From Fimbriimonadaceae bacterium (GTDB lineage: Bacteria; Armatimonadota; Fimbriimonadia; Fimbriimonadales; Fimbriimonadaceae), in the NCBI GenBank assembly GCA_026129685.1, contig JAHCHO010000001.1:1-64000 (forward strand): 64,000 bases of DNA, in the 5' to 3' direction. Of this stretch, positions 1 through 64,000 are shown one piece after another. Both the position numbers and the translations under genes were made by a program. Positions within the stretch are counted from its first letter, which is position 1, and every line of letters begins with the position of its first letter. The notes beneath the pieces were generated by a model. That model was given only the letters and a program-made list of their open reading frames with translations. It did no database searches and had not been told where the DNA came from.

Positions 1-54
1 ACATGCTACCGACGGCGCCGCACCCCGGACCATACAATGACAAGTTCGGGCCGG

Positions 55-1056
55 TCAGCCTTTCAGTTCGCTGGCGATCGCCTCGGCAAAGCCGGAGGTG
101 GTTGCGGACCCGCCGAGGTCGTAGGTCTTGACCCCTTTGCGGAGAGTCGCCTCGAGGGCGCCCTCGATGTTGCGGCGGGCGTCGAGTTCGCCCAGGTGCT
201 CCAGCATGAGGGTCGCGCTGAGCAACAGCGCGGTCGGGTTCACCTTGTTCATGCCGGTGTACTTGGGCGCGGAGCCGTGGACCGCCTCGAAAAGGGCGCA
301 GCCCAGACCGTAGTTCGCGCCGGGCGCGACCCCCAGTCCGCCCATCATGCCGGCGGCGAGGTCGGAAACGATGTCGCCGTAGAGGTTGGGCATGACGAGC
401 ATGTCGTAGAGCTTCCACTTCGTGACCAGTTGCATGCACTGGTTGTCCACGATGTTGTCCCAGGATTCGATCTCGGGATACTCGGCGGCGACCCGCTTGA
501 AGACGTTGAGGAACAGGCCGTCTGCGATCTTCATGATGTTGGCCTTGTGGACGCCGACGACCTTCTTGCGACCGTTCTTGCGGGCGTACTCGAAGGCGGC
601 GCGGCAGATGCGCTCGGACCCGAAGTCGCTGATGATCTTCACCGAGTGGGCGACGTGCTCGGTGGCCATGTACTCGATCTGAGCGTAGAGGTCTTCGGTG
701 TTCTCGCGGAAGATGACGATGTCGAGACCGTCGAACGGGGTGGGAACGCCCGGAAGCTGTTTGACGGGACGCACGCAGGCGTAGAGGTCGAGCTTCTTGC
801 GGAGGGTGACGTTCGGGCTGACGCTGCCTTTGCCGATGGGGGTCGTCATCGGGGCCTTGAGTCCCACTCCGACCTCTTTGATCTTGGCGATGGTCTCTTC
901 CGGAACGATCGGCTTGCCCGCTTCGACGCACTTGAGGCCCGCTTCGACCTCGATCCACTCGACTTCGACCTTCGCGGCCCGAAACACGGTCTCCACGGCG
1001 GCGACCAACTCGGGTCCGACGCCGTCTCCTCGAATCAAGCAAACTTGGTGTGCCAT
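55..1056 (-). CDS. icd: NAD-type isocitrate dehydrogenase (isocitrate/isopropylmalate dehydrogenase family)
   Basis: A 333-residue member of the decarboxylating beta-hydroxyacid dehydrogenase family, most like the NAD-dependent isocitrate dehydrogenases that make 2-oxoglutarate in the TCA cycle. Visible signatures are GDGVGPEL at residues 10-17, the substrate-loop motif SPNVTLRKKLDLY at 80-92, RENTEDLYAQIEY at 117-129 and the metal-binding GDIVSD at 227-232. The length fits the short NAD-type enzymes rather than the longer NADP E. coli type. Isopropylmalate or homoisocitrate dehydrogenase is the main alternative; the RENTEDLYAQIEY segment favours isocitrate. A 100-codon gene lies 18 bases upstream on the same strand and probably shares the transcript. 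The stop codon lies 54 bases from the window edge, so the gene is complete. Confidence 0.85.
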   Translation of the reverse strand: MAHQVCLIRGDGVGPELVAAVETVFRAAKVEVEWIEVEAGLKCVEAGKPIVPEETIAKIKEVGVGLKAPMTTPIGKGSVSPNVTLRKKLDLYACVRPVKQLPGVPTPFDGLDIVIFRENTEDLYAQIEYMATEHVAHSVKIISDFGSERICRAAFEYARKNGRKKVVGVHKANIMKIADGLFLNVFKRVAAEYPEIESWDNIVDNQCMQLVTKWKLYDMLVMPNLYGDIVSDLAAGMMGGLGVAPGANYGLGCALFEAVHGSAPKYTGMNKVNPTALLLSATLMLEHLGELDARRNIEGALEATLRKGVKTYDLGGSATTSGFAEAIASELKG

Positions 1057-1074
1057 GGGTTGTGTATTGGGGAT

Positions 1075-1377
1075 TCAGTAGGGCTGGCTGAACTGGTTGA
1101 CGCCGTCTTTGATGAAGAGCTTCTGGCACTTGGTCCAACGCCAGCCGAGGCTCGAAAGGTGAAGGACGAGGGCGTCCACATCGGCATCGGTCACGGCTTC
1201 CTCGCTGAGGAACCGCGCGCGGGGCCAGTCCAGTAGGTCCATGTCGGGCGCGGGGGGCGGATAGACGCGCGTCCCTCGGTTCGAAATCAGGACGAGCTTG
1301 AACTTGCCGAACTCCTTCGGCAGGTCGGGCGTCTGGGGGGTCCAGATGTAGACGTCCACTCCGTGCAGTTGCATCAT
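1075..1377 (-). CDS. Conserved-looking hypothetical protein upstream of isocitrate dehydrogenase
   Basis: A 100-residue soluble protein I do not recognise. It starts at the first of two tandem ATG codons (MMQLHGV) and ends QFSQPY. It is rich in aromatic residues (YIWTPQTP near residue 10, WRWTKC near residue 80) with no signal peptide or membrane segment. It precedes the isocitrate dehydrogenase gene by 18 bases on the same strand, so co-transcription is likely. A much longer reading frame continues upstream of the ATG pair, but that part lies antisense to the DUF1287 gene and looks non-coding. The ATG pair sits 27 bases from the divergent DUF1287 start, leaving little room for two separate promoters. 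Function unknown. Confidence 0.6.
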   Translation of the reverse strand: MMQLHGVDVYIWTPQTPDLPKEFGKFKLVLISNRGTRVYPPPAPDMDLLDWPRARFLSEEAVTDADVDALVLHLSSLGWRWTKCQKLFIKDGVNQFSQPY

Positions 1378-1404
1378 TCGGTACGGGAAACCTCGCCTAG
1401 GATT

Positions 1405-2001
1405 ATGGCCCGTCGCGGCCCCCATAATCCGGTCGTGTCGGTTCTTGCCTGCGCCTGCCTCGCCCTGACCCTCCAAAGCAGACGACCCTCCGTCGCCCAG
1501 AGGATCGTCGCGGAGGCGCGGACGCAGGTGCGGGAATCGGCGACCTACGATCCGTCCTACGTGAGACTCGCGTACCCGATGGGGGACCTCCCAAGGGATC
1601 GGGGCGTTTGCACCGACGTGGTGGTCCGGTGTTTGCGGGCGGTGGGGCGCGACCTGCAGAGCCTGATCCACCAAGACATGAAGACGCGGTTCGCGACCTA
1701 TCCGCGCCGGGGGAAGCGACCGGACCCGAACATCGATCACCGGCGCGTCCCCAACCAGACGCACTTCCTCCGCAAGTTCGGTCGGTCGTTGCCGCTGGAC
1801 TTGACCGATGAAACCAAGGGAGACTGGCGCCCAGGCGACCTGGTGTATTGGAAGCTGGACTCCGGCCTGGATCACGCGGGCGTCCTGACCGACGCGCGGG
1901 GCACGAGCGGGTGGCCGATGGTCGTCCACAACCTCTCCCGCACAACGGAGGAGGACTGCCTGACGCGGTGGCGGGTCATCGGACACTTCCGTTACCCGTA
2001 A
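1405..2001 (+). CDS. DUF1287 family protein (YijF-like, NlpC/P60-like fold)
   Basis: A 198-residue exported protein. An N-terminal hydrophobic stretch (residues 9-23) looks like a signal peptide. The rest matches DUF1287: GVCTDVVVRCLR at 67-78 supplies a candidate catalytic Cys, NIDHRRVPN lies at 109-117, and HAGV at 158-161 with H175 supply histidines. The domain is related to cysteine peptidases or amidases of the cell wall, but a substrate has not been shown here. I chose ATG at 1405 because the signal peptide follows directly; an in-frame ATG 42 bases earlier overlaps the divergent gene. The stop is only three bases from the convergent thioesterase gene. Confidence 0.75.
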   Translation: MARRGPHNPVVSVLACACLALTLQSRRPSVAQRIVAEARTQVRESATYDPSYVRLAYPMGDLPRDRGVCTDVVVRCLRAVGRDLQSLIHQDMKTRFATYPRRGKRPDPNIDHRRVPNQTHFLRKFGRSLPLDLTDETKGDWRPGDLVYWKLDSGLDHAGVLTDARGTSGWPMVVHNLSRTTEEDCLTRWRVIGHFRYP

Positions 2002-2004
2002 GGT

Positions 2005-2445
2005 TCAGTCGAGGACGGTGGCGTGCTCTTCGGGGTCGCGGCCGAGCAGTTCCCGCACGTCCGGGGGGACGCTGACCGCCTTGCGCCCACTCCCCATCAG
2101 CACGTGCCAGGTATAGCCGTCGGTCAACACCTTGGTGGAACCCGCCCGCACCACCTCGTATTCGAAGCGGATCGAGGCGCGCCTTATCTCGGTGACGCGG
2201 ACCCGGACGACGATGTCGTCGTCGTACTTGATCTCGCCGTGGTACCGGGCGTGGACCTCGACGACCGGGAGATAGAGGCCCCGCGCCTCCAGGCTTCGGT
2301 AGGTGAAACCGCGGTCCCGGCACCAAGCACCGCGCGCCTGTTCGAACCAGGCCAGGTAGTTCGCGTAGTAGGCGTGTCCCATCTGGTCGGTTTCGGCGTA
2401 GCGCACGCGGATGGGTTCTTTGGTCCAAGGGGCGTTCTCGATCAC
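2005..2445 (-). CDS. Acyl-CoA thioesterase, 4HBT (YbgC-like) hotdog family
   Basis: A 146-residue single hotdog-fold thioesterase predicted to hydrolyse acyl-CoA in the cytoplasm. The family signature is clear near residue 20: YAETDQMGHAYYANYLAWFE, where the Asp of TDQMGH is the catalytic residue of the 4-hydroxybenzoyl-CoA thioesterase/YbgC type. The start is taken as GTG at 2445 because its GTGA overlaps the stop of the upstream PagL-like gene, the coupling pattern used throughout this window. Longer in-frame starts would overlap that gene in full. Pairing with a lipid-A-deacylase-like barrel hints at a role in envelope acyl-chain metabolism, which is inference. Confidence 0.85.
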   Translation of the reverse strand: MIENAPWTKEPIRVRYAETDQMGHAYYANYLAWFEQARGAWCRDRGFTYRSLEARGLYLPVVEVHARYHGEIKYDDDIVVRVRVTEIRRASIRFEYEVVRAGSTKVLTDGYTWHVLMGSGRKAVSVPPDVRELLGRDPEEHATVLD

Positions 2446-3002
2446 CAGCGGAACCCCACGAGCAGCCAGATTTGGTTCCAGCCGGGGTTGTTTCCGACGG
2501 TGCCGGCATTGGAGGCGTGGTGCCAGCGCGCGGTCACGAAGGACTCGCGTCCGAAGAGCCGGACGTCGAAGCCGAGCCCGAGGATGGGGGTCGAGTTCCA
2601 TTGGCTCGGCTGGTCGCTCGTAATGCGGTTGGTGTACTCGACGCCCCAGCCGACGTCGAGGAAGGTCGGGGCGCCTCGCCAGAGGGGTACGCGATACCGC
2701 GCGATCAGCGAGGCGCCCAGGCTGAGCGAAGAGTCGGGGTCGATATCAACGTATCCCCGGCTACGGCTTGGAGCGACGTAGGCGGAGAGGATGGCCTCCG
2801 GAACGTTCTTCTTGATGCGGAAGCGACGCTCCGGACGGCCCCAGCCCACCATCGCGACGTACCCGAGGCGAGGATCTTCCGATCCGAGCGTGCGGGCGGA
2901 GAAGAGGTAGCCCACGCTCAGGTAGCGGTGGACCGTCGGTTCGTCCTCTGGAGGCACGCTCAGGGCGACGGCCACGATGGCGGACCATGCGACGGGTATC
3001 AC
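2442..3002 (-). CDS. PagL-like lipid A 3-O-deacylase / acyloxyacyl hydrolase
   Basis: A 186-residue predicted outer-membrane beta-barrel. The GTG start gives a short hydrophobic leader (VIPVAWSAIVAVALS). The body alternates aromatic strands, and the C-terminal part carries WHHASNAGTVGNNPG followed by a terminal Trp (GFRW). H-x-S-N is the PagL catalytic signature with His and Ser, and a C-terminal aromatic residue is typical of barrels inserted by BamA. PagL removes the 3-O-acyl chain of lipid A, so the gene suggests an LPS-bearing outer membrane. Its stop overlaps the thioesterase start by four bases. The divergent der gene begins 76 bases upstream. A different barrel function is possible because the family is sequence-diverse. 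Confidence 0.7.
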   Translation of the reverse strand: MIPVAWSAIVAVALSVPPEDEPTVHRYLSVGYLFSARTLGSEDPRLGYVAMVGWGRPERRFRIKKNVPEAILSAYVAPSRSRGYVDIDPDSSLSLGASLIARYRVPLWRGAPTFLDVGWGVEYTNRITSDQPSQWNSTPILGLGFDVRLFGRESFVTARWHHASNAGTVGNNPGWNQIWLLVGFRW

Positions 3003-3078
3003 AGGGGCGACTTTACACCGGTACGACGCTGCCGTCCCAGGGAGCGGGAAGGGCGATAGGGTACCTTGGCTCACACCC

Positions 3079-4437
3079 ATGAAGACCAGACTGCCCGTCG
3101 TCGTCATCGTGGGCCGCCCCAACGTCGGTAAGAGCACGCTGTTCAACCGGCTTGTTGGGCGACGGGTCGCGGTGGTGGAGGATTCTCCCGGGATCACCCG
3201 CGACCGCCTCTACGCCGAAGGGACCTGGAACGGCAAGCGCTTCACCGTCGTGGACACGGGCGGCATTCTCTTTTCGGAAGACGACCCGCTGATCGAACAG
3301 ATTCGCGTGCAGGCGGAGATTGCCCTCGAGGAGGCGGACGTCGTCCTGTTCCTGGCGGACGTCGCAAGCGGGATCACCCCGGACGACCGAGATTTGGCCG
3401 ACCGCTTGCGCCGTTTCGACAAGCCTCTGTACGTGGTGGTCAACAAGACCGACAACCCGCAACGCGAGTCGATCGCGACGGAGTTCTACGAGTTGGGACT
3501 GGGCGAGGTGTTTCCGGTCTCCAGTTTGCACGGACGCGGGGTGGCCGACCTGCTGGACAAAGTGGTCGAGCACCTGCCGGTCATCGAGGAGTCGGACGCG
3601 GAGCAGGAGATTCGCCTGGCCATCGTCGGCCGCCCGAACGTGGGCAAGTCCTCCCTGGTGAACGCCTTTACGGGCGAGACAAGGGCGGTGGTCTCGGACA
3701 TCCCGGGCACCACGCGCGACGCGGTGGACACCGAACTCACCTACCACGACACGAAGTTTCGCCTTGTGGACACGGCGGGAATCCGGCGACGTGGCAAAAT
3801 CCAAGGCTCGGTCGAATACTACATGGTCCACCGGGCGAGTCAGGCGCTCGAACGGGCCGATTGTGCGCTCGTCGTGGTGGACGGGAGCGAGGGACTGACC
3901 GACGGCGACAAGCGGGTTGGCAAGATGGCGCACGACGCCGGGAAGGCCCTCGTATTCGCCATCAACAAGTGGGACCTCAAGGAACCGCCGGACGGCGAAC
4001 CGCGCAAGAAGAGCCTGATCAAAAAGGACTTTCAAAGGATTCTGCGCAACGAGTTCCCGGAGGTCCAATACGCCTCCATGAGCTTCACGAGCGCGGTCGA
4101 GGGAGCGGGGCTGGAACCCGTGCTCGAGGCGGTGATTCGCGCCATGGAGTCCTACAACCACCGGGTCTCGACGGGAAGGCTGAACCGGATCGTTCAGGAC
4201 GCGGCCTTCGCGCGACCGTACTCGACCAAGGGCAAATCCCTGAAGATTTACTATGCGACGCAGGTCACGGCGAGGCCGCCGACCTTCGTGCTTTTCGTGA
4301 ACGACCCGGAGATCGTTCACTTCTCCTACCTTCGCTACCTGGAGAACAAGATCCGTGAGGCGTTCCCGATGGAAGGGACGCCGATCCGGCTCCTCGTTCG
4401 CGAACGAAGGCGCGACGAAGCGCGCCACAAGCGGTAG
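3079..4437 (+). CDS. der: Ribosome biogenesis GTPase Der (EngA)
   Basis: A 452-residue tandem GTPase that assists maturation of the 50S subunit. The first G domain has GRPNVGKST at residues 12-20 and NKTD. The second has GRPNVGKSS near residue 193, DIPGTTRD and NKWD. A KH-like C-terminal domain ends in the basic tail RERRRDEARHKR. Two consecutive G domains plus KH domain and this length are diagnostic. The ATG at 3079 directly precedes the first beta strand; upstream in-frame sequence has no family similarity. There is no convincing Shine-Dalgarno sequence; a TACCTT box lies about 10 bases before the ATG. Confidence 0.97.
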   Translation: MKTRLPVVVIVGRPNVGKSTLFNRLVGRRVAVVEDSPGITRDRLYAEGTWNGKRFTVVDTGGILFSEDDPLIEQIRVQAEIALEEADVVLFLADVASGITPDDRDLADRLRRFDKPLYVVVNKTDNPQRESIATEFYELGLGEVFPVSSLHGRGVADLLDKVVEHLPVIEESDAEQEIRLAIVGRPNVGKSSLVNAFTGETRAVVSDIPGTTRDAVDTELTYHDTKFRLVDTAGIRRRGKIQGSVEYYMVHRASQALERADCALVVVDGSEGLTDGDKRVGKMAHDAGKALVFAINKWDLKEPPDGEPRKKSLIKKDFQRILRNEFPEVQYASMSFTSAVEGAGLEPVLEAVIRAMESYNHRVSTGRLNRIVQDAAFARPYSTKGKSLKIYYATQVTARPPTFVLFVNDPEIVHFSYLRYLENKIREAFPMEGTPIRLLVRERRRDEARHKR

Positions 4438-4453
4438 GCCGATCAGCCCCGCG

Positions 4454-4828
4454 TCATTTCTCGGCGGCGCCTTCTTTGACCCACTTCGTCAGAAGGTCGA
4501 TGCTGGCCTGCGGAAGCGGCTTGCCGCTCATCGGCATGCGCGGCTGGCGCGTGCCGTTCACGAACGCGACGATCTTGCTCTTCTTCGGGTCGCCCGCGAC
4601 GACCAGGTTGCGCCCCTTCATGATCTCCGCATAGCTGTCCAACCGGATGCCGTCAGACTGAACTGCCGCACCGTGACAACCGATGCACGCCTTGTCGAGG
4701 ATGGGTTTGACGTCCTTGTAGGTGGTCTTCTTGCCCTCCGACTGAACGGACGAGGCGGAGAGGACCATGAGACCGAGGGCGACGCCAAACGTGGCGAGAG
4801 GAGCGAACGAGCGGGCGAAGCGTTTCAT
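4454..4828 (-). CDS. Small secreted c-type cytochrome (planctomycete-type cytochrome C domain)
   Basis: A 124-residue exported protein: a signal peptide over residues 1-30, then one heme-binding site CIGCH at 48-52 within a YKDVKPILDKACIGCHG context. The C-terminal MPMSGKPLP supplies a plausible Met axial ligand. The architecture matches the PSCyt1 cytochrome domain that in other bacteria opens DUF1549/DUF1553 proteins, and a related domain heads the 988-residue protein at 28083-31049. It is a stand-alone gene, convergent with der and divergent from tilS. Electron partner unknown. Confidence 0.85.
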   Translation of the reverse strand: MKRFARSFAPLATFGVALGLMVLSASSVQSEGKKTTYKDVKPILDKACIGCHGAAVQSDGIRLDSYAEIMKGRNLVVAGDPKKSKIVAFVNGTRQPRMPMSGKPLPQASIDLLTKWVKEGAAEK

Positions 4829-4929
4829 TTTTTTGGTTCGGGTGGGTGGTACGAGCGGTCGAAACGGGGTTTCGACGGCGTCTATGATACGCGCAAGGCG
4901 GGTTTGGATGCATGAGAAAAGAGGATTGG

Positions 4930-4935
4930 TATCCT
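4930..4935 (+). promoter_or_regulatory. Putative -10 box for leaderless tilS transcript
   Basis: TATCCT preceded by TGG (an extended -10 pattern) ends 7 bases before the tilS ATG, with no Shine-Dalgarno sequence between. Initiation would start the message at or next to the start codon. The same GGTATCCTGA string occurs upstream of the SurA-like gene (about 40468-40477). Predicted by eye only. Confidence 0.4.
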
Positions 4936-4942
4936 GACCGGG

Positions 4943-6331
4943 ATGCTGGAACGGTTCCGCGAGGCTCTGTCCACCCAAGGCCTGGTGCCACCAGGGAGCC
5001 GAACGCTCGTCGGATTCAGCGGGGGCGCCGACTCGACGTGCCTGGTCACCCTGATGCACGAAGCGGGCCTTGACATCGTGGGGGGCCATCTTCACCACGG
5101 ACAGCGGGCGGAGGCGGACGACGAGTTGGCGCGGTGCGAGACGTTCTGCGCGGAGCGGGACATCCCGTTCGTATCCGGAAGGGCGGACGTGCCGAGGCTC
5201 GCGAAGGAGACGGGCGTGGGTCTCGAGGAGGCGGGTCGGAACGCCCGGTACGCGTTCTTCCGCCAGGCGGCGTTCCGGCTCGAGTGCGACCTGATCGCCA
5301 CGGCCCATACCCGTGACGACCACGTGGAGACGGTGCTGCTGAACCTGGCACGCGGAACGGGATTGACCGGGTTGGGGGGAATTCGGTCGCGACACGACGG
5401 CGTCGTGCGACCGTTGCTTGGGTTTTCGCGGGAGGAGACCCGGGCCTTCTGCCAGGAAAGAGGACTCCCGTTCCACGACGACCCCGCCAACTTCGATCCG
5501 TCGTTCTCGCGCGCCCGCGTTCGGATGCGGATTCTGCCCGAGCTGCGCGCACTGAACCCGGCGGCGGACGAAGCGATCGCGAGGTTGGCGGAGGTCGCGA
5601 GCGAGGAAGACGCCTTTTTGAACGCGGCGGCGGCGGCCGGGCTAGAACGCGGAGAGCGGCGTATCAACGGCGAGTTCTGGTTCCTCACCAAAGACGTCGA
5701 GGTCGTGTTCGACCGGACGGAGTTGGTCCGTCTTCCAGAGGTGCTTCTGAAGCGTGGGTTGAGACTGGCAACGGGCGTGCTGGGGGCACCGCTGGACGCC
5801 CGCCAGGTCGCGGTGATCGTGGCGGGTTTGGCGTCGGGTGGGCGGGGATCGGTGACCGCGGAGGGCGGTCGGATCGCGGTCGAATGGGACGCCGACAAGG
5901 TCTGCGCGCGCGACACCCGGCCTACCCAGCCTTTTCGCCACAACCTTACGCTTCCCGGCGAGACGGTGAGCGAGGAGTTCGGATGGACGTTGCGCGCCTG
6001 GTACGAAGAGGCGTCCGCCGCGAGTCTGCCCCAAGACCGGCAAGAGGCGGCATTGGACGCCGGGGCGGTCATCGGGGCGCCGTTCTTTCGCTCGGCACAG
6101 GACGGGGAGACGTTTCACGCGGTCGGTCGACCGGACGCCCGCAATCTGCACGACCTGTTGGCAGGGGCCAGACTGACCTCGGCCGCGCGCAAGCGCGTCC
6201 CGATCGTGTGCGATCTTCGGGGTCCCCTTTGGGCGCCCGGCGTCGGGGTGGCGGAACGGGCAAGGGTGAAGCCGGATACCGTACGGCGGCTACGGCTGTC
6301 GCTCGTCGCGAACGATGCGCCAACCCGGTAA
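4943..6331 (+). CDS. tilS: tRNA(Ile)-lysidine synthase TilS
   Basis: A 462-residue enzyme that converts the wobble cytidine of tRNA-Ile(CAU) to lysidine using ATP and lysine. The PP-loop SGGADS is at residues 26-31, followed by HLHHGQR, TAHTRDDHVETVLLNLARG and GLGGI, all canonical TilS-N motifs. A substrate-binding middle region follows, and the last ~70 residues (from NLHDLL...ARKRVPIV) match the TilS C-terminal domain. Full length for the family. The ATG was chosen because the first helix begins there and a -10-like box lies immediately upstream. It is convergent with the J-domain gene across a 50-base gap. Confidence 0.95.
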   Translation: MLERFREALSTQGLVPPGSRTLVGFSGGADSTCLVTLMHEAGLDIVGGHLHHGQRAEADDELARCETFCAERDIPFVSGRADVPRLAKETGVGLEEAGRNARYAFFRQAAFRLECDLIATAHTRDDHVETVLLNLARGTGLTGLGGIRSRHDGVVRPLLGFSREETRAFCQERGLPFHDDPANFDPSFSRARVRMRILPELRALNPAADEAIARLAEVASEEDAFLNAAAAAGLERGERRINGEFWFLTKDVEVVFDRTELVRLPEVLLKRGLRLATGVLGAPLDARQVAVIVAGLASGGRGSVTAEGGRIAVEWDADKVCARDTRPTQPFRHNLTLPGETVSEEFGWTLRAWYEEASAASLPQDRQEAALDAGAVIGAPFFRSAQDGETFHAVGRPDARNLHDLLAGARLTSAARKRVPIVCDLRGPLWAPGVGVAERARVKPDTVRRLRLSLVANDAPTR

Positions 6332-6381
6332 CTTCCGACCAACCTTGTGATCGCCCTGGGTGCGGGGCGCGAGCAGGGACC

Positions 6382-7494
6382 TCACCGAAGGGGGTCGGCG
6401 AGGGAGTCCGCGATCATCCAACCCACGATCGTGCCGATGTAAGCAACGTTGCCGCCCCACAGCAAGGTCTGGGTGGGTTCGATGTGCCCGGAAAGCCCGG
6501 AGGCAACGGTGGCGAAGAAAGTGATGCCGCCCACCGAGGCGACCACGCGCGAGACGCTGAGGCTGCTCGACCCATTGACGAGACTGGTAAGGATGTAGAG
6601 TCCGGCGGCCGCCCAGTAGTTCACCATCGCCATGATGCCGAGATAGAAGGCGGGCGAGACGCCCCCCAGCGCGTTGGTGGTCGTGGACTGGAAGCGGTCC
6701 AGGTAGCCGGCGAGGCTGGCGCCCGCCCCGAGGATCGCGCCGCTGACGAAGAGCATCATGAACAGACCGAGGGTCCAGGTACCGATCAGTTCGAGGCGCG
6801 GCGCCATCGGGCGCTCACGACCGAGGGCGACGTAGGAGAGGCAGCACAGGACCAACGCCCATGACATGACGACGATCATCGCTCCCCGAGGTCGATCGGC
6901 CGGCTTGTTCTGAAGGGAGGTCTGCTTGCGCAGCACCTCGTCGTACCGTCGCTCGTACGCGGGGTTTCCCGGCGCCATTTGGATCGCGAAGGCGTACATT
7001 TTGGACGCCTCGTTGAGGTCGCCCCTTCCGCGCGCAATATCCCCTAGGACGGCGTAGGGCATGGCCTGACGCGGGTCGCGCCGCAGCACCTCGCGGGCCA
7101 CGTCGCCCGCCTCCCCGAGTTTGCCGCGGCCGAACAGATAGGCCAGGTGCTCCACGTCTTCCCTCAGGCGGCGCTCGGCTTCGCCGATCCGGTGGGCGCG
7201 GGAAGTCTCCTCCCTTCCTGGCGCCGGGCTCTCGGTAGGCGGGGCGGCGGGCTTCGAGTACGGCGCCCCCGACGGACGCGATTCGAGGCTCCGATCGTAG
7301 TCGCGGCGCTTTTGCGGGTTGCCCAGGACTTCGTAGGCTTCCTGGATCTGAACGAACAGTGCGGTCGAACGGGGATCGTGCGTGCGATCCGGGTGGTGCT
7401 TCAGGACAAGGCGGCGGTAGGCCGTCCGGATTTCGGGCCCGGTCGCGGTGGACTCAACGCCGAGGGTGCGGTAGTGGGTCGAACGTGTCGCCAC
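6382..7494 (-). CDS. Membrane-anchored J-domain protein with TPR-like region
   Basis: A 370-residue protein with an N-terminal J domain (residues 5-70) that has the essential HPD tripeptide at 34-36 and a typical YEVLGNPQKRRDYD end. It is therefore expected to stimulate an Hsp70. A linker follows, then a TPR-like helical segment (about 120-195), then four or so hydrophobic segments from residue 205 to the C-terminus, so the J domain should face the cytoplasm from the inner membrane. It begins at GTG 4 bases after the end of the GspF/PilC gene, so the two form an operon. That suggests chaperone service to a pilus or secretion machine, which is inference. Confidence 0.85.
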   Translation of the reverse strand: MATRSTHYRTLGVESTATGPEIRTAYRRLVLKHHPDRTHDPRSTALFVQIQEAYEVLGNPQKRRDYDRSLESRPSGAPYSKPAAPPTESPAPGREETSRAHRIGEAERRLREDVEHLAYLFGRGKLGEAGDVAREVLRRDPRQAMPYAVLGDIARGRGDLNEASKMYAFAIQMAPGNPAYERRYDEVLRKQTSLQNKPADRPRGAMIVVMSWALVLCCLSYVALGRERPMAPRLELIGTWTLGLFMMLFVSGAILGAGASLAGYLDRFQSTTTNALGGVSPAFYLGIMAMVNYWAAAGLYILTSLVNGSSSLSVSRVVASVGGITFFATVASGLSGHIEPTQTLLWGGNVAYIGTIVGWMIADSLADPLR

Positions 7495-7498
7495 AGGT

Positions 7499-8824
7499 TC
7501 AAAGGTTGTCGGCGGCGTTCATCACGCCCTGGAAGTACCCGCCCCAGAAGCTGATGATGACGTAGCCGATGTAGATCATGACGCCCAGACCGACGAGGGT
7601 GCCGGTCACGGTGACGAGGCGGTACTGCTGGGCTTGGGCCTCGGCCTCGTAGTACTTCGAGACCTCGTCGAGCATTTGGGACAGCTGTCCGGAGGTTTCG
7701 CCGGTGTGGGTCATGTCGAGCACGACCTGAGAGAAGACCCCCGTTTTCGCGAACGCCTCGGTCACGCCGCTTCCGTGTTCGAGTTCGTCGGCGGCGGGGC
7801 GGATGCGGTCGGCGACGTAGAGGTTGCCGCAAGCGTCCGCGCCCATTCGGACGGCGGGCGGAATCAGGACGCCGCCCCGGAACAGCGCGCCGAAGGCGCG
7901 GCCGAAATAGGCCATCGCCATCTTGTGCAGAATCGGCCCGAGGACGGGAACCGAGATTTTGAACCGATCCCACAACGGCTGGATGGACGGCATCCGGACG
8001 CCGAACCATGCGAACCAGAGGGACACGACGAGGATCGGGCCCAGGAAGACCCAGTTGCTCGCAGTGGTCAAGGGAGAAGACAGGCCGTTCGTGCCCCCGA
8101 CGGAGGCGATGATCGCGTTCGCGCCCAAGATGATGAACATCGAGGCGCCGACGAGCAATTTCGGGTAGATCATCATGCGCCTGAAGTTGCGGCGCAGTTC
8201 GTCCTCGCGCTGGCAGTAGTCGGCGATCTCCCGGGCCGACTGGTCCACAAAGCCTCCCTGTTCCCCCGCGTGAAGCAGACTGACGATCAGCGGGTTGAAG
8301 ACCTCCGGGTAGAGGCGGAACGTCTCACTGATCGGCTCCCCTTTCTGGGCGCGATCGGCGGCCTCCAAGACGATGCGGCGCAGCTTGCCGTTGCGGGTCT
8401 GGTTCGCCAGGGTGCCGAGCGACTGGGCATAGGGCACGCCGGCATGGGCCATGCTGGCGAACTGGCGGAAGAAGAACATGAGTTCGGCCAGGGTGACGCC
8501 GCTGTAGCCCAGGCGGGTCTGCATGGCGGCGCTCGCCGTCCGGACCGGGGCGGTGGCGGCGGGAGGCGTGGGATTGGAGCCTGTCGCGGGAGGGCGCGTC
8601 GTCGTGCCGACCGGAGCCATGACGGCGGCGCCGCCCCCAGCGCCGACCGTCCCGGCGCGGTGGCCGATGGGAACCGGATCCTGGGTGGCCGCGACCGCAA
8701 CGTGCTCCACCGTCAGGCCGCGGGACTGCAGATTCTGGGCGGCCTCGCTCAAGTTCGGCCCGACGAGGGTGCCGGTGACGCGCTTGCCGCTCGTGTCGAT
8801 CGCTCGGTATTCGAAGATGGCCAT
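7499..8824 (-). CDS. Type II secretion / type IV pilus inner-membrane platform protein (GspF/PilC family)
   Basis: A 441-residue platform protein for pilus or pseudopilus assembly. The N-terminus (FEYRAIDTSGKRVTGT) is the usual opening of this family. A Pro/Ala/Thr-rich linker spans about 55-120, then T2SSF domains and three membrane segments: about residue 260, about 290, and near the C-terminus (GTLVGLGVMIYIGYVIISFW). The start ATG at 8824 directly begins the conserved N-terminus and has GGAG upstream; the frame continues further upstream without family similarity. No ATPase, prepilin peptidase or secretin gene is adjacent. The only pilin-like gene in the window is at 49495-50457. Confidence 0.9.
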   Translation of the reverse strand: MAIFEYRAIDTSGKRVTGTLVGPNLSEAAQNLQSRGLTVEHVAVAATQDPVPIGHRAGTVGAGGGAAVMAPVGTTTRPPATGSNPTPPAATAPVRTASAAMQTRLGYSGVTLAELMFFFRQFASMAHAGVPYAQSLGTLANQTRNGKLRRIVLEAADRAQKGEPISETFRLYPEVFNPLIVSLLHAGEQGGFVDQSAREIADYCQREDELRRNFRRMMIYPKLLVGASMFIILGANAIIASVGGTNGLSSPLTTASNWVFLGPILVVSLWFAWFGVRMPSIQPLWDRFKISVPVLGPILHKMAMAYFGRAFGALFRGGVLIPPAVRMGADACGNLYVADRIRPAADELEHGSGVTEAFAKTGVFSQVVLDMTHTGETSGQLSQMLDEVSKYYEAEAQAQQYRLVTVTGTLVGLGVMIYIGYVIISFWGGYFQGVMNAADNL

Positions 8825-8879
8825 CGTCCGCTCCGGTTCGTTCTTACCCGCTTCGTTCTTCGGTTCGCCTCGCCCGAAC

Positions 8880-9359
8880 TCAAGGGTGTGAGGCGAGGTC
8901 GCCCTTCGCCAGTTCGATCGTGATCGGCGTACGGGTCGAGTCACTTCGGGGAATCAGTTCGATGCGCAGAGCGTCCCCGGCCCGCGCGTACACGATGCGC
9001 GCCGGGAAGTCGTTATCCGGTCGCTCGAACTCCGCTCGCGTTCCTTCCGTCTTCGAAAGCTCGAATGCGACGGTTCGCGTTCCTTCGAACCCGCCGGGGC
9101 GGACGCGCATCGCGAGGCCACCGTCCACCGTCTCGATGGAAATCCACTCGCGGCTGGTGGTCTCGCCGTCGGAAACCACCCGGTTGAGGCCGAACATCGT
9201 GCCCCCGGCGGGCGCGGTCCAGTGTTCTTCCATGCGTCCTCCGAACGCCCGTCCGACCCACGAGCCTGCCATCCACTTCAGGTCTTCGATCAACGGATTC
9301 ACCTTGGGAGCCGCTCCCGGCCATGCGCGGGGCAGGACCGGCGCGAGGCACCGCACCAT
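8880..9359 (-). CDS. DUF6265 domain protein
   Basis: A 159-residue protein whose core from residue 20 on matches DUF6265: LKWMAGSWVG then EEHWTAPAGGTMFGLNRVV. These are small lipocalin-like beta-barrel proteins of unknown role. The N-terminal ~18 residues could be a weak leader, but no clear signal peptide is visible. The true start may be the internal region before NPLIEDLKWM. It sits between hypE and the GspF gene on the same strand, 52 bases after hypE and 55 bases before gspF, so it may be read through from either side. No functional link to hydrogenase maturation is apparent. Confidence 0.65.
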   Translation of the reverse strand: MVRCLAPVLPRAWPGAAPKVNPLIEDLKWMAGSWVGRAFGGRMEEHWTAPAGGTMFGLNRVVSDGETTSREWISIETVDGGLAMRVRPGGFEGTRTVAFELSKTEGTRAEFERPDNDFPARIVYARAGDALRIELIPRSDSTRTPITIELAKGDLASHP

Positions 9360-9411
9360 GCCCCAGCATACGACGACTTTGGCCCATCGTTCCCGTTTTC
9401 CACGGTTCGGG

Positions 9412-10455
9412 CTAACAGATTCGGGGAAGTTGTTCGCCGCTCAGGAGATCGAGTACTCGCTCGACGCCGAGTCGGCCGGTCATGGCGATCTCTCCAGCCC
9501 GGCCCTGAACAGTTCCTACTCGGCAGGCCCCCGCGCTCACCTCGAATTCCCGAAGGACCTCGAGCGCCGCATCGACGTCGGACTCCGGCACAAAGGCGAC
9601 GAACCGTCCTTCGCAAGCGACGTAGAGGGGGTCCAGGCCGAACAACTCGCAGACGCTGGCCACATCGTCCGCAACGGGTACGGCGGCTTCGGCGATGCGG
9701 ACGCCGACCCTCGCGTCACGGGCCAACTCGTTTAGGATCGTCGCGATGCCCCCCCGGGTCGCGTCGCGAAGGCACGACACGGTGACGCCTCGCTCAAGCA
9801 TCGCTAGGATCGGGTGGTGGACGGCGGCGGAGTCGCTCAGGATTACGGTGTCCAACTCGAGCCCTTCGCGAGCGGTCATCACGGCGGCACCGTGACGGCC
9901 CACGTCGCCGCTTACGAGGATCGCGTCACCGGGCCGAATCCGCGAAGGGTCGATCGGGTCCGGCGCGATCACTTCGCCGACGCCGGTGGTCGTGATGTAG
10001 ACGCCGTCGCCTTTGCCGCGTTCGACCACCTTGGTGTCGCCCGCCACGATCGAAACCCCGGCGTCCCGGGCGGCGGTGCGGACGCTGTCCACCACTTCAC
10101 GCAAGGAGGCGATCGGAAATCCCTCTTCGAGGATAAAGGCGGCCGAAACGCCGAGGGGCCGGGCGCCCGCCATCGCCAAGTCGTTGACGGTGCCGTGGAC
10201 GGCGAGCGAACCGATGTTCCCGCCGGGAAATCGCCATGGGCGAACGACGAAGCCATCGGTGGTCATGGCGAGTCGCCGCTCGCCGAGGCTCAAGACGGCC
10301 GCGTCGTGACGCCGGTCGAGGATCGGGTTCGCAAAGGCGTCGAAGAACACGGTTTCGAGGAGTCGTTGGGCGATACGGCCACCCCCGCCATGGGCCAGTT
10401 GCACGACTCCGTCGACCGGCAGAGGAGTGGGGCATTGGAGGGTGAAGTCGCTCAC
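9412..10455 (-). CDS. hypE: Hydrogenase maturation protein HypE (carbamoyl dehydratase)
   Basis: A 347-residue AIR-synthase-related enzyme that dehydrates the HypF-derived thiocarbamate to a thiocyanate for the CN ligands of the [NiFe] active site. The N-terminus HGGGGR, the nucleotide-binding DTKVVERG, and the C-terminal LPRIC, whose terminal Cys carries the carbamoyl group, are all present. The GTG start at 10455 forms a GTGA overlap with the hypD stop. It is the last hyp gene of the leftward hydrogenase operon. Confidence 0.97.
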
Positions 10456-11549
10456 GCGGACGCCCCCGAGGGACGGTACCGGTAGTAGGCGGCGCAGGCC
10501 CCTTCCGAGGACACCATCGGTGCGCCAAGGGGGTTCTCCGGGTTGCAGCGACGGCCAAACGCGGGGCACTCGTGGGGCTTGAGGCGGCCTTGAAGCACTT
10601 CGGCGGAACGGCACTCACCGGACTCGACGGCGACGATGTGGCCAAGCTCGTAGCGCGTTTCGGCGTCGAACGATCGGAAGCGAGGAGTGAGTCTCAGGCC
10701 GCTTTCGGGGATCGGACCGAGTCCCCGCCAGTCACGCTCCGCGACCTCGAACACCTCGTCCACGAGGGCCCGCGCGGCGGCGTTTCCGCCGGTGCGGACG
10801 GCGCGCGCGTAGGGATTCTCGACCTCGGCGCGACCCTCCTCGAGTTGCTTGACGCACATCAACACGCCTTGGAGGATGTCGGCGGGCTCGAACCCGGTGA
10901 CGACGATGGGAACGCGGTACTTCGCGGCAAGAGGCCGATATTCCTCAACCCCCATCACGGTGCAGACGTGGCCTGCCGCCAGAAACCCTTGGACCCGGTT
11001 TCCGGGGGAACCCAAGATGGCTTCGATAGCGGGCGGAACCAACACGTGGGCGACGAGGATGGTGAAGTTCGAGAGGCCCCGGTCCGCGGCGGTTCGGACG
11101 GCGAGGGCGTTCGCGGGGGCGGTCGTCTCGAAGCCCACCGCGAAGAACGTGATTCGACGGGCGGGTTCCGCCTCGGCAAGCCGCACCGCATCGAGGGGGG
11201 AGTAGACGATGCGCACGTCGGCTCCCTCCGCCTTGGCGCGGAGGAGGTCACGGTGGGAACCGGGAACCCGAAGCATGTCGCCGAACGAGCAGAGGACGTG
11301 GCCCGGGCGCGAGGCCAGTTCGATGGCTTGGTCGATGCGCGCGATGGGGGTCACGCACACCGGACATCCGGGGCCGTGAACCAACTCGATCTCCTTGGGG
11401 AGGAGTCGGTCAATGCCGAAGCGGACGATGGCATGGGTCTGCCCGCCACAGATCTCCATGAGCGTCCACGGGCGGGTGACCGTACGGGCGATCGCGTCGG
11501 CGTAGCGCCGCGCGAGGTCGGCATCCCGGTACTCGTCGAGGAACCTCAA
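10452..11549 (-). CDS. hypD: Hydrogenase maturation protein HypD
   Basis: A 365-residue Fe-S scaffold protein that with HypC assembles the Fe(CN)2CO unit. Conserved motifs are [10 protein letters not shown] near residue 32, [10 protein letters not shown] near 60 (the redox CxxC), and a C-terminal Cys cluster ([10 protein letters not shown] ... EGAC) for the [4Fe-4S] centre. Its ATG overlaps the hypC stop as ATGA, and its stop overlaps the hypE GTG, giving a tight C-D-E cassette. Confidence 0.97.
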
Positions 11550-11809
11550 GTCTCCGCCCCCGGCGGGCCGAGTTCCTCCTCGACCTGCCCCATCTCCTCA
11601 AGGTAGCGGAACACCTGGTCCGCTTCCGCCTCGTCGATGGTGGACAGGGCGACCCCCACGTGGACGAGCACGTAGTCGCCCACTTTCGCCTCCGGCACAA
11701 AGGCCAGGTTCACCGTCTTCGCAATCCCGCCGAAGCGCACGCGGGCGGAGCGTTCGAGGGGCGATCGCTCGTCGATCGCTTCAACTTTGCCGGGGATTGC
11801 TAGACACAT
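11546..11809 (-). CDS. hypC: Hydrogenase maturation chaperone HypC
   Basis: An 87-residue HypC/HupF-family chaperone. It begins MCLAIPGKV, with the essential Cys directly after the initiator Met that binds HypD and the hydrogenase large-subunit precursor. The following VRFGG and [10 protein letters not shown] segments are typical of the OB-like fold. With only one hypC here, it presumably serves both hydrogenases of the island. The gene starts 207 bases after the end of hypF. Confidence 0.95.
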
Positions 11810-12016
11810 GGTCGGAGTTTGAGGGGAGTGCAGGAATGTGGGAGAGGATCGACGGATTGTGTTGCCTTCTGGACTCCGCGGGGTTCCGGGAAACGGAAGG
11901 CGGAACGCGGAAAGCGACGGATGCGAGTTCTGGGCGGCTTCAGGAGCGGTACTTCCTTTCGCTACCCGGGATTCTTCGCTTCGCTACCAGGAGTCAGCCG
12001 GGATTCTTCGCTTCGC
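11810..12016. other. hypF-hypC intergenic spacer
   Basis: A 207-base gap inside the leftward hydrogenase operon, unusually long for this window. It contains short GGAA/GCGGAA-rich stretches at about 11889-11921 and, at its hypF end, two copies of a 20-base repeat (listed separately). I see no open reading frame I would support, and no convincing promoter or hairpin terminator. It may carry a secondary promoter for hypCDE. Confidence 0.5.
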
Positions 12017-12026
12017 TCAGAATGAC
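11966..12026. repeat. Tandem 20-base repeat with dispersed-element character, running into the hypF stop
   Basis: CCGGGATTCTTCGCTTCGCT occurs at 11966-11985 and again, identically, at 11998-12017, a period of 32 bases. The second copy continues as CAGAATGACAG, so on the minus strand it reads CTGTCATTCTGAGCGAAGCG and onwards, and the TGA within it is the hypF stop codon (12017-12019). The composition differs from the surrounding GC-rich sequence. This looks like a short mobile or dispersed repeat, which needs a genome-wide search to prove. Confidence 0.65.
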
Positions 12027-14359
12027 AGATTGGGCGAGGCGAGGGGGTCCATGTTCCCTACGGACGGGCGCGACTCCTGCTGGATCAGCCGAACGCCCTG
12101 CAGGGCGGCGACCGCTTGGCCAAACGCAATCCCCCCGTCGTTGGGCGGGATGCGCTGATGAAGGTAGGAACGAAAGCCTTCGTCGCTCAACCGCCGGCAG
12201 GCGGCCTCCGTCAGCAACCGGTTTTGGAAGCACCCGCCCGTGAGCAGCACCGCCTCGAAGCCGGCGTTCTGGGCCAGAGCCACGATGCCGTCCGCCAAGG
12301 CTCCGTGGAAGCGGGCCGCGATCCGCCCCGGGGCGACGCGGGAACGGGCGTTCTCGATCAAGGCCTCGACCGTCGGCTGCCAGTCCAGTTCGAGGAGGCC
12401 GTCGGTCTCGCGCAACGCGATCGGATAGGGTTCTTCGGACTCGAACGGGTGGGCGAGGGCCTCGAATCGCATGGCGGCGTCCCCTTCGAATCGGGACTCG
12501 GGGATGCCCGCGCCCAGCGCGGCCGCCGCGTCGAAGAGACGGCCCGCGCTCGAGGTGGCGACGCAGGCGATCCCGGAGCGACACACCGCGACAAAGCGGG
12601 AAACGGCCAGATGGGAGGGAAAGAGACGGCCCAAGACGTCTTCGAAGCGCTCGGTGATCGCGTTGCCGTCCATGGCGTAGAGCACGCCGAGCGCGGCCCG
12701 GCGTCCTTCGCGAACGGCGGCGTCTCCACCGACCAAGGGGAACGGGCGCAGACGCCCAACGCGTCGTACCTGCGATCCTACGAGCGACAGCGCTTCGCCG
12801 CCCCAGATCGTGGCGTCGACGCCGTACCCGGTGCCGTCCCAAACGATGGCGAGGGCGGGTTCGTTCAGCTCGTTCTCGGCGCGGCAGGCGACGGCATGGG
12901 CGACGTGGTGCTGGACCGACTCGCGGGGATGGCCGAGCGCCTCCGCGTGGTGGGTCGAAGCGTAGTCGGGGTGCAGGTCGTGAACGACCCGATCCGTCAC
13001 GACGCCGAAGAGCCGGGCAAGGTCGTAGCACTCTTCCTCCATGCGCCGTCGCGTGGAGGGATGGTCAAGGTCTCCGACGTGCTGGCCGACGACGACGGCG
13101 TCCGGAATGGAGATTGCGACGGAGTTCTTGAGGTGCGCGCCAACGGCGACCAGGCCGCCGGTGGCGCCGGGGACGGCGAAGGGCAACGGGGCGTACCCGC
13201 GGGCGCGACGGAACACCACCGTGCGGCCGTCCATCACGCGAGCGACCGAGTCGTCGATCGGCCGGGCGATCGGGCGGTCGTGGACGAGGAGAAGATCGGC
13301 AATGCCCCGAAACCGGGCGAGGGCCTCGCGTTCATCGGTACAGATCGGCTCGTCGCTCAGATTGCCGCTCGTCGCGACCACCGGGAACCCGAGTTCACGG
13401 ATCAAGAGATGGTGGAGCGGGGAATACGGAAGTAGGAGTCCCACGTTCGGGTTGTCGGGGGCGACGGAGGGGGCCAACTCGTTCTCTCGCGCGCGCAACA
13501 GGACGATCGGCGTTTCGGGCGAGGCGAGGAGAGCCTCCTCGTGGTCGCCGACTTCGGCCAAGGCCCGCGCCGCCTCCAGGTCGGCGACCATGACGGCGAG
13601 GGGTTTGGCCTCCCGGTGCTTGCGCGCGCGGAGATTCCGGACGGCCTCCTCGTTCCGCGCGTCCACCATGAGATGAAAGCCGCCGATACCTTTGACGGCG
13701 ATGATCCGCCCCTCGCGCAACGCGGTACAGGCGGCGAGCAGGGCTCCATCCTCCTTCGTCAGTGGGTGTCCGTGGGGGTCCCATAGCTCGAGGCGCGGCC
13801 CACAGACGGGGCAGGCGTTCGGCTGGGCGTGAAAACGGCGGTCGCGCGGGTCCTGGTATTCGCGGAGGCAATCGGGACACATTCGGAAGCCGCGCATCGT
13901 GGTGTTCGGCCGGTCGTAGGGCAGGTCGAGAACGATGCTGAAGCGGGGGCCACAGTGCGTGCAGTTCGTGAAGGGGTAGCGATGGCGGCGGTTCTTCGGA
14001 TCGAAGACTTCGGCCAGACATCGAGGACAGGTCGCCACGTCGGGAAGGATGACGGTCGTACGCGCGCCCGCCGGGTCGCTGGGTCGGATTTCGAACCGGG
14101 TGTATCCGACGGGATCGAGCCGAGCGGTCTCCAGTCCCGCGAGGAATCCCGGCGCCGGGAGTTCGTTGCGCAATCGCCGCGCGAACACGTCCAGGTCGTG
14201 ACGCCGCCCCTCGACCTCGATCTCGACTCCGGCCGGCGAGTTCAGCACGTAACCGTTTAGGCCCAGTTCGGTTGCGAGAACATAGACGAAAGGGCGAAAA
14301 CCCACGCCCTGCACCGCACCACGGGCGAGGATTCGCGAGCGACCTAATCCGCCAGACAC
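12017..14359 (-). CDS. hypF: Carbamoyltransferase HypF
   Basis: A 780-residue enzyme that turns carbamoyl phosphate into the carbamoyl group passed to HypE. In order it has an acylphosphatase domain (RGAVQGVGFRPFVY near residue 12), two zinc-finger-like cysteine pairs sets (CPRC, CTHC, CPDC, CPVC, about 105-190), a YrdC-like domain, and a Kae1-like domain with the HHVAHA metal motif near residue 515. Length is normal. The GTG start at 14359 overlaps the upstream endopeptidase gene by 16 bases; longer starts have no family similarity. The extreme C-terminus (ASPNLSF) is encoded partly by the repeat described above, so the tail may have been reshaped by that insertion. Confidence 0.96.
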   Translation of the reverse strand: MSGGLGRSRILARGAVQGVGFRPFVYVLATELGLNGYVLNSPAGVEIEVEGRRHDLDVFARRLRNELPAPGFLAGLETARLDPVGYTRFEIRPSDPAGARTTVILPDVATCPRCLAEVFDPKNRRHRYPFTNCTHCGPRFSIVLDLPYDRPNTTMRGFRMCPDCLREYQDPRDRRFHAQPNACPVCGPRLELWDPHGHPLTKEDGALLAACTALREGRIIAVKGIGGFHLMVDARNEEAVRNLRARKHREAKPLAVMVADLEAARALAEVGDHEEALLASPETPIVLLRARENELAPSVAPDNPNVGLLLPYSPLHHLLIRELGFPVVATSGNLSDEPICTDEREALARFRGIADLLLVHDRPIARPIDDSVARVMDGRTVVFRRARGYAPLPFAVPGATGGLVAVGAHLKNSVAISIPDAVVVGQHVGDLDHPSTRRRMEEECYDLARLFGVVTDRVVHDLHPDYASTHHAEALGHPRESVQHHVAHAVACRAENELNEPALAIVWDGTGYGVDATIWGGEALSLVGSQVRRVGRLRPFPLVGGDAAVREGRRAALGVLYAMDGNAITERFEDVLGRLFPSHLAVSRFVAVCRSGIACVATSSAGRLFDAAAALGAGIPESRFEGDAAMRFEALAHPFESEEPYPIALRETDGLLELDWQPTVEALIENARSRVAPGRIAARFHGALADGIVALAQNAGFEAVLLTGGCFQNRLLTEAACRRLSDEGFRSYLHQRIPPNDGGIAFGQAVAALQGVRLIQQESRPSVGNMDPLASPNLSF

Positions 14360-14799
14360 GCCCGGACCTCCTCCAGCACGCGTTCGGCCGCCTTGATCGC
14401 GCCGTGGCGCACCGAGGGCGTCATCTTCGCGCCGAGGTCGAACCGCCGCCCGGTCACCGCCACGATCCGGAGCATCTTCGGGCCGACGGCCAAGGCTCGA
14501 GACATGGCGATCGCCCACTCCAAGCCCAAGCCGTGGGTCGAGTCGGCGCGGGCGTGCGTGGGCACGTCGCACTCGTCGAGGACGCGGACTTCTCCGACGC
14601 GGCCGCCCTTGCAGGCGTCCACGAGCACCGCGACGTCGCACCCTTGGATCGCGTCGAAGAGGCGGGTCGGCTCCCAAGCGGTCAGCCTGATCGTCACCCT
14701 TCGATCCTCGCACACCCGTCGCACGAGTTGGGCCACGAGGGGCCCGACGCCGTCGTCGCCGCACAGGGGATTCCCGACACCGACCACGGCGACGCGCAT
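14344..14799 (-). CDS. Hydrogenase maturation endopeptidase (HyaD/HybD/HycI family) for the group 3b enzyme
   Basis: A 151-residue protease that removes the C-terminal extension of a [NiFe] hydrogenase large subunit after nickel insertion. It opens GVGNPLCGDDGVGP, where Asp binds nickel during proofreading, and has DACKGG and THGLGL later, matching the family's second and third conserved sites. Its ATGA overlaps the large-subunit stop, which argues that its substrate is the adjacent protein. The second endopeptidase (26047-26526) is clearly different in sequence. Confidence 0.92.
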   Translation of the reverse strand: MRVAVVGVGNPLCGDDGVGPLVAQLVRRVCEDRRVTIRLTAWEPTRLFDAIQGCDVAVLVDACKGGRVGEVRVLDECDVPTHARADSTHGLGLEWAIAMSRALAVGPKMLRIVAVTGRRFDLGAKMTPSVRHGAIKAAERVLEEVRACLAD

Positions 14800-16088
14800 C
14801 ACCCGCGATCGACCTCCAAGTCGAGGAAGTGGGTGGCGCAGGAGATGCAGGGATCGTAGTTCCGGATCGCCTGCTCGCACTTCCACTTGAGTTGGTCGTC
14901 GTCGAGGTCGAGCAGGGACGGCACGTACTCGCGCAGATCCTGCTCGATGCGGGCTTGGTTCTGGGACGTCGGCGGAACGATCCGCGCGAAGGTGACGGTT
15001 CCCGAGTCGTCCATGCGGTATTTGTGCCAACAGAACCCGCGGGGGGCCTCGCTGCAACCGCATCCCTCGCAGGCATGGGGGGTCACCGGCACGAAAGGCC
15101 GATCGGGGGCCTCGAACCGGGATAGGACGAGAAGCGCCTCCTCGATCGCGAAAACCGTTTCGATCGCGCGGACCACGATGCTGTGGAACGGGTTGCGCAC
15201 CTCCTTTGGCAAGCCAAGTTCGGTGGCGAGGCGGGCCGCCTCCGGCGTGAGGCGGTCGCGGTTCAAGTTGAAGCGGGCGACCGGCCCCACCTGGTAGCAG
15301 CCCCCATCCGTCCGTCGCGAGTGGAGCGCATGGGCGTGTTGCTCGTGGATCTCTTCGAAGGTGGTTTCAAACTCGGGGATGGCGATGTCCAGCCCCCGGT
15401 TGCCGACGAGGCGCCCCTCGAAGAGGGGGTACTCGTCGGGATGGCGCATGGCGACGAACTCGGTCGCAGGCTCGAAATCGGGGAACTCGAGTTCGGCGAC
15501 CCACCGAGCGGTGGCGATCGCCTCGGGAAGCGCCGCTTCGAGTTCGGGTTTGAGGCCTCGCAGCGCCGACGCATCGGGAAGAGCGTAGAAGCCGCCGACC
15601 CGAATGTTGACGGGGTGAATCTCGCGGCCGCCAACGACGGTCATGATCGCGTTGCCGAGCTTTTTGAGCCGCAGCCCCCGCTTGACCTCCATGGGGTGGT
15701 CCGCCGCCATGCGAATGCCGTCCTCGTAACCGAGGAAGTCCGGCGCGTGCAACAGGTGGATATGGAGGGCGTGGCTCTCGATCCACTCGCCACAGTAGAT
15801 CAGGCGACGCAGGTCGCGCAAGGGTCCGTCCACCCGGACGCCGAGGGCGTTCTCCATCGCGGTGGCGCTCGACATCTGGTAGGCGATCGGGCAGATGCCG
15901 CAGATGCGCGCGGTGATATCGGGAACTTCGTCGTACCGTCGTCCGCAGAGGAAGGCCTCGAAGAACCGGGGCGGCTCGAAGATGCGGAGCTTGACCTCTT
16001 CGAGGACATCGTCGCGCACGCGCAGGGTCAACGCGCCTTCGCCTTCGACGCGGGCGAGCATTTCGACTTTGAGGGTGCGGTTCTTCAT
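14799..16088 (-). CDS. [NiFe] hydrogenase large (alpha) subunit, group 3b
   Basis: The 429-residue catalytic subunit carrying the Ni-Fe(CN)2CO centre. The N-terminal L1 motif RICGICP is at 61-67 and the C-terminal L2 motif DPCISCATH at 412-420, giving the four Cys ligands. A 9-residue tail after the His is the piece expected to be cleaved. Gene order (Fe-S subunit, FAD subunit, small subunit, large subunit) is that of sulfhydrogenase or NADP-linked group 3b enzymes such as HydBGDA. These are cytoplasmic, reversible and coupled to NAD(P)H. It overlaps the small subunit by ATGA. Confidence 0.95.
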
Positions 16089-16864
16089 CGGTTCAGCGCC
16101 TCCGCCGCCTCGCGGAACGGTTCCGCGTACCCGTTGAACCCCCGGAACGCTCGGAGCCGATCCTCTTCACCCACCCCGAGTTTGGCGAGGGCGGCGTCGA
16201 GAGCGTGGACGTTGGCCCCCTCGCACGGTCCGAAGCATGCGTAGCATCCGCGAGCGAACGAGGGGCAAAGGGCGCCGCACCCGGCTTGGGTGACCGGACC
16301 CATGCAAGGAACGCCGCGGGCGACCATCACGCACGGGTTGCCCTTGCGCTTGCATTCCTCGCACACGGAGTAGACGGGCAGGTTCGGGCGCCGTCCGGCA
16401 AGGAGGGCGGTCACCAGTTCGAGCAGCTGGCCCTTGGCGATCGGACAGCCTCGCAACTCGTAGTCCACGTAGACGTGGTTCCGGATGGGGGTGGACTTGT
16501 CCAGCGTCTCGATCCACTCGGGGTGGGCATAAACGGCGCGGGTGTAGTCCGCGACGTCCGCATGGTTGCGCAGGGCCTGGATGCCGCCCGCCGTGGCGCA
16601 CGCGCCGATGGCCACGACGATCCGGCTTTGTTTCCGCACCTTTAGAATGCGCTTGGCGTCGTTCCGGGTCGTGATCGATCCCTCCACCAGCGACACGTCG
16701 TAAGGACCGGGGCTCGAGGCGCGGGTGGCCTCGGGGAAGTAGGCGATCTCGATCGCCTCGGCGAGGGCGAGGAGTTCGTCCTCGCAATCAAGGACGGTGA
16801 GCTGGCAACCGTCGCAGGAAGCGAACTTCCAGACGGCGACGCGAGGACGGCGGGTGGGTTTCAC
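16085..16864 (-). CDS. [NiFe] hydrogenase small (delta) subunit, group 3b
   Basis: A 259-residue electron-transfer subunit with no Tat signal, as expected for a cytoplasmic group 3 enzyme. The proximal-cluster ligands are in SCDGCQL near residue 17 and GACATAGG near 97. The C-terminal half has an ECKRKGNPC ... GVPCMG ... [20 protein letters not shown] series sufficient for further [4Fe-4S] clusters. GTG at 16864 makes a GTGA overlap with the FAD-subunit gene, which decides the start. Confidence 0.94.
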
Positions 16865-17727
16865 AGTTCTCGCACCTCGAACAAGGGGGCGACCCGATCG
16901 TACGAGTAGACGGGGCCCGAGCGGCAAATGAACTCGCCGCGAAGCTGGCAGTGCCCGCAGAGACCGACCCCGCACTTCATGTTCCGTTCCAGCGAGACGT
17001 GGATGTTCGGCTCCGCCACCCCGCGAGCCCTGAGTTCGGCGACGGCGAACCGCATCATGACCTCGGGACCGCACACCATCGCGACGGTCTCTCGCGGCTC
17101 GAACGGGGCGCGCGCCACGAGTTTGGTCACGACGCCGACGTTGCCCCGCCAGTGCTCGGTCCCGCGATCCACGGTGACCAGCAGTTCCATGTCGAACTGC
17201 GAGCGCCAGCGGGACAGCTCCTTGGCGAAGAGAATGTCCTCGGGCGAGCGCGTACCGTAAAGCACGAGGAACCGCCCGAAGCGGGCCCGTTGGCGCATCA
17301 CCTCGTAGATGACGGGCCGAAGGGGCGCCAGCCCGATGCCGCCGGCGATCAGCACCACGTCGTGGCCGGAACAGGCCTCGACGGGCCAAGCCGTGCCGTA
17401 GGGACCTCGCAGCGTAAGGGCGGCCCCGGGCCGCAACTGCTTCAGCGCGTTGGTGACGGCGCCGACCTCGCGAGTGGTATGGACGATCGTGCGCGGGGTC
17501 TGGGGATCGCCACTGACGGAGATGGGGACCTCGCCCACGCCGAGCGCCCCCACCATGTTGAACTGGCCGGGCAGGAACGGGAACTCGGTCACGCCGTCCG
17601 GGGCGACCAGTTCCATCGTGAACGTGTCGGCGGTTTCGGCGCGCGTTCGTTCGAGGGTCACCAAGCGCGGGACCATCGGGTCCGGACGGAGGGCGACACC
17701 GGGTTCGAGAAGACTAGCCATAGACAT
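16861..17727 (-). CDS. FAD/NAD(P)-binding gamma subunit of group 3b hydrogenase (HydG / AsrB-like)
   Basis: A 288-residue flavoprotein of the ferredoxin-NADP reductase fold that links the hydrogenase to NAD(P)[12 protein letters not shown] (about 49-59) is the FAD-binding barrel motif; [15 protein letters not shown] (about 123-137) is the nucleotide-binding loop. Near the C-terminus C252, C257, C260 and C268 form a CX4CX2CX7C [2Fe-2S] site. It is homologous to anaerobic sulfite reductase subunit B, but no sulfite reductase catalytic subunit is nearby. Start is ATG at 17727 or a second ATG six bases later; either overlaps the preceding gene slightly. Confidence 0.92.
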
Positions 17728-18172
17728 CGAGCAACTGCAGCCGCGCGGCGTGGAGGCGGCGCTCCATCACCTGAGCGATGCGGGCGAACATCTGGTATCC
17801 CAGTTCATGGTCCTCGTCGCACTTGCGGCGAAGGCATTTGGCGTCGAGCGCAAGCGCTCGAACGGTGGACAACGCGACCGAATCGAAGCGCGCGACGTAC
17901 GGCTCGACCAGCCAAGACCAGCCGACCACCTCTCCGTCGCCGACGGTGTTGAAGGTGTGGGTGCCCTTGGCGGGAAAGTGCACCTGAAGGCCGACGCTTC
18001 CGTACCGCACCAGGTACAGCTTGTCGGCGGGCCCACCCTCGCGGAAGAGGAAGTCACCTTTCTGAAACACGACGTTGGAAGCGCATCCGAGAAGAAACGC
18101 CACGTGCCGCGCTTCGAGCCCGTGGACGAAGGGATGCTCCGACAGGAGCCGACTCAGGTCTTCCAAATGCAT
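17714..18172 (-). CDS. Stand-alone cyclic-nucleotide-binding (Crp-type) domain protein in hydrogenase operon
   Basis: A 152-residue protein that is one cNMP-binding domain: a beta-roll with [20 protein letters not shown] near residues 36-55 and GEVVGWSW near residue 80 in the position of the phosphate-binding cassette. There is no C-terminal helix-turn-helix, so it is not a DNA-binding Crp regulator. It lies inside the hydrogenase operon, sharing one base with the stop of the Fe-S subunit and overlapping the FAD subunit. Similar domains accompany group 3b hydrogenases elsewhere, so it is probably a small-molecule sensor or an accessory subunit of the complex (inference). Confidence 0.85.
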
Positions 18173-19326
18173 TACCTCCCGACGGGTTGCGGGGCGCGAT
18201 CCTCGCTTCGCAACCGACCGGCCTCTTCGGTGATGTCGATGCCGACCGGGCACCAGGCGATGCAGCGTCCGCATCCGACGCAACCGGACGTGCCGAACTG
18301 CTCGATCCATGCGCCGAGCTTATGGGTGATCCACTGGCGATAGCGGGCGGCCGTGGACGTCCGTACGCTGCCCCCGTGGATGTACGAGAACTCAAGGTTG
18401 AAGCAGGAGTCCCAGATTCGCGTTCGCTCCGTCCGGTCTCCGGTGAGGTCGCTGGCGTCCTCGACGGTCGCGCAAAAGCAGGTGGGACAGACGAGCGTGC
18501 AGTTGCCGCAGGCCAAGCATCTTTCACCGACGGTGTTCCAGTAGGGGTGCTCGGCATTCCGGTAAAGGACGTCCTTCAGGCCGTCGGTGTCGAGGCGACG
18601 CTGGATCTGCGCCTGCGCCCGGTCCGATTCGGCGCGCGCGGCGCGGCGGTCGCGTTCGGTAGCGACGGTGGTCGGGAGGTCGGCGAGGACTTGGTCGCCC
18701 TTCTCCGAACCGGCTTCCACGAGGAACCGATGCCCGCCCGCGTCGAGGAGTTCGGTGAGGCAGAGGTCAAAGCCTCCCCCCACCCGGGGACCCGTGCCCA
18801 TCGACGCGCAGAAGCACGTCGCGGCGGCCTGGCTGCAGTTCACGGCGATCAGGAGGGCATTTTCCCGGGCGGCCTGGTAGTGCGGGTCCACGTAGGGCTC
18901 GCGACCGAAGACCCGATCCTGGATGGCGATCGCCGCGAGGTCGCAGGCGCGCAACCCGATCAGGGCAATCTTGGGCGGAGGGTCGTCGTTGGCTTCGATG
19001 CGGACTTGCGGCCCGATGCGGATGGCGGTCCACAGGGAGCGCACGGGGGGAAACAGAAAGCGCTTGGCCGAGGAGGGGCCGAGATTGTGGCCAAAGAACC
19101 GGCCGTCGTCGCGAGGGGCGAGCCGGTAGGAGCCCGGCTCTTGCGCGTCGCCGACGCCGGAGGGCAACTCGTCCACACCGGCGATCGGGCGCAACACAAC
19201 GGCGTCGCCGACGATTGTCGGGCCAACGGGTCCGTAGCCACGGAGTTGCAGGGCTTCTAGAAGGCTCCCGAGATCGCGCGCATCAAGCACCGCCGATCGC
19301 TCGGGCCGGGAGTCGGAAATCACCAT
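18172..19326 (-). CDS. 4Fe-4S dicluster beta subunit of group 3b hydrogenase (HydB / AsrA-like)
   Basis: A 384-residue Fe-S subunit, first gene of the leftward operon. Two ferredoxin-type cluster motifs lie in the C-terminal third: [16 protein letters not shown] (about 274-289) and [12 protein letters not shown] (about 347-358). The N-terminal part matches the AsrA/HydB family, with additional Cys pairs (CFC near residue 177). It passes electrons between the hydrogenase small subunit and the flavin subunit. ATG at 19326 has a strong GGAGGA six bases upstream. The stop shares a base with the next start (TAATG). Confidence 0.93.
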
Positions 19327-19591
19327 CGATTCCTCCAGTGCCCAGTTTCCTGTCTTTCGGGCACGATCCTCCGAAGTTGGGCCTTTGGGCTTCGAGGAGG
19401 GCGGTCCCTTGGTTGGTGCGCGAGGGTCTTTCGGCCCGTTTGTGGGGCGACGGGGACCTTGGGACCAAAGGCAGGTCCGCCCGCCGTGCGAACATCAGGG
19501 ACGAGAGTGGGCGCGTTTGGCCCCTCAGGGATGGGGATTCCTGCCAAAGCCCGCTCCCGCCGCCCAAAACGGACGACGGCATCGGAGGCCT
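19327..19591. promoter_or_regulatory. Divergent promoter region between the 3b and 3c hydrogenase operons
   Basis: A 265-base non-coding spacer from which both hydrogenase operons are read outward. Both first genes have clear Shine-Dalgarno sequences (GGAGGA before the 3b Fe-S subunit, GGAGG at 19584-19588 before hdrC), so these messages are not leaderless. An imperfect palindrome CCTTGGGACCAAAGG lies at about 19467-19481 near the middle. I see no TGTGA-type Crp site and no clean -35/-10 pair. The placement implies coordinated control of both systems. Confidence 0.6.
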
Positions 19592-20182
19592 ATGGACCCC
19601 ATCGAACGGGAAATCCGTTACGAAAGCGACCGCGACCCCACCTTTGCGGACGAGATACGAGCCATGCCCGGCTGCGAGCTGATGGATCGTTGCATCCAGT
19701 GCGCGACCTGCTCCGGCATCTGCCCCATGAGCGACGCGATGGAGCTGACCCCGCGCCGGATCATCGAACTCACCCGCAACGGATTCAAGAACGACGTTCT
19801 CCGCGCCAACACCATCTGGCTCTGTACCAGCTGCTACCAGTGCCAAGTCGAGTGCCCGAAGAAGATCGGAATCACCGACATCATGTACGCCCTCAAATCG
19901 AAGGCGATCGAGTCGGGCGCCTACGGCAAGAAGTTCACGATCCCGATTCTGGCCCGCGAGTTCTACGCGATGGTCAAGGCGAACGGACGCGTTTCGGAAA
20001 GCCGATTGGTGCAGAGGCTCTTCATGAAGACGCAACCCACTCGGTTCCTGGGCATGGGGCGGCTGGGCATGAAGCTGATGAAGACGGGCCGGTTCTCGAA
20101 CAAGGTGGAGCGCATGCGGAACCCGGAGGGGTTGCGCCGGGCGCTCGAAGCGCTGCCGACCGACGGGAGGAAGCGATCGTGA
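19592..20182 (+). CDS. hdrC: Heterodisulfide reductase subunit C-like protein HdrC
   Basis: A 196-residue Fe-S protein carrying two [4Fe-4S] motifs, CIQCATCSGICP (about 29-40) and CTSCYQCQVECP (about 76-87), and a basic C-terminal half. It relays electrons from HdrA to HdrB. It is the first gene of a seven-gene rightward operon. ATG at 19592 follows GGAGG with a short gap. The stop overlaps the hdrB GTG. In bacteria the acceptor is unlikely to be the methanogen CoM-S-S-CoB, so the name indicates homology, not substrate. Confidence 0.93.
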   Translation: MDPIEREIRYESDRDPTFADEIRAMPGCELMDRCIQCATCSGICPMSDAMELTPRRIIELTRNGFKNDVLRANTIWLCTSCYQCQVECPKKIGITDIMYALKSKAIESGAYGKKFTIPILAREFYAMVKANGRVSESRLVQRLFMKTQPTRFLGMGRLGMKLMKTGRFSNKVERMRNPEGLRRALEALPTDGRKRS

Positions 20183-21108
20183 GATACGCCTATTTCCCCG
20201 GATGCTCGCTCAAAAGCTCCGGCCGCGCGTACGAGGAATCGTTCTTGGCGGTTTGCCGCGCCCTCGAGATCGGCATGGACGAACTCGACGACTGGAACTG
20301 CTGCGGCGCGACCGCCTACATGAGCGTGGACGAGGCGAACTCTCACGTTCTCGCCACGCGAAACCTTGCGCTCGCCGAACGGGTGGGACTGGACGTCGTC
20401 GTGCCCTGCGCCGGGTGTTACGGGGTGCTCGCCAAGTCGAAGGAATACTTCGAGAAGTACTCGAGCGTTCGCAACGCGGTCACGACCGGCCTCGCGGCGG
20501 GCGGTTTCGCCTACGAGGGGCGCGCGCAGGTTCGCCACCCGCTCGACATCCTGAGCAACGATCTGCCGCCGAGGGCGCTTCGGTCGAAGGTCAAGAAGCC
20601 GCTGAAGGGTCTGAAGGTGGCCTGCTACTACGGTTGCCGCCTCATCCGACCCGTGTCGCCGTTCGACGACATGCACGACCCCCAGACGATGGACGGGTTG
20701 CTGAAGTCGGTCGGCGCCCGTATGGTCGAGTACGGCCTGAAAGGCAAGTGTTGCGGCGGCAGCCTTACGGGGACGGTGCCGGAGGCCGGGTTGCCCATGT
20801 GCTACGACCTACTCAAGGAGGCGCACCGGCTGGAGGCGGACGTGATCGCGACCGCCTGCCCGCTCTGCCAGTTCAATCTGGAGTGCTACCAGGACGACAT
20901 CGCGAAGAAACACCCCGACCTCAAACCGATGCCCGTCGTGTACTTCACCCAGTTGATCGGGGTGGCGATGGGGCTTGACCCGAAGGACCTGGGTCTTCAC
21001 CGCCAGATCGTTCCGATCGAACCGCTTCTGCGCGAGAAGGGAATCCTGGGGGGCGAGGACGCGAAACCCAAGGCCAAGGAACCGGCGGCCGCGGGAGGAC
21101 GCTCATGA
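20179..21108 (+). CDS. hdrB: Heterodisulfide reductase subunit B-like protein HdrB (two CCG domains)
   Basis: A 309-residue protein with two complete cysteine-rich CCG domains. The first has C9, C41-C42 (WNCCGA) and CAGC near 79-82; the second has YYGC near 155, CCGG near 194-197 and CPLC near 232-235. In Hdr proteins these bind two non-cubane [4Fe-4S] clusters that split a disulfide. Because both sites are intact, it should be a working catalytic subunit, not only a structural relic. The last ~25 residues are Lys/Ala/Pro-rich. The GTG start is fixed by GTGA overlap with hdrC and a GGGAGG upstream. Confidence 0.93.
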   Translation: MRYAYFPGCSLKSSGRAYEESFLAVCRALEIGMDELDDWNCCGATAYMSVDEANSHVLATRNLALAERVGLDVVVPCAGCYGVLAKSKEYFEKYSSVRNAVTTGLAAGGFAYEGRAQVRHPLDILSNDLPPRALRSKVKKPLKGLKVACYYGCRLIRPVSPFDDMHDPQTMDGLLKSVGARMVEYGLKGKCCGGSLTGTVPEAGLPMCYDLLKEAHRLEADVIATACPLCQFNLECYQDDIAKKHPDLKPMPVVYFTQLIGVAMGLDPKDLGLHRQIVPIEPLLREKGILGGEDAKPKAKEPAAAGGRS

Positions 21109-23111
21109 TGACCGAACTGCACCAGAACGGACAGGAAGAGGTCCGGATCGGCTACTTCGTCTGCCACTGCGGGACGAACATCGCCGCGATGATCGACGTG
21201 GCGGCGGTGGCGGAGTACGTGTCGACGCTACCGAACGTGGTGGTTTCGAAGGACTACCGCTACATGTGCTCGGAGGCGGGCCAAGACCTGATCGTTCAGG
21301 ACATCAAAGAGCATCGCCTGAACCGAATCGTGGTCGCGGCGTGTTCCCCGCTGTTGCACGAGCGCACTTTCCGAACGGCGACGCAACGGGGCGGGATCAA
21401 CCCGTTCTTCTGCCACATGGTCAACATCCGGGAACACGGTTCCTGGGTCCACGAGGATCGGGCGGAAGCGACGGAAAAGGCCAAGGCGCTCGCGCGCGGT
21501 GCGATCGGTCGGGTCAAGTACCACAAGGCGCTCGAGAAACGGCGCGAACCGGTCACGCCCGCAGCGTTGGTCGTCGGCGGCGGCATCGCGGGCATTCAGG
21601 CGGCCCTGACGCTGGCGAACACCGGAAAGAAGGTCTACCTCGTCGAGCGCGACCCCACGATCGGCGGACACATGGCGAAGTTCGACAAGACCTTCCCCAC
21701 CCTTGACTGCGCCGCCTGCATCCTCACCCCCAAGATGTCGGAGGTGTACGCGCATCCGAACATCGTTCTATGGACCTACTCCGAGGTCGAGGGAATCGAG
21801 GGGTACGTCGGCAACTACCAGGTTCGGGTTCGGCGGAAAGCGCGCTACATCGACGAAGAGCTGTGCGTCGGTTGTTTGGACTGCGTGGACGAGTGCGTGT
21901 TCAAGGTCGGCAACGTGGACGACGAGTTCAACGTCGGCCTCAGCAAGCGGAAGCCGGTGTACATGCCGTTCCCGCAAGCGGTGCCCAAGCTCGTCGTCAT
22001 CGACCCGGTAGCCTGCACCCACCTTAACGGCGGCAACTGCCAGAAGTCTTGCGTGGACGCCTGCGAACGCGCGGCGATCAACTTCGACCAGACGGACACG
22101 ATCGAGGAGATCAAGGTCGGCGCGGTCATCGTGGCGACCGGCTTCAAGACGTTCGACCCCAAGCGCAAGCCGCTGTACGGCTATGGGAAGTACCCGAACG
22201 TGTACACGGCGTTGGAGGTCGAGCGACTCGTCACCAGTTGCGGCCCCACCGAGGGCGAAGTCGTCTGCCGTGACGGGAGGACGCCGAAGAAGATCGGGAT
22301 CGTCCACTGCGTCGGCTCGCGCGATCACCAGACGAACCGCTGGTGCTCGCGGGTGTGCTGCATGTACTCGATGAAGCTGGCCCACCTGTTGCACGAGCAC
22401 ACCGGCGCCGAGATCTACAACTTCTACATCGACATCCGCGCCCCCGGCAAGGGGTACGAGGAATTCTACGAGCGGCTCCAGGAGGAGGGCAACCACTTCA
22501 TCCGCGGGCGGGTCGCCGAAATCACCGACATCCCGAAAGTCGCGGAAGAGGAGGGGATGCTCACCATCCGGGTGGAGGACTCGCTCGCGGGGTTCGTACG
22601 GCGGATTCCGGTGGACATGGTGGTCCTCTCGACCGGCTTGGAGCCCCACGCGGACTCTCAGGACGTTCGGCGGATGTTCAACATCTCGTGCTCTCGGGAA
22701 GGGTTCTTCCTGGAACGACACCCCAAACTCGCTCCCGTGAGCACCACGACCGATGGCGTATACCTTGCCGGGTGTTGCCAAGGACCCAAGGACATCCCCG
22801 ACACGGTGGCCCAAGCGGGCGCGGCGGCGGCGGAAGCCCTTACGCTGCTCGACACGGGCTACGTGGAGATGGAGCCGTCCGTCTCGGTCGTGGACCCGAT
22901 CTTCTGTTCGGGATGCAAGACCTGCCTCAACCTTTGCCCGTACCACGCGATCACGCGGGACGACGCGAAGGGGGTGGCGGTCATCAACCCGGTTCTCTGC
23001 AAAGGGTGCGGCGTGTGCGTGGCAGCTTGCCCGTCCGGCGCCATCACCCAAAACCTGTTCGAGGATCGAGAGATCTTCGAGGAAATCGAAGAGGTTCTCG
23101 CATATGCCTGA
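21105..23111 (+). CDS. hdrA: Heterodisulfide reductase subunit A-like flavoprotein HdrA
   Basis: A 668-residue flavin-bifurcating core subunit. After an N-terminal domain with CHCG at 20-23, the FAD dinucleotide-binding loop VVGGGIAGIQAA starts at 156. Four-cysteine motifs follow: CVGCLDCVDEC near 255, CTHLNGGNCQKSC near 305, and a C-terminal pair CSGCKTCLNLCP and CKGCGVCVAACP. All cysteines are Cys codons; there is no in-frame TGA that would indicate selenocysteine. It probably splits electrons from MvhADG to ferredoxin and HdrB. ATGATG at the start allows either ATG; the first overlaps the hdrB stop. Confidence 0.95.
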   Translation: MMTELHQNGQEEVRIGYFVCHCGTNIAAMIDVAAVAEYVSTLPNVVVSKDYRYMCSEAGQDLIVQDIKEHRLNRIVVAACSPLLHERTFRTATQRGGINPFFCHMVNIREHGSWVHEDRAEATEKAKALARGAIGRVKYHKALEKRREPVTPAALVVGGGIAGIQAALTLANTGKKVYLVERDPTIGGHMAKFDKTFPTLDCAACILTPKMSEVYAHPNIVLWTYSEVEGIEGYVGNYQVRVRRKARYIDEELCVGCLDCVDECVFKVGNVDDEFNVGLSKRKPVYMPFPQAVPKLVVIDPVACTHLNGGNCQKSCVDACERAAINFDQTDTIEEIKVGAVIVATGFKTFDPKRKPLYGYGKYPNVYTALEVERLVTSCGPTEGEVVCRDGRTPKKIGIVHCVGSRDHQTNRWCSRVCCMYSMKLAHLLHEHTGAEIYNFYIDIRAPGKGYEEFYERLQEEGNHFIRGRVAEITDIPKVAEEEGMLTIRVEDSLAGFVRRIPVDMVVLSTGLEPHADSQDVRRMFNISCSREGFFLERHPKLAPVSTTTDGVYLAGCCQGPKDIPDTVAQAGAAAAEALTLLDTGYVEMEPSVSVVDPIFCSGCKTCLNLCPYHAITRDDAKGVAVINPVLCKGCGVCVAACPSGAITQNLFEDREIFEEIEEVLAYA

Positions 23112-23598
23112 GGACACCCAGCCCCGAATCTTGGCCTTCTTCTGCAACTGGTGCACCTACACCGCCGCCGACCTTGCGGGCGTGTCGCGCATGAAGTACG
23201 CGGCCACCTCGCGGGTGGTCCGCGTGATGTGCAGCGGCCGCATCGATCCCCAGTTCGTCCTCTCGGCCTTCGCCAAGGGGGCCGACGGGGTGCTGATCGG
23301 CGGTTGCCACCCCGGGGACTGCCACTACATCTCCGGGAACACGAAGTGCTTGCGCCGCCATCGTTTGCTCAAACGCATGCTCGCGGACATGGGCATCGAG
23401 CCGGAGCGGTTGCGCCTCGAGTGGATTTCCGCCTCCGAAGGCGATCGTGTCAAGACGGTGATCAACGAGATGACCGCCGATCTGAAACGACTGGGTCCAC
23501 TGAAGCTCCCCGAGCGTTGCGTGGCGTGGGACGTCGAGGCGATCGACGAGGAACCCGACCACGCGGAGGCGGTTGCCAAGGAGGCCGTCCATGCCTAA
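23104..23598 (+). CDS. mvhD: MvhD / FrhD-like [2Fe-2S] linker subunit
   Basis: A 164-residue protein of the methyl-viologen-reducing hydrogenase delta family that docks the hydrogenase onto HdrA. Key cysteines are in FFCNWCTYTAADLAG (about 13-27), VMCSGR, and GGCHPGDCHY (about 67-76), which together bind a [2Fe-2S] cluster. The sequence is full length. It overlaps hdrA by 8 bases at one end and mvhG by 8 at the other. Its presence between hdrA and mvhG is the best gene-level evidence that this is a hydrogenase-coupled Hdr complex. Confidence 0.94.
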   Translation: MPEDTQPRILAFFCNWCTYTAADLAGVSRMKYAATSRVVRVMCSGRIDPQFVLSAFAKGADGVLIGGCHPGDCHYISGNTKCLRRHRLLKRMLADMGIEPERLRLEWISASEGDRVKTVINEMTADLKRLGPLKLPERCVAWDVEAIDEEPDHAEAVAKEAVHA

Positions 23599-24574
23599 GC
23601 CCAAAATCGGTTTCTACTGGTGCGCTTCGTGCGGCGGGTGCGAGGAGTCCATCGTGGACGTGGCGGAAGCCATCCTCGAAATCGCCGAACTCGTCGACTT
23701 CGCGATCTGGCCGGTGGCGATGGACTTCAAGCGTGCGGACGTCGAGGCCCTCGAGGACGGCGCGATCACGGCGACGATGATCAACGGCGCGATCCGCACC
23801 TCCGAACAGGAGGAGATGGCACGCCTGCTCCGCCGGAAGAGCCAGGTGTTGATCGCCTACGGGTCGTGCGCCCATACGGGGGGCATTCCAGGGCTGGCCA
23901 ACCAGTTCTCGCGCGAGGCGGTGATGCGGTACGTCTACCACGACTGCCCGACGGTCGTGAACCCTCAGGGAACCGAACCGCAGACCGAGTACCACGACGA
24001 AGGTCGGGTCGCGACCCTGCCCGAGTTTCGGGACGTGGTTCGATCGCTCGACCAAGTCGTGGACGTGGACTACTACATGCCCGGTTGCGCACCCAACCCC
24101 ACGCTCGTCCTGGCCGCGATTCGCACGCTGCTTTCCGGCGTGTTGCCGCCGAAGGGAAGCGTGCTCGCCCCGGACATCGCGCTGTGCGACACCTGCCCGC
24201 GCATCGACACCAAACCCGTCGACCTCGAGGTCGCGACGTTCAAACGCACCCATCTGCACAAGGTGGATCCGGACGTCTGCCTTCTCACCCAGGGGTTCCT
24301 CTGCCTCGGACCGGCGACGCGTTCGGGTTGCGGCGAGCGGTGCATTCGCGGCAACATGCCGTGTACCGGCTGCTTCGGACCGCTTTCGAACGTTCACGAT
24401 CACGGCGCCAAGATGCTCTCGGCCATGACCTCCATCTTGGCGGCGGAAGAAGAGGACGACATCGACAAGGCGCTCGAGGGAATCCCCGACCCGGTCGGGT
24501 CTTTCTACCGCTACGGTCTTCCCGTATCGATGCTTCGACGCAAGGTCGATCTCCCGTTCGGACATCGGAACTAG
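23591..24574 (+). CDS. mvhG: [NiFe] hydrogenase small subunit MvhG, group 3c
   Basis: A 327-residue small subunit without a signal peptide. CASCGGCEES (about 11-20) and GSCAHTGG supply proximal-cluster ligands. The C-terminal half has CDTCPR, CLGP, CGERCIRGNMPCTGCFGP for the medial and distal clusters. The chosen ATG at 23591 gives an immediate MPKPKIGFYWCASC start as in other MvhG proteins; an in-frame ATG six codons earlier is possible. It ends 3 bases before mvhA. Confidence 0.95.
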   Translation: MPKPKIGFYWCASCGGCEESIVDVAEAILEIAELVDFAIWPVAMDFKRADVEALEDGAITATMINGAIRTSEQEEMARLLRRKSQVLIAYGSCAHTGGIPGLANQFSREAVMRYVYHDCPTVVNPQGTEPQTEYHDEGRVATLPEFRDVVRSLDQVVDVDYYMPGCAPNPTLVLAAIRTLLSGVLPPKGSVLAPDIALCDTCPRIDTKPVDLEVATFKRTHLHKVDPDVCLLTQGFLCLGPATRSGCGERCIRGNMPCTGCFGPLSNVHDHGAKMLSAMTSILAAEEEDDIDKALEGIPDPVGSFYRYGLPVSMLRRKVDLPFGHRN

Positions 24575-24577
24575 CTC

Positions 24578-26050
24578 ATGGACGAACCCACGAAGAAACG
24601 CATCACCATCGACCCGATCACCCGCCTCGAGGGCCACGGCAAGGTGGACATCTTTCTCGACGACAAGGGCGAGGTCGAGCGCGCGTACTTCCAGATTCCG
24701 GAATTGCGCGGCTTCGAGGTGTTCAGCCTGGGTCGTCCCGCCGAGGACATGCCCCAGATCACGAGCCGCATCTGCGGCGTCTGCCCAACGGCGCATCACA
24801 TGGCGGCGACCAAAGCGCTCGACCACCTGTACCACGTCGAGCCGACGCGCCCGGCGCGGCTGATCCGCGAGTTGGTCTACAACGCCTTCATGCTGGAGGA
24901 CCACGCGCTCCACGTGTACGTTCTGGGCGGGCCGGACTTCATCGTCGGTCCCGAGGCGCCACCGGAAATGCGGAACGTGATCGGGGTGATCGGCAAGGTC
25001 GGCGCGGAGATCGGGTTGCGCGTCATCTCGACCCGTCGGCGCGTCCGCGAGTTGATCAGCCACCTAGGGGGTAAGGTCATCCACCCCGTGCTCGGTCTGC
25101 CAGGCGGCGTCGCGAAGGGCCTGAAGAAGGACGAAGTGGCGGGCTTCCGCCAACTGGCGGTGGACGGCCTTGACTTCGCGCGCTTCACCTTGCAGGTGTT
25201 CAAGGACATCGTGCTGGCGAACCCCGAGTACGTGGCGCTGATCACCTCGGACGCTTACACCCACAAGACCTACTACATGGGCCTTGTGGACGACGAGAAC
25301 CGGCCCAACTTCTACGACGGCCACATCCGGGTCGTGGACCCGAACGGCAAGGAGTTCGCGCGGTTCCGAGAAGAAGACTACACGGACCACATTGCCGAGC
25401 AGGTCGAGCCTTGGAGCTACGTCAAGTTCTGCTATCTGAAGAAGGTGGGCTGGAAGGGCTTCAAGGGCGGCATCGACGACGGCGTGTACTCGGTGGCCCC
25501 GCTCGCGCGCCTCAACGTCGCTTCGCGAATGGCGACTCCGATCGCGCAGGAAGCGTTCGAGGAGTACGAAGCGACCCTCGGCCCGCGCCCGGTCCACCAC
25601 ACTCTGGCGAACCACTGGGCCCGCGTGATCGAAATGATCTATGCCGCCGAGCGGATGGTCGAAATCCTCGACGATCCCGACGTGGCGTCCGACGATCTTC
25701 GGAACATCCCGACCGCGACCCCGGACCGAGGCGTTGGGGTCGTCGAAGCCCCGCGCGGGACCCTGTTCCACCACTTCGAGACAAACCCGAACGGAATCTT
25801 GACCAAGGTCAACCTGATCGTGGCGACGCAGAACAACTCGGCGCGGATGGCGATGAGCGTGGAGGCGGCGGCCAAAGCGCTGATCCACGGCGGCATCGTG
25901 AGCGACGGGATTCTCAACAAGGTCGAAATGGCGTTTCGGGCGTACGACCCGTGCCACGCCTGCGCGACGCACTCGCTACCGGGACAGATGCCCTTGATTG
26001 TGCGCGTGCTCGAGCGGAACGGCGAGATCAAGCAGGAATTCCGGAGGTGA
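24578..26050 (+). CDS. mvhA: [NiFe] hydrogenase large subunit MvhA, group 3c
   Basis: A 490-residue catalytic subunit. It opens ITIDPITRLEGHGKVDIF, has L1 RICGVCP near residue 64, and L2 DPCHACATH near 457-465. The tail after the His is 25 residues, longer than that of the 3b enzyme (9), and would be removed by the adjacent endopeptidase. With MvhG and MvhD it feeds H2-derived electrons to HdrA. The group 3c assignment rests on the hdrCBA-mvhDGA gene order and the overall sequence style. Confidence 0.95.
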   Translation: MDEPTKKRITIDPITRLEGHGKVDIFLDDKGEVERAYFQIPELRGFEVFSLGRPAEDMPQITSRICGVCPTAHHMAATKALDHLYHVEPTRPARLIRELVYNAFMLEDHALHVYVLGGPDFIVGPEAPPEMRNVIGVIGKVGAEIGLRVISTRRRVRELISHLGGKVIHPVLGLPGGVAKGLKKDEVAGFRQLAVDGLDFARFTLQVFKDIVLANPEYVALITSDAYTHKTYYMGLVDDENRPNFYDGHIRVVDPNGKEFARFREEDYTDHIAEQVEPWSYVKFCYLKKVGWKGFKGGIDDGVYSVAPLARLNVASRMATPIAQEAFEEYEATLGPRPVHHTLANHWARVIEMIYAAERMVEILDDPDVASDDLRNIPTATPDRGVGVVEAPRGTLFHHFETNPNGILTKVNLIVATQNNSARMAMSVEAAAKALIHGGIVSDGILNKVEMAFRAYDPCHACATHSLPGQMPLIVRVLERNGEIKQEFRR

Positions 26051-26526
26051 GCGAAGGGGGTCCTCCCGTCCTAGCCCCGACAAAGTTGCTCCTCGCCTTG
26101 GGGAACGACCTGCTCGGCGACGACGGCATCGGCCCCTTGATCGCGCGAGTGGTCGCGGCCCAGGTCGGGCCGGAGGTCGAAGTGGTCGAGTCGGGTGAGG
26201 CCGGGCTCGCCCTCCTCGAACTGCTGATCGGCTACGAGGGCGCCGTCATCGTGGACGCGATCCAGACGGCCGAACATCCGGTCGGGACGGTCCTCGTGTT
26301 CGGGCGAGACGATTTCCGGCGGGTCGTCGGCCCTTCGGCGCATTACGCCGGCTTGCCCGAGGTCTTCGACCTGGCCGAGCGGCTCAACCTCTCCATGCCA
26401 AGAGACCTCTGGGTGGTGGCGGTCGAGGTCGCGAACCCGTTCGACTTTGCCGAGACGCCGTGTGCGGAGGTCCGGGCGGCGATCCCGGCGGCGGCGGCGC
26501 GCGTCCGGGAGCTTCTAGGCGAGTAG
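26047..26526 (+). CDS. Hydrogenase maturation endopeptidase for the group 3c enzyme
   Basis: A 159-residue HyaD/HycI-family protease. [15 protein letters not shown] (about 15-29) and [12 protein letters not shown] are the metal-site motifs, and [10 protein letters not shown] is in the position of the third conserved His. A GTG start at 26047 gives a GTGA overlap with mvhA and a short N-terminal extension ([11 protein letters not shown]) before the first strand; an internal start is possible. It closes the hdr-mvh operon and overlaps the convergent DUF1501 gene by 12 bases. Confidence 0.9.
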
Positions 26527-28074
26527 ATCGCGCACCACGTGGCCGTGGACATCGGTGATGCGGAAGTCGCGCCCCTGGTAGCGGTAAGTCAGCTTCGTGT
26601 GGTCGATGCCCAACTGGTTTAGGATCGTGGCGTTGAGGTCGTGGATGTGGACCGCGCCGGGGGTGAGTTCGTCCTCCGTCGGGTTGATGATCGCCCCGTC
26701 CTTATCCACGATGTTGTAGCAGAAGTCGTCGGTGTGCCCGTAGGTGATCCCTGGCTTCACCCCGCCACCCGCCATCCACATCGTGTAGCACCGCGGGTGG
26801 TGATCCCGGCCGTAATTCTCGCGGGTGAGGGCCCCCTGACAGTAGACCGTTCGGCCAAATTCGCCGCCCCATACGACGAGCGTATCGTCCAGCAACCCAC
26901 GGTTCTTGAGATCCTTGATGAGTCCGGCGCACGCCTGATCCACGTCCTTGCACTGCATGGGCAGGTCGCCGGTTAGGTTGCCGTGCTGATCCCAACCTCG
27001 GTGCCAGATTTGGATGAAACGCACGCCCCGTTCGGCGAGACGACGCGCGAGAAGGCAGTTCGCGGCGAAGGTGCCGGGGGTCTTGGCGTCATCTCCGTAG
27101 AGCGCGATCGTGTCCTCGGACTCCTTGGACAGGTCCATCAGTTCGGGGACGCTCGTCTGGAGGCGGTAGGCCATCTCGTATTGGGCGATGCGGGCGGCAA
27201 TCTCGGGGTCCCCGAAGTGGTCGAGTTGCTTCTGGTTGAGGCGCGCCACGTCGTCCAGCATCTCGCGGCGCGTGCCCCGGTCCATGCCGTGCGGGTCGTT
27301 GAGGTAGAGGACCGGGTCGCCGGCGGACCGCAATGAGACGCCTTGGTATTCGCTGGGCAAGAAGCCCGTTCCCCAGAGCCGGTTGTAGAGGGCCTGGTCC
27401 ACTTTGCCGGACGACACCTTCGCGTGCAGCACGACGTAGGTCGGCAGGTCTTCATTTTCCGAACCGAGGCCGTAGCTGACCCAAGCCCCCATGCTCGGGC
27501 GACCAGGAAGTTGGCTTCCGGTCTGAATGAAGGTGACGGCGGGATCGTGGTTGATCGCGTCGGTCCACATCGAGCGGATGACGCAGAGCTCCTTGACGAC
27601 GGTCGCGGTGTGCGGAAGCAGTTCGCTCACCCACACGCCGTCCGCATTGTTGTCGTGCCTTTGGAACTTGTAGCGGGAGGGCGCGATCGGGAAGCGGGTC
27701 TGGCCGCTCGTCATCGTGGTGAGCCGCTGGCCTCGTCGTATCTCCTCCGGAAGGTCCGAGTCGAACTTTTCGTCCAGCTTCGGCTTGTAGTCCCAAAGAT
27801 CGATTTGGCTAGGGCCACCATTCATGAACAGGTAGATAACGCGCTTCGCCTTCGGTGCGAAGTGCGGAATACCGGGGAGTCCGGGTTTGGCTTTGCCGCG
27901 CGGCCCGGTCTGGCCACCCATCGCCGCGAAGATCTGGTCCGCCGCCATCAGTCCACCGCCGATGCCGGCCCCGCGCAACAGGGTGTGCAGGGCGGCGGTG
28001 CCGACGCCGAGGGCGGTGCGTCCGAAGAGCTGGCGTCGAGTGAGAAGCAGTTCGTGTTCGCGGCGGGGGTCCAT
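26515..28074 (-). CDS. DUF1501 family secreted protein (Tat-type leader)
   Basis: A 519-residue protein of the DUF1501 family, sulfatase-like in fold and abundant in planctomycetes and relatives. The N-terminus has [18 protein letters not shown] (12-29), a Tat-like twin-arginine leader. [18 protein letters not shown] is the hallmark opening of the domain, and [10 protein letters not shown] and GEFGRT follow. The ATG at 28074 was chosen because the leader begins there. It lies 8 bases after the DUF1549/DUF1553 gene, with which DUF1501 genes usually pair. Substrate unknown. Confidence 0.88.
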
Positions 28075-28082
28075 ACGGTCTC

Positions 28083-31049
28083 TCAATGCTGGGTCAAGAA
28101 CTCGTCGGTGTTCATCAAGGTGGAGCAGACGAGGGTCCAAGCGGCGTGCTCGACGGCGGGGAGGGTCGCATCGCGCGGAGAATCCCCCACGCTGAGAACC
28201 CCTTCCGCCCTCTCGGGCGCTTCGGCGAAACGCGCGCGGTACCGAACGAGGGCCCTGGTCAGCAGGGCCTTCTCCTCCAGGGTCGGGAGTCGGCCGGAGG
28301 TCCGCTCAAAGACCCAGGAGAGGCGAGCGTCGTCGCCGGGAGCAGAACGGATCGCGCGCTCGGCAAGGGTGCGGGCGGCCTCGAAATAGGCGGGCTCGTT
28401 GAGCGTCACCAAGGCCTGCAACGGGGTGTTCGTCCGACCGCGTCGCACCGAGCAGGCCTCACGCATCGGGGCGTCGAAAGTCAGCATCGTGGGATGCGGA
28501 CTCGTCCGCTTCCAGAACAGGTACAAACTTCTTCGATAGATGTCTGCGCCCTTATCCTGAACATATCGCGCGGTGTTACTGTCGGCGAAGGCGACGGCCT
28601 CCCAGAGTCCGGATGGCTGGTACGGCCGGAATCCCTTCCCGCCGGGCTTTTCGACGAGGAGACCGGACACGAAGAGGGCTTGATCGCGCAGAACCTCGGC
28701 GTCGAGGCGGAAGCGAGGGCCGCGCGAGACGAGCCGGTTTTCCGGGTCCTTCGTGTGCTTCGCCTTCGAAACGGTGGCGGCCTGGCGGAAGGCCGCGGAG
28801 CCGAGCAACAACCGATGAAGGTCCTTCACGCTCCATCCGTCCTCGACGAACCGCACGGCGAGGGTGTCGAGCAGTTCCGGATGACTCGGCCACTCGCCCT
28901 GATTCCCGAAGTCTTCGGCGGTTTTAACCAATCCGGTACCGAAGTGCTGTTGCCAAATCCGGTTGACGAACACGCGCGCGACCAAGGGGTTGTTCGGTCG
29001 GATCATCCACTGGGCCAAACCGAGACGGTTCTTCGGCTCGTAGGGCGACAAGGATCCAAGCGCGGCGGGAACGGCGCGCGAAACGCGCTGCGCGGGCATA
29101 TCGTACTGGCCCCGCTTGAGCACGAACGCCGGGCGAGGCGAGGGGGCCTCTTCGGCCACCAGCGTCTGCGGGATCATGGCATCGAGGTCGCGAATCTTCG
29201 TCCGCAGGACCCGGTATCGAACGGCGACCGGCGTTTCGGGACCCGACTCCAGATAGAGGCGGCGCAAGTCGGGCAGGTTCCTTTCGCGAAGGGACGGGAA
29301 ACTCAGCGCGAACGCCACGTCCGCCATGCGGCGGGAGGTCGGGTCGCCGACCGTCAGGGCCACCCCGTCTCCGCCGCCGCTGTTGACGATCTTGATCAGG
29401 AGGTCGTTGTTGCCCGCGTTGAGGTCGATTGCCAGCCGATCCTGGTCAACCGCCGGCGCACGGAGCACTTTCTGGTCGTGGACCAACTTGCCGTTCACCC
29501 AGACGCGGATGCCGTCGTCACTCCCGAGCCCGACGTCCAGCTTTCGCGGCGCCGAGGCGTGAACCGAGCCGAAGAGGTAGGCGGCGGCGTTTTCCTTGCC
29601 GACCACGTTCCCGACCACGACGCCCGTCCTCAGTTCGAACGGACGGCGGTCGATCTTGACCTCCGGCCCGCCGGGATCGGGGCCGAAGTCCTGCGCGAAC
29701 GCCTCGTCGAAGGTCTTGGCCTCGTAGGGTCCGGCGACCTCCCACTTGCCGAGCTCGACCGGGACGGGCTTCTGGGCCAGGAGCCACCTTTCGGCCGTAC
29801 CGCTGTCGACGCCCTGCTCGATCGCCGCGACCTCGCCTTGCAGCCGGTCCATTTCCTCCGCCTGCTCCGGCGTCGGGGCCTTGGCGACGGGGCCAGGTAG
29901 AAGAGCGTTGCCGTCGAGCGGCGCGTCGGCGGTGCTGTTGAAGAAGGCGTAGAGCGAATAGTAGTCCTTCTGGCTGATCGGGTCGTACTTGTGGTCGTGG
30001 CACTTGGCGCAACCCACGGTCAAGCCGAGGAAGACGGTGCTGGTGGTATCCACCCGGTCGAAGGTGTTCTTGGCCTGGAACTCAGCCTCGATGGCCCCGC
30101 CCTCAGAGGTCGTCGGGTTCATCCGGACGTAGCCGGTGGCGATGCGCTGCTCGGTCGTCGGCTTGGGCAGGAGGTCGCCCGCGAGTTGCCAGAGGGTGAA
30201 GCGGTCGAACGGGAGGTCTTCGTTGAACGCCCGCACCACCCAGTCGCGGTACGGGTAGATCGAGCGCTCGTTGTCAAGGTGGAGCCCGTGGGTATCGCCG
30301 TAGCGAACCGCGTCGAGCCAGTATCGCGCCTGATGCTCGCCGTAACGCGGACTGGCCAAGTACCGGTCCACCATCGCCTCATAGGCCTTCGGCGAACGAT
30401 CTTCGAGGTAGGCGCGAATCTCTTCCGGGGTCGGTGGCAGTCCGGTGAGCGTGAGGGCGACGCGCCGGATCAGGGTGCGTCGGTCGGCCTCCGGCTCGGG
30501 CCTCAGGTTGGCGGCCTCGAGTCGCGCGAGAACGAAGCGATCCACGTCGTTTCGAACCCAGGCGGCGTCGCGCACGATCGGTAGCGGAGCCTTAGTCGGC
30601 GGTCGAAACGCCCAGTGTTGCGTGTACTGGGCGCCTTGCGCGATCCACGCTCGGATGGTCTGCTTCTGCGCATCGGTGAGGGGCTTGACGTCGCTGTGGA
30701 CGGGCGGCATGCGCATTCCATCCTCTTTGGCCGATATCCTCATCCAGACTTTCGAGGCGTCCGGGTTCCCGGGGACGATCGCGGGGCCACCCTCGCGCTT
30801 GGCGGTCGCGCCAGCGAAGGAGTCCAAGCGCAACCCCGCCATCACGGTGGCGGCGTCCGGACCGTGGCACTTGAAGCACGTTTCGCTTAGGATCGGCTTG
30901 ACGTCGCGGTTGAAATCAACGGTCGGCAGAGGCTTCGAAGGCGGCGGTTTGGGTTTGCTCTTCTGCGACAGGGATAGGGACGCCCCGGCGAGGGCGCCCG
31001 CCAACGCGAACGCGGCGCACGCACCGCCGATCCAAGTACCACGCTTCAT
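28083..31049 (-). CDS. PSCyt1-DUF1549-DUF1553 (planctomycete-type) secreted cytochrome protein
   Basis: A 988-residue exported protein. A signal-like hydrophobic stretch (7-28) and a Lys/Pro-rich spacer precede a cytochrome domain with heme site CFKCH at 58-62. DUF1549 follows ([14 protein letters not shown] near residue 250), then an inserted beta-rich segment (about 445-590: [13 protein letters not shown] ... [16 protein letters not shown]) that resembles PA14/carbohydrate-binding modules. Finally DUF1553 ([20 protein letters not shown] near 670; [19 protein letters not shown] near 870). Members are thought to act with DUF1501 partners on complex polymers, but no activity has been demonstrated here. 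Confidence 0.9.
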
Positions 31050-31208
31050 TGCAGCCAGCCCGCTCCCACGCGCGCGGGAATGACGCCCATTGTAGCGCGA
31101 GGTCGGCCCGAATCCGACCTTGCGGGAGAGAAACCACGGTCGGACCGGGGTCGCCTCGGCCGGGCAAGGGTGGCCCGATGCGGGCAATCGGGCGGGGGAT
31201 TGGTCAAA

Positions 31209-32558
31209 ATGCCGTTCATTGCCATGAGTCAACGTTGCGCCATCGCTCTGTTCTTCGCCCTGGGGTCGGTGCTCGCTCAGGCCCAGGAGGCCAAACCGGC
31301 ACCGCCGCCGAGGACGGACGTCGCGATCGTCGGGGCACGGATCGAGGTCGGGAACGGCCGGACGATCGCCAAAGGCACGGTGATCGTGCGCGACGGGAAG
31401 ATCACCGAGGTCACGCCGGGAACGAAGGCGCCCGCAGGGATGGCGGTCGTCGTCGCGGACGGGATGGTGCTGTATCCCGGGTTCATCGATGGCTTCACGA
31501 CTCGGGGCGTGAAGGCCGCACCGACACCGAGCGAGGACGGACGACCGGACGCGGTGAACACCGCCCCGCCCACCATGTGGATCGGCAACCGCAAGGGCAT
31601 CACCGCCGAGTGGAGGGCCGCCTCCAACCTTGATCTGGATCGGGACGAGACGGCCTACAAGGCGGGTCTTACGACGGCGCTGATCACGCCGGGCCGCGGG
31701 TTTTTCCGGGGTACCGGAGCGGTGGTGGACCTGCTACCGTCAACGGTCGAGGATCGGGTGATCGTCCCCGAATTCGGAATGGGGTTCTCGTTTCGGGGTG
31801 GCGGAGGCCAAGGCTACCCGGGCAACATTCTCGGGTTCATCGCGCTGATGCGCCAGACGCTTTTCGACGCCCGGGCCTTGGCGCAAGGCGCGCCGCTGGA
31901 CCCCGAGCCCGGCGACGACAAGAAGCCGGCTTGGATGGCTTCGCTCGAAGCGCTCATCCCGCTCGTCGAGGGACGGCAACCGGCGGTTTTCGACGTTAGC
32001 CTCGACCGGGAAATTCTGCGGGCGTTCCGGCTGGCGGACGAATTCGGGTTCAAGGTGGTGGTCGCCGGCGGGCGGGACGCGTACCTCGTGGCGGACGCTT
32101 TGGCCAAGCGGAGGGTTCCGGTGATGCTGAACCCGGCCCTTGCGACAGAGCCTGACCTCGACCCTCCCGCGCAAGGCGTCGCACTCGCCGACCAAACGCC
32201 GATGGAGTTCCGCAAGGAGCGCCACGCCAAATGGGAGGAGCAGGCGCGCGGCGCCGAGACGCTGGCCAAAGCCGGGGTCGCGTTCGCGTTCTCGTCGGAG
32301 GGAGACGCCTTGAGCGACTTTCTCGGCAACGTGCGAGCCCTGGTCAAGCGGGGGTTGCCGAAGCCGACCGCGCTACGAGCCCTGACGCTCGGAGCGGCGG
32401 AGATTCTGGGAATCGCCGACCGAACAGGATCGGTCGAGGTGGGTAAGCGAGCGAATCTGGTGCTGATGAGCGGCGATTTCGACAACGAGAAGAGCGAGGT
32501 CCGGAAGGTGTGGATCGACGGGCGCTCCCTGTACGAAGCCAAGGAGGCGGGCAAGTGA
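31209..32558 (+). CDS. Secreted amidohydrolase-family protein lacking the N-terminal HxH
   Basis: A 449-residue protein with signal peptide (residues 6-26, ...SVLAQAQEA). The small beta-sandwich opening (VAIVGARIEVGNGRTIAKGTVIVRDGKI) and the closing LTLGAAEILGIADRTGSVEVGKRANLVL are amidohydrolase-superfamily features. In the place of the metal-binding D-x-H-x-H is FIDGFTTRG, so both first-strand histidines are missing and hydrolase activity is doubtful. A 159-base divergent spacer separates it from the DUF1549 gene. GTGA couples it to the next gene, a two-unit homologue. ATG at 31209 has GGGGGA upstream; ATG at 31224 is the alternative. Confidence 0.82.
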   Translation: MPFIAMSQRCAIALFFALGSVLAQAQEAKPAPPPRTDVAIVGARIEVGNGRTIAKGTVIVRDGKITEVTPGTKAPAGMAVVVADGMVLYPGFIDGFTTRGVKAAPTPSEDGRPDAVNTAPPTMWIGNRKGITAEWRAASNLDLDRDETAYKAGLTTALITPGRGFFRGTGAVVDLLPSTVEDRVIVPEFGMGFSFRGGGGQGYPGNILGFIALMRQTLFDARALAQGAPLDPEPGDDKKPAWMASLEALIPLVEGRQPAVFDVSLDREILRAFRLADEFGFKVVVAGGRDAYLVADALAKRRVPVMLNPALATEPDLDPPAQGVALADQTPMEFRKERHAKWEEQARGAETLAKAGVAFAFSSEGDALSDFLGNVRALVKRGLPKPTALRALTLGAAEILGIADRTGSVEVGKRANLVLMSGDFDNEKSEVRKVWIDGRSLYEAKEAGK

Positions 32559-35293
32559 TCAAGCGAACATTGTTTCTTGGGATTTTTGCCGCGATGGGCG
32601 CGATGGCGCTGGCCGACGGCTTCCCCTTTGAGTTGGAGGCGCATCGCAAACCGAAGACGGTCACGAACGGAAACTGCCTTATTCGGGGGGCGCGGGTTCT
32701 AACCGCGACGAAAGGCGTCATCGAGAAGGGCGACATTCTCGTCCGAAACGGCAAGATCGAGGCGATCGGGCCCGGCTTGCGCGCACCGGGAGGATTCAAG
32801 GTCATCGAGGCGGAGGGCAAGGTGGTCGCTCCGGGGATTATCGACGCGCACTCGCACCGCGCCTCGGACGGGACGAACGAGGGCGCGGACAGCATCACCG
32901 CCGAAGTCCGGATCGGCGACGTCCTCAACCTGTCCGCGTTGAACGTGTGGCAGGCCCTCGCCAGCGGGCACACGTCGGCGCTGATTTTGCACGGCAGCGC
33001 GAACGCGGTCGGCGGTCAGAGCCAGGTGATCAAGTACAAGTACAACCGGCCCGCCGAAGAGGCGGTCGTGCCGGACGCGCCGAGGATGATCAAGTTCGCC
33101 CTGGGCGAGAACGTGACCCGCAAGGGCGGCAGCACCGCGAACACGACGCGGTTCCCACGATCGCGCATGGGGGTCGAGGCGCTGTATCGGCGGGCGTTCA
33201 CCGAGGCGAGGGAATATCGGGCAGCGTGGGACGCGTACGACGCCAAGAAGGCGGCGGGCGAGTTCGCCGCGCCCCTGCGGCGCGATCTCCGGCTGGAGAC
33301 TTTGGCGGACATTCTGCGCGGCAAGGTGTGGGTGCAGTGTCACAGTTACCGGTCGGACGAAATGCTGATGATGGTGCGCCTGAGCCAGGAGTTCGGGTTC
33401 AAGATCGGGGCGATGCAGCATGCCCTCGAGGCCTACAAGATCGCACCGGAACTGGCGGCGGCGGGGGTCGGGGTTTCCATCTTCGTGGACAACTGGTCTT
33501 TCAAGCAGGAGGGCTACGACTCGATCCCGTTCAACGCGGCGATCTGCGCGGCGGCGGGGGTGAACGTCTCGATCAACACGGACGGCTTGGCGGGGACGAC
33601 CGCGCTGAACATCGACGCCGCCAAGACGATGCGGTTCGGGGGCTTCACGGAGGAGCAAGCCTTGCGCACGGTCACGATCAACCCGGCCAAGGAACTCGGA
33701 ATCGACCACCGAACGGGCAGCATCGAGGTTGGGAAGGACGCGGACCTCGTCCTGTGGGACGGGCACCCGTTGAGCGTGTACTCGCGGTGCGCGATGACGT
33801 TGGTCGAGGGCGAAGTGTATTTCGAGCGGCGCGACGCCTTCGGCGTGGACCGATCCTCCACCACGAAGACCGTGCTGGACGCGAAGTCGAACAAGGCAGA
33901 AGCGGCTTTGCCGCCCAAAGCGAAGGCCTACGCGATCGTCGGGGCGACGGTCCACCGCGTATCGGGACCGACGATCGTGGGCGGGACGGTGCTTGTGCGC
34001 GACGGGCGCATCGAGGCGGTGGGCGAGCGGGTGCCTATACCGGCGGACGCGACCCGGATCGAAGGCGCCGGGCTTCACGTCTACCCGGGGTTCATCGACG
34101 CGGGGACGACGATCGGCCTCTCCGAGATCTCGGGCATCAATGTGATGGTGGACAACGCCGAGATGGGGAGCTTCCAGCCGGACCTCGATGCCCTGACGGC
34201 GCTGTGGGTCGAGTCGGCGCACTACGGGCCGGCACGGTACAACGGGGTGACGAACGTGTTCACGCGGCCAACGGGCGGAATCATCGCGGGGCAGGGCGCC
34301 ATGATCCACACGGACGGATACACGGTGGAGCAGTTCGGCCTTCAGCGGAAGGCGGCGCTGTACGTCAACCTGCCGGGAGGGGCCGCGCGCTTCGGGCCGC
34401 CCGATCTTTGCTGCGACGTGGTCGACGCGTCGTGGCTACTCGGACTCGGTGGATCGGACCCCGTCGACGCGGGACACGATCATGCCGGAAAGCCCACGAT
34501 CGGCACCGATGCCCTGACCGACGAGCAGTTACGGGCGTTCTACGACATGCTGGGCGGGGCGATGCCTCAACAGCCTCCGGCCGCGCCACAGACCGGGCCG
34601 ACGGCGGGCGAACTCGACGCCTACCTCGACAAGGCGCTGGCCTATTTCGAGTTGCGCAAGAAGGAGCCCTCCACGCCCACCGATCTCCGGTACGAGGCGA
34701 TGGGTCCGTACCTGCGAGGCGAAAGGCCGGTCGTGCTGACGGCACGCAACGCGGCGAGCATTCGGAACGCGGTGGCGTTCGCGAAGAAGTACAAGCTCAA
34801 AGCGATCCTCGCCGGGGCGACCGAGGCCTGGAAGGAAGCGGCGCTGCTCAAGGAAGCGGGGATTCCCGTCCTGATCCCCCCGGCGGGCGAAAGCACCCTC
34901 GGAGCGAACACGCCGGACAACGCTTGGGACCCCTATGACACCCCCTATGCGATTCCAGGGCTGCTCGCCAAGGCGGGGGTGAAGTTCGCGTTCCAGTCGG
35001 GCTCCAGTTCGGAAACGATGAACCTTCCGTGCCGAGTCGGTCAAAGCTGTGCGTACGGACTCAAGCCGGAGGACGCATTGAGGGCGCTGACGCTCTCGGC
35101 GGCGGAGATCTTCGGCGTGGCGGACCGAATCGGCTCGATCGACGCGGGGAAGGTGGCGAACCTCATCGTGACGGACGGCGATCCGTTCGAGATGACGTCG
35201 ACGGTGCGCTACGCGTTCATCGAGGGAACCCCTCGCTCGATGAGCACCAAGCACACGATGCTGCGCGACAAGTACCTGGGCCGAGACCGGTAG
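32555..35293 (+). CDS. Secreted protein with two fused amidohydrolase-family units
   Basis: A 912-residue exported protein made of two amidohydrolase units. Unit 1 (about 35-430) begins CLIRGARVLTATKG and retains IIDAHSHR (HxH at 99 and 101), closing with EVGKDADLVLWDG. Unit 2 (about 465-905) begins AYAIVGATVHRVSG and has FIDAGTTIG, losing both histidines (G517, T519), closing with DAGKVANLIVTDGDP. A hydrophobic leader (3-20) marks export. It resembles imidazolonepropionase-like/prolidase-like periplasmic amidohydrolases. The GTG start is set by GTGA overlap. It ends 4 bases before the convergent lipoprotein gene. Confidence 0.85.
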   Translation: MIKRTLFLGIFAAMGAMALADGFPFELEAHRKPKTVTNGNCLIRGARVLTATKGVIEKGDILVRNGKIEAIGPGLRAPGGFKVIEAEGKVVAPGIIDAHSHRASDGTNEGADSITAEVRIGDVLNLSALNVWQALASGHTSALILHGSANAVGGQSQVIKYKYNRPAEEAVVPDAPRMIKFALGENVTRKGGSTANTTRFPRSRMGVEALYRRAFTEAREYRAAWDAYDAKKAAGEFAAPLRRDLRLETLADILRGKVWVQCHSYRSDEMLMMVRLSQEFGFKIGAMQHALEAYKIAPELAAAGVGVSIFVDNWSFKQEGYDSIPFNAAICAAAGVNVSINTDGLAGTTALNIDAAKTMRFGGFTEEQALRTVTINPAKELGIDHRTGSIEVGKDADLVLWDGHPLSVYSRCAMTLVEGEVYFERRDAFGVDRSSTTKTVLDAKSNKAEAALPPKAKAYAIVGATVHRVSGPTIVGGTVLVRDGRIEAVGERVPIPADATRIEGAGLHVYPGFIDAGTTIGLSEISGINVMVDNAEMGSFQPDLDALTALWVESAHYGPARYNGVTNVFTRPTGGIIAGQGAMIHTDGYTVEQFGLQRKAALYVNLPGGAARFGPPDLCCDVVDASWLLGLGGSDPVDAGHDHAGKPTIGTDALTDEQLRAFYDMLGGAMPQQPPAAPQTGPTAGELDAYLDKALAYFELRKKEPSTPTDLRYEAMGPYLRGERPVVLTARNAASIRNAVAFAKKYKLKAILAGATEAWKEAALLKEAGIPVLIPPAGESTLGANTPDNAWDPYDTPYAIPGLLAKAGVKFAFQSGSSSETMNLPCRVGQSCAYGLKPEDALRALTLSAAEIFGVADRIGSIDAGKVANLIVTDGDPFEMTSTVRYAFIEGTPRSMSTKHTMLRDKYLGRDR

Positions 35294-35297
35294 TCGC

Positions 35298-36053
35298 CTA
35301 GACGCGAATCTCTTTTTGAGCCGCTCCGAGTCGGCGCTGGGTCGCCTGACCGGCGAGGTCGTCGCGACCGGCACGGCGGTAGAGGGCGGCGGCGGCGCGC
35401 CAGGCCCGCGCGATATGCGCGGGCTTGGCCATAAAGAACGCCTTGCCCGCTTCGGTGTTCTCGTTCACGATGGTTCGCTCGTGTTGGCGGATGGCCGCGA
35501 CGAGGAGGTCGGCAAGCTCCTTGTCCTTGTTCTGGTTCTGCGCGGCGGGGACGATCTCGTAGAGGACGGCGGGAAGGATCGGGGCGGTTTCTTGATCCGG
35601 AACGCCGAACACGCCCCGCGCGACTTGGATCGCCTCGTCCACCCGGCGGAGATGGGCGAGGGCTTGGGCCAGACGGAGAGAGGAGTTCACGCGCGCGTCG
35701 TCGTTTTTCGCCACCGCGAGAGCCCGTCGAAAGAGAATCTCGGCCTCTTTCCACCGCTGGGCGGTGCGGAACACCTGACCGTATGCGAAAGCCTGCTCGT
35801 CGGGCACCTTGCCCACCTGCACGTGGGAGACGAGGTCGTCCGCGCGCTTCCTCGTGTAAGCCTGGGCTTGCGCCTCGGAGATCTCGCCGGTTTCGACCCG
35901 GGCGGACGCGGCGTCCCAGGCCCATTTCACGGCGCGATCCAGCACTTCCGGGGCTACCACACCGACCTCGCTGGGGTCGTTCGGGTCGGGGGGAGGGGCC
36001 ACCTTGCATCCTCCCACCACCAGGAGGACACCCGCGAGCCACGCGTACCTCAT
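35298..36053 (-). CDS. Lipoprotein with helical (TPR-like) repeats
   Basis: A 251-residue predicted lipoprotein: hydrophobic leader with lipobox VVGGC and lipidated C16. The remainder is Ala/Arg-rich alpha-helical with TPR-like periodicity (FRTAQRWKEAEILFRRALAVAKND near 95-118; SLRLAQALAHLRRVDEAIQVARG follows). No enzymatic motif. It is coupled by ATGA to the preceding pyrC' gene, although a link to pyrimidine synthesis is not obvious. Function unknown; a scaffold or envelope-assembly role would fit. Confidence 0.75.
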   Translation of the reverse strand: MRYAWLAGVLLVVGGCKVAPPPDPNDPSEVGVVAPEVLDRAVKWAWDAASARVETGEISEAQAQAYTRKRADDLVSHVQVGKVPDEQAFAYGQVFRTAQRWKEAEILFRRALAVAKNDDARVNSSLRLAQALAHLRRVDEAIQVARGVFGVPDQETAPILPAVLYEIVPAAQNQNKDKELADLLVAAIRQHERTIVNENTEAGKAFFMAKPAHIARAWRAAAALYRRAGRDDLAGQATQRRLGAAQKEIRV

Positions 36054-37381
36054 GCCGGGACCGGGCCTTCCGAGTAGCGGTCCGGGGGAAACGCGGCGTC
36101 GCGGTAGATCTCGCTGCCGCAAAACGTCAGGACGACCTTCCCCTTGAAGTCGACGCCCTGCCACGGACTGTTCTTTCCACGGCTGAACGTGAACTGGGTG
36201 TCGAATCGCCAGTGGTGGTTGGGGTCGATGACGGTCACCTGTGCCACCGGAGTCTCGCCCCGCTTCAGGCTCCCGCCTTCCAAGCGCAGGACCCGGGCGG
36301 GGGCGGTGCTGAGTTTGCGGACCGTCTCGAGGGGACTGAGAACGTCGCGGTGGGTCAGGTACGTGAGCGTCGCTCCAACGGCGGATTCGAGGCCGACGAC
36401 CCCGAACGGCGCTTCGCCGAAGGGCACCTCGACTTCGTGGCCCGTGTAAGGGGCATGGTGCGCGGCGATGCAGTCGATCGTGCCGTCATGGAGGGCCTGC
36501 AACACGATGTCGAGGTCTACCTGGGTTCGAAGCGGCGGGTTCGTTTTGAAGCGGGTATCGAACTCGCCGACGGACTCCTCGGTCAGCGCAAAGTGGTGGG
36601 GGGCGACGTCGCAGGTCACGGGTGCGCCAAGGTACTTCGCCTGACGAATCATCTCGACGGCGCCCCACGTGCTGACGCCGGTGACGTGGAGCTGGCAACC
36701 GGTGTGGAGCGATAGGAGGCAGTTCCGCATCACCATCACCTCTTCGGCGCTGCGGGGGATGCCGGGAAGGCCGAGCATGGCGCTCACCGACCCGTCGTTC
36801 ATGGCGCCCGCCTCGCTGAGGGTGAGGTCCTCGCATTGGGCGAGGATGGGCAGATCCAGTTGCGTGCAGTAGTCCATCGCGCGGGCCATGATGCGGGCGC
36901 TCTGGGTTGGGGCTCCTACGTCGCTGGCGGCGACGATGCCGGCGCGTTTGAGGGCGGAGAGGTCGCTGATCTGCTCGCCTTTCATGCCAACCGTCAGGGC
37001 ACCGACGGGGGCGACGAAGGCGCCGCCGGCGCTTGGGGAGGCGGCGGCGTCCAGGATGTAATCCACGAGCGACGGGCTGTCGAGGGGCGGGTTCGTCGTC
37101 GGCAAGCAACAGACAAGGGTGTAGCCCCCGGCGACGGCGGCCTGCGTTCCGGTGGCGATCGTCTCTCGATGCTCGAACCCCGGCTGGCGGAGGTTCGTGT
37201 GCATGTCCACGAGGCCTGGCGCCACCCACATGCCCGTGAGGTCGTAGACCTCGTCCGGTTCGGAGACGGCGAGAGCGGCGCCATAGCCGGCGATCTGGTT
37301 GTCCTCAATGAGGAGGTCGCCGACGATGTCGAGGCCCTGGGAGGGGTCCAAAATCCGGCCGTTCTTGAGAAGGGTCTTCAC
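36050..37381 (-). CDS. pyrC': Dihydroorotase-like protein PyrC' (probably catalytically inactive ATCase partner)
   Basis: A 443-residue class I dihydroorotase homologue directly downstream of pyrB. The fold is preserved (small N- and C-terminal beta domain, NPPLRTQVDLD near 281), but the metal site is not. H-x-H of the family is DMHTN here (H61, N63). The His of the HCED motif is Q182 (AQCEDL). The His of HVST is G235 (TGVST). The catalytic Asp of SDHAPH is H308 (AHHAPY). Such pseudo-dihydroorotases are known to form structural complexes with aspartate transcarbamoylase. A functional pyrC is predicted elsewhere in the genome. GTGA overlap with pyrB fixes the start. Confidence 0.85.
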   Translation of the reverse strand: MKTLLKNGRILDPSQGLDIVGDLLIEDNQIAGYGAALAVSEPDEVYDLTGMWVAPGLVDMHTNLRQPGFEHRETIATGTQAAVAGGYTLVCCLPTTNPPLDSPSLVDYILDAAASPSAGGAFVAPVGALTVGMKGEQISDLSALKRAGIVAASDVGAPTQSARIMARAMDYCTQLDLPILAQCEDLTLSEAGAMNDGSVSAMLGLPGIPRSAEEVMVMRNCLLSLHTGCQLHVTGVSTWGAVEMIRQAKYLGAPVTCDVAPHHFALTEESVGEFDTRFKTNPPLRTQVDLDIVLQALHDGTIDCIAAHHAPYTGHEVEVPFGEAPFGVVGLESAVGATLTYLTHRDVLSPLETVRKLSTAPARVLRLEGGSLKRGETPVAQVTVIDPNHHWRFDTQFTFSRGKNSPWQGVDFKGKVVLTFCGSEIYRDAAFPPDRYSEGPVPA

Positions 37382-38328
37382 GCGCGGGCCTCCTCGCGAT
37401 CGAACCGCTCGAGATCGTGCCAGCCGTGGCCGAACACCCAGTAGAAGGCGGCCATCCGAACGAAGATGCCGTTTTCGATTTGGTTGGTGATCAGCGAGCG
37501 GTCGCCGTCGGCCGCCTCGTCGTCGAGTTCGACGCCGCGATTGAGCGGACCCGGATGCATGACCAGGCAGTCCGGTGCGGCCCATTCCAGGTTCTGTTGG
37601 GTCACTTGGTAGAGACGGGCGTACTCGGCCACGGAACTGACGAGACCGTCGAACATCCGTTCCTTTTGCAGACGCAGACACATGACGACGTCGGCATTGT
37701 CGAGTCCGGAGGCCAGGTCGTAGTGGACGCGGCCGGGTAGCAGGGCCATGTGGCTGGGAAGGAGCGTCTTGGGGCCGACGAACCGCACCTCCGCCCCCAT
37801 TTTGGAGAGGAGCCAGGCGTTCGAGCGCGCCACGCGCGAGTGCTGGACGTCCCCCACGATCGCGACGACGAGGCCTTCGAGACGCCCCTTGCGCTCAATG
37901 ATCGTGAGGGCGTCGCCGAGGGCCTGGGCGGGATGCTCGTGCGCGCCGTCGCCCGCGTTCAGCACGGGTCCGCCGAAAAACCGCGCGGCGAGCCTCGGCG
38001 CGCCGGACTGGCGATGGCGCATCACGAGGGCGTTGAGCCGCTCGTAGCGAAGCGTCAGGATCGTGTCCTTCAGACTCTCGCCTTTGCTCATGGAGCTTCC
38101 GCGCGTGGTGAAGTTGACGATGTTCAGCCCGATGTATTTGGCGGCCTGCTCGAACGCGACGCGGGTGCGGGTCGAGTCTTCGAAGAACAGCATTCCAACC
38201 GTCTTCGTCGGCAGAGCGGGGAATGGTCGGCCGTCGAGAACACGCCGCTTGAACTCTCCGCCGAGCCGGAGGAGTTCGCCGATCGAGTCGGCGTCGAGCG
38301 ACCGAATCCCAAGCAGGTGGCGGGTCAT
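37378..38328 (-). CDS. pyrB: Aspartate carbamoyltransferase catalytic subunit PyrB
   Basis: A 316-residue enzyme that condenses carbamoyl phosphate and aspartate, the committed step of pyrimidine synthesis. The carbamoyl-phosphate loop FEDSTRTR (near 49-56), HRQSGAP near 104, GDGAHEHPAQALGD near 124 and HPGPLNRG near 260 are all intact. No regulatory PyrI gene is nearby; the PyrC' partner is. Both ends overlap neighbours (ATGA with pyrR, GTGA with pyrC'). Confidence 0.97.
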   Translation of the reverse strand: MTRHLLGIRSLDADSIGELLRLGGEFKRRVLDGRPFPALPTKTVGMLFFEDSTRTRVAFEQAAKYIGLNIVNFTTRGSSMSKGESLKDTILTLRYERLNALVMRHRQSGAPRLAARFFGGPVLNAGDGAHEHPAQALGDALTIIERKGRLEGLVVAIVGDVQHSRVARSNAWLLSKMGAEVRFVGPKTLLPSHMALLPGRVHYDLASGLDNADVVMCLRLQKERMFDGLVSSVAEYARLYQVTQQNLEWAAPDCLVMHPGPLNRGVELDDEAADGDRSLITNQIENGIFVRMAAFYWVFGHGWHDLERFDREEARA

Positions 38329-38864
38329 CGCGCGGCGAGCCTCTCGTCCTCGCCGAACAACTCGACGGCGTCCTCACCGTCGAGTTCCGACACCTTGACC
38401 GCGACGTGGTCGCCACGGCTGGTCTCGAAGGACCGGCCGCAGTAGTCGGGCTGGATGGGGAGTTCCCGGTGACCCCGATCGATCAGGACGGCCAACTCGA
38501 CGGAACGGGGCCTGCCGAATCTCATGACGGCGTCCAGTCCGGCGCGGACGGTTCGCCCGGTGAAGATCACCTCGTCCACGAGCACCACCCGCTTCTTGTC
38601 GATTTGGAACGGGATTTCGGTTTCGTCGTCCCCCAAGGGGGGATGATCGTCGCGAAACGGGGTGATGTCGAGTTTTCCGCAGGGGACGGTGGTGCCCTCG
38701 ATCTGGGTCATCAGGAAGGCGAGGCGCTTTGCGATGGGCCATCCCCGGCGCATCACCCCGACGACGACAAGGTCCTCGGCGCCCTGATTGGCCTCCAAGA
38801 TCTCGTGGGCCATGCGCCCAAGGGTCCGTCGAATATCGCCCGCGTCCATGAGCACGGTGCCCAT
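38325..38864 (-). CDS. pyrR: Bifunctional pyr operon regulator / uracil phosphoribosyltransferase PyrR
   Basis: A 179-residue PRTase-fold protein with the PRPP-binding signature VVLVDEVIFTGRTVRAGLDA near residues 93-112 and FRDD near 70. In Gram-positive-type bacteria PyrR binds a leader in pyr mRNA and causes attenuation. Here a CATAAT box ends only 6 bases before the ATG, so the message may have no leader. In that case PyrR must act elsewhere, act differently, or mainly serve as uracil phosphoribosyltransferase. It is first in the pyrR-pyrB-pyrC' operon. Confidence 0.94.
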   Translation of the reverse strand: MGTVLMDAGDIRRTLGRMAHEILEANQGAEDLVVVGVMRRGWPIAKRLAFLMTQIEGTTVPCGKLDITPFRDDHPPLGDDETEIPFQIDKKRVVLVDEVIFTGRTVRAGLDAVMRFGRPRSVELAVLIDRGHRELPIQPDYCGRSFETSRGDHVAVKVSELDGEDAVELFGEDERLAAR

Positions 38865-38870
38865 ATCGGG

Positions 38871-38876
38871 ATTATG
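38871..38876 (-). promoter_or_regulatory. Putative -10 box immediately before pyrR
   Basis: CATAAT on the minus strand, one mismatch from TATAAT, separated from the pyrR ATG by six bases (CCCGAT). No Shine-Dalgarno sequence is present. If used, the transcript would be leaderless and could not hold a PyrR-binding attenuator. Confidence 0.4.
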
Positions 38877-39046
38877 GCCGTTGGCGCGGTCGCGAAGGGT
38901 GTAGAGGCCGCATCCGACCGACTTGGCAGACCGGTCCGGCTTGGACCCCAGGGAGAACTACCGGATTATCGGCGCCCGCAAGCGTTTTCTCAGTTTGCTC
39001 CCCGAAGATTGGCGGGAGACCGAAGAACACGTTGGCGGCGAACACG

Positions 39047-39154
39047 ATGTTCAAGGCCGAGCGACGAGATTCGATGAAAAGCTTTCTCAACGCCACCAAC
39101 ATCAAGCGCGACGACGGACTGTCCACCTTGATCGAACGGGGGGATCCGTCATGA
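39047..39154 (+). CDS. Possible 35-codon leader peptide coupled to the sigma-GGDEF gene
   Basis: A short frame, MFKAERRDSMKSFL... to ...ERGDPS, whose TGA stop overlaps the ATG of the sigma-factor gene (ATGA), the same coupling seen between proven neighbours. It is basic at the N-terminus and acidic near the end. No clear Shine-Dalgarno sequence precedes it, and the frame stays open further upstream, so the start is uncertain. It could be a genuine small protein, a translation-coupling leader, or chance. The spacer upstream (38877-39046) shows nothing else I can support. Confidence 0.3.
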   Translation: MFKAERRDSMKSFLNATNIKRDDGLSTLIERGDPS

Positions 39155-40398
39155 CGGCAGAGGCCCGGCACAGCGCTCGCCCCGACCCGGACGACCTCGT
39201 TCTGCGATACCTCAAGCGCCCGCACAACGATCTTCGGGACGCCATCGTCTCCGCCTACACGCCGATGGTCGAGATCTCGGCCCGGCGCTACGCGGGCATC
39301 GAGGCGGTCGAGGACCTGATCCAGGTCGGGTACCTGGGGTTGCTCAACGCGTTGCGCAAGTTCGACCCCAACAGCGGGGTCAAGTTCGCGACGTACGCTT
39401 CGTACCTCGTGTCGGGCGAGATCAAGCACTACCTTCGCGATCGCTCCCAGACGATTCGACAACCGGCGTGGCTCCAGGAACTCCGGCAGCGGGTCAACCG
39501 TGAGCGAACCGAATTGCAGGCGGCGCTCGGACGGACCCCGACGGAGAACGAGATCGCGCAGAAGCTCGGATGCGCGGTCGAAGCGGTCGTCGAACTGCAG
39601 GCCAGCGAAGACACGCTGCGCGTCGGTTCGCTCGACGAGCGCATCCCCGATACGGACGGTCTCGGCGAAAGCGACGCGATCGAGGTCCCGGAAACGACGG
39701 GGGCCTTCCGCACCGAGGATCGCCTCGTTCTGGAGGAAGCGATCGGACGTCTCAAGGAACTGGAGCGACGGGTGGTGGTCCTCTTCCACTTCGAGGCGAT
39801 GAACCAGACGGAGATCGCCAAGTCGCTGGGGATCTCGGGCAACTACGTTTCCTATCTCCTGCGCCAAGCCCTCGCCAAATTGCGCACGATGCTGTCAAGC
39901 GAGGTCCGCGTCTCCGGCCGCACCGGAACCGATGACAACGGCATCCCGGTCTGGGACGATGCGCTCGACGTCTACACGGAGAGCTACTTCCGGGCGCGTC
40001 TGCAAGAGGAGATCCTGCGGGCATCGGACGCCAACGCCGGGCTGGGGCTGGTCTTCGTGGGCTTGGACCGGGCGATCGGACTCACCCGCACCAATGCCAA
40101 CGTCTCGCCAGACTTTGTGCTGTCGGATATTGCGGCGCGCGTGCGCCAGCGCGTCCGACGGACGGACATCGTGGCGCGGTACGGTCATCGAGGGTTTGTC
40201 GTCATCCTCCCGGACGCAGGCTCGCACACGCAACACGTCCGCAACCGCGTCTTCGAGGCGGTTCGCGAAGGATTGAGCGAGATCTTCGGAGCGGACGGAG
40301 CGGGGACGTGCACGATCTCGTCGGCAGAGTTCCCCTCGGACTTCCACTCCTACCGCGACTTTCTTGCCACGGAGCGAAGCTCCGCGGGCGTCGCGTAA
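39151..40398 (+). CDS. Sigma-70 family factor fused to a degenerate GGDEF domain
   Basis: A 415-residue protein in two parts. Residues 1-250 are a group 3 sigma factor of the SigB/SigF/FliA type: region 2 (DLIQVGYLGLLNALRKFDP at 55-73, then VKFATYASYLVSGEIKHYLRD), region 3 (120-160), and region 4 with helix-turn-helix NQTEIAKSLGISGNYVSYLL at 218-237. Residues 268-405 are GGDEF-like: DALDVYTESYFRARLQEEI replaces DxLTGLYNRRYF, LVFVGLDR follows, and ARYGHRGFVVILPDA at 342-356 replaces RYGGDEF. The signature GGDEF is GHRGF, so cyclase activity is unlikely; nucleotide sensing or dimerisation is possible. ATG at 39151 has a GGGGGGA about 8 bases upstream. Confidence 0.88.
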   Translation: MTAEARHSARPDPDDLVLRYLKRPHNDLRDAIVSAYTPMVEISARRYAGIEAVEDLIQVGYLGLLNALRKFDPNSGVKFATYASYLVSGEIKHYLRDRSQTIRQPAWLQELRQRVNRERTELQAALGRTPTENEIAQKLGCAVEAVVELQASEDTLRVGSLDERIPDTDGLGESDAIEVPETTGAFRTEDRLVLEEAIGRLKELERRVVVLFHFEAMNQTEIAKSLGISGNYVSYLLRQALAKLRTMLSSEVRVSGRTGTDDNGIPVWDDALDVYTESYFRARLQEEILRASDANAGLGLVFVGLDRAIGLTRTNANVSPDFVLSDIAARVRQRVRRTDIVARYGHRGFVVILPDAGSHTQHVRNRVFEAVREGLSEIFGADGAGTCTISSAEFPSDFHSYRDFLATERSSAGVA

Positions 40399-40514
40399 GG
40401 GCGAACCCTCGTCCTCGGGCACCATTGGCGGATCGAAAAGGTTAGGAAAGTCGGGCTTCCGCCGGCCCAAGGTATCCTGATCCGGCGGTTCAGCCCGCTG
40501 TCTTTGGTGCCTGC

Positions 40515-41588
40515 ATGAACAAAAGCGTCCTTCCGGCGGTCATCGCCCTCGTAATCGGCATTGTGGGGGGCTATTTTGTCGGCTCCCGTAAGGAGGCGGT
40601 GGGCGGAGGCGGGCCGATCGCTTCGGTGTTCGGCGACCCGATCACCCAGACCGACCTCGTCAGCCATATGCGAGCCAAGCAGTCGGTGACGGCGGTCATC
40701 CAGAACCAGGCGGTTCCGAACGTCCGGACGGCGGGCACGATCGGTTTTCTGGCGATCGAGGACCTGATCAACCAGCGACTCGTGATGCAGCTCGCCAAGG
40801 ACGCGGGGGTCTGGCCGGACGACGCGGCGGTTCTCAAGGAACTCGAGGTCAAGAAGGAGCAGAATCCCCAGTTCGTCGAGCAGCTCAAGCAGACGGGCCA
40901 ATCGCTGGAGCAGATCAAGTACGGACTTAGGCTCGACCTCGCGATGGAGAACCTTATCACGAAGGGCATCAACGTGACGGCGGCGGACGTCGACAAATAC
41001 TTGAAGGACAACCCATCGGCCCTCATCGACCCGGCGCGGGTGAACATGCTGTTCGTTTTCATCAAGGAGGAGTCGGCCAAGGCCGATGTGGATCGGGCGC
41101 TTGCCCAGGGCGAGAGCTTCGCGGCGGTCGCCTCACGCTTCAACGTGGACCCGGCCGCGCGAGAGGCTCGCGGCCAGTTCCCCGAACGCACGATCGCCGA
41201 CCTGCGCAAGCAGGCACCCGAGATCGCCGCCGTGGTCGAGAAGACGGACGAGCTCCGAACCACCGACTGGGTCAAGACGGGCGACGGCTGGGCCAAGTTC
41301 TACATCGAGCGCAAGACCCAGGAGAAGAAGGTCAACCCCGACGCCAACATGAAGGAGACCATGCGACGGCGCCTGGCGGTCAGCCGAGGCCAGCTCTCGA
41401 ACGACGTGGCGAAGAAGCTTCAAGACCGCCTCAAGGAAGGCATCAAGGACAAGCAGATTAAGATCGACGACGAAACGTTGCGCAAGGAATGGGAGCGCGC
41501 GGCCGAGCGTCTGATGCAGAGCGAGAAGAAGCCAGCCGAGAGTGGCGGGGCGACGACTCCGGCGACCACGCCTCCCGCTGGCGGATAG
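40515..41588 (+). CDS. SurA/parvulin-like peptidyl-prolyl isomerase family protein
   Basis: A 357-residue protein with an N-terminal membrane anchor or uncleaved signal (VIALVIGIVGGYFVG, 9-23), so it sits outside the inner membrane. FGDPITQTDLVSHM and the helical segment to about residue 150 resemble the SurA N-terminal chaperone domain. Residues about 165-270 (VNMLFVFIKEESAKADVDRALAQGESFAAVASRF) resemble a divergent parvulin domain. The C-terminus is low complexity (Thr/Pro/Gly). Likely an envelope-protein foldase or chaperone; isomerase activity is unproven. The 116-base gap upstream contains a GGTATCCTGA box (about 40468) as a candidate promoter. Confidence 0.75.
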   Translation: MNKSVLPAVIALVIGIVGGYFVGSRKEAVGGGGPIASVFGDPITQTDLVSHMRAKQSVTAVIQNQAVPNVRTAGTIGFLAIEDLINQRLVMQLAKDAGVWPDDAAVLKELEVKKEQNPQFVEQLKQTGQSLEQIKYGLRLDLAMENLITKGINVTAADVDKYLKDNPSALIDPARVNMLFVFIKEESAKADVDRALAQGESFAAVASRFNVDPAAREARGQFPERTIADLRKQAPEIAAVVEKTDELRTTDWVKTGDGWAKFYIERKTQEKKVNPDANMKETMRRRLAVSRGQLSNDVAKKLQDRLKEGIKDKQIKIDDETLRKEWERAAERLMQSEKKPAESGGATTPATTPPAGG

Positions 41589-41743
41589 TCCACACCGCTT
41601 CGGTAGGACCTTCAGCCGCAAACCCGATAAAGAAACGCTCCGGGGCGCTCTTTCGGCGCGCCTGTCGGGTAGTGTCCCATATAGGGAAAAGGTTCGCGTC
41701 CGGGGTTTGTCGAAACGGGACCTCCTCTTTTGGTGAGATCGCA

Positions 41744-42907
41744 ATGCGAAGATTCTTATTACGGAGCGCGTTCGTCGCGGGAGCGGGGATTGCCGCCATG
41801 GCCCAGGCCTCCTATTGGGCCGTGATCCAGGGGACCGAGAACGTCCAGGTGGTCAAGGTGCTCGACGGCACGACGACCCTCTCTCCTCCCTCCTCCCTTC
41901 CTGCGGAGTACACCTTTACGGCGGACGGCGGCAAGGCGCTGGTGGCCGTGACTTCCTCGACCCTTCGTCGAGCCAACCAGCCGGGCACCAATGGTCTGCT
42001 CGTCTCGGCGCGCGTGGGCGTGCGCTACCGAATCTACACCAACGTCCAACCGCCCTCGGGAGCGCTCAAGTTGTACATGCTCCGGCGCCACAGCCTGGAC
42101 GCGATGGTCAACGTTCTTCAGTCGGCCGGTTCGGGTTCGGCTTGTGCGAGCACCAAGTTGACGGGGGGCAAAACCGACAACATCGAGGTGACCGGGATCG
42201 GCATGAACGAAGCCTCCCACACGGGCGGTGTGTTCCTACCCGTCACCCCGATGTACCCGGTCTTGCGGCAACCCGCCTGGGTGCAGGAGGGTTCGAACTG
42301 GTACTGTGAGACCGTGGTGCCCATGGACACGTCCACCGCCCGGTCTCGCTCTTCCTGGACCGGTTCGGGAGGCACCCAGACGGTCGTGACGGCAAGCTCG
42401 CACGCCAAGGCCGAACTCGACTTTTCGACGGCGGACATCGGACCCTACAACGTCTCCGGTACCGTCATCGGCGCCCATGGGGAAGTGATCGATGTCGAGG
42501 TCTACAACGCGGGCGGCATCTTGCAGAAGTCCTTCGCCACGCTCGTGGACGACAATGGCGAGTGCGACGTCGATATGTCGTTCCTGAAGAATGGCACGTA
42601 CCGCATTTGCGTGACGGCTTGGGGATCGCTCCGAAAGCGGGTCGACGTCGCGTACACCCAACTGGGAGTGACGGGAGTGAGCTTCCCGGTGTATTGGGGA
42701 GACGTGGACCGCGACAACGATATCGACTCGGACGACACGGCGTACATCCTGTCCCAGGTCGGTAAGTCGTCGAGCGACCCCATGGAGTGGTTCGCCCAAG
42801 ACTCGCAAGGCCGGTACCCCCAAGTGGCCGACCTCAATCGTGACGGCTCGGTAACGATGGCCGATCACGCGATCGCAGTGGCCAATCTTGGCCTTACGGG
42901 CGACTAG
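41744..42907 (+). CDS. Secreted protein with C-terminal dockerin-type calcium-binding repeats
   Basis: A 387-residue exported protein. A signal peptide (about 1-22, ending MAQAS) precedes a beta-rich body I do not recognise. The C-terminal ~70 residues contain two EF-hand-like dockerin segments: DVDRDNDIDSDDTAYIL (about 319-335) and DLNRDGSVTMADHAIAV (about 364-380). Dockerins normally bind cohesins, but no cohesin is visible here; in many non-cellulosomal bacteria the domain anchors or stabilises exoproteins. GGTGAGA precedes the ATG. The 155-base leader region upstream (41589-41743) can fold locally, but I could not match it to a riboswitch. Confidence 0.8.
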   Translation: MRRFLLRSAFVAGAGIAAMAQASYWAVIQGTENVQVVKVLDGTTTLSPPSSLPAEYTFTADGGKALVAVTSSTLRRANQPGTNGLLVSARVGVRYRIYTNVQPPSGALKLYMLRRHSLDAMVNVLQSAGSGSACASTKLTGGKTDNIEVTGIGMNEASHTGGVFLPVTPMYPVLRQPAWVQEGSNWYCETVVPMDTSTARSRSSWTGSGGTQTVVTASSHAKAELDFSTADIGPYNVSGTVIGAHGEVIDVEVYNAGGILQKSFATLVDDNGECDVDMSFLKNGTYRICVTAWGSLRKRVDVAYTQLGVTGVSFPVYWGDVDRDNDIDSDDTAYILSQVGKSSSDPMEWFAQDSQGRYPQVADLNRDGSVTMADHAIAVANLGLTGD

Positions 42908-42928
42908 CCCCCGGACCTTTGTTTTCGC

Positions 42929-42959
42929 GACCCGCCCTCTCGCACGGGGCGGGCGGGTC
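42929..42959 (+). terminator. Hairpin after the dockerin gene
   Basis: GACCCGCC (42929-42936) pairs with GGCGGGTC (42952-42959), followed by only TCTT-like sequence. The strong stem lies 21 bases after the upstream stop codon and 13 bases before the next ATG. It may be a weak terminator or an attenuating hairpin that lowers expression of the following gene. Confidence 0.45.
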
Positions 42960-42972
42960 TTCAGGAGAGCCA

Positions 42973-43593
42973 ATGCTAAGTGTGTGCGTGCAGTGCGCGG
43001 TATTCATCATCACCGCGACCATATCGGGAAGCCAATCACCGGGGCAACCGTCGATGCCTCCTTACCCCGGGTTCGTGGGGCTGGAGCCAAACCTTCCGCC
43101 CATGAGCCTCGTCGAGGTCACCCTGGTCTACGACGGCAAGCGACGCCCCTCTTTCGGGACGCTCGTGGACGAAGGGGGGGTGCTGCTCTTCTCGGCGCCG
43201 AGGACGACCGGTTCCGTGTCCGCCTACGCGAAACCCCACGGCGGGCTGAGCAGGCGCCTGGTTTTCGTCCCTAAGCCGGGAGGAGTCTGGCTGGGGCACG
43301 TGGAGTTTCCGTTGGGAGATTCCGACGAGAACAACCGGATCGACCAAGGCGACCTCGACTACGTGACCAAGTTGCGAGGCAAAACGGACAAGGAAGCGGA
43401 ATGGTACGACTGGGGCGAGACGACGCAACGGATGGCCTGGTACGCCGACACCAACGGCGACGGACGGATCGACGAGTCGGACATCGCGACGGTGCGACGG
43501 TTTCTGGGGTCGAAGTCCCAAGAGCCTCCGTCGCGACCTTCGGTGGTGAGGCAGCTACTCAGCGGCAAGTCGCTCGCACGCCCGCCGCAGTAG
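42973..43593 (+). CDS. Small secreted protein with dockerin/EF-hand-like repeats
   Basis: A 206-residue exported protein, ATG preceded by AGGAGA. A hydrophobic leader (about 1-18) is followed by a short beta-rich region (VEVTLVYDGKRRPSFGTLVDEGG) that parallels part of the preceding dockerin protein. Two EF-hand-like repeats follow: GDSDENNRIDQGDLDYV (about 117-133) and ADTNGDGRIDESDIATV (about 158-174). It looks like a reduced relative of the preceding gene product. Its end overlaps the convergent MarR gene by 39 bases. Confidence 0.7.
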   Translation: MLSVCVQCAVFIITATISGSQSPGQPSMPPYPGFVGLEPNLPPMSLVEVTLVYDGKRRPSFGTLVDEGGVLLFSAPRTTGSVSAYAKPHGGLSRRLVFVPKPGGVWLGHVEFPLGDSDENNRIDQGDLDYVTKLRGKTDKEAEWYDWGETTQRMAWYADTNGDGRIDESDIATVRRFLGSKSQEPPSRPSVVRQLLSGKSLARPPQ

Positions 43594-43986
43594 GTCGGCC
43601 TCCTCGTCGGTAAGGCGATCGGCGAAGAGGACGGCCACCGCCTGTCGGTAGTGGGGCCAAGCGGATTCGCGGGCTCGTTGCCCCGCCTCGGTGAGTTCGG
43701 CATAGGTTCCTCGCCGGTCCCGTGGGCAGGTCGTCCTCCGGATGTAGCCGAGGCTCTCGAGACGGTCGAGCCGGCGGGTCAAGCCACTGCGACTGATCAG
43801 CACGCTCTGAGCCAGTTCGCTCAGGCGCAAACGATGGCCCTCGGCGTACTCCAGGGTGACGAGGACGTCGTACACGTCCGGCGAGAGCGAGCCTGCTTCC
43901 TGCAACGCCCTCTCGAGCCGGGCGAGAAGCCGGGCATGGGCCGTTAGGAACCAGCGATAGCACTCGATCTTGTTTTGCGCGATCAT
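43555..43986 (-). CDS. MarR family transcriptional regulator
   Basis: A 143-residue winged-helix regulator. LSELAQSVLISRSGLTRRLDRLESLGYIRR (about 58-87) is the recognition helix region and TCPRDRRGTYAELTEAGQ (about 88-105) the wing. ATG at 43986 gives the standard MIAQNKIECYRWFLTAHARLL helix. It is divergent from scpA, with a TTGC-N4-GCAA palindrome 26 bases upstream of its own start, which suggests autoregulation. Ligand unknown. Confidence 0.92.
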   Translation of the reverse strand: MIAQNKIECYRWFLTAHARLLARLERALQEAGSLSPDVYDVLVTLEYAEGHRLRLSELAQSVLISRSGLTRRLDRLESLGYIRRTTCPRDRRGTYAELTEAGQRARESAWPHYRQAVAVLFADRLTDEEADLLRRACERLAAE

Positions 43987-44011
43987 GTCGGTTAAGGTCC
44001 TTGGGAGATTA

Positions 44012-44023
44012 TTGCTTACGCAA
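44012..44023. promoter_or_regulatory. Candidate MarR operator
   Basis: TTGCTTACGCAA, a TTGC/GCAA inverted repeat of the style bound by MarR-family proteins, lies in the 115-base divergent spacer between the MarR gene and scpA. It is the only clear palindrome in that spacer. Confidence 0.45.
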
Positions 44024-44101
44024 CGATTTGGAGGTCGTTTCGGGGGTTTCGGATGCTCGGGCGATGATTCGGCGTAACCTGACACGTCTTGATAGGGTTG
44101 A

Positions 44102-44872
44102 ATGGCCGCGTTGAGCAAGGGCGTCCCCCGCACCAGCGAACGTTCCGTGACCGTGCTCGGCGTGGTCGCGCCTCCCCCGATTCGCGTGGAGGGTCCGCGG
44201 TTCTCGGGTTCGCTGGCGACGCTGTTCCAATGCGTACGCGACCGGAAGATCGACCTACGGGGGGTGCCGCTGGCCCCGGTCTGCGAAGCGTATCTGGACT
44301 ACTTGGGCACCTCGTCAAACTGGGACCTGGACGGAGCGGCGACGGCCCTTGAAGCCCTTTCGTATCTTCTCGAACGCAAGGCGTGGATTCTGTTGCCGAC
44401 GCCGGAGGCGGAGCCGGACCTCCAAGAGCCGGTGTCTCTGCCCGAACCCACGACGGACCTCTTCGACGAAGCGATCGCCTCGCTGCGCCAACGCAGGGAC
44501 CTGCGCGAGCGCCTGTTCTTCCGTGGACCCGAACCGGACCAGGATCCGTATGAACCCGCGTCGGAAGCGCGACCGGTCACCGTCAAGGACCTGGCGAGAG
44601 CCTTCGAGCGACTCCTCGCCAAGGCGGCGCCGATCGAGTTCGAACCTCCCACCGAGCGGCGGCGATCGCTCTCGGAGCACATGCGCCTCGTTCTGCGTGC
44701 GCTGAGCCGGGAAGGTTGCACGCTCGAAGACCTTGTTCCGCAACCCTTCACGCGAAGCGAGGCCGTATGGTGGTTCCTGAGCCTGCTCGAGCTGATTCGG
44801 CTGGATCAGGCGTCGGTAAGGCTGAGAGGCGAGGACGTCGTGTTCTCGCGCAAGGAGCGACCGGCGGCGTGA
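44102..44872 (+). CDS. scpA: Segregation and condensation protein A (ScpA)
   Basis: A 256-residue kleisin that bridges SMC heads in chromosome condensation. The N-terminal region (RFSGSLATLFQCVRDRKIDLRGVPLAPVCEAYLDYL, about 30-66) is the ScpA opening, with the usual YLLERKAWILLP (about 89-100) after it. A variable acidic linker leads to the C-terminal winged helix (about 205-255). Pairing with scpB in a GTGA overlap confirms the call. It is divergent from the MarR regulator; smc is not in the window. Confidence 0.9.
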   Translation: MAALSKGVPRTSERSVTVLGVVAPPPIRVEGPRFSGSLATLFQCVRDRKIDLRGVPLAPVCEAYLDYLGTSSNWDLDGAATALEALSYLLERKAWILLPTPEAEPDLQEPVSLPEPTTDLFDEAIASLRQRRDLRERLFFRGPEPDQDPYEPASEARPVTVKDLARAFERLLAKAAPIEFEPPTERRRSLSEHMRLVLRALSREGCTLEDLVPQPFTRSEAVWWFLSLLELIRLDQASVRLRGEDVVFSRKERPAA

Positions 44873-45411
44873 TTCACGAGTTGCCGAACCTGGTCGGACG
44901 CATTGAAGCGGTGCTCTTCGTCGCGGAGGCGCCGGTGAGCCTGCCGTTGCTCGCGCAACTGCTGGCGGTGCCGGAAGGGGTCGTGGAAGAGGGGGTCGCG
45001 CTCTTGAACGCGCGTCTGGCCGACCAGAGTGCGGTCATGGTGCTGCGGATCGCGGGCGGATACCAGCTGAGCACCCGCCCGGAGTACGCGGAACTCGTCG
45101 AGCGATTCCTCAAGCCGCAGCACCAACGTCTTTCGCGCAGCCTTCTCGAGGTCCTTGCGATCGTGGCCTACCGACAGCCGGTCACTCAGTCGGAGGTCGA
45201 GACGGTTCGGGCGGTCCAGAGCGACTACGGCATACGAGTCCTGGTCGAGCGCGGACTCATCAAGGAGGTCGGACGCAAGGAATCGCCCGGTCGGCCGATC
45301 CTCTACGGCACCACCCAGCAGTTCCTGCACCAGCTCAACTTGGACAATCTGGCGGAGTTGCCGGACGTCGAAGGGCGCGACTTCAGCCAGTTGGAGCTGG
45401 ACATCTCCTAG
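44869..45411 (+). CDS. scpB: Segregation and condensation protein B (ScpB)
   Basis: A 180-residue partner of ScpA with two winged-helix domains. LVGRIEAVLFVAEAPVSLPLLAQLL (about 8-32) and LLEVLAIVAYRQPVTQSEVE followed by GLIKEVGRKESPGRPILYGTT are the conserved ScpB segments. The GTG start at 44869 overlaps the scpA stop. Confidence 0.95.
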   Translation: MIHELPNLVGRIEAVLFVAEAPVSLPLLAQLLAVPEGVVEEGVALLNARLADQSAVMVLRIAGGYQLSTRPEYAELVERFLKPQHQRLSRSLLEVLAIVAYRQPVTQSEVETVRAVQSDYGIRVLVERGLIKEVGRKESPGRPILYGTTQQFLHQLNLDNLAELPDVEGRDFSQLELDIS

Positions 45412-45437
45412 GCCGAATCCGGATCGGATCGGCATGA

Positions 45438-45466
45438 TTGACCCCGGACAAGGGACGGCATACTGG
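45438..45466 (+). promoter_or_regulatory. Sigma-70-like promoter for the 159-residue membrane protein
   Basis: TTGACC (45438-45443), a 17-base spacer, and TACTGG (45461-45466), ending five bases before the ATG at 45472. It is the best -35/-10 pair I found in the window and would give a leaderless or near-leaderless transcript. Confidence 0.5.
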
Positions 45467-45471
45467 GCACC

Positions 45472-45951
45472 ATGGACTGGCAAACTCGCGCTCGGGCCAT
45501 CTTCTCCGTGCTCCTCGTCGGGTTCCTCGTGCTCGTGGTCGTGGTGCGGCACGAGCATCGGGAAGCGCTTCACGAGCGCTGGCAGGCTTGGATTCCCATC
45601 GTCTACGCGATCCTCGCCGCACTGGCGTGCTTTGCGAGCCTGGCGGGAGGGCGCCCGCTCCGGATGGCGGCGAGCGCCGTGTTCCTGGCGGGGACGCTCG
45701 TGGGACCGATCGGCCTGTACCTCCATATCGACGGCCAAGTTGACCGCCTTGGGTCGGTGCTCGCGCAGGAGGCGATCGTCGCGCACGCCGATGAGGAAGG
45801 CGAGGAATCCGAGGGCCGATCGTTGGTCGGCAAGAGCGAAGAGCCCGCCCCGCCTCCCCTCGCGCCTTTGGCGTTCGCCGGACTCAGCGCGGTCGGACTG
45901 CTCGTGTCTTGGCCCGGGGGGCGGCGGCGCGCCCCGGCGGGCGAACCATGA
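45472..45951 (+). CDS. Small integral membrane protein, function unknown
   Basis: A 159-residue protein with four predicted membrane segments: IFSVLLVGFLVLVVVV (9-24), IVYAILAALACFASLAG (43-59), AASAVFLAGTLVGPIGLYL (66-84), and LAPLAFAGLSAVGLLVSW (about 129-146). A His-rich stretch (RHEHREALHERW) follows the first segment, and an acidic, possibly extramembrane, loop (DEEGEESEG) precedes the last. No family recognised. Confidence 0.65.
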   Translation: MDWQTRARAIFSVLLVGFLVLVVVVRHEHREALHERWQAWIPIVYAILAALACFASLAGGRPLRMAASAVFLAGTLVGPIGLYLHIDGQVDRLGSVLAQEAIVAHADEEGEESEGRSLVGKSEEPAPPPLAPLAFAGLSAVGLLVSWPGGRRRAPAGEP

Positions 45952-45985
45952 TCACGGGCTGGGCAGCGTGGCCATACTGTCCGCA

Positions 45986-46492
45986 ATGATTCACACCATT
46001 GGCTTCAGTTTGGCGACCCTCGGTGCGGCCGCCTTGGCGATCGTGCTGTTCCTTGCGGTTCCGACCTCGGGGAGCGAACCCGCGAACGGAAAGCCGGGGG
46101 ACGTTCTTGCCGCGAACGACGGGTTCTATTCGGCGCTCAACAAGATGTTCGCGGGCGACCTCGCCGACATGGTGGACGTTTGGTCCCATTCGGAGGACGT
46201 CACCTACATGGGCCCCACGGGCGGGTTCCAGAATGGCTGGACGGCCGTCCTCAAGGATTGGGAGGGGCAGGCGGCGATGAAGCTGGGCGGGCGCGTCGTA
46301 CCCTCGGAAGTCCGGGTGATCGTCGGCCAGAACCTCGCGGTGGTCAACGACTACGAGGAGGGTGAGAACACGAACGCCGACGGCAAGGTGGAGAAGCTCC
46401 GTCTTCGGGCGACCAACGTCTACCGCCTCGAGAACGGCAAGTGGAAGATGGTCGGCCACCATACCGATACCCTGCCGTACCTGGCCAAGTAG
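45986..46492 (+). CDS. Exported NTF2/SnoaL-like (DUF4440-type) protein
   Basis: A 168-residue protein: an N-terminal hydrophobic leader (about 5-30), then a cone-shaped NTF2-like domain (NDGFYSALNKMFAGDLADMVDVWSHSEDVTYMGP, about 44-77; ending LENGKWKMVGHHTDTLP). SnoaL-like proteins bind small hydrophobic ligands or act as isomerases, but the sequence does not identify a substrate. A TACTGT box ends five bases before the ATG. Convergent with mpl. Confidence 0.75.
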   Translation: MIHTIGFSLATLGAAALAIVLFLAVPTSGSEPANGKPGDVLAANDGFYSALNKMFAGDLADMVDVWSHSEDVTYMGPTGGFQNGWTAVLKDWEGQAAMKLGGRVVPSEVRVIVGQNLAVVNDYEEGENTNADGKVEKLRLRATNVYRLENGKWKMVGHHTDTLPYLAK

Positions 46493-46495
46493 CGC

Positions 46496-47938
46496 TCAGG
46501 CAGGGAAGCGTTCGTTGACCCAGGACACCACGCGGTCGACCGCGTCTCCCATTCCGCCGCTCGTCATCATCGCGAGTACGTCACCCGGCCTTAGTCGCGA
46601 CTCCAATTCGGCGAGCGTCTCTTCGGCGTCCCGCACGACCGTCACCGGACGATCGTTTCCTCCGCGAACCAGGGCGGCTATCTCGTCGTGTCCGAGTTGT
46701 TCGTCGGACGACAGACCCTCTAGCTCGGGCGGACTGAAGAGCAAGACCTCCGATGCGTCTGCGAACAGCTCCTGGTACCAGTGCGCCGCCCGACGCGAGC
46801 GAAAACTGAAGGTGTGAGGCTGAAAGAGCGCGACGATGCGGGCGTCGCGATACTGGGCCCGCAACGCGGCCAGAAACGCTCGGGCCTTCACCGCCGAACT
46901 TGAAAGGTCCTCGTAGACCAAGACCCGGGCGCCGGGCGTACGGAGTTCGGCACGTCGCCGAATGCCTTGGAAGCGGGCGACGGCGCCCTCGAACTGCTCC
47001 CAAGAGACCAGTCGGTTGCCGAGAAGGGCCGCCGCGACCCCGGTCACGTTTTGCGCGTTATGCTCGCCCAGGAGCGTCATCTGGACGGTTCGGGCGCCGC
47101 CATCGGGCGTCACCAACCCGAAAGTCGTGGAGTCGCCCTGCCGCGCGACGTCGCGGTAGGACCACGCCCCTTCGCGTCCGTAGGTGATCACCTGGCAGGG
47201 GGCTTCCTGCGCGAGTTCGAGCACGCCTTCCCCGTCGGCGCACGCGACGAGCACGCCGTCGGAAGGCAGTGCCCGCACCAACTCGCGATAGGTCGCTCGG
47301 TAGTCCTCTACGGTCTGGAACACGTTCACGTGATCGTAGGCGAGTGACGTGAGCACCACGATTCTGGGGTTGTAGTGGAGGAATTTCGGGCGCGGGTCCC
47401 AGTTTGCGCTCGGGTACTCGTCGCCTTCCAGAACGAAGACGCTCCCTTGGCCGTGGCCCGCGCCGGCGGGCAAATCGATCGGGACCGCGCCCAGAAACCA
47501 ACTGGGATCCTTGCCGGCCGCCACGAGCACCCAAGCCGCCAAGCTCGCCGTCGTGCTCTTGCCATAGCTTCCGGTGACCACGAGATTCGTCGTATCGCGG
47601 GTCAGTTCGTGAAGGACCTCCGGATAGGAACGGACCTCGACCCGCCCAAGGTCGCGCAAGCGAAACGCCTCTGCGACCTCGGGGTTCGACTCGGGCACGA
47701 GTTTCGCGTGTTTGCCGATGACGACGAGTCCGATGTCCGACGCGATGTTCTCGGCGCGATACCCCTTAATGAAAGGCAGGCCCGCCCGGCGGAGAGCCCC
47801 CGATACGGGTTCGTAGTAGTCGTAGTCCGAGCCGGTAACCCGCCAACCGGCGTTCCGCAGCATGATGGCGACGGCGCTCATGCCCGCTCCGCAGATACCG
47901 ATGAAGTGGGCGTTTCCGGGTTCCAAGGCGAAGCTCAT
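46496..47938 (-). CDS. mpl: Mur ligase family, Mpl-type UDP-MurNAc:tripeptide ligase
   Basis: A 480-residue Mur ligase. HFIGICGAGMSAVAIML (11-27) is the UDP-binding Rossmann motif of MurC/Mpl, GSYGKSTT (123-130) the ATP loop, EGDEYPSA the metal-site segment, and HTFSFRSR near 390 the C-terminal-domain signature. SDYDYYEPVS and EGDEYPSA favour Mpl, which reattaches recycled murein tripeptide to UDP-MurNAc, over MurC. It is coupled by ATGA to the preceding gene. A nearby NamZ-like gene (50595-51773) would also serve cell-wall recycling. Confidence 0.85.
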   Translation of the reverse strand: MSFALEPGNAHFIGICGAGMSAVAIMLRNAGWRVTGSDYDYYEPVSGALRRAGLPFIKGYRAENIASDIGLVVIGKHAKLVPESNPEVAEAFRLRDLGRVEVRSYPEVLHELTRDTTNLVVTGSYGKSTTASLAAWVLVAAGKDPSWFLGAVPIDLPAGAGHGQGSVFVLEGDEYPSANWDPRPKFLHYNPRIVVLTSLAYDHVNVFQTVEDYRATYRELVRALPSDGVLVACADGEGVLELAQEAPCQVITYGREGAWSYRDVARQGDSTTFGLVTPDGGARTVQMTLLGEHNAQNVTGVAAALLGNRLVSWEQFEGAVARFQGIRRRAELRTPGARVLVYEDLSSSAVKARAFLAALRAQYRDARIVALFQPHTFSFRSRRAAHWYQELFADASEVLLFSPPELEGLSSDEQLGHDEIAALVRGGNDRPVTVVRDAEETLAELESRLRPGDVLAMMTSGGMGDAVDRVVSWVNERFPA

Positions 47939-49194
47939 AGCCTGACCTCGGCGGGGGCGAGCTTCAGGGGCCCGCCGTCGAACACGACGCGCGCCCTCAG
48001 CCCTGCGGTCGAGCGCTCCGGCTTCCAGACCGCGACCTGGTGAAAGTCGTCGTCCGTCTCCATCGTCACCTTGTGGACGGGATTGCCGTTCGCGTCCAGA
48101 ATCTGCAGCACCGGCGCATTGGCCCGCGCGCCGGCCGGTCTCGCGATGGAGACGTGGCGCTTGTCAGCGTCCTCGATCCAGGCGTCGAAGCGGACTTCGT
48201 CTCCCTCCTTCGTCCACTGCACCTTGGCGGCGTAGGGGCCATGGAGGGGCGCGGGAAGATCCTGCCCGACCCCCATTCGAATCACGAGGTCTCGATCGCC
48301 GACCGAGAGGTAGGACACGCTCCAATCGTTGAGCGCGCCCGTGGAGGCGGGAAGGGTGGCGACTTCAACGGCGTACTCCCCGGCGGGCAGAACGGCCTTT
48401 CCGTCAACCCCACGCACCCATAGGCTTTCTCCCTTCCGGTTGAGGGTCAGGGCCCCTTGCTTGCGGGGGAAGACGAGGACGCCGTCCGGCCCCGGTAAGG
48501 GGGTCAGGGTGAGTTCCAGGTCCTTGACCGACGGCGCGTACAGGCGACCGTCGGCCATTTGGACGCTCGATTCGAGGGGGACGGTCTCGATCCCCCACTC
48601 GGGGAGGAAACCGGCGTCCCCCCAACCGTCGTAATGTCCGTTGCCGTCGAAGTCCACGGCGATGCCGTCGCGGTTGCCGCGCCCGTCGCCGAGGACGCCA
48701 CTAAGGTTCGCGTCCACGATGGCGACCTTGGTGGACTTCCCGTTCAGGGCCACCGACGCCTCGAAGCACTCGGCGTGCGCGAGAATGAGACCCTCGCGCG
48801 GATGCTGAAGCAGGGCCAGGCGCGCGGGACGCTTGCCGGCAGGCAGGTCGAAGGGCCCGAACACGGTCCAGTCGCCCACTTTGTTCGCGGCCAGCCTTTC
48901 GTCGGGGCCGATCGTCCGGTCGCCGTTCAGGTCGGCGTACAGGGCTTGGATCGCCTCACCCTTCATGTCGGCGACCAAGGCGCGGGTTTCGGTGCCCGCC
49001 GTCAGGGTGAGACGATAGGGGTTCTTCGCCTCGGGAGCGGACACGCCCCCGTCCCCGGGTTGCGGCACGACGACCGCGTCGCCGACGCCGTTCATCGAGA
49101 GGGAAAGCATCTCGGAAACGGTGGCGACCGGGCGCGACTTGAGCGTCACGACGGTCGGAGCGGCAAGGGTCAGGGCGAGGAGAAGCGAGGTCAT
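47935..49194 (-). CDS. Secreted beta-rich protein with EF-hand-like segments, unknown function
   Basis: A 419-residue exported protein with a short leader (MTSLLLALTLAAP). The sequence is mostly beta-strand with two Asp-rich, EF-hand-like loops: ADLNGDRTIGPDERL (about 87-101) and VDFDGNGHYDGWGDAG (about 179-194). No enzyme motif recognised. It is the first gene of the transcript that includes mpl, overlapping it by ATGA. Start at 49194 chosen for the leader; the frame is open for 80 codons further upstream without any leader-like sequence. Confidence 0.65.
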   Translation of the reverse strand: MTSLLLALTLAAPTVVTLKSRPVATVSEMLSLSMNGVGDAVVVPQPGDGGVSAPEAKNPYRLTLTAGTETRALVADMKGEAIQALYADLNGDRTIGPDERLAANKVGDWTVFGPFDLPAGKRPARLALLQHPREGLILAHAECFEASVALNGKSTKVAIVDANLSGVLGDGRGNRDGIAVDFDGNGHYDGWGDAGFLPEWGIETVPLESSVQMADGRLYAPSVKDLELTLTPLPGPDGVLVFPRKQGALTLNRKGESLWVRGVDGKAVLPAGEYAVEVATLPASTGALNDWSVSYLSVGDRDLVIRMGVGQDLPAPLHGPYAAKVQWTKEGDEVRFDAWIEDADKRHVSIARPAGARANAPVLQILDANGNPVHKVTMETDDDFHQVAVWKPERSTAGLRARVVFDGGPLKLAPAEVRL

Positions 49195-49269
49195 AGGCGG
49201 AGACTCCCGATTGTAGAACGTTCGAGCAAGCGGTTCCATTCCGACGAACGCCGGAACCGGGCGCAGACA

Positions 49270-49305
49270 AACGGGGCGACGCGCTTTCGAGCGCGCCGCC
49301 CCGTT
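49270..49305 (-). terminator. Strong hairpin terminator after the pilin-lipoprotein transcript
   Basis: A 15-bp stem with a single mismatch: 49270-49284 pairs with 49291-49305 around a TTTCGA loop. It sits 20 bases after the stop codon of the small lipoprotein gene. On the minus strand it is followed by TTGTCT, so the U-tract is weak. Confidence 0.65.
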
Positions 49306-49324
49306 GCTTTGGCGGATGGGCCGC

Positions 49325-49495
49325 CTAGTTCGAGTCGTCGAACTTCGGCATTCCTCCCTCGGCGAGCTTATCGGCCTTCGCCTTCTGCTCGTCGTAGGTG
49401 GCCTTGGCCTTGTTCGAATCCACTTCGCCCGCACTGCACCCGATGAGGGCGAGGACGGGGAGAGCGAGGACGACCAGAGGGATGAGTTTCCGCAT
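49325..49495 (-). CDS. Small lipoprotein downstream of pseudopilin
   Basis: A 56-residue protein: signal peptide with lipobox LALIGC and lipidated C20, then a charged, Lys/Asp-rich tail (SNKAKATYDEQKAKADKLAEG) that would be a helix. It shares one base with the pseudopilin stop (TAATG), so it is part of that transcript. Function unknown; a pilus-associated envelope anchor is conceivable. Confidence 0.7.
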   Translation of the reverse strand: MRKLIPLVVLALPVLALIGCSAGEVDSNKAKATYDEQKAKADKLAEGGMPKFDDSN

Positions 49496-50457
49496 TAGCT
49501 GCCGAAGGCCCAGAACGGGTAGTTCAGGTTCAGGACGGGCGTCGCGCCAGGGCGGTAGGTGCCCGAGCTGATGCCGCACTTCGTGTTCGCATCCACCGGC
49601 ACACCGTACTCGGCGGCGGTCGGGGTCTTGCTCAGGAAGTTGTTGATCTGGAGGGCCTTGGCCGAGCCGTCGGCAAAGCCGACGACGATCGCGCCGCCGC
49701 TCACGCGGGAGCCATCGTCCTCAGCGAGCGGGTTGCAGGAGGCGTCCGTCTTCTTGAAGTTAGCGGCCCAGAACTCGCGGATGGCCATCGGGTAGACGGT
49801 CTGGGTCGAGAGCGGGTCGTTGGTCGGGTCCACAATAACGGGCGAGTAGTTGATGTTCGGGTTCGAGAACTCGAACAGCAACATCGCGCCGGACACGTTC
49901 GGAATCGCGGACTGGGTACCGCCGAGCCAACTGTTGCGCAGGCGACCGGCCGCCGTCGCGGAGCGCATGTAGGTGTTCAGCGCACCGGTCAGGGCGAGGT
50001 TGATCGCAAAGCCGCCCATGATCTGGCCGTTGTCGGTCCACTGGCGCCAGCCGCCGGTCGCGGCCGGGACGTCCATCTTCGAGCGAGCCGGGTGCTCGAA
50101 CATCTGGACCGACTTGACGTAGGGGAGGACCCACTTCTGCCAGGAGTAGTGGTTCATGCGCCACGGGTAGGGACCCGCGCCCGAACAGCCGTCGCCGTTG
50201 GACGGGGTGTATCCGGCCGCGTTGAGGGCCGGATTCAGGGCGGAGCGCAGGTAGCAGTCGTCGTTACGCGGATAGACGTCGTCGTAGTCCGCGGCGTACA
50301 TCAGGACCGAGAGGCCGATCTGCTTTTGGTTGCTGATTGCAGCCGTCTTCTTGGCGGCGACCTTGGCCTGGGCGAAAACGGGGAAAAGGATGGCGGCGAG
50401 GATCGCGATGATCGCGATCACGACCAGGAGTTCGATTAGCGTGAATGCCTTCTTCAA
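49495..50457 (-). CDS. Type IV pilin-like / type II secretion pseudopilin with prepilin N-terminus
   Basis: A 320-residue pilin-like protein. MKKA|FTLIELLVVIAIIAIL has the prepilin peptidase site after A4 and the conserved Glu at mature position 5. The C-terminal domain includes VGFADGSAKAL, the x9-DG-like motif common in DUF1559-type pilin families of planctomycetes and Armatimonadota. It lacks its own export machinery here; the GspF/PilC protein (7499-8824) is a possible platform. A phased GTTAAC array lies 83-121 bases upstream of its ATG. Confidence 0.9.
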   Translation of the reverse strand: MKKAFTLIELLVVIAIIAILAAILFPVFAQAKVAAKKTAAISNQKQIGLSVLMYAADYDDVYPRNDDCYLRSALNPALNAAGYTPSNGDGCSGAGPYPWRMNHYSWQKWVLPYVKSVQMFEHPARSKMDVPAATGGWRQWTDNGQIMGGFAINLALTGALNTYMRSATAAGRLRNSWLGGTQSAIPNVSGAMLLFEFSNPNINYSPVIVDPTNDPLSTQTVYPMAIREFWAANFKKTDASCNPLAEDDGSRVSGGAIVVGFADGSAKALQINNFLSKTPTAAEYGVPVDANTKCGISSGTYRPGATPVLNLNYPFWAFGS

Positions 50458-50522
50458 CGTGGGTGCTCCGTAGTGTGCGAAGGGATCGCCGCGGCTGCCC
50501 GGTCATGCGATCACCGGAGCAA

Positions 50523-50578
50523 GAAGATGGCTCAGGATTGTTAACGGTTTGTTAACAAATGGCTCTGGGGATGTTAAC
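50523..50578. promoter_or_regulatory. Phased GTTAAC operator-like array upstream of the pilin gene
   Basis: GTTAAC occurs at 50540-50545, 50551-50556 and 50573-50578, spaced 11 and 22 bases, whole helical turns. Two lie in longer perfect palindromes (TTTGTTAACAAA and ATGTTAACAT). On the minus strand the first and last copies each begin a related unit, GTTAACATCCCCAGAGCCAT and GTTAACAATCCTGAGCCAT, offset by 33 bases. The region is far more AT-rich than its surroundings, consistent with a regulated promoter. Confidence 0.6.
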
Positions 50579-50594
50579 ATTCATGGGGAAAACC

Positions 50595-51773
50595 TCAATA
50601 GATGAGGGAGGCGGCGCGTACGGGCGCGAACGCGACGCACTCCTCGCACATCCGCTCCCGTACCCCGTCGAGCGGGGCGAGTGCGTCGATCGCGGCCCGA
50701 AGCCAGCCGTTCCCGGCAAGGATGTCCATGGGCATGAGGCGGTACTCGTACTCGTACGGGGGTTCCTTCCACGCGAACGCGCCGCCCGCTTGGCGGACCA
50801 CCTCTTGGAGGAGCGCGACCGTCGTCAGGACGGGCTCAAAGGTGGACCGGTCGGTGACGTGGAGGTGGCAGCCTTCGCAGACCTGACCGGCGAACTTGTG
50901 GAACGTCGGCTCGAAAGCGTAGGGTCGGAACCAGACTCCGGGAAGGACAAGGCCATTCAGGGCTTCGGCCAGCCTCCAACCGTCGAGATACGGCGCACCG
51001 AAGATCTCGAAAGGACGGGTGGTGCCGCGCCCCTCGCTCAGTTCGGTGGCCTCGAGCAAGCATTGGCCCGGGTAGACCATGGCGGTTTGGACGGTCGGCA
51101 TGTTGGGCGATGGCATCGCCCAGGCGAGGTCGGTTCCGTCGTGGCACTGCTCCCGCACCCATCCTTCCACAGGCACAACCCGAAGGTCACAGCGCGGGAA
51201 GAAGGCGGCCTTGAGATAGCCGGCGATCTCCCCAGCCGTCATTCCGTGGCGCGTGGGAAGAGGATAGAGACCGACGAAACTGGCGAAGGCGGGGTCCAGG
51301 ACGGTGCCTTCCACCATCGCGCCGCCAACAGGATTCACACGATCGAGGACGAGCACCTCGATCCCCAGCCTTTCGCAGGCTTTCATGCAGAGGGCGAGCG
51401 TCCAGATGAAGGTGTAGTAGCGGGCGCCGACGTCCACGATGTCCACGACGAGAGTCTCGATGCCCGCCAGCATGGCGTCGGTGGGCTCACGGTGCTCCCC
51501 GTACAGCGAGTGAAAGCGCAGGCCGGTGCGAGGGTCGTCGTAGCCCTCCCATTCGATCATGTTGTCCTGGGTGTGACCCCAGATACCGTGCTGAGGTCCG
51601 AACCCGGCGACGATCCGAAGGTCGCCCGCCCGATGGAGCGGCAAGAGGTGGTCCAGGAAGTGCCGCAGGTCTTTGGCGATGGAAGCCTGGTTGCAGACCA
51701 CGCCGATAGCCCGTCCCCGAATGGGACCAAAGTCATCTCGGATCAACGCGTCGATCCCGTTGAGGGTCGCCAT
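50595..51773 (-). CDS. DUF1343 / NamZ-like exo-beta-N-acetylmuramidase
   Basis: A 392-residue protein matching DUF1343: GRAIGVVCNQAS near residue 20, FGPQHGIWGHTQDNM near 58-72, DIVDVGARYYTFIWTL near 110-125, DRVNPVGG near 143. NamZ members remove terminal MurNAc from peptidoglycan fragments. I see no signal peptide, so this copy may act in the cytoplasm or be exported differently. Together with Mpl it suggests cell-wall recycling. Confidence 0.85.
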   Translation of the reverse strand: MATLNGIDALIRDDFGPIRGRAIGVVCNQASIAKDLRHFLDHLLPLHRAGDLRIVAGFGPQHGIWGHTQDNMIEWEGYDDPRTGLRFHSLYGEHREPTDAMLAGIETLVVDIVDVGARYYTFIWTLALCMKACERLGIEVLVLDRVNPVGGAMVEGTVLDPAFASFVGLYPLPTRHGMTAGEIAGYLKAAFFPRCDLRVVPVEGWVREQCHDGTDLAWAMPSPNMPTVQTAMVYPGQCLLEATELSEGRGTTRPFEIFGAPYLDGWRLAEALNGLVLPGVWFRPYAFEPTFHKFAGQVCEGCHLHVTDRSTFEPVLTTVALLQEVVRQAGGAFAWKEPPYEYEYRLMPMDILAGNGWLRAAIDALAPLDGVRERMCEECVAFAPVRAASLIY

Positions 51774-51876
51774 CGTTCGAGGCTACCTGCCGTCAAGGTT
51801 CCCGAATCGTCATTTTGGCGGAACCGTCGTCAGAGCGCGCAAACAGGAATCTGGATGCTTTCGGCATAACAGACGG

Positions 51877-52998
51877 GTGCTCGCCACTCTCAGCTTAGCG
51901 TTGACCCTGTCCGCGTCTGCGGCCCCAGCCCACGAGATTGGCTGCGCGATGGCGTACCTCCCCGCTTACGACGCGCGGGCCGCTCTGCTCGCCACGAACG
52001 ATCCCTCCGTTCAAGACAGCGCGCCGATCACGGCGCATCCGAGCGAGAAGCACCTTCGCAACATTCGGCAACTGACGTTTGGCGGCCAGAACGCGGAGGC
52101 GTACTGGAACAAGTCGGGCACCAAGCTGATCTTCCAAACCCGCCAGCCCGGGTTCCCGGACGAGCAGATCTTCACGATGAACGCCGACGGATCGGACAAG
52201 CGGCTCGTCAGCACGGGCGAGGGTCGTTGCACCTGCTCCTACTTCTTCCCGGACGGGAAGCACATCCTCTTCAGCTCCACCCACGAGCTGAACAAGGGTC
52301 CGCAACCGCCGGTTGACATGAGCAAAGGTTACTTCTGGATGGTGAACCCTCAGTTCCGCCTCTACCGAGCGAGGACGGACGGATCACGGCTCGAGAAACT
52401 CCTCGATCGGAACGGCTACATCGCCGAGGCGACGGTCGATCCGAACGGCAAGTTCATCACTTTCACGGGGTCGTTCGACGGAGACCTTGAAATCTATCGA
52501 ATGGACGCCAACGGCAAGAACGTGCGCCGCCTCACCAACGATCCCGGGTACGACGGAGGTCCGTTCGTGAGCTGGGACGGCAAGAAGATCGTGTACCGGC
52601 GCGACCTCATCGAGAGCGATTCGGAACTGCAGGAGTACAAGGCCCTGCTGGCCCAGAACCTGGTCCGTCCCAGCAAGCTCGAGATCTGGATCATGGACGC
52701 GGACGGGAAGAACAAGCGTCAACTCACCAATTTGGGGTGCGCCTCGTTCGCCCCCTTCCTTCACCCGGACGGCAAGCGGGTGATCTTCGCCTCGAACTAT
52801 GGCGACGCACGAGGGAGAGAATTCGACCTGTACACGATCGGCGTGGACGGCAAGAACCTCGAGCGCATCACTTTCGAGGGCGAATTCGACGGCTTCCCCA
52901 TGTTCACGCGGGACGGCAAGCGGCTGGTGTTCGCGTCCAACCGCAACGGCAAGGTGCGGGGCGAAACGAACATCTTCGTCGCCGATTGGGTGAACTGA
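51877..52998 (+). CDS. Secreted TolB-like beta-propeller (PD40 repeats)
   Basis: A 373-residue exported protein. The GTG at 51877 opens a signal peptide (VLATLSLALTLSASAAPA) and is preceded by CATAAC six bases upstream. The body has repeated PD40/TolB blades: MNADGSDKRLVSTG, DPNGKFITFTGSFDGDLEIYRMDANGKNVRRLT, HPDGKRVIFASN, TRDGKRLVFASN, about six in all. There is no TolB N-terminal domain and no Pal/TolA neighbours, so it is a generic binding propeller. Upstream in-frame sequence lacks a plausible start. Confidence 0.8.
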   Translation: MLATLSLALTLSASAAPAHEIGCAMAYLPAYDARAALLATNDPSVQDSAPITAHPSEKHLRNIRQLTFGGQNAEAYWNKSGTKLIFQTRQPGFPDEQIFTMNADGSDKRLVSTGEGRCTCSYFFPDGKHILFSSTHELNKGPQPPVDMSKGYFWMVNPQFRLYRARTDGSRLEKLLDRNGYIAEATVDPNGKFITFTGSFDGDLEIYRMDANGKNVRRLTNDPGYDGGPFVSWDGKKIVYRRDLIESDSELQEYKALLAQNLVRPSKLEIWIMDADGKNKRQLTNLGCASFAPFLHPDGKRVIFASNYGDARGREFDLYTIGVDGKNLERITFEGEFDGFPMFTRDGKRLVFASNRNGKVRGETNIFVADWVN

Positions 52999-53026
52999 CC
53001 GAACGGTTGACTAAACTTGGCGCGGC

Positions 53027-54076
53027 ATGGCTTGGCGTCGCGCGGACTTCCTGAACGCTTTGGCCTCGTTGCGGGTCGAGGGTCCGACGGCCCCGCCTTG
53101 TCTGGAGGGCGCGTACCGCGTCGCCCCGGCGGGAATGGTCAATCCCTATTTTGCGAACCTGGGTCTCTACCACTTCGTCGGGGACTATCCCGAGGCGATT
53201 CGCGAGTACCTGGAGGGTTTTCTCGGTTGCCTGCGCGATCATCCGGGCCGTCGCGGCGGGAGGCTCGTGATGCCCGACTTCGTCGAACCGGACTACTACG
53301 GCCGTCCGCGTGCGTTTGCGCCTCGCGACCCGGACTCGCACGACGCTTATTGCGCGACGTTTCTGCTACTGGCCGCGGAGTACGTCGAGACGACCGACAA
53401 TGCCGCTTGGCTGAGAACCTTCGCCGATCGCATCAAGGAGTATGCGGAGGCGAACCTGCTCGCCTTGCGCAAGCCAAGCGGCCTGTGCCGAGTGTTCCAA
53501 AGTCCGAACGAGAACGGGTCGGGCTACCTGATGGACAACGCGGAGAACCAAGCGGGCTTGCGCCGGTTCGCGAGAGCGCTCGACGCGATCGGCGATCCGG
53601 ACGCGGAACGTTTCCGCGAAGCTTCGGAGGCCGTGCGCATCGGGATCAACCGACTTTTCGTCGGTCAACCGGGCCATGGGCGGTGGCAGATTTCGGACTT
53701 GACCCCAAACGGGGACGGCTCGTTCTATCCCGATGCGACCTGCCAGTTGTTCCCGGCGCTGTTCGTGAACTCCCCGGACCCGACGAGCCAACTTCGCTAC
53801 GAAGACGGGCACCGTCGCCTCGGGTCCCTACCGTCGGCGGACGAGTGGTGGGACCGCCCACGGGACCCGGCCGGGTTTCCATGGGCGGTCCTCGGCTTCT
53901 ACACGGCCCTAAGGCGACCCGCCGAGCGAGCGAAAGCGGTCAGTCAACTCGACCTGATCGAGCGGCTCTTTCGCGACCCGGCCACCCGAGCGCGCGTGCC
54001 GATCCACGACCTTGGTTGGGCCTATGGGACGTACAAGCTGCTGAACGGCCTGGGTTCAAGCGATCCCCTGGCCTAA
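53027..54076 (+). CDS. Alpha/alpha-toroid glycosidase-like protein, uncharacterised
   Basis: A 349-residue soluble protein rich in aromatic and Asp residues, with helical hairpins typical of six-hairpin glycosidases (for example LYHFVGDYPEAIREYLEGFL, AYCATFLLLAAEYVETTDN). PNGDGSFYPDATCQLFPALF near 225-244 resembles an active-site loop in that class. I cannot name a family. No signal peptide. A TAAACT box ends 9 bases before the ATG; no Shine-Dalgarno sequence. It overlaps the convergent comEC stop by four bases. Confidence 0.6.
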   Translation: MAWRRADFLNALASLRVEGPTAPPCLEGAYRVAPAGMVNPYFANLGLYHFVGDYPEAIREYLEGFLGCLRDHPGRRGGRLVMPDFVEPDYYGRPRAFAPRDPDSHDAYCATFLLLAAEYVETTDNAAWLRTFADRIKEYAEANLLALRKPSGLCRVFQSPNENGSGYLMDNAENQAGLRRFARALDAIGDPDAERFREASEAVRIGINRLFVGQPGHGRWQISDLTPNGDGSFYPDATCQLFPALFVNSPDPTSQLRYEDGHRRLGSLPSADEWWDRPRDPAGFPWAVLGFYTALRRPAERAKAVSQLDLIERLFRDPATRARVPIHDLGWAYGTYKLLNGLGSSDPLA

Positions 54077-55449
54077 GGGTCGTTCGCCATTCGTACACGG
54101 GGTCGCCACACGAGCAACAACCCCGCGTAGAACGCCAGGAGCAACGCGAGCGGGGGCGGGGGCACGTAGACGGCGGCGAAGGGCAGTTCGCCGAGTCCTT
54201 CCACCAAGGCGGCGATCGCCGCCGCCAGGTTTTGGACCCCATTCGCAAAGCCCCAAGACGCCAAGGAGGGGAACAATGCGCCCAAAGCGTGGACGGCCAG
54301 GCTCAGCGGCACCAGGAGCGACACGATGGGCACGACGAGCAGATTGCACACGACCGAGATCAGCGAGACGATGCCGAAGTCGTACGCGATAAGCGGTCCC
54401 GAGACCAGGAACGCGACGGCGCTCGTCTGGACGCTCCGGACGACCCAGTTTCCCGCGCGCGTCCACGGATCGCCGGTCGGCGCGACCGCAAAGGGGGCGA
54501 AGAGGGCTAGCCCAGCGACCGTCACGAAAGACAACCGAAAACCGACGTCTCGGAACGCCCAAGGATCGAGCAAGAGGTACACGAGGCCCGACGCCCCGAG
54601 CGCGGACAGCCAGTCGGTCTGCCTCTTCACGAGGTACGCGCAATAGCCGATCGAGACCATCGTGACCGCCCGGACAATCGGGGGTCGGAACCCAGCGGCG
54701 CCGGCGTAGATCGCCAGCACCACGAAGAGTAGGACGAGTTGGACGACCCTGGGTACGGGCAGAACGCGCAACAGCCATCCGAGCATCACCGCGAACACCA
54801 CCGCGTGCAACCCGGAGGCCGAGACGACGTGAGCGGTGCCCGTTCGCGAAAGGTTCTCATCCATCCGGTGATCGAGTCGACTGCGCATGTTGAAGCAGAG
54901 AGCCTGTACAAGCGCGGCGGCACGAGGGTCCATCGTCGCGTCGGTTACGCGGCGGAAGTCCTCACGCCATCGTCGTCCCCATCGGAAGGGGGCGGGTCCC
55001 TCGGAGACTCGGCGCAATCCTCCCGGAACAGGCTCGATAACGCCGAGAACGTCCCGCCTTCCCGTCGGTCCGCCTCGCTCGACCAGCCCCCGAAGAGCGA
55101 GGGTGTCGCCATACGAGACATCGTCGCCCGCGTCCATGCGTAACAGGTACCGCCCGCCCGCGACGTCGACGACGCAACTCTCTCCCACCGTAGTGACCCA
55201 GGGCACGGTCACGACCCTTGCCCGTTGATCCAAGAAGGGAGGCACCTTCGTCGGCAGAAGTGGCCGCGGCGACCAGATCACTCCAATTACGAAACACGTC
55301 GCCACGACGGCGCGAGGGACGGACGGACGTAGGACGAGGAGAAGCGCGACGACGACAAAGCCCCACCACGGGGTCCAGACGGTCGCCAGCCCGGTCAGAA
55401 AGGCCAGGAAGGCGAGAAGGGCGGGCCGCCGCTCAATCTCCCTGATCAC
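54073..55449 (-). CDS. comEC: ComEC/Rec2-like DNA-uptake channel without the hydrolase domain
   Basis: A 458-residue integral membrane protein. It has the ComEC N-terminal hydrophobic region and OB-like soluble domain, then the competence domain with RTGTAHVVSASGLHAVVFAVMLG (about 210-232), FRPPIVRAVTMVSIGYCAYLV, and VGFRLSFVTVAGLALF. The usual C-terminal metallo-beta-lactamase-like domain is absent, so the protein is about 300 residues shorter than full ComEC, as in some other lineages. It overlaps dciA by 17 bases, forming a recF-dciA-comEC run. Confidence 0.88.
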   Translation of the reverse strand: MIREIERRPALLAFLAFLTGLATVWTPWWGFVVVALLLVLRPSVPRAVVATCFVIGVIWSPRPLLPTKVPPFLDQRARVVTVPWVTTVGESCVVDVAGGRYLLRMDAGDDVSYGDTLALRGLVERGGPTGRRDVLGVIEPVPGGLRRVSEGPAPFRWGRRWREDFRRVTDATMDPRAAALVQALCFNMRSRLDHRMDENLSRTGTAHVVSASGLHAVVFAVMLGWLLRVLPVPRVVQLVLLFVVLAIYAGAAGFRPPIVRAVTMVSIGYCAYLVKRQTDWLSALGASGLVYLLLDPWAFRDVGFRLSFVTVAGLALFAPFAVAPTGDPWTRAGNWVVRSVQTSAVAFLVSGPLIAYDFGIVSLISVVCNLLVVPIVSLLVPLSLAVHALGALFPSLASWGFANGVQNLAAAIAALVEGLGELPFAAVYVPPPPLALLLAFYAGLLLVWRPRVRMANDP

Positions 55450-55837
55450 GCAGGATCGCGAGCCTCCGTCGGGTTATCTCCTCGACCGACATCGCGCGCA
55501 GGGGCTTGTCGTCGTAGAGGGGGTCTTCCGGACCGCCGGGTTCCATCGGTGAGAAAGGCCTCATCCCGAAGCGAACGTCCTCGAAGAGGCGCTCCCCGGC
55601 GAATTCGTTGAGCCGTGCGACGATCCGATCCCGGGCCATACGGAGTTCCTGCGCCCATGCCGAGCCGGATACGGCGACCCATACGGTGCCCTTTTCGTAT
55701 CGGTCGGGGAGGGACTTGCGGGCCAGGATCGGACCGACGACGGACGGCCAGTTCTGGAGGGCTCGCTTAGCCCGCGCCGCACGCAACAACTCCGTTCGTC
55801 CGACGGCGTCCGGCATCATGTCGCCCAATCTTCTCAT
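55433..55837 (-). CDS. DciA-like (DUF721) replicative-helicase-associated protein
   Basis: A 134-residue protein of the DUF721/DciA family: LQNWPSVVGPILARKSLPDRYEKGTVWVAVSGSAWAQELRM (about 28-68) is the typical KH-like core. DciA is the ancestral loader or partner of DnaB. It starts 8 bases after recF, an arrangement known from origin-proximal regions of other bacteria. The C-terminal tail is Arg-rich. Confidence 0.85.
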   Translation of the reverse strand: MRRLGDMMPDAVGRTELLRAARAKRALQNWPSVVGPILARKSLPDRYEKGTVWVAVSGSAWAQELRMARDRIVARLNEFAGERLFEDVRFGMRPFSPMEPGGPEDPLYDDKPLRAMSVEEITRRRLAILRDQGD

Positions 55838-55845
55838 CCGTCCAC

Positions 55846-56994
55846 CTACGTTCGTTCGACAACCCCGGAGACCACGCGGAACACGCGCGCTCGATCTAGG
55901 ATTTCGTGCCCCACCGCAGAGGCCTCGGTGCAGGTTAGCACGGCCTGACCCGCTTGGTGGATCACCAGTTCCGAGAGTTGGCGTCGCCGGTCCGCATCGA
56001 GGTCGGAGAGGATATCGTCGAGCAACAGCAGGGGCGGCGAGCCGATCGCCTCGTTCGCGATGCGGCAACAGGCGAGTTTGAGGGCGAGCAGGGCGCTTCG
56101 TTGCTGGCCGAGCGACCCGAAATTCCGAGCGGAACGTCCGTTCACGAGGACTTCCACGTCGTCCCGGTGGGGCCCACTCGACGTCCCTCCTCGACGCGCG
56201 TCTTCGGACCGGGATCGGGCGAGCCGGATCCGAGCCTCGTCCGTCCCTTCGTCCTCATCGCGGTCCTCATAGCGAAGTCCCAGAACCTCCCGGGGAGCGA
56301 GCGTTCGATGAAAGCCCTCGGCGGGGATGCTCAGCGCGGTGACGTGGGCGAATCGCGCCGATCGGATTGCCCGGCCGTGTTCGGCAAGCTGCTCTTCCCA
56401 TGGTTCGAAGACGGCGTCCGGCATCGGCGTCTCGGCATGGCGACGGAGCAACGCGTTTCGCTGGTCGAGGGCACGCTTGTACAGGGTCAAGTGGCGAAGG
56501 TACGCGGGATAGATCTGGCTCAGCTCCAGGTCTAGAAACTGGCGACGGTCGGCGGGCTCGCCGCGCACCACGTCCATGTCCACGAGACTTACGCAGACGG
56601 ACGGCACGCGACCGATCAAGTCCGCCGCGCGCGGAAGCTTCAGGCCGTTGAGACTCGCGCGTTTCCTCGCACCTCGCTCCAGCCGCATCGCACAATCGGT
56701 GTCCGTCGACGATAGGGTGACCTCGACCTCGGCGATCATCGCGCCATCGCGAATGCCCTCCGCGTCTCGGGATCCCCGCAGAAGCTTGGTCGTCGAGACA
56801 AGGTACAGCGCCTCGAGCAGATTGGTCTTGCCCTGTGCGTTCGCTCCCTCGATCACGTTGAAGCCCGCGCCCAAGTCGACCACAACGTGCGCGTAGTTTC
56901 GGAAGTCGTCCAGGCGAACCCGCCTTACGCCGCCCGGGTCTTTCCCGACCGTTTTTCCCCGACCCCTCTCTGAAAGCAAAGACTCTTCTATCAA
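55846..56994 (-). CDS. recF: DNA replication/repair protein RecF
   Basis: A 382-residue SMC-like ATPase that loads RecA at gaps. VRLDDFRNYAHVVVDLGAGFNVIEGANAQGKTNLLEALYL includes Walker A (50-57), and LLLLDDILSDLDADRRRQL near 325 is signature plus Walker B. The start is uncertain: the longest option is TTG at 56994, giving about 22 residues before the conserved RVRLDDF. No ATG or GTG lies closer. dnaN is not adjacent, but dciA follows. Confidence 0.92.
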   Translation of the reverse strand: MIEESLLSERGRGKTVGKDPGGVRRVRLDDFRNYAHVVVDLGAGFNVIEGANAQGKTNLLEALYLVSTTKLLRGSRDAEGIRDGAMIAEVEVTLSSTDTDCAMRLERGARKRASLNGLKLPRAADLIGRVPSVCVSLVDMDVVRGEPADRRQFLDLELSQIYPAYLRHLTLYKRALDQRNALLRRHAETPMPDAVFEPWEEQLAEHGRAIRSARFAHVTALSIPAEGFHRTLAPREVLGLRYEDRDEDEGTDEARIRLARSRSEDARRGGTSSGPHRDDVEVLVNGRSARNFGSLGQQRSALLALKLACCRIANEAIGSPPLLLLDDILSDLDADRRRQLSELVIHQAGQAVLTCTEASAVGHEILDRARVFRVVSGVVERT

Positions 56995-57323
56995 CGCTCT
57001 TGTTATCCTTAAGGAAAGGCGAATGGTGGAAAACTCATCGACAAAGCTGAACGGATCGTGTCGGAGCAGGTTCGAATCGGGGCATTTTCGACAAGGAGGA
57101 TCCGTGGAAAACGTTGTGGGAAACGTCTCGTTCTGTTAAGGTTTGTGGCTTTGATCATTCGCCTGATTTCCCCATCCGTCGGTCCTGGCGCCTCTTCCCC
57201 ATGGTGGATCGAAGGAACGGGGAAAACAACGGGGAAGACGTGACACGGGTGCCGAACTCCTTTCAGAATAGCGTGAATCGGCCCGACCCGTTGCGCGACT
57301 CCCGCCGGGTGCCGAAGGAACCC
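56995..57323. other. AT-richer spacer with DnaA-box-like repeats, candidate origin or promoter region
   Basis: A 329-base non-coding region between divergent recF and an acyl-CoA ligase. It is visibly less GC-rich than its surroundings at the recF end. It contains several near-matches to the DnaA box (TTATCCACA or TTTTCCACA): TTATCCTTA (57003-57011), GGTGGAAAA (57025-57033), CGTGGAAAA (57103-57111), TGTGGGAAA (57115-57123) and CGGGGAAAA (57218-57226). None is a perfect match. It must at least hold the recF promoter. Confidence 0.45.
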
Positions 57324-59048
57324 ATGCCGCAAACCGCCGTCAACCTTGGGCAGGCCCTCCTACGATCTCGCGAGGCGTTCGGGGATCGAGTCGCGATCCT
57401 GAATCCGGTTGACGGCGTGTACGTCCCGATCCGGTACCGCGAGTATGTGGCAACGATCCGTCGCTACGCGGGGGTCCTGCACGGTCTGGGCCTGCAACCC
57501 GGCGATCGGATCGCGATTCAGGGGACCAATTCGCTCGAGTGGGCGGCCTTTGACTGGGCATGCCAAAGCCTGGGGCTCGTCGTCGTCCCGATTTATCCAA
57601 CTTTGCCGAGCGACCAGGCTCAGTACATCGTGCGCGATGCGGGCGCCAAGTTGGTGGTCACCGGCGACGACGAGCAACGGAAGAAGACGCTGGGGATGGA
57701 AGGCGTGGGGAGCTTGCCCCTCACCGGGCCCGACTCACTCGACGCGAAAGCGGCGGAGTCGGACATGTCCGAGCAGGAATGGCGCTCTTTGGTCGATGCC
57801 GTCTCGCCCGAGGCGCTGGCAACGATCATCTACACCAGTGGTACGACGGGGAACCCGAAGGGCGCGATGCTGACCCACCGAGCGTTCACCGAACTGGCGG
57901 TAAGCGTGCTGACGAGCCTCCCAGTGAACGAGAACGACGTGTTCTTCAGCTTCCTTCCCGTTTCGCACGTCTACGAACGTTTCGCCGGCCACTTCCTGCC
58001 CACGATCCTCGGTGCCTGCATCGGCTATGCGCAAGGCCTGCGCACTTTGGCGAACGATTTGTTGCAGGTTCGGCCCACGATCATGCTCTGTGTGCCGCGT
58101 TTCCTCGAGGCGTTCAAGGGGAGAGTACTGGACGGCGCGGCGAAGATGCCGCCGGTGCGTCGGCGCCTTTTCGAGGCGGCCTTGGCGGCGGGAGCGAAGC
58201 GGTTTCGTGGCGAGTTCTCCCCCTTTGCGGGCGTCCTCGACGCGTTGGTCGGCGGCAAGGTACGGGCGCGCACGGGGGGCCGGCTCCGCTTCTTCGTTTC
58301 CGGAGGTGCGGCGATGCCCTACCACGTCGCAGAGTTCTTCGGCGCGTTCCGGCTTCAAGTTCTGCAGGGCTACGGGCTTACCGAGACCACTGCGGCCACG
58401 AGCTTCAACCCTCCGGACGACAACCGCCCCCACACGGTTGGTATTCCGATCCAAGGGGTCGAGGTGCGCATCGCGCCGGACGGCGAGATTCTGATCCGGG
58501 GAAGCAGCCGCATGGTCGGTTACTGGAACCTCCCCGAGGAAACCCGAACCGCGATCGACGAAGACGGGTGGTTCCGCAGTGGGGATATCGGCGAGTTCGA
58601 AGGCAAACACCTCAAGATAACGGATCGGAAGAAAGACATCTTGGTTTTGGGTAACGGCAAGAACGTCGCGCCGGCGCACATCGAGGGCCTTCTAAAGGAG
58701 AGTCGCTACATCAACGAGGTCGTGCTTTTCGGGGACGGGATGGAGTACGTGTGCGGCTTGGTCGTTCCGGAGTTCGACGCGGTTCGCGCGTATCTCAAGA
58801 CGCAGGGCGTCGAGGCTAAGACGGACGGGGAGATCGCCGCTCACGAAGCGACCAAGAAACTGATCAAGGCCGAGATAGACCGGGTGAACGCAAGGCTGGC
58901 CGACTACGAGCGGGTCAAGAAGCACGCGGTGCTCGCCACGCCCTTCTCGATCGAGACGGGCGAACTGACGCCATCCCTGAAGGTGAAGAGGCGGGTCGTT
59001 AAGGAACGTCACGCCGAGACCCTGGCCGGTTTGGCGCGGTCCGGCTAG
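57324..59048 (+). CDS. Long-chain fatty acid-CoA ligase (AMP-binding family)
   Basis: A 574-residue acyl-adenylate-forming enzyme. TSGTTGNPKG (171-180) is the P-loop, GYGLTETTAATSFNP near 350 the A5 motif, GWFRSGDIGEF and DRKKDI the C-terminal hinge, and a conserved Lys is expected near TPSLKVKRR at the end. No membrane segment is visible; peripheral. ATG at 57324 is preceded by GAAGGAA. It matches the long-chain FACS subgroup rather than acetyl-CoA synthetase. Confidence 0.92.
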   Translation: MPQTAVNLGQALLRSREAFGDRVAILNPVDGVYVPIRYREYVATIRRYAGVLHGLGLQPGDRIAIQGTNSLEWAAFDWACQSLGLVVVPIYPTLPSDQAQYIVRDAGAKLVVTGDDEQRKKTLGMEGVGSLPLTGPDSLDAKAAESDMSEQEWRSLVDAVSPEALATIIYTSGTTGNPKGAMLTHRAFTELAVSVLTSLPVNENDVFFSFLPVSHVYERFAGHFLPTILGACIGYAQGLRTLANDLLQVRPTIMLCVPRFLEAFKGRVLDGAAKMPPVRRRLFEAALAAGAKRFRGEFSPFAGVLDALVGGKVRARTGGRLRFFVSGGAAMPYHVAEFFGAFRLQVLQGYGLTETTAATSFNPPDDNRPHTVGIPIQGVEVRIAPDGEILIRGSSRMVGYWNLPEETRTAIDEDGWFRSGDIGEFEGKHLKITDRKKDILVLGNGKNVAPAHIEGLLKESRYINEVVLFGDGMEYVCGLVVPEFDAVRAYLKTQGVEAKTDGEIAAHEATKKLIKAEIDRVNARLADYERVKKHAVLATPFSIETGELTPSLKVKRRVVKERHAETLAGLARSG

Positions 59049-59560
59049 GAGAGGTCGAGGCGGAAGAGGGACGACCGGATGCCACGGTTCCGAGGGTTGT
59101 CGAAGTCCTTCACGTGCCGTGCGCCCAGCTTTTCGGCGACACGACGGCTCCGGTGATGGTCGAGGGCCATGTGAACGGCCACCTCGGTGATGCCCGCCGC
59201 GCGATGGGCGTAGCCGCAGACGGCTCGCGCGGCTTCAAGGGCATAGCCGCGACCCCAGTGCGACGCGTGCAGGATATAGCCAAGGTCGCAAACCTCGACA
59301 CCGTCCAATTCTAGAGTGAAAAAGCCGACGTCGCCGATCATTTCGTCCGTTTCGTTCAGAAACACCGGGTAGCGGCCGACACCATGCGCGGCGTAGTGGT
59401 CGAGCGCCCAGCCGATCCAGCGCTCTGTTTCTTCGAGCGTATAGGCGGCGGGCCAGAACGCCATCGTCACCGGATCGGACAGAATCCGGTGCAACGCTTT
59501 GGCGTCGTTCTTCTCGTACGGGCGCGCCCAAAGGCGATCGGTGCGGAAGATCGGGTCCAT
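59045..59560 (-). CDS. GNAT family N-acetyltransferase (RimJ/RimL-like)
   Basis: A 171-residue acetyltransferase. It opens FRTDRLWARPYEKNDAKALHRIL, and YILHASHWGRGYALEAARAVCGYA (about 100-123) carries the acetyl-CoA loop (R/Q-x-x-G-x-G/A as HWGRGYA). ALDHHRSRRVAEKLGA follows. It resembles the RimJ/RimL-type group that acetylates protein N-termini or small amines. Its start lies 10 bases from that of the divergent NTPase fusion. Confidence 0.88.
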   Translation of the reverse strand: MDPIFRTDRLWARPYEKNDAKALHRILSDPVTMAFWPAAYTLEETERWIGWALDHYAAHGVGRYPVFLNETDEMIGDVGFFTLELDGVEVCDLGYILHASHWGRGYALEAARAVCGYAHRAAGITEVAVHMALDHHRSRRVAEKLGARHVKDFDNPRNRGIRSSLFRLDLS

Positions 59561-59570
59561 CGAGTCCACT

Positions 59571-61259
59571 ATGCAAGCATCTCGTACGCCGACGCAAGGA
59601 ATCTGGCGCCGCGCGGCGGTGCTGGGCAGCGTCTGGGGGGCGGCCGAGGTGATGCTCGGAAGCTTTCTCCACAACCTCCAGATTCCGCTTCGCGGTTACG
59701 TGCTGACGTTTTTGGCGGTGGCGCTTCTGGTGGCGGCGCACCGGGTGTGGCCGGTTCGCGGCCTTTTCTGGCGGGCGGGCCTGATCTGCGCGGCGATGAA
59801 GACGCTTTCGCCCAGTCCGGCGATCTTCGGACCGATGCTCGCGATCGCGATGGAAGCGGCGCTGCTGGAGGTGGGGTTCGCGGCCGGTTTGCGGCGATGG
59901 CCGGGGTATCTCGTCGGGGGAGCGCTCGCAATGGCGTGGCCCCTGGCGCAGAAGGCGCTCAACCTGCTCATCGTCTTCGGCGGAGACCTCGTCGATCTGT
60001 ATTCGGCGTTGGTGGGGTTCGCCGCGAAGAACCTGGGTCCGATCGGATTCTGGACCCCGATTCTCGCGCTTCTGTCGGTGACGACGACGGCGGGCGTCGT
60101 GGCGGCGGGATTGGGGATGCGGGTTGGCGAGGACGCGCGTCGGGAGCACGAGGTCCTTCGCCCCGTTCCCAGCCGGATTGGGCCGGGCGAACCACGACCG
60201 GAGTTCGTCTTTCCTTACTCGCGCGCCTGGCTGACGACCGTGCTCGTGGCGCTGATCGTCGTTCTCGCGGTCGTGGAAGCCGCGCCTTTGCCTTGGGCCG
60301 CAGGGGCGGTCGGCGCGTTCCTCGCCATATTGGTCGGTCGCTACGGGCGGTTCGTAAAGAGGCTGTTCTCGCGTCCGGGACTCTGGCTGACGTTTGCGGC
60401 GGTCACCGTGCTGGCCGCTTGGGCGATGGGTTCGCGCACGGGGCGATTCACCATGGAAGGCCTTCTGCACGGGGTCGAGATGCTACTCAGGGCGGTCACG
60501 GTCCTCGTGGGGTTCTCGGGCTTGTCTACCGAACTGCGCGACCCGGCTCTGGGGAAGCGCGTGCGACGGGCTTGGGCACGGGAGTTCTTGTTCGCTTGCG
60601 GACTCGCTTTTCGCGCGTTACCATTGGCGATCGAAAGGCTCCCAGCGCTGGACGCGTGGCGACACCCGCGGTTCGCTCTAGCGACGATGGTCGGGGGACT
60701 CGACGCGTTCCTCGCGGAGGCGACGCCGCGCGTGGTGGTGGTCACGGGCGAGAGGGGTTCGGGGAAGACAACCCTGTTGGCGCGTTTGGCAAAGGACAGC
60801 CGCGACAAGGGCGAGCCCTTGTCAGGCATCCTGTCGCCGGGCCGTTGGGAAGGCGGGACCCGCACGGGCTATGAGGTCGAGTCGGTGTCGACGGGAGTCC
60901 GGGAGACGCTGGCGGTCTCGGGAGCGGAGGGCGGCGTCGTGCGCCAGGGGCCGTTCGCCTTTATGGAGCGAGGGTTCGCACTCGGAAGATCGGCCCTGCG
61001 CGAGGCTTTCGAGGCGGGCGCCAAGGTGGTGATCGTGGACGAGGTCGGACCGCTCGAGCTCCGTGGCGAAGGATGGGTCGCGGAACTGGATCGGTTGCTT
61101 GGATTGGGCGGGGCGACCGTCGTCCTTGCCGTCCGCCCCTCGTTGGTCGACGAAGTCTCTCGCCGCTGGTCGTTCGCGCCGATGGGGGTCGTGGACGCTT
61201 CGGACCCGGGCGCGTACGAAGCGCTGGTACGGGTCGTCGCCGTTGCCGAATCCCGGTAA
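59571..61259 (+). CDS. Fusion of ECF-transporter-like membrane region with THEP1-type NTPase
   Basis: A 562-residue protein. Residues 15-185 have about five membrane segments and read like an ECF S-component (substrate-binding subunit). Residues about 220-380 have three or more membrane segments and a polar region (GFSGLSTELRDPALGKRVRRAW, near 314-335) that resembles the coupling region of ECF T-components. Residues 387-562 are a THEP1-type nucleoside-triphosphatase with Walker A GERGSGKT (393-400) and Walker B VVIVDEVGPLEL (486-497). No separate ECF A-component genes are near. ATG at 59571 was chosen; only 10 bases separate it from the divergent start. Confidence 0.75.
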   Translation: MQASRTPTQGIWRRAAVLGSVWGAAEVMLGSFLHNLQIPLRGYVLTFLAVALLVAAHRVWPVRGLFWRAGLICAAMKTLSPSPAIFGPMLAIAMEAALLEVGFAAGLRRWPGYLVGGALAMAWPLAQKALNLLIVFGGDLVDLYSALVGFAAKNLGPIGFWTPILALLSVTTTAGVVAAGLGMRVGEDARREHEVLRPVPSRIGPGEPRPEFVFPYSRAWLTTVLVALIVVLAVVEAAPLPWAAGAVGAFLAILVGRYGRFVKRLFSRPGLWLTFAAVTVLAAWAMGSRTGRFTMEGLLHGVEMLLRAVTVLVGFSGLSTELRDPALGKRVRRAWAREFLFACGLAFRALPLAIERLPALDAWRHPRFALATMVGGLDAFLAEATPRVVVVTGERGSGKTTLLARLAKDSRDKGEPLSGILSPGRWEGGTRTGYEVESVSTGVRETLAVSGAEGGVVRQGPFAFMERGFALGRSALREAFEAGAKVVIVDEVGPLELRGEGWVAELDRLLGLGGATVVLAVRPSLVDEVSRRWSFAPMGVVDASDPGAYEALVRVVAVAESR

Positions 61260-61265
61260 CCTCGG

Positions 61266-62204
61266 GTGGTGCGGGTACTCGTCACCGGCGGCGCCGGGTT
61301 CATTGGTTCTCACCTGGTCGATCGGTTGCTCGACGGCGGCGACCGGGTTTGCGTCTACGACGACTTCTCGACCGGCTCGCGAACGAACCTCCGGTCCGCT
61401 GCCGAACTCGAGGTGGTCGAGGGGGACATTCGCGACGAGAATCGGTTCGCGGCGACGGTGGGCGACTTCGCCCCGGAGGCGGTGATCCACCTGGCGGCGA
61501 ACGCCTCGGTGTCCCAGTCGTGCGAGGACCCTCTGCTGACCCACTCGGTGAACTCCCGGGGGACGCTCGTGGTGCTGGAATCATGCCGGCGGGCGGGCGT
61601 ACGGCGGTTGCTGTACGCGAGTTCGGCGGCGGTTTACGGTCAAGCGACCAAGCTACCCATCGCCGAGGAAGACCCGAAGACGCCGGAATCCCCTTACGCG
61701 ATCGACAAACTGGCGGGCGAGATGTATTTGCGATTCGTGGTGGACCAGACGCCAGGGTCGGCCGGGGTCGCCATGCGGTTTTTCAACGTGTACGGGCCAC
61801 GGCAACATCCGGACTCGCCCTATTCGGGCGTGATCAGCCGCTTCGCCGAACGGGTGGCGGCGGGGCGGCCGCTTCGGATCGATGGGGACGGGCACCAGAC
61901 GCGCGACTTCGTGTACGTCGGCGATCTTGTCCGCCGAATCGAGGGGTACTTGCGCGACAAGGCGTTCGGGTTTGAAGTGGCCAACCTTGGGACGGGCGTC
62001 CCGACCTCGATCCTTGATCTGGTGCGCGGTTTCGCGGTGGCCGCAGGGCGAACCCCCGAGGTCCAACACGGTCCGCCGAGGGTCGGGGACGTGAGGCACT
62101 CGTGCGCGGACGCCGGCCGCGCGATGGCTTCCGGCTGGCGAGCAGAGGTTCCGCTTGCGGAAGGACTGTCCCGTGTGCTCTCCTGGCAGAGGGCGCAGGG
62201 CTAG
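61266..62204 (+). CDS. NAD-dependent epimerase/dehydratase (UDP-glucose 4-epimerase-like)
   Basis: A 312-residue extended short-chain dehydrogenase. VTGGAGFIGSHLVD (about 6-19) is the NAD-binding loop, LAANASV and YASSAAVYG near 118-126 mark the active-site strand, and YAIDKLAGE (about 145) supplies the catalytic Tyr-x3-Lys. VAMRFFNVYGPRQHP follows. It acts on nucleotide sugars, but the sequence does not distinguish GalE from related decarboxylases. Tandem GTG codons start the gene; the second (61269) is six bases from a TAACCT box (61257-61262). Confidence 0.9.
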   Translation: MVRVLVTGGAGFIGSHLVDRLLDGGDRVCVYDDFSTGSRTNLRSAAELEVVEGDIRDENRFAATVGDFAPEAVIHLAANASVSQSCEDPLLTHSVNSRGTLVVLESCRRAGVRRLLYASSAAVYGQATKLPIAEEDPKTPESPYAIDKLAGEMYLRFVVDQTPGSAGVAMRFFNVYGPRQHPDSPYSGVISRFAERVAAGRPLRIDGDGHQTRDFVYVGDLVRRIEGYLRDKAFGFEVANLGTGVPTSILDLVRGFAVAAGRTPEVQHGPPRVGDVRHSCADAGRAMASGWRAEVPLAEGLSRVLSWQRAQG

Positions 62205-62217
62205 CCCAAGAAACGGT

Positions 62218-62243
62218 CAAGCCCGCGCACGGGCACGGGCTTG
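62218..62243. terminator. Bidirectional hairpin between convergent genes
   Basis: CAAGCCCG (62218-62225) pairs with CGGGCTTG (62236-62243). It lies 13 bases after the epimerase stop and 26 bases beyond the end of the convergent small gene, so it may serve both. No U-tract on either side. Confidence 0.5.
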
Positions 62244-62269
62244 GTCCGGACAAACCGGGGGGCGGAAGG

Positions 62270-62467
62270 CTACTTCGCCTCGGGGGCGCTGGAGGCCTTG
62301 AAGGCGGCCTCGTTCACGAACTTGAAGAGCTTGCTCCCTTCGTATTCGGCGGTCATGGCATAGCGGACCTGCACGCCCGACTTGGTCTGGCGCTCCATCT
62401 TCATCTTTTTGACCTGGCTGTCCGGCACGTCGACGTGAGATCGAGTCTTCAGATTGTAAAACTGCAT
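62270..62467 (-). CDS. Small basic protein, function unknown
   Basis: A 65-residue, Lys/Arg-rich soluble protein that begins MQFYNLKTRSHVDVPDSQVKK. It has a clear AGGAGA 8 bases before the ATG, which supports translation. It looks like a compact beta-rich domain with a short C-terminal tail. Basic composition suggests nucleic-acid or ribosome contact, but I recognise no family. Confidence 0.65.
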   Translation of the reverse strand: MQFYNLKTRSHVDVPDSQVKKMKMERQTKSGVQVRYAMTAEYEGSKLFKFVNEAAFKASSAPEAK

Positions 62468-62635
62468 CTTCGCGATTCTCCTTCGGGAAGAACCTAAGCC
62501 CTTCCGGGATCGGGTGATTCGGAGTTGAGCATAGCACAAAGATTTGAACTTGAGAAGGGGGTTTCTGCGAGAACCGTCAAGGTTCCGAACAGGGTCGGGC
62601 GCATGGCGGCTGACGTAGAATGGGGATGTAGGCCG

Positions 62636-63103
62636 ATGAGAACCGACGAAGCCCTTCCGACAGGCCCCTCCGAGGGGTTCGAGAGCCACGCCTTGGCTGT
62701 CCTGAAGGCGCGCGGGTTCCGCATCACCACGCCCCGAGTCTTGGTGATCCGGGCGCTGGCGGCGTCCAGCAGGTCGCTGACCGCGTACGCGATCCACGAC
62801 GAGATCACCCAGGCGGGCGGCAAGATCGACGTGGTGAGCGTCTACCGAATTCTGACGACTCTTGGGGAGTCGGGACTGGTCCATCGGATCGGGGTGACGG
62901 ACGGCTTTGCCGCGTGCCGTCAGACGCACGAGCACCACGGGACGGTCCAGCACCTGGTGTGCAGCGAGTGCGGGACGGTGACGGAATTGGAGCTGGGGGA
63001 GCGGCTGCGCGACGAGACGCTCGACCACGCACGGGAAACCGGTTTCGAGGCGCGCGAAATGCACGTCGAGGTTCTGGGGCGTTGCCGTTCGTGCGTATCA
63101 TGA
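62636..63103 (+). CDS. Fur family metalloregulator
   Basis: A 155-residue regulator. The winged helix spans about 20-90 (RITTPRVLVIRALAAS ... VSVYRILTTLGESGLVHRI). Metal motifs follow: THEHHG at 97-102, CSEC at 109-112 and CRSC at 150-153, the two CxxC pairs being the structural zinc site. Zur and PerR are alternatives to Fur. ATG at 62636 fits the family; an in-frame ATG at 62603 is possible. The spacer to the divergent small gene is 168 bases. Confidence 0.88.
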   Translation: MRTDEALPTGPSEGFESHALAVLKARGFRITTPRVLVIRALAASSRSLTAYAIHDEITQAGGKIDVVSVYRILTTLGESGLVHRIGVTDGFAACRQTHEHHGTVQHLVCSECGTVTELELGERLRDETLDHARETGFEAREMHVEVLGRCRSCVS

Positions 63104-63147
63104 CGCTTCCCGGGACCTGGTGGCGGCGCGGCATTCCGGGCAGATAA

Positions 63148-64000
<853 letters not shown>

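Follow-up and report, generated by a model that had tools for sequence, protein, structure and literature searches.

Our analysis identified, in the 64,000-nucleotide stretch of DNA presented above (hereafter, the window), a single gene that joins a predicted group 3 sigma-70 factor to a degenerate GGDEF domain in one polypeptide chain, and we consider it probable that its product is a c-di-GMP-gated sigma factor that carries its own GGDEF receptor and serves genes for type IV pili or the cell surface. Anti-sigma factors, partner switches or proteolysis are the usual means by which sigma factors are gated. The fusion is real, conserved and more specific than an earlier note on this DNA had supposed, a note that did not extend to its conservation across the phylum, its type IV pilus context or its Ala-Ala tail. 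No sigma-GGDEF fusion was found described in the open-access literature; the components are already known, and it is their combination in a single chain that is new.

The fusion is encoded in this Fimbriimonadaceae window by one ORF of 415 codons free of internal stops, which begins with an ATG just downstream of a G-rich, Shine-Dalgarno-like stretch (Table 1). The protein matches the Pfam families Sigma70_r2, Sigma70_r3, Sigma70_r4 and GGDEF, in all four cases above the curated cut-off, with the GGDEF match (PF00990) spanning residues 273-384 at 38.4 bits against a cut-off of 23.8. Based on these sequence matches, the N-terminal part is classed as a group 3 sigma-70 factor of the SigB/SigF type, with regions 2, 3 and 4 and no region 1.1: the closest NCBIfam subfamily is SigB/SigF/SigG (SigBFG; 179.9 bits, under the curated cut-off of 234), which ranks ahead of FliA/WhiG, and the top matches in a sequence search of the PDB are RNA polymerase sigma structures. 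The earlier note had read this gene as a complete group 3 sigma factor (regions 2-4) in one frame with a domain of GGDEF pattern, in which GHRGF replaces the catalytic motif; the ORF and Pfam analyses bear out the single frame, the domains and the substitution, and NCBIfam refines the sigma assignment, placing it closest to SigB/SigF/SigG rather than to FliA.

Table 1. Features of the sigma-GGDEF fusion in the window
Feature	Position	Strand	Basis
Sigma-GGDEF fusion gene	39151..40398	+	415 aa; ORF, Pfam domains, orthologues
Sigma-70 region 2, residues 33-99	39247..39447	+	Pfam PF04542, 50.5 bits
Sigma-70 region 3, residues 110-169	39478..39657	+	Pfam PF04539, 37.9 bits
Sigma-70 region 4, residues 197-245	39739..39885	+	Pfam PF04545, 40.7 bits
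Degenerate GGDEF domain, residues 269-412	39955..40386	+	Pfam, AF2, Foldseek, VIA, PleD profile match
R290, equivalent of PleD R313	40018..40020	+	conserved 123/124; PleD alignment
R336-R-T-D339, primary I-site RxxD (PleD R359/D362)	40156..40167	+	R 124/124, D 123/124; PleD alignment
GHRGF, residues 345-349, in the catalytic GG[DE]EF slot (A-site lost)	40183..40197	+	catalytic signature 0/124
R366, equivalent of PleD R390 (I-site)	40246..40248	+	conserved 119/124; PleD alignment
C-terminal Val-Ala, candidate ClpXP-type degron	40390..40395	+	AA/VA in 56/57 own-order fusions; background 14/440; tmRNA tag

Structure prediction places the C-terminal domain in the GGDEF superfamily. Modelled alone with AF2, this domain reached a pLDDT of 93.9 and a pTM of 0.88, and the top-ranked matches of the model in a Foldseek search of the PDB were GGDEF domains, including those of PleD, WspR and c-di-GMP-bound GcbC. 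VIA Z values ran from 16.7 to 13.6 among the 50 matches listed (about 16 for PleD, WspR and others), and an HMM of the domain matched PleD (1w25) with E = 9e-26. The doubt that residues 265-405 might not fold as a GGDEF domain is thus answered by a predicted GGDEF fold (pLDDT 94). The full-length AF2 model has a pLDDT of 85.6, with low confidence only at the N-terminus, over residues 156-183 and at the final three residues; the relative orientation of the sigma and GGDEF parts is not predicted, because the full-length pTM is low (0.46). The final helix of sigma region 4 (residues 230-258) extends, in this model, into the linker before the GGDEF domain.

The four most conserved residues of the C-terminal domain, in an alignment of 124 fusions from across the phylum, are R336, D339, R290 and R366, which an HMM alignment pairs with R359, D362, R313 and R390 of PleD, respectively, and 117 of the 124 proteins keep all four. 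In PleD, one GGDEF molecule contributes three residues to the inhibitory site for c-di-GMP (I-site), and the adjoining molecule contributes R313 (PMC7288161; PMC12943098). The catalytic GG[DE]EF signature is found in none of the 124 fusions, and the columns that hold the substrate and metal residues of PleD have drifted; throughout the window's class, the C-terminal helix with the phosphate-binding Lys/Arg of PleD is gone, the window protein itself ending without the last helix that bears K442/R446 in PleD. We rejected an active diguanylate cyclase on the grounds of GHRGF in the window, the absence of the signature from the whole alignment and the drift of the A-site columns. Among 64 catalytic GGDEF domains of the same phylum, taken as a baseline, RxxD occurs in 55, and RxxD together with R390- and R313-like arginines occurs in 33 by a lenient, position-tolerant test. 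RxxD by itself is weak evidence; retention of the full set while the active site decayed is, at the level of sequence, strong evidence. R283 and E286/E287 are likewise conserved in the fusions and are not I-site residues.

Experiments on SgmT and PopA support a degenerate A-site with an intact I-site as a receptor state (PMC3509222; PMC12564702), and the fusion has the features predictive of such a degenerate GGDEF receptor for c-di-GMP, namely RxxD, the R390 and R313 equivalents and a lost A-site. The earlier note had left the ligand as c-di-GMP, GTP or a related molecule. Strong comparative evidence (the invariance of the I-site, the decay of the A-site and the dependence on cyclases described below) points to c-di-GMP; drift of the substrate-site residues speaks against GTP, as does the loss, in this class, of the helix at the C-terminus on which PleD carries its phosphate-binding Lys/Arg.

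The full-length fusion is present in 57 of 61 close relatives, in 98 of the 113 genomes of the window's class (a single order; named relatives are Fimbriimonadales/Fimbriimonadia) and, by homology searches with our own scoring, in some 189 of the 291 genomes from the little-studied phylum Armatimonadota, almost always as a single copy per genome. Chthonomonas is one genus elsewhere in the phylum that bears it. All 57 aligned orthologues of the window's own order match every sigma family and GGDEF in Pfam, in one frame. A sequencing or assembly artefact joining two genes, which the earlier note had named as grounds for refutation, is excluded by this recurrence across the phylum and by the single frame of the 57 orthologues. 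We also rejected a mobile or plasmid origin, as a plasmid collection held no full-length match to the fusion. Separately, family f17 (L166-L168) has an orthologous sigma factor without the GGDEF domain, which was lost or never gained; cyclases are present in this family.

The distribution of the fusion follows that of diguanylate cyclases, counted as catalytic GGDEF domains at E <= 1e-25 in the genomes of the fusion-bearing clade. With a catalytic GGDEF domain in the genome, the fusion is present in 188 of 232 cases and missing in 44; without one, it is present in 1 of 17 and missing in 16 (Fisher p = 3e-10, a statistic that ignores phylogeny). The sole cyclase-free genome with the fusion comes from a MAG of 64% completeness, with cyclases present in its congener, and the fusion is missing from 11 of 11 cyclase-free genomes that are at least 90% complete. 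Such an asymmetry, with the fusion lost where cyclases stay and almost never the other way round, would be expected of a receptor. The Fimbriimonas-like genus g20 may have lost the fusion before it lost its diguanylate cyclases. Two 1.5-Mb genomes (G030 and G094) have exactly one catalytic GGDEF domain and the fusion, with no other member of the family, which suggests a minimal c-di-GMP circuit. As a further observation on the GGDEF family, another incomplete GGDEF domain lies within a 462-aa ORF (G000:C17:124008-124307, minus strand; 69.9 bits, profile positions 27-130), and partial matches like it were found in genomes G002, G037 and G027.

Outside the window's own genus, the genomic context mostly associates the fusion with type IV pili. 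Directly upstream, on the same strand, 52 of the 57 aligned class orthologues have a T2SSF/PilC gene (pilC); of the five exceptions, two are the members of the window's genus, one is a reduced genome and two are loci at a contig edge. Several other families have the gene order pilB-pilT-pilC-fusion, and families f21-f23 have pilin genes downstream of the fusion. The PilB protein of these loci carries an MshEN domain (Pfam), a domain type named after MshE of V. cholerae, a protein under c-di-GMP control (PMC8325347). In the window, the fusion sits between a SurA-like PPIase gene and a pyrR-pyrB-pyrC cluster on the opposite strand (36050-38864, minus), divergent from it, and the window's congener is likewise without the usual pilC neighbour; the fusion has moved away from pilC in this genus. 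The pyr cluster adjoins the fusion in no other locus searched, neither the pyr genes nor the SurA-like PPIase being conserved beside it elsewhere, and the window has no Rfam match. PilT is present in 41 of 41 genomes tested, with or without the fusion, so that joint loss of type IV pili and the fusion was not seen. Since PilT persists without it, the fusion is not required for pili, and the sigma factor, if it acts on them at all, regulates rather than enables them.

A possible promoter element came from families f21-f23, where the conserved pair ATCTCA-N17/18-GTGGAATA lies between the fusion and the downstream pilin gene (L109, L110, L114, L119 and L121). A count over eight genomes gave 27 occurrences, with 2 for a reversed control, and the bipartite element (L330-L356) precedes pilin genes, flgB, fliO, fliM, a MerR gene and a sigma-70 gene. 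The fusion sigma factor may recognize it in f20-f23, or a flagellar sigma factor may do so. We kept it as a lead and rejected it as a general target promoter of the fusion sigma factor, given that it is nearly confined to families f20-f23, also stands before flagellar genes and another sigma gene and is absent from the window's genome.

The fusions of the window's class share a short C-terminal tail. Among the 57 aligned members, 52 end in Ala-Ala (AA) and 4, including the window protein, in Val-Ala (VA), with variable residues before these two; the one member with neither is the fusion of G030 (L058). In a second clade the ends are AA in 20 of 21 and VA in 1 of 21, and in a third they are mostly neither. 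By crude ORF calling, AA or VA ends occur in 14 of 440 long ORFs of the same loci. The C-terminal Ala-Ala is the most important element of the ssrA degron (PMC7652416), the tmRNA tag of the genome reads ANTNYAYAA, and ClpX is present. The resemblance to the tmRNA tag suggests that the AA/VA tail may be a ClpXP degron, with degradation itself a supported guess. A second SigB-like sigma factor of the class (L370-L389, mostly about 265 aa) has a VA or AA end in 9 of 20 genomes, which is also suggestive of a C-degron. Because this second sigma factor so often has the same ending, the tail does not mark c-di-GMP control specifically, and sigma factors of the class may carry it more widely.

We propose the following mechanism for a c-di-GMP-gated sigma factor. 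The C-terminal GGDEF domain would no longer make c-di-GMP and would keep its complete I-site as a receptor. As c-di-GMP rises, a c-di-GMP dimer would dock at the I-site and either cross-link two molecules, the R290 equivalent of the second protomer completing the site, or lock the GGDEF domain relative to sigma region 4; cross-linking is proposed because a second GGDEF domain normally supplies the arginine that completes the I-site. Since the region 4 helix (230-258) continues into the linker in the AF2 model, the change could pass along it to region 4 and alter engagement of the core enzyme or the -35 element, so that the sigma factor would toggle between competent and incompetent forms. We slightly favour activation by c-di-GMP over inactivation. 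Exposure of the C-terminal Ala-Ala/Val-Ala to ClpXP would probably be altered too, such that both activity and stability would track c-di-GMP, and the likely regulon would be type IV pilus and cell-surface genes. The fullest form of this proposal, in which a sigma factor that reads c-di-GMP at its I-site, perhaps as a dimer, and carries its own ClpXP degron replaces an anti-sigma or partner-switch cascade for pili across the phylum, is more tentative, and we judge it possible and a little more apt to fail than to hold.

The same domain could instead be a protein-protein or dimerization module, with a diguanylate cyclase, PilB or an anti-sigma factor as partner and the I-site residues kept for contact or folding. 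The GGDEF domain of RmdB does bind WhiG in trans without catalysis (PMC13232838), R283 and E286/E287 are conserved without being I-site residues, and dependence on cyclases could mean that the partner is a diguanylate cyclase. However, the top four conserved residues are those that contact c-di-GMP and are spread over three secondary-structure elements, a set that a generic interface would hardly select, and we regard such a module as unlikely. More improbable still is that the I-site or the active-site remnant binds a different nucleotide, such as (p)ppGpp or cGAMP. This idea draws on PDB structures of PleD with c-di-GMP and ppGpp or pppGpp (9g85, 9g86) and on GGDEF enzymes that make cGAMP (PMC12943098), but the active-site remnant is not conserved, and the near absence of the fusion from genomes without a catalytic GGDEF domain points to a product of GGDEF enzymes rather than to ppGpp.

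A GGDEF part that is a functionless, decaying relic of an ancestral fusion, retained since the sigma factor is needed, would account for the loss of the A-site everywhere, for the orthologous sigma factor without a GGDEF domain in f17 and for the very diverged domain of family f6. Such decay is hard to reconcile with the invariance of R336 and D339 across the phylum at 20-30% domain identity, with the high-confidence fold and with the absence of stops in 124 members, and we give it very little credence.

Known systems resemble the proposed c-di-GMP-gated sigma factor in part. In RsiG-(c-di-GMP)2-WhiG of Streptomyces and Rubrobacter, c-di-GMP also controls a group 3 sigma factor, and in Rubrobacter it controls WhiG and type IV pili through RsiG (PMC8325347); there, however, c-di-GMP lies between the sigma factor and a separate coiled-coil anti-sigma factor, whereas the candidate receptor of the fusion is on the sigma chain, and the fusion sigma factor is nearer to SigB/SigF than to FliA/WhiG. 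PopA of Caulobacter and SgmT of Myxococcus share with the fusion a lost A-site and an intact RxxD I-site, and PopA acts with ClpXP proteolysis of a transcription factor; in contrast to the fusion, PopA is a response regulator and SgmT a histidine kinase, and the target of PopA, CtrA, is a separate protein. SigF of Synechocystis is a SigB-type group 3 sigma factor that transcribes pilin genes directly, including pilA, but it is described with regions 2-4 and without mention of a receptor domain, the comparison being with that description only (PMC2758279). PleD and WspR have the GGDEF fold and I-site residues in common with the fusion and differ in being active enzymes with feedback inhibition through the I-site, while the fusion has lost catalysis and has a sigma factor as its output domain.

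If the proposal is true, gating would be shortened to one protein, a sigma factor into which the second-messenger receptor is built. It would also be the first predicted c-di-GMP output pathway known to us for Armatimonadota, linked to type IV pili, and an independent parallel to RsiG-WhiG control of pili in Rubrobacter. The proposal is directly testable, with a soluble protein of 415 residues, four named residues and Chthonomonas among the carriers.
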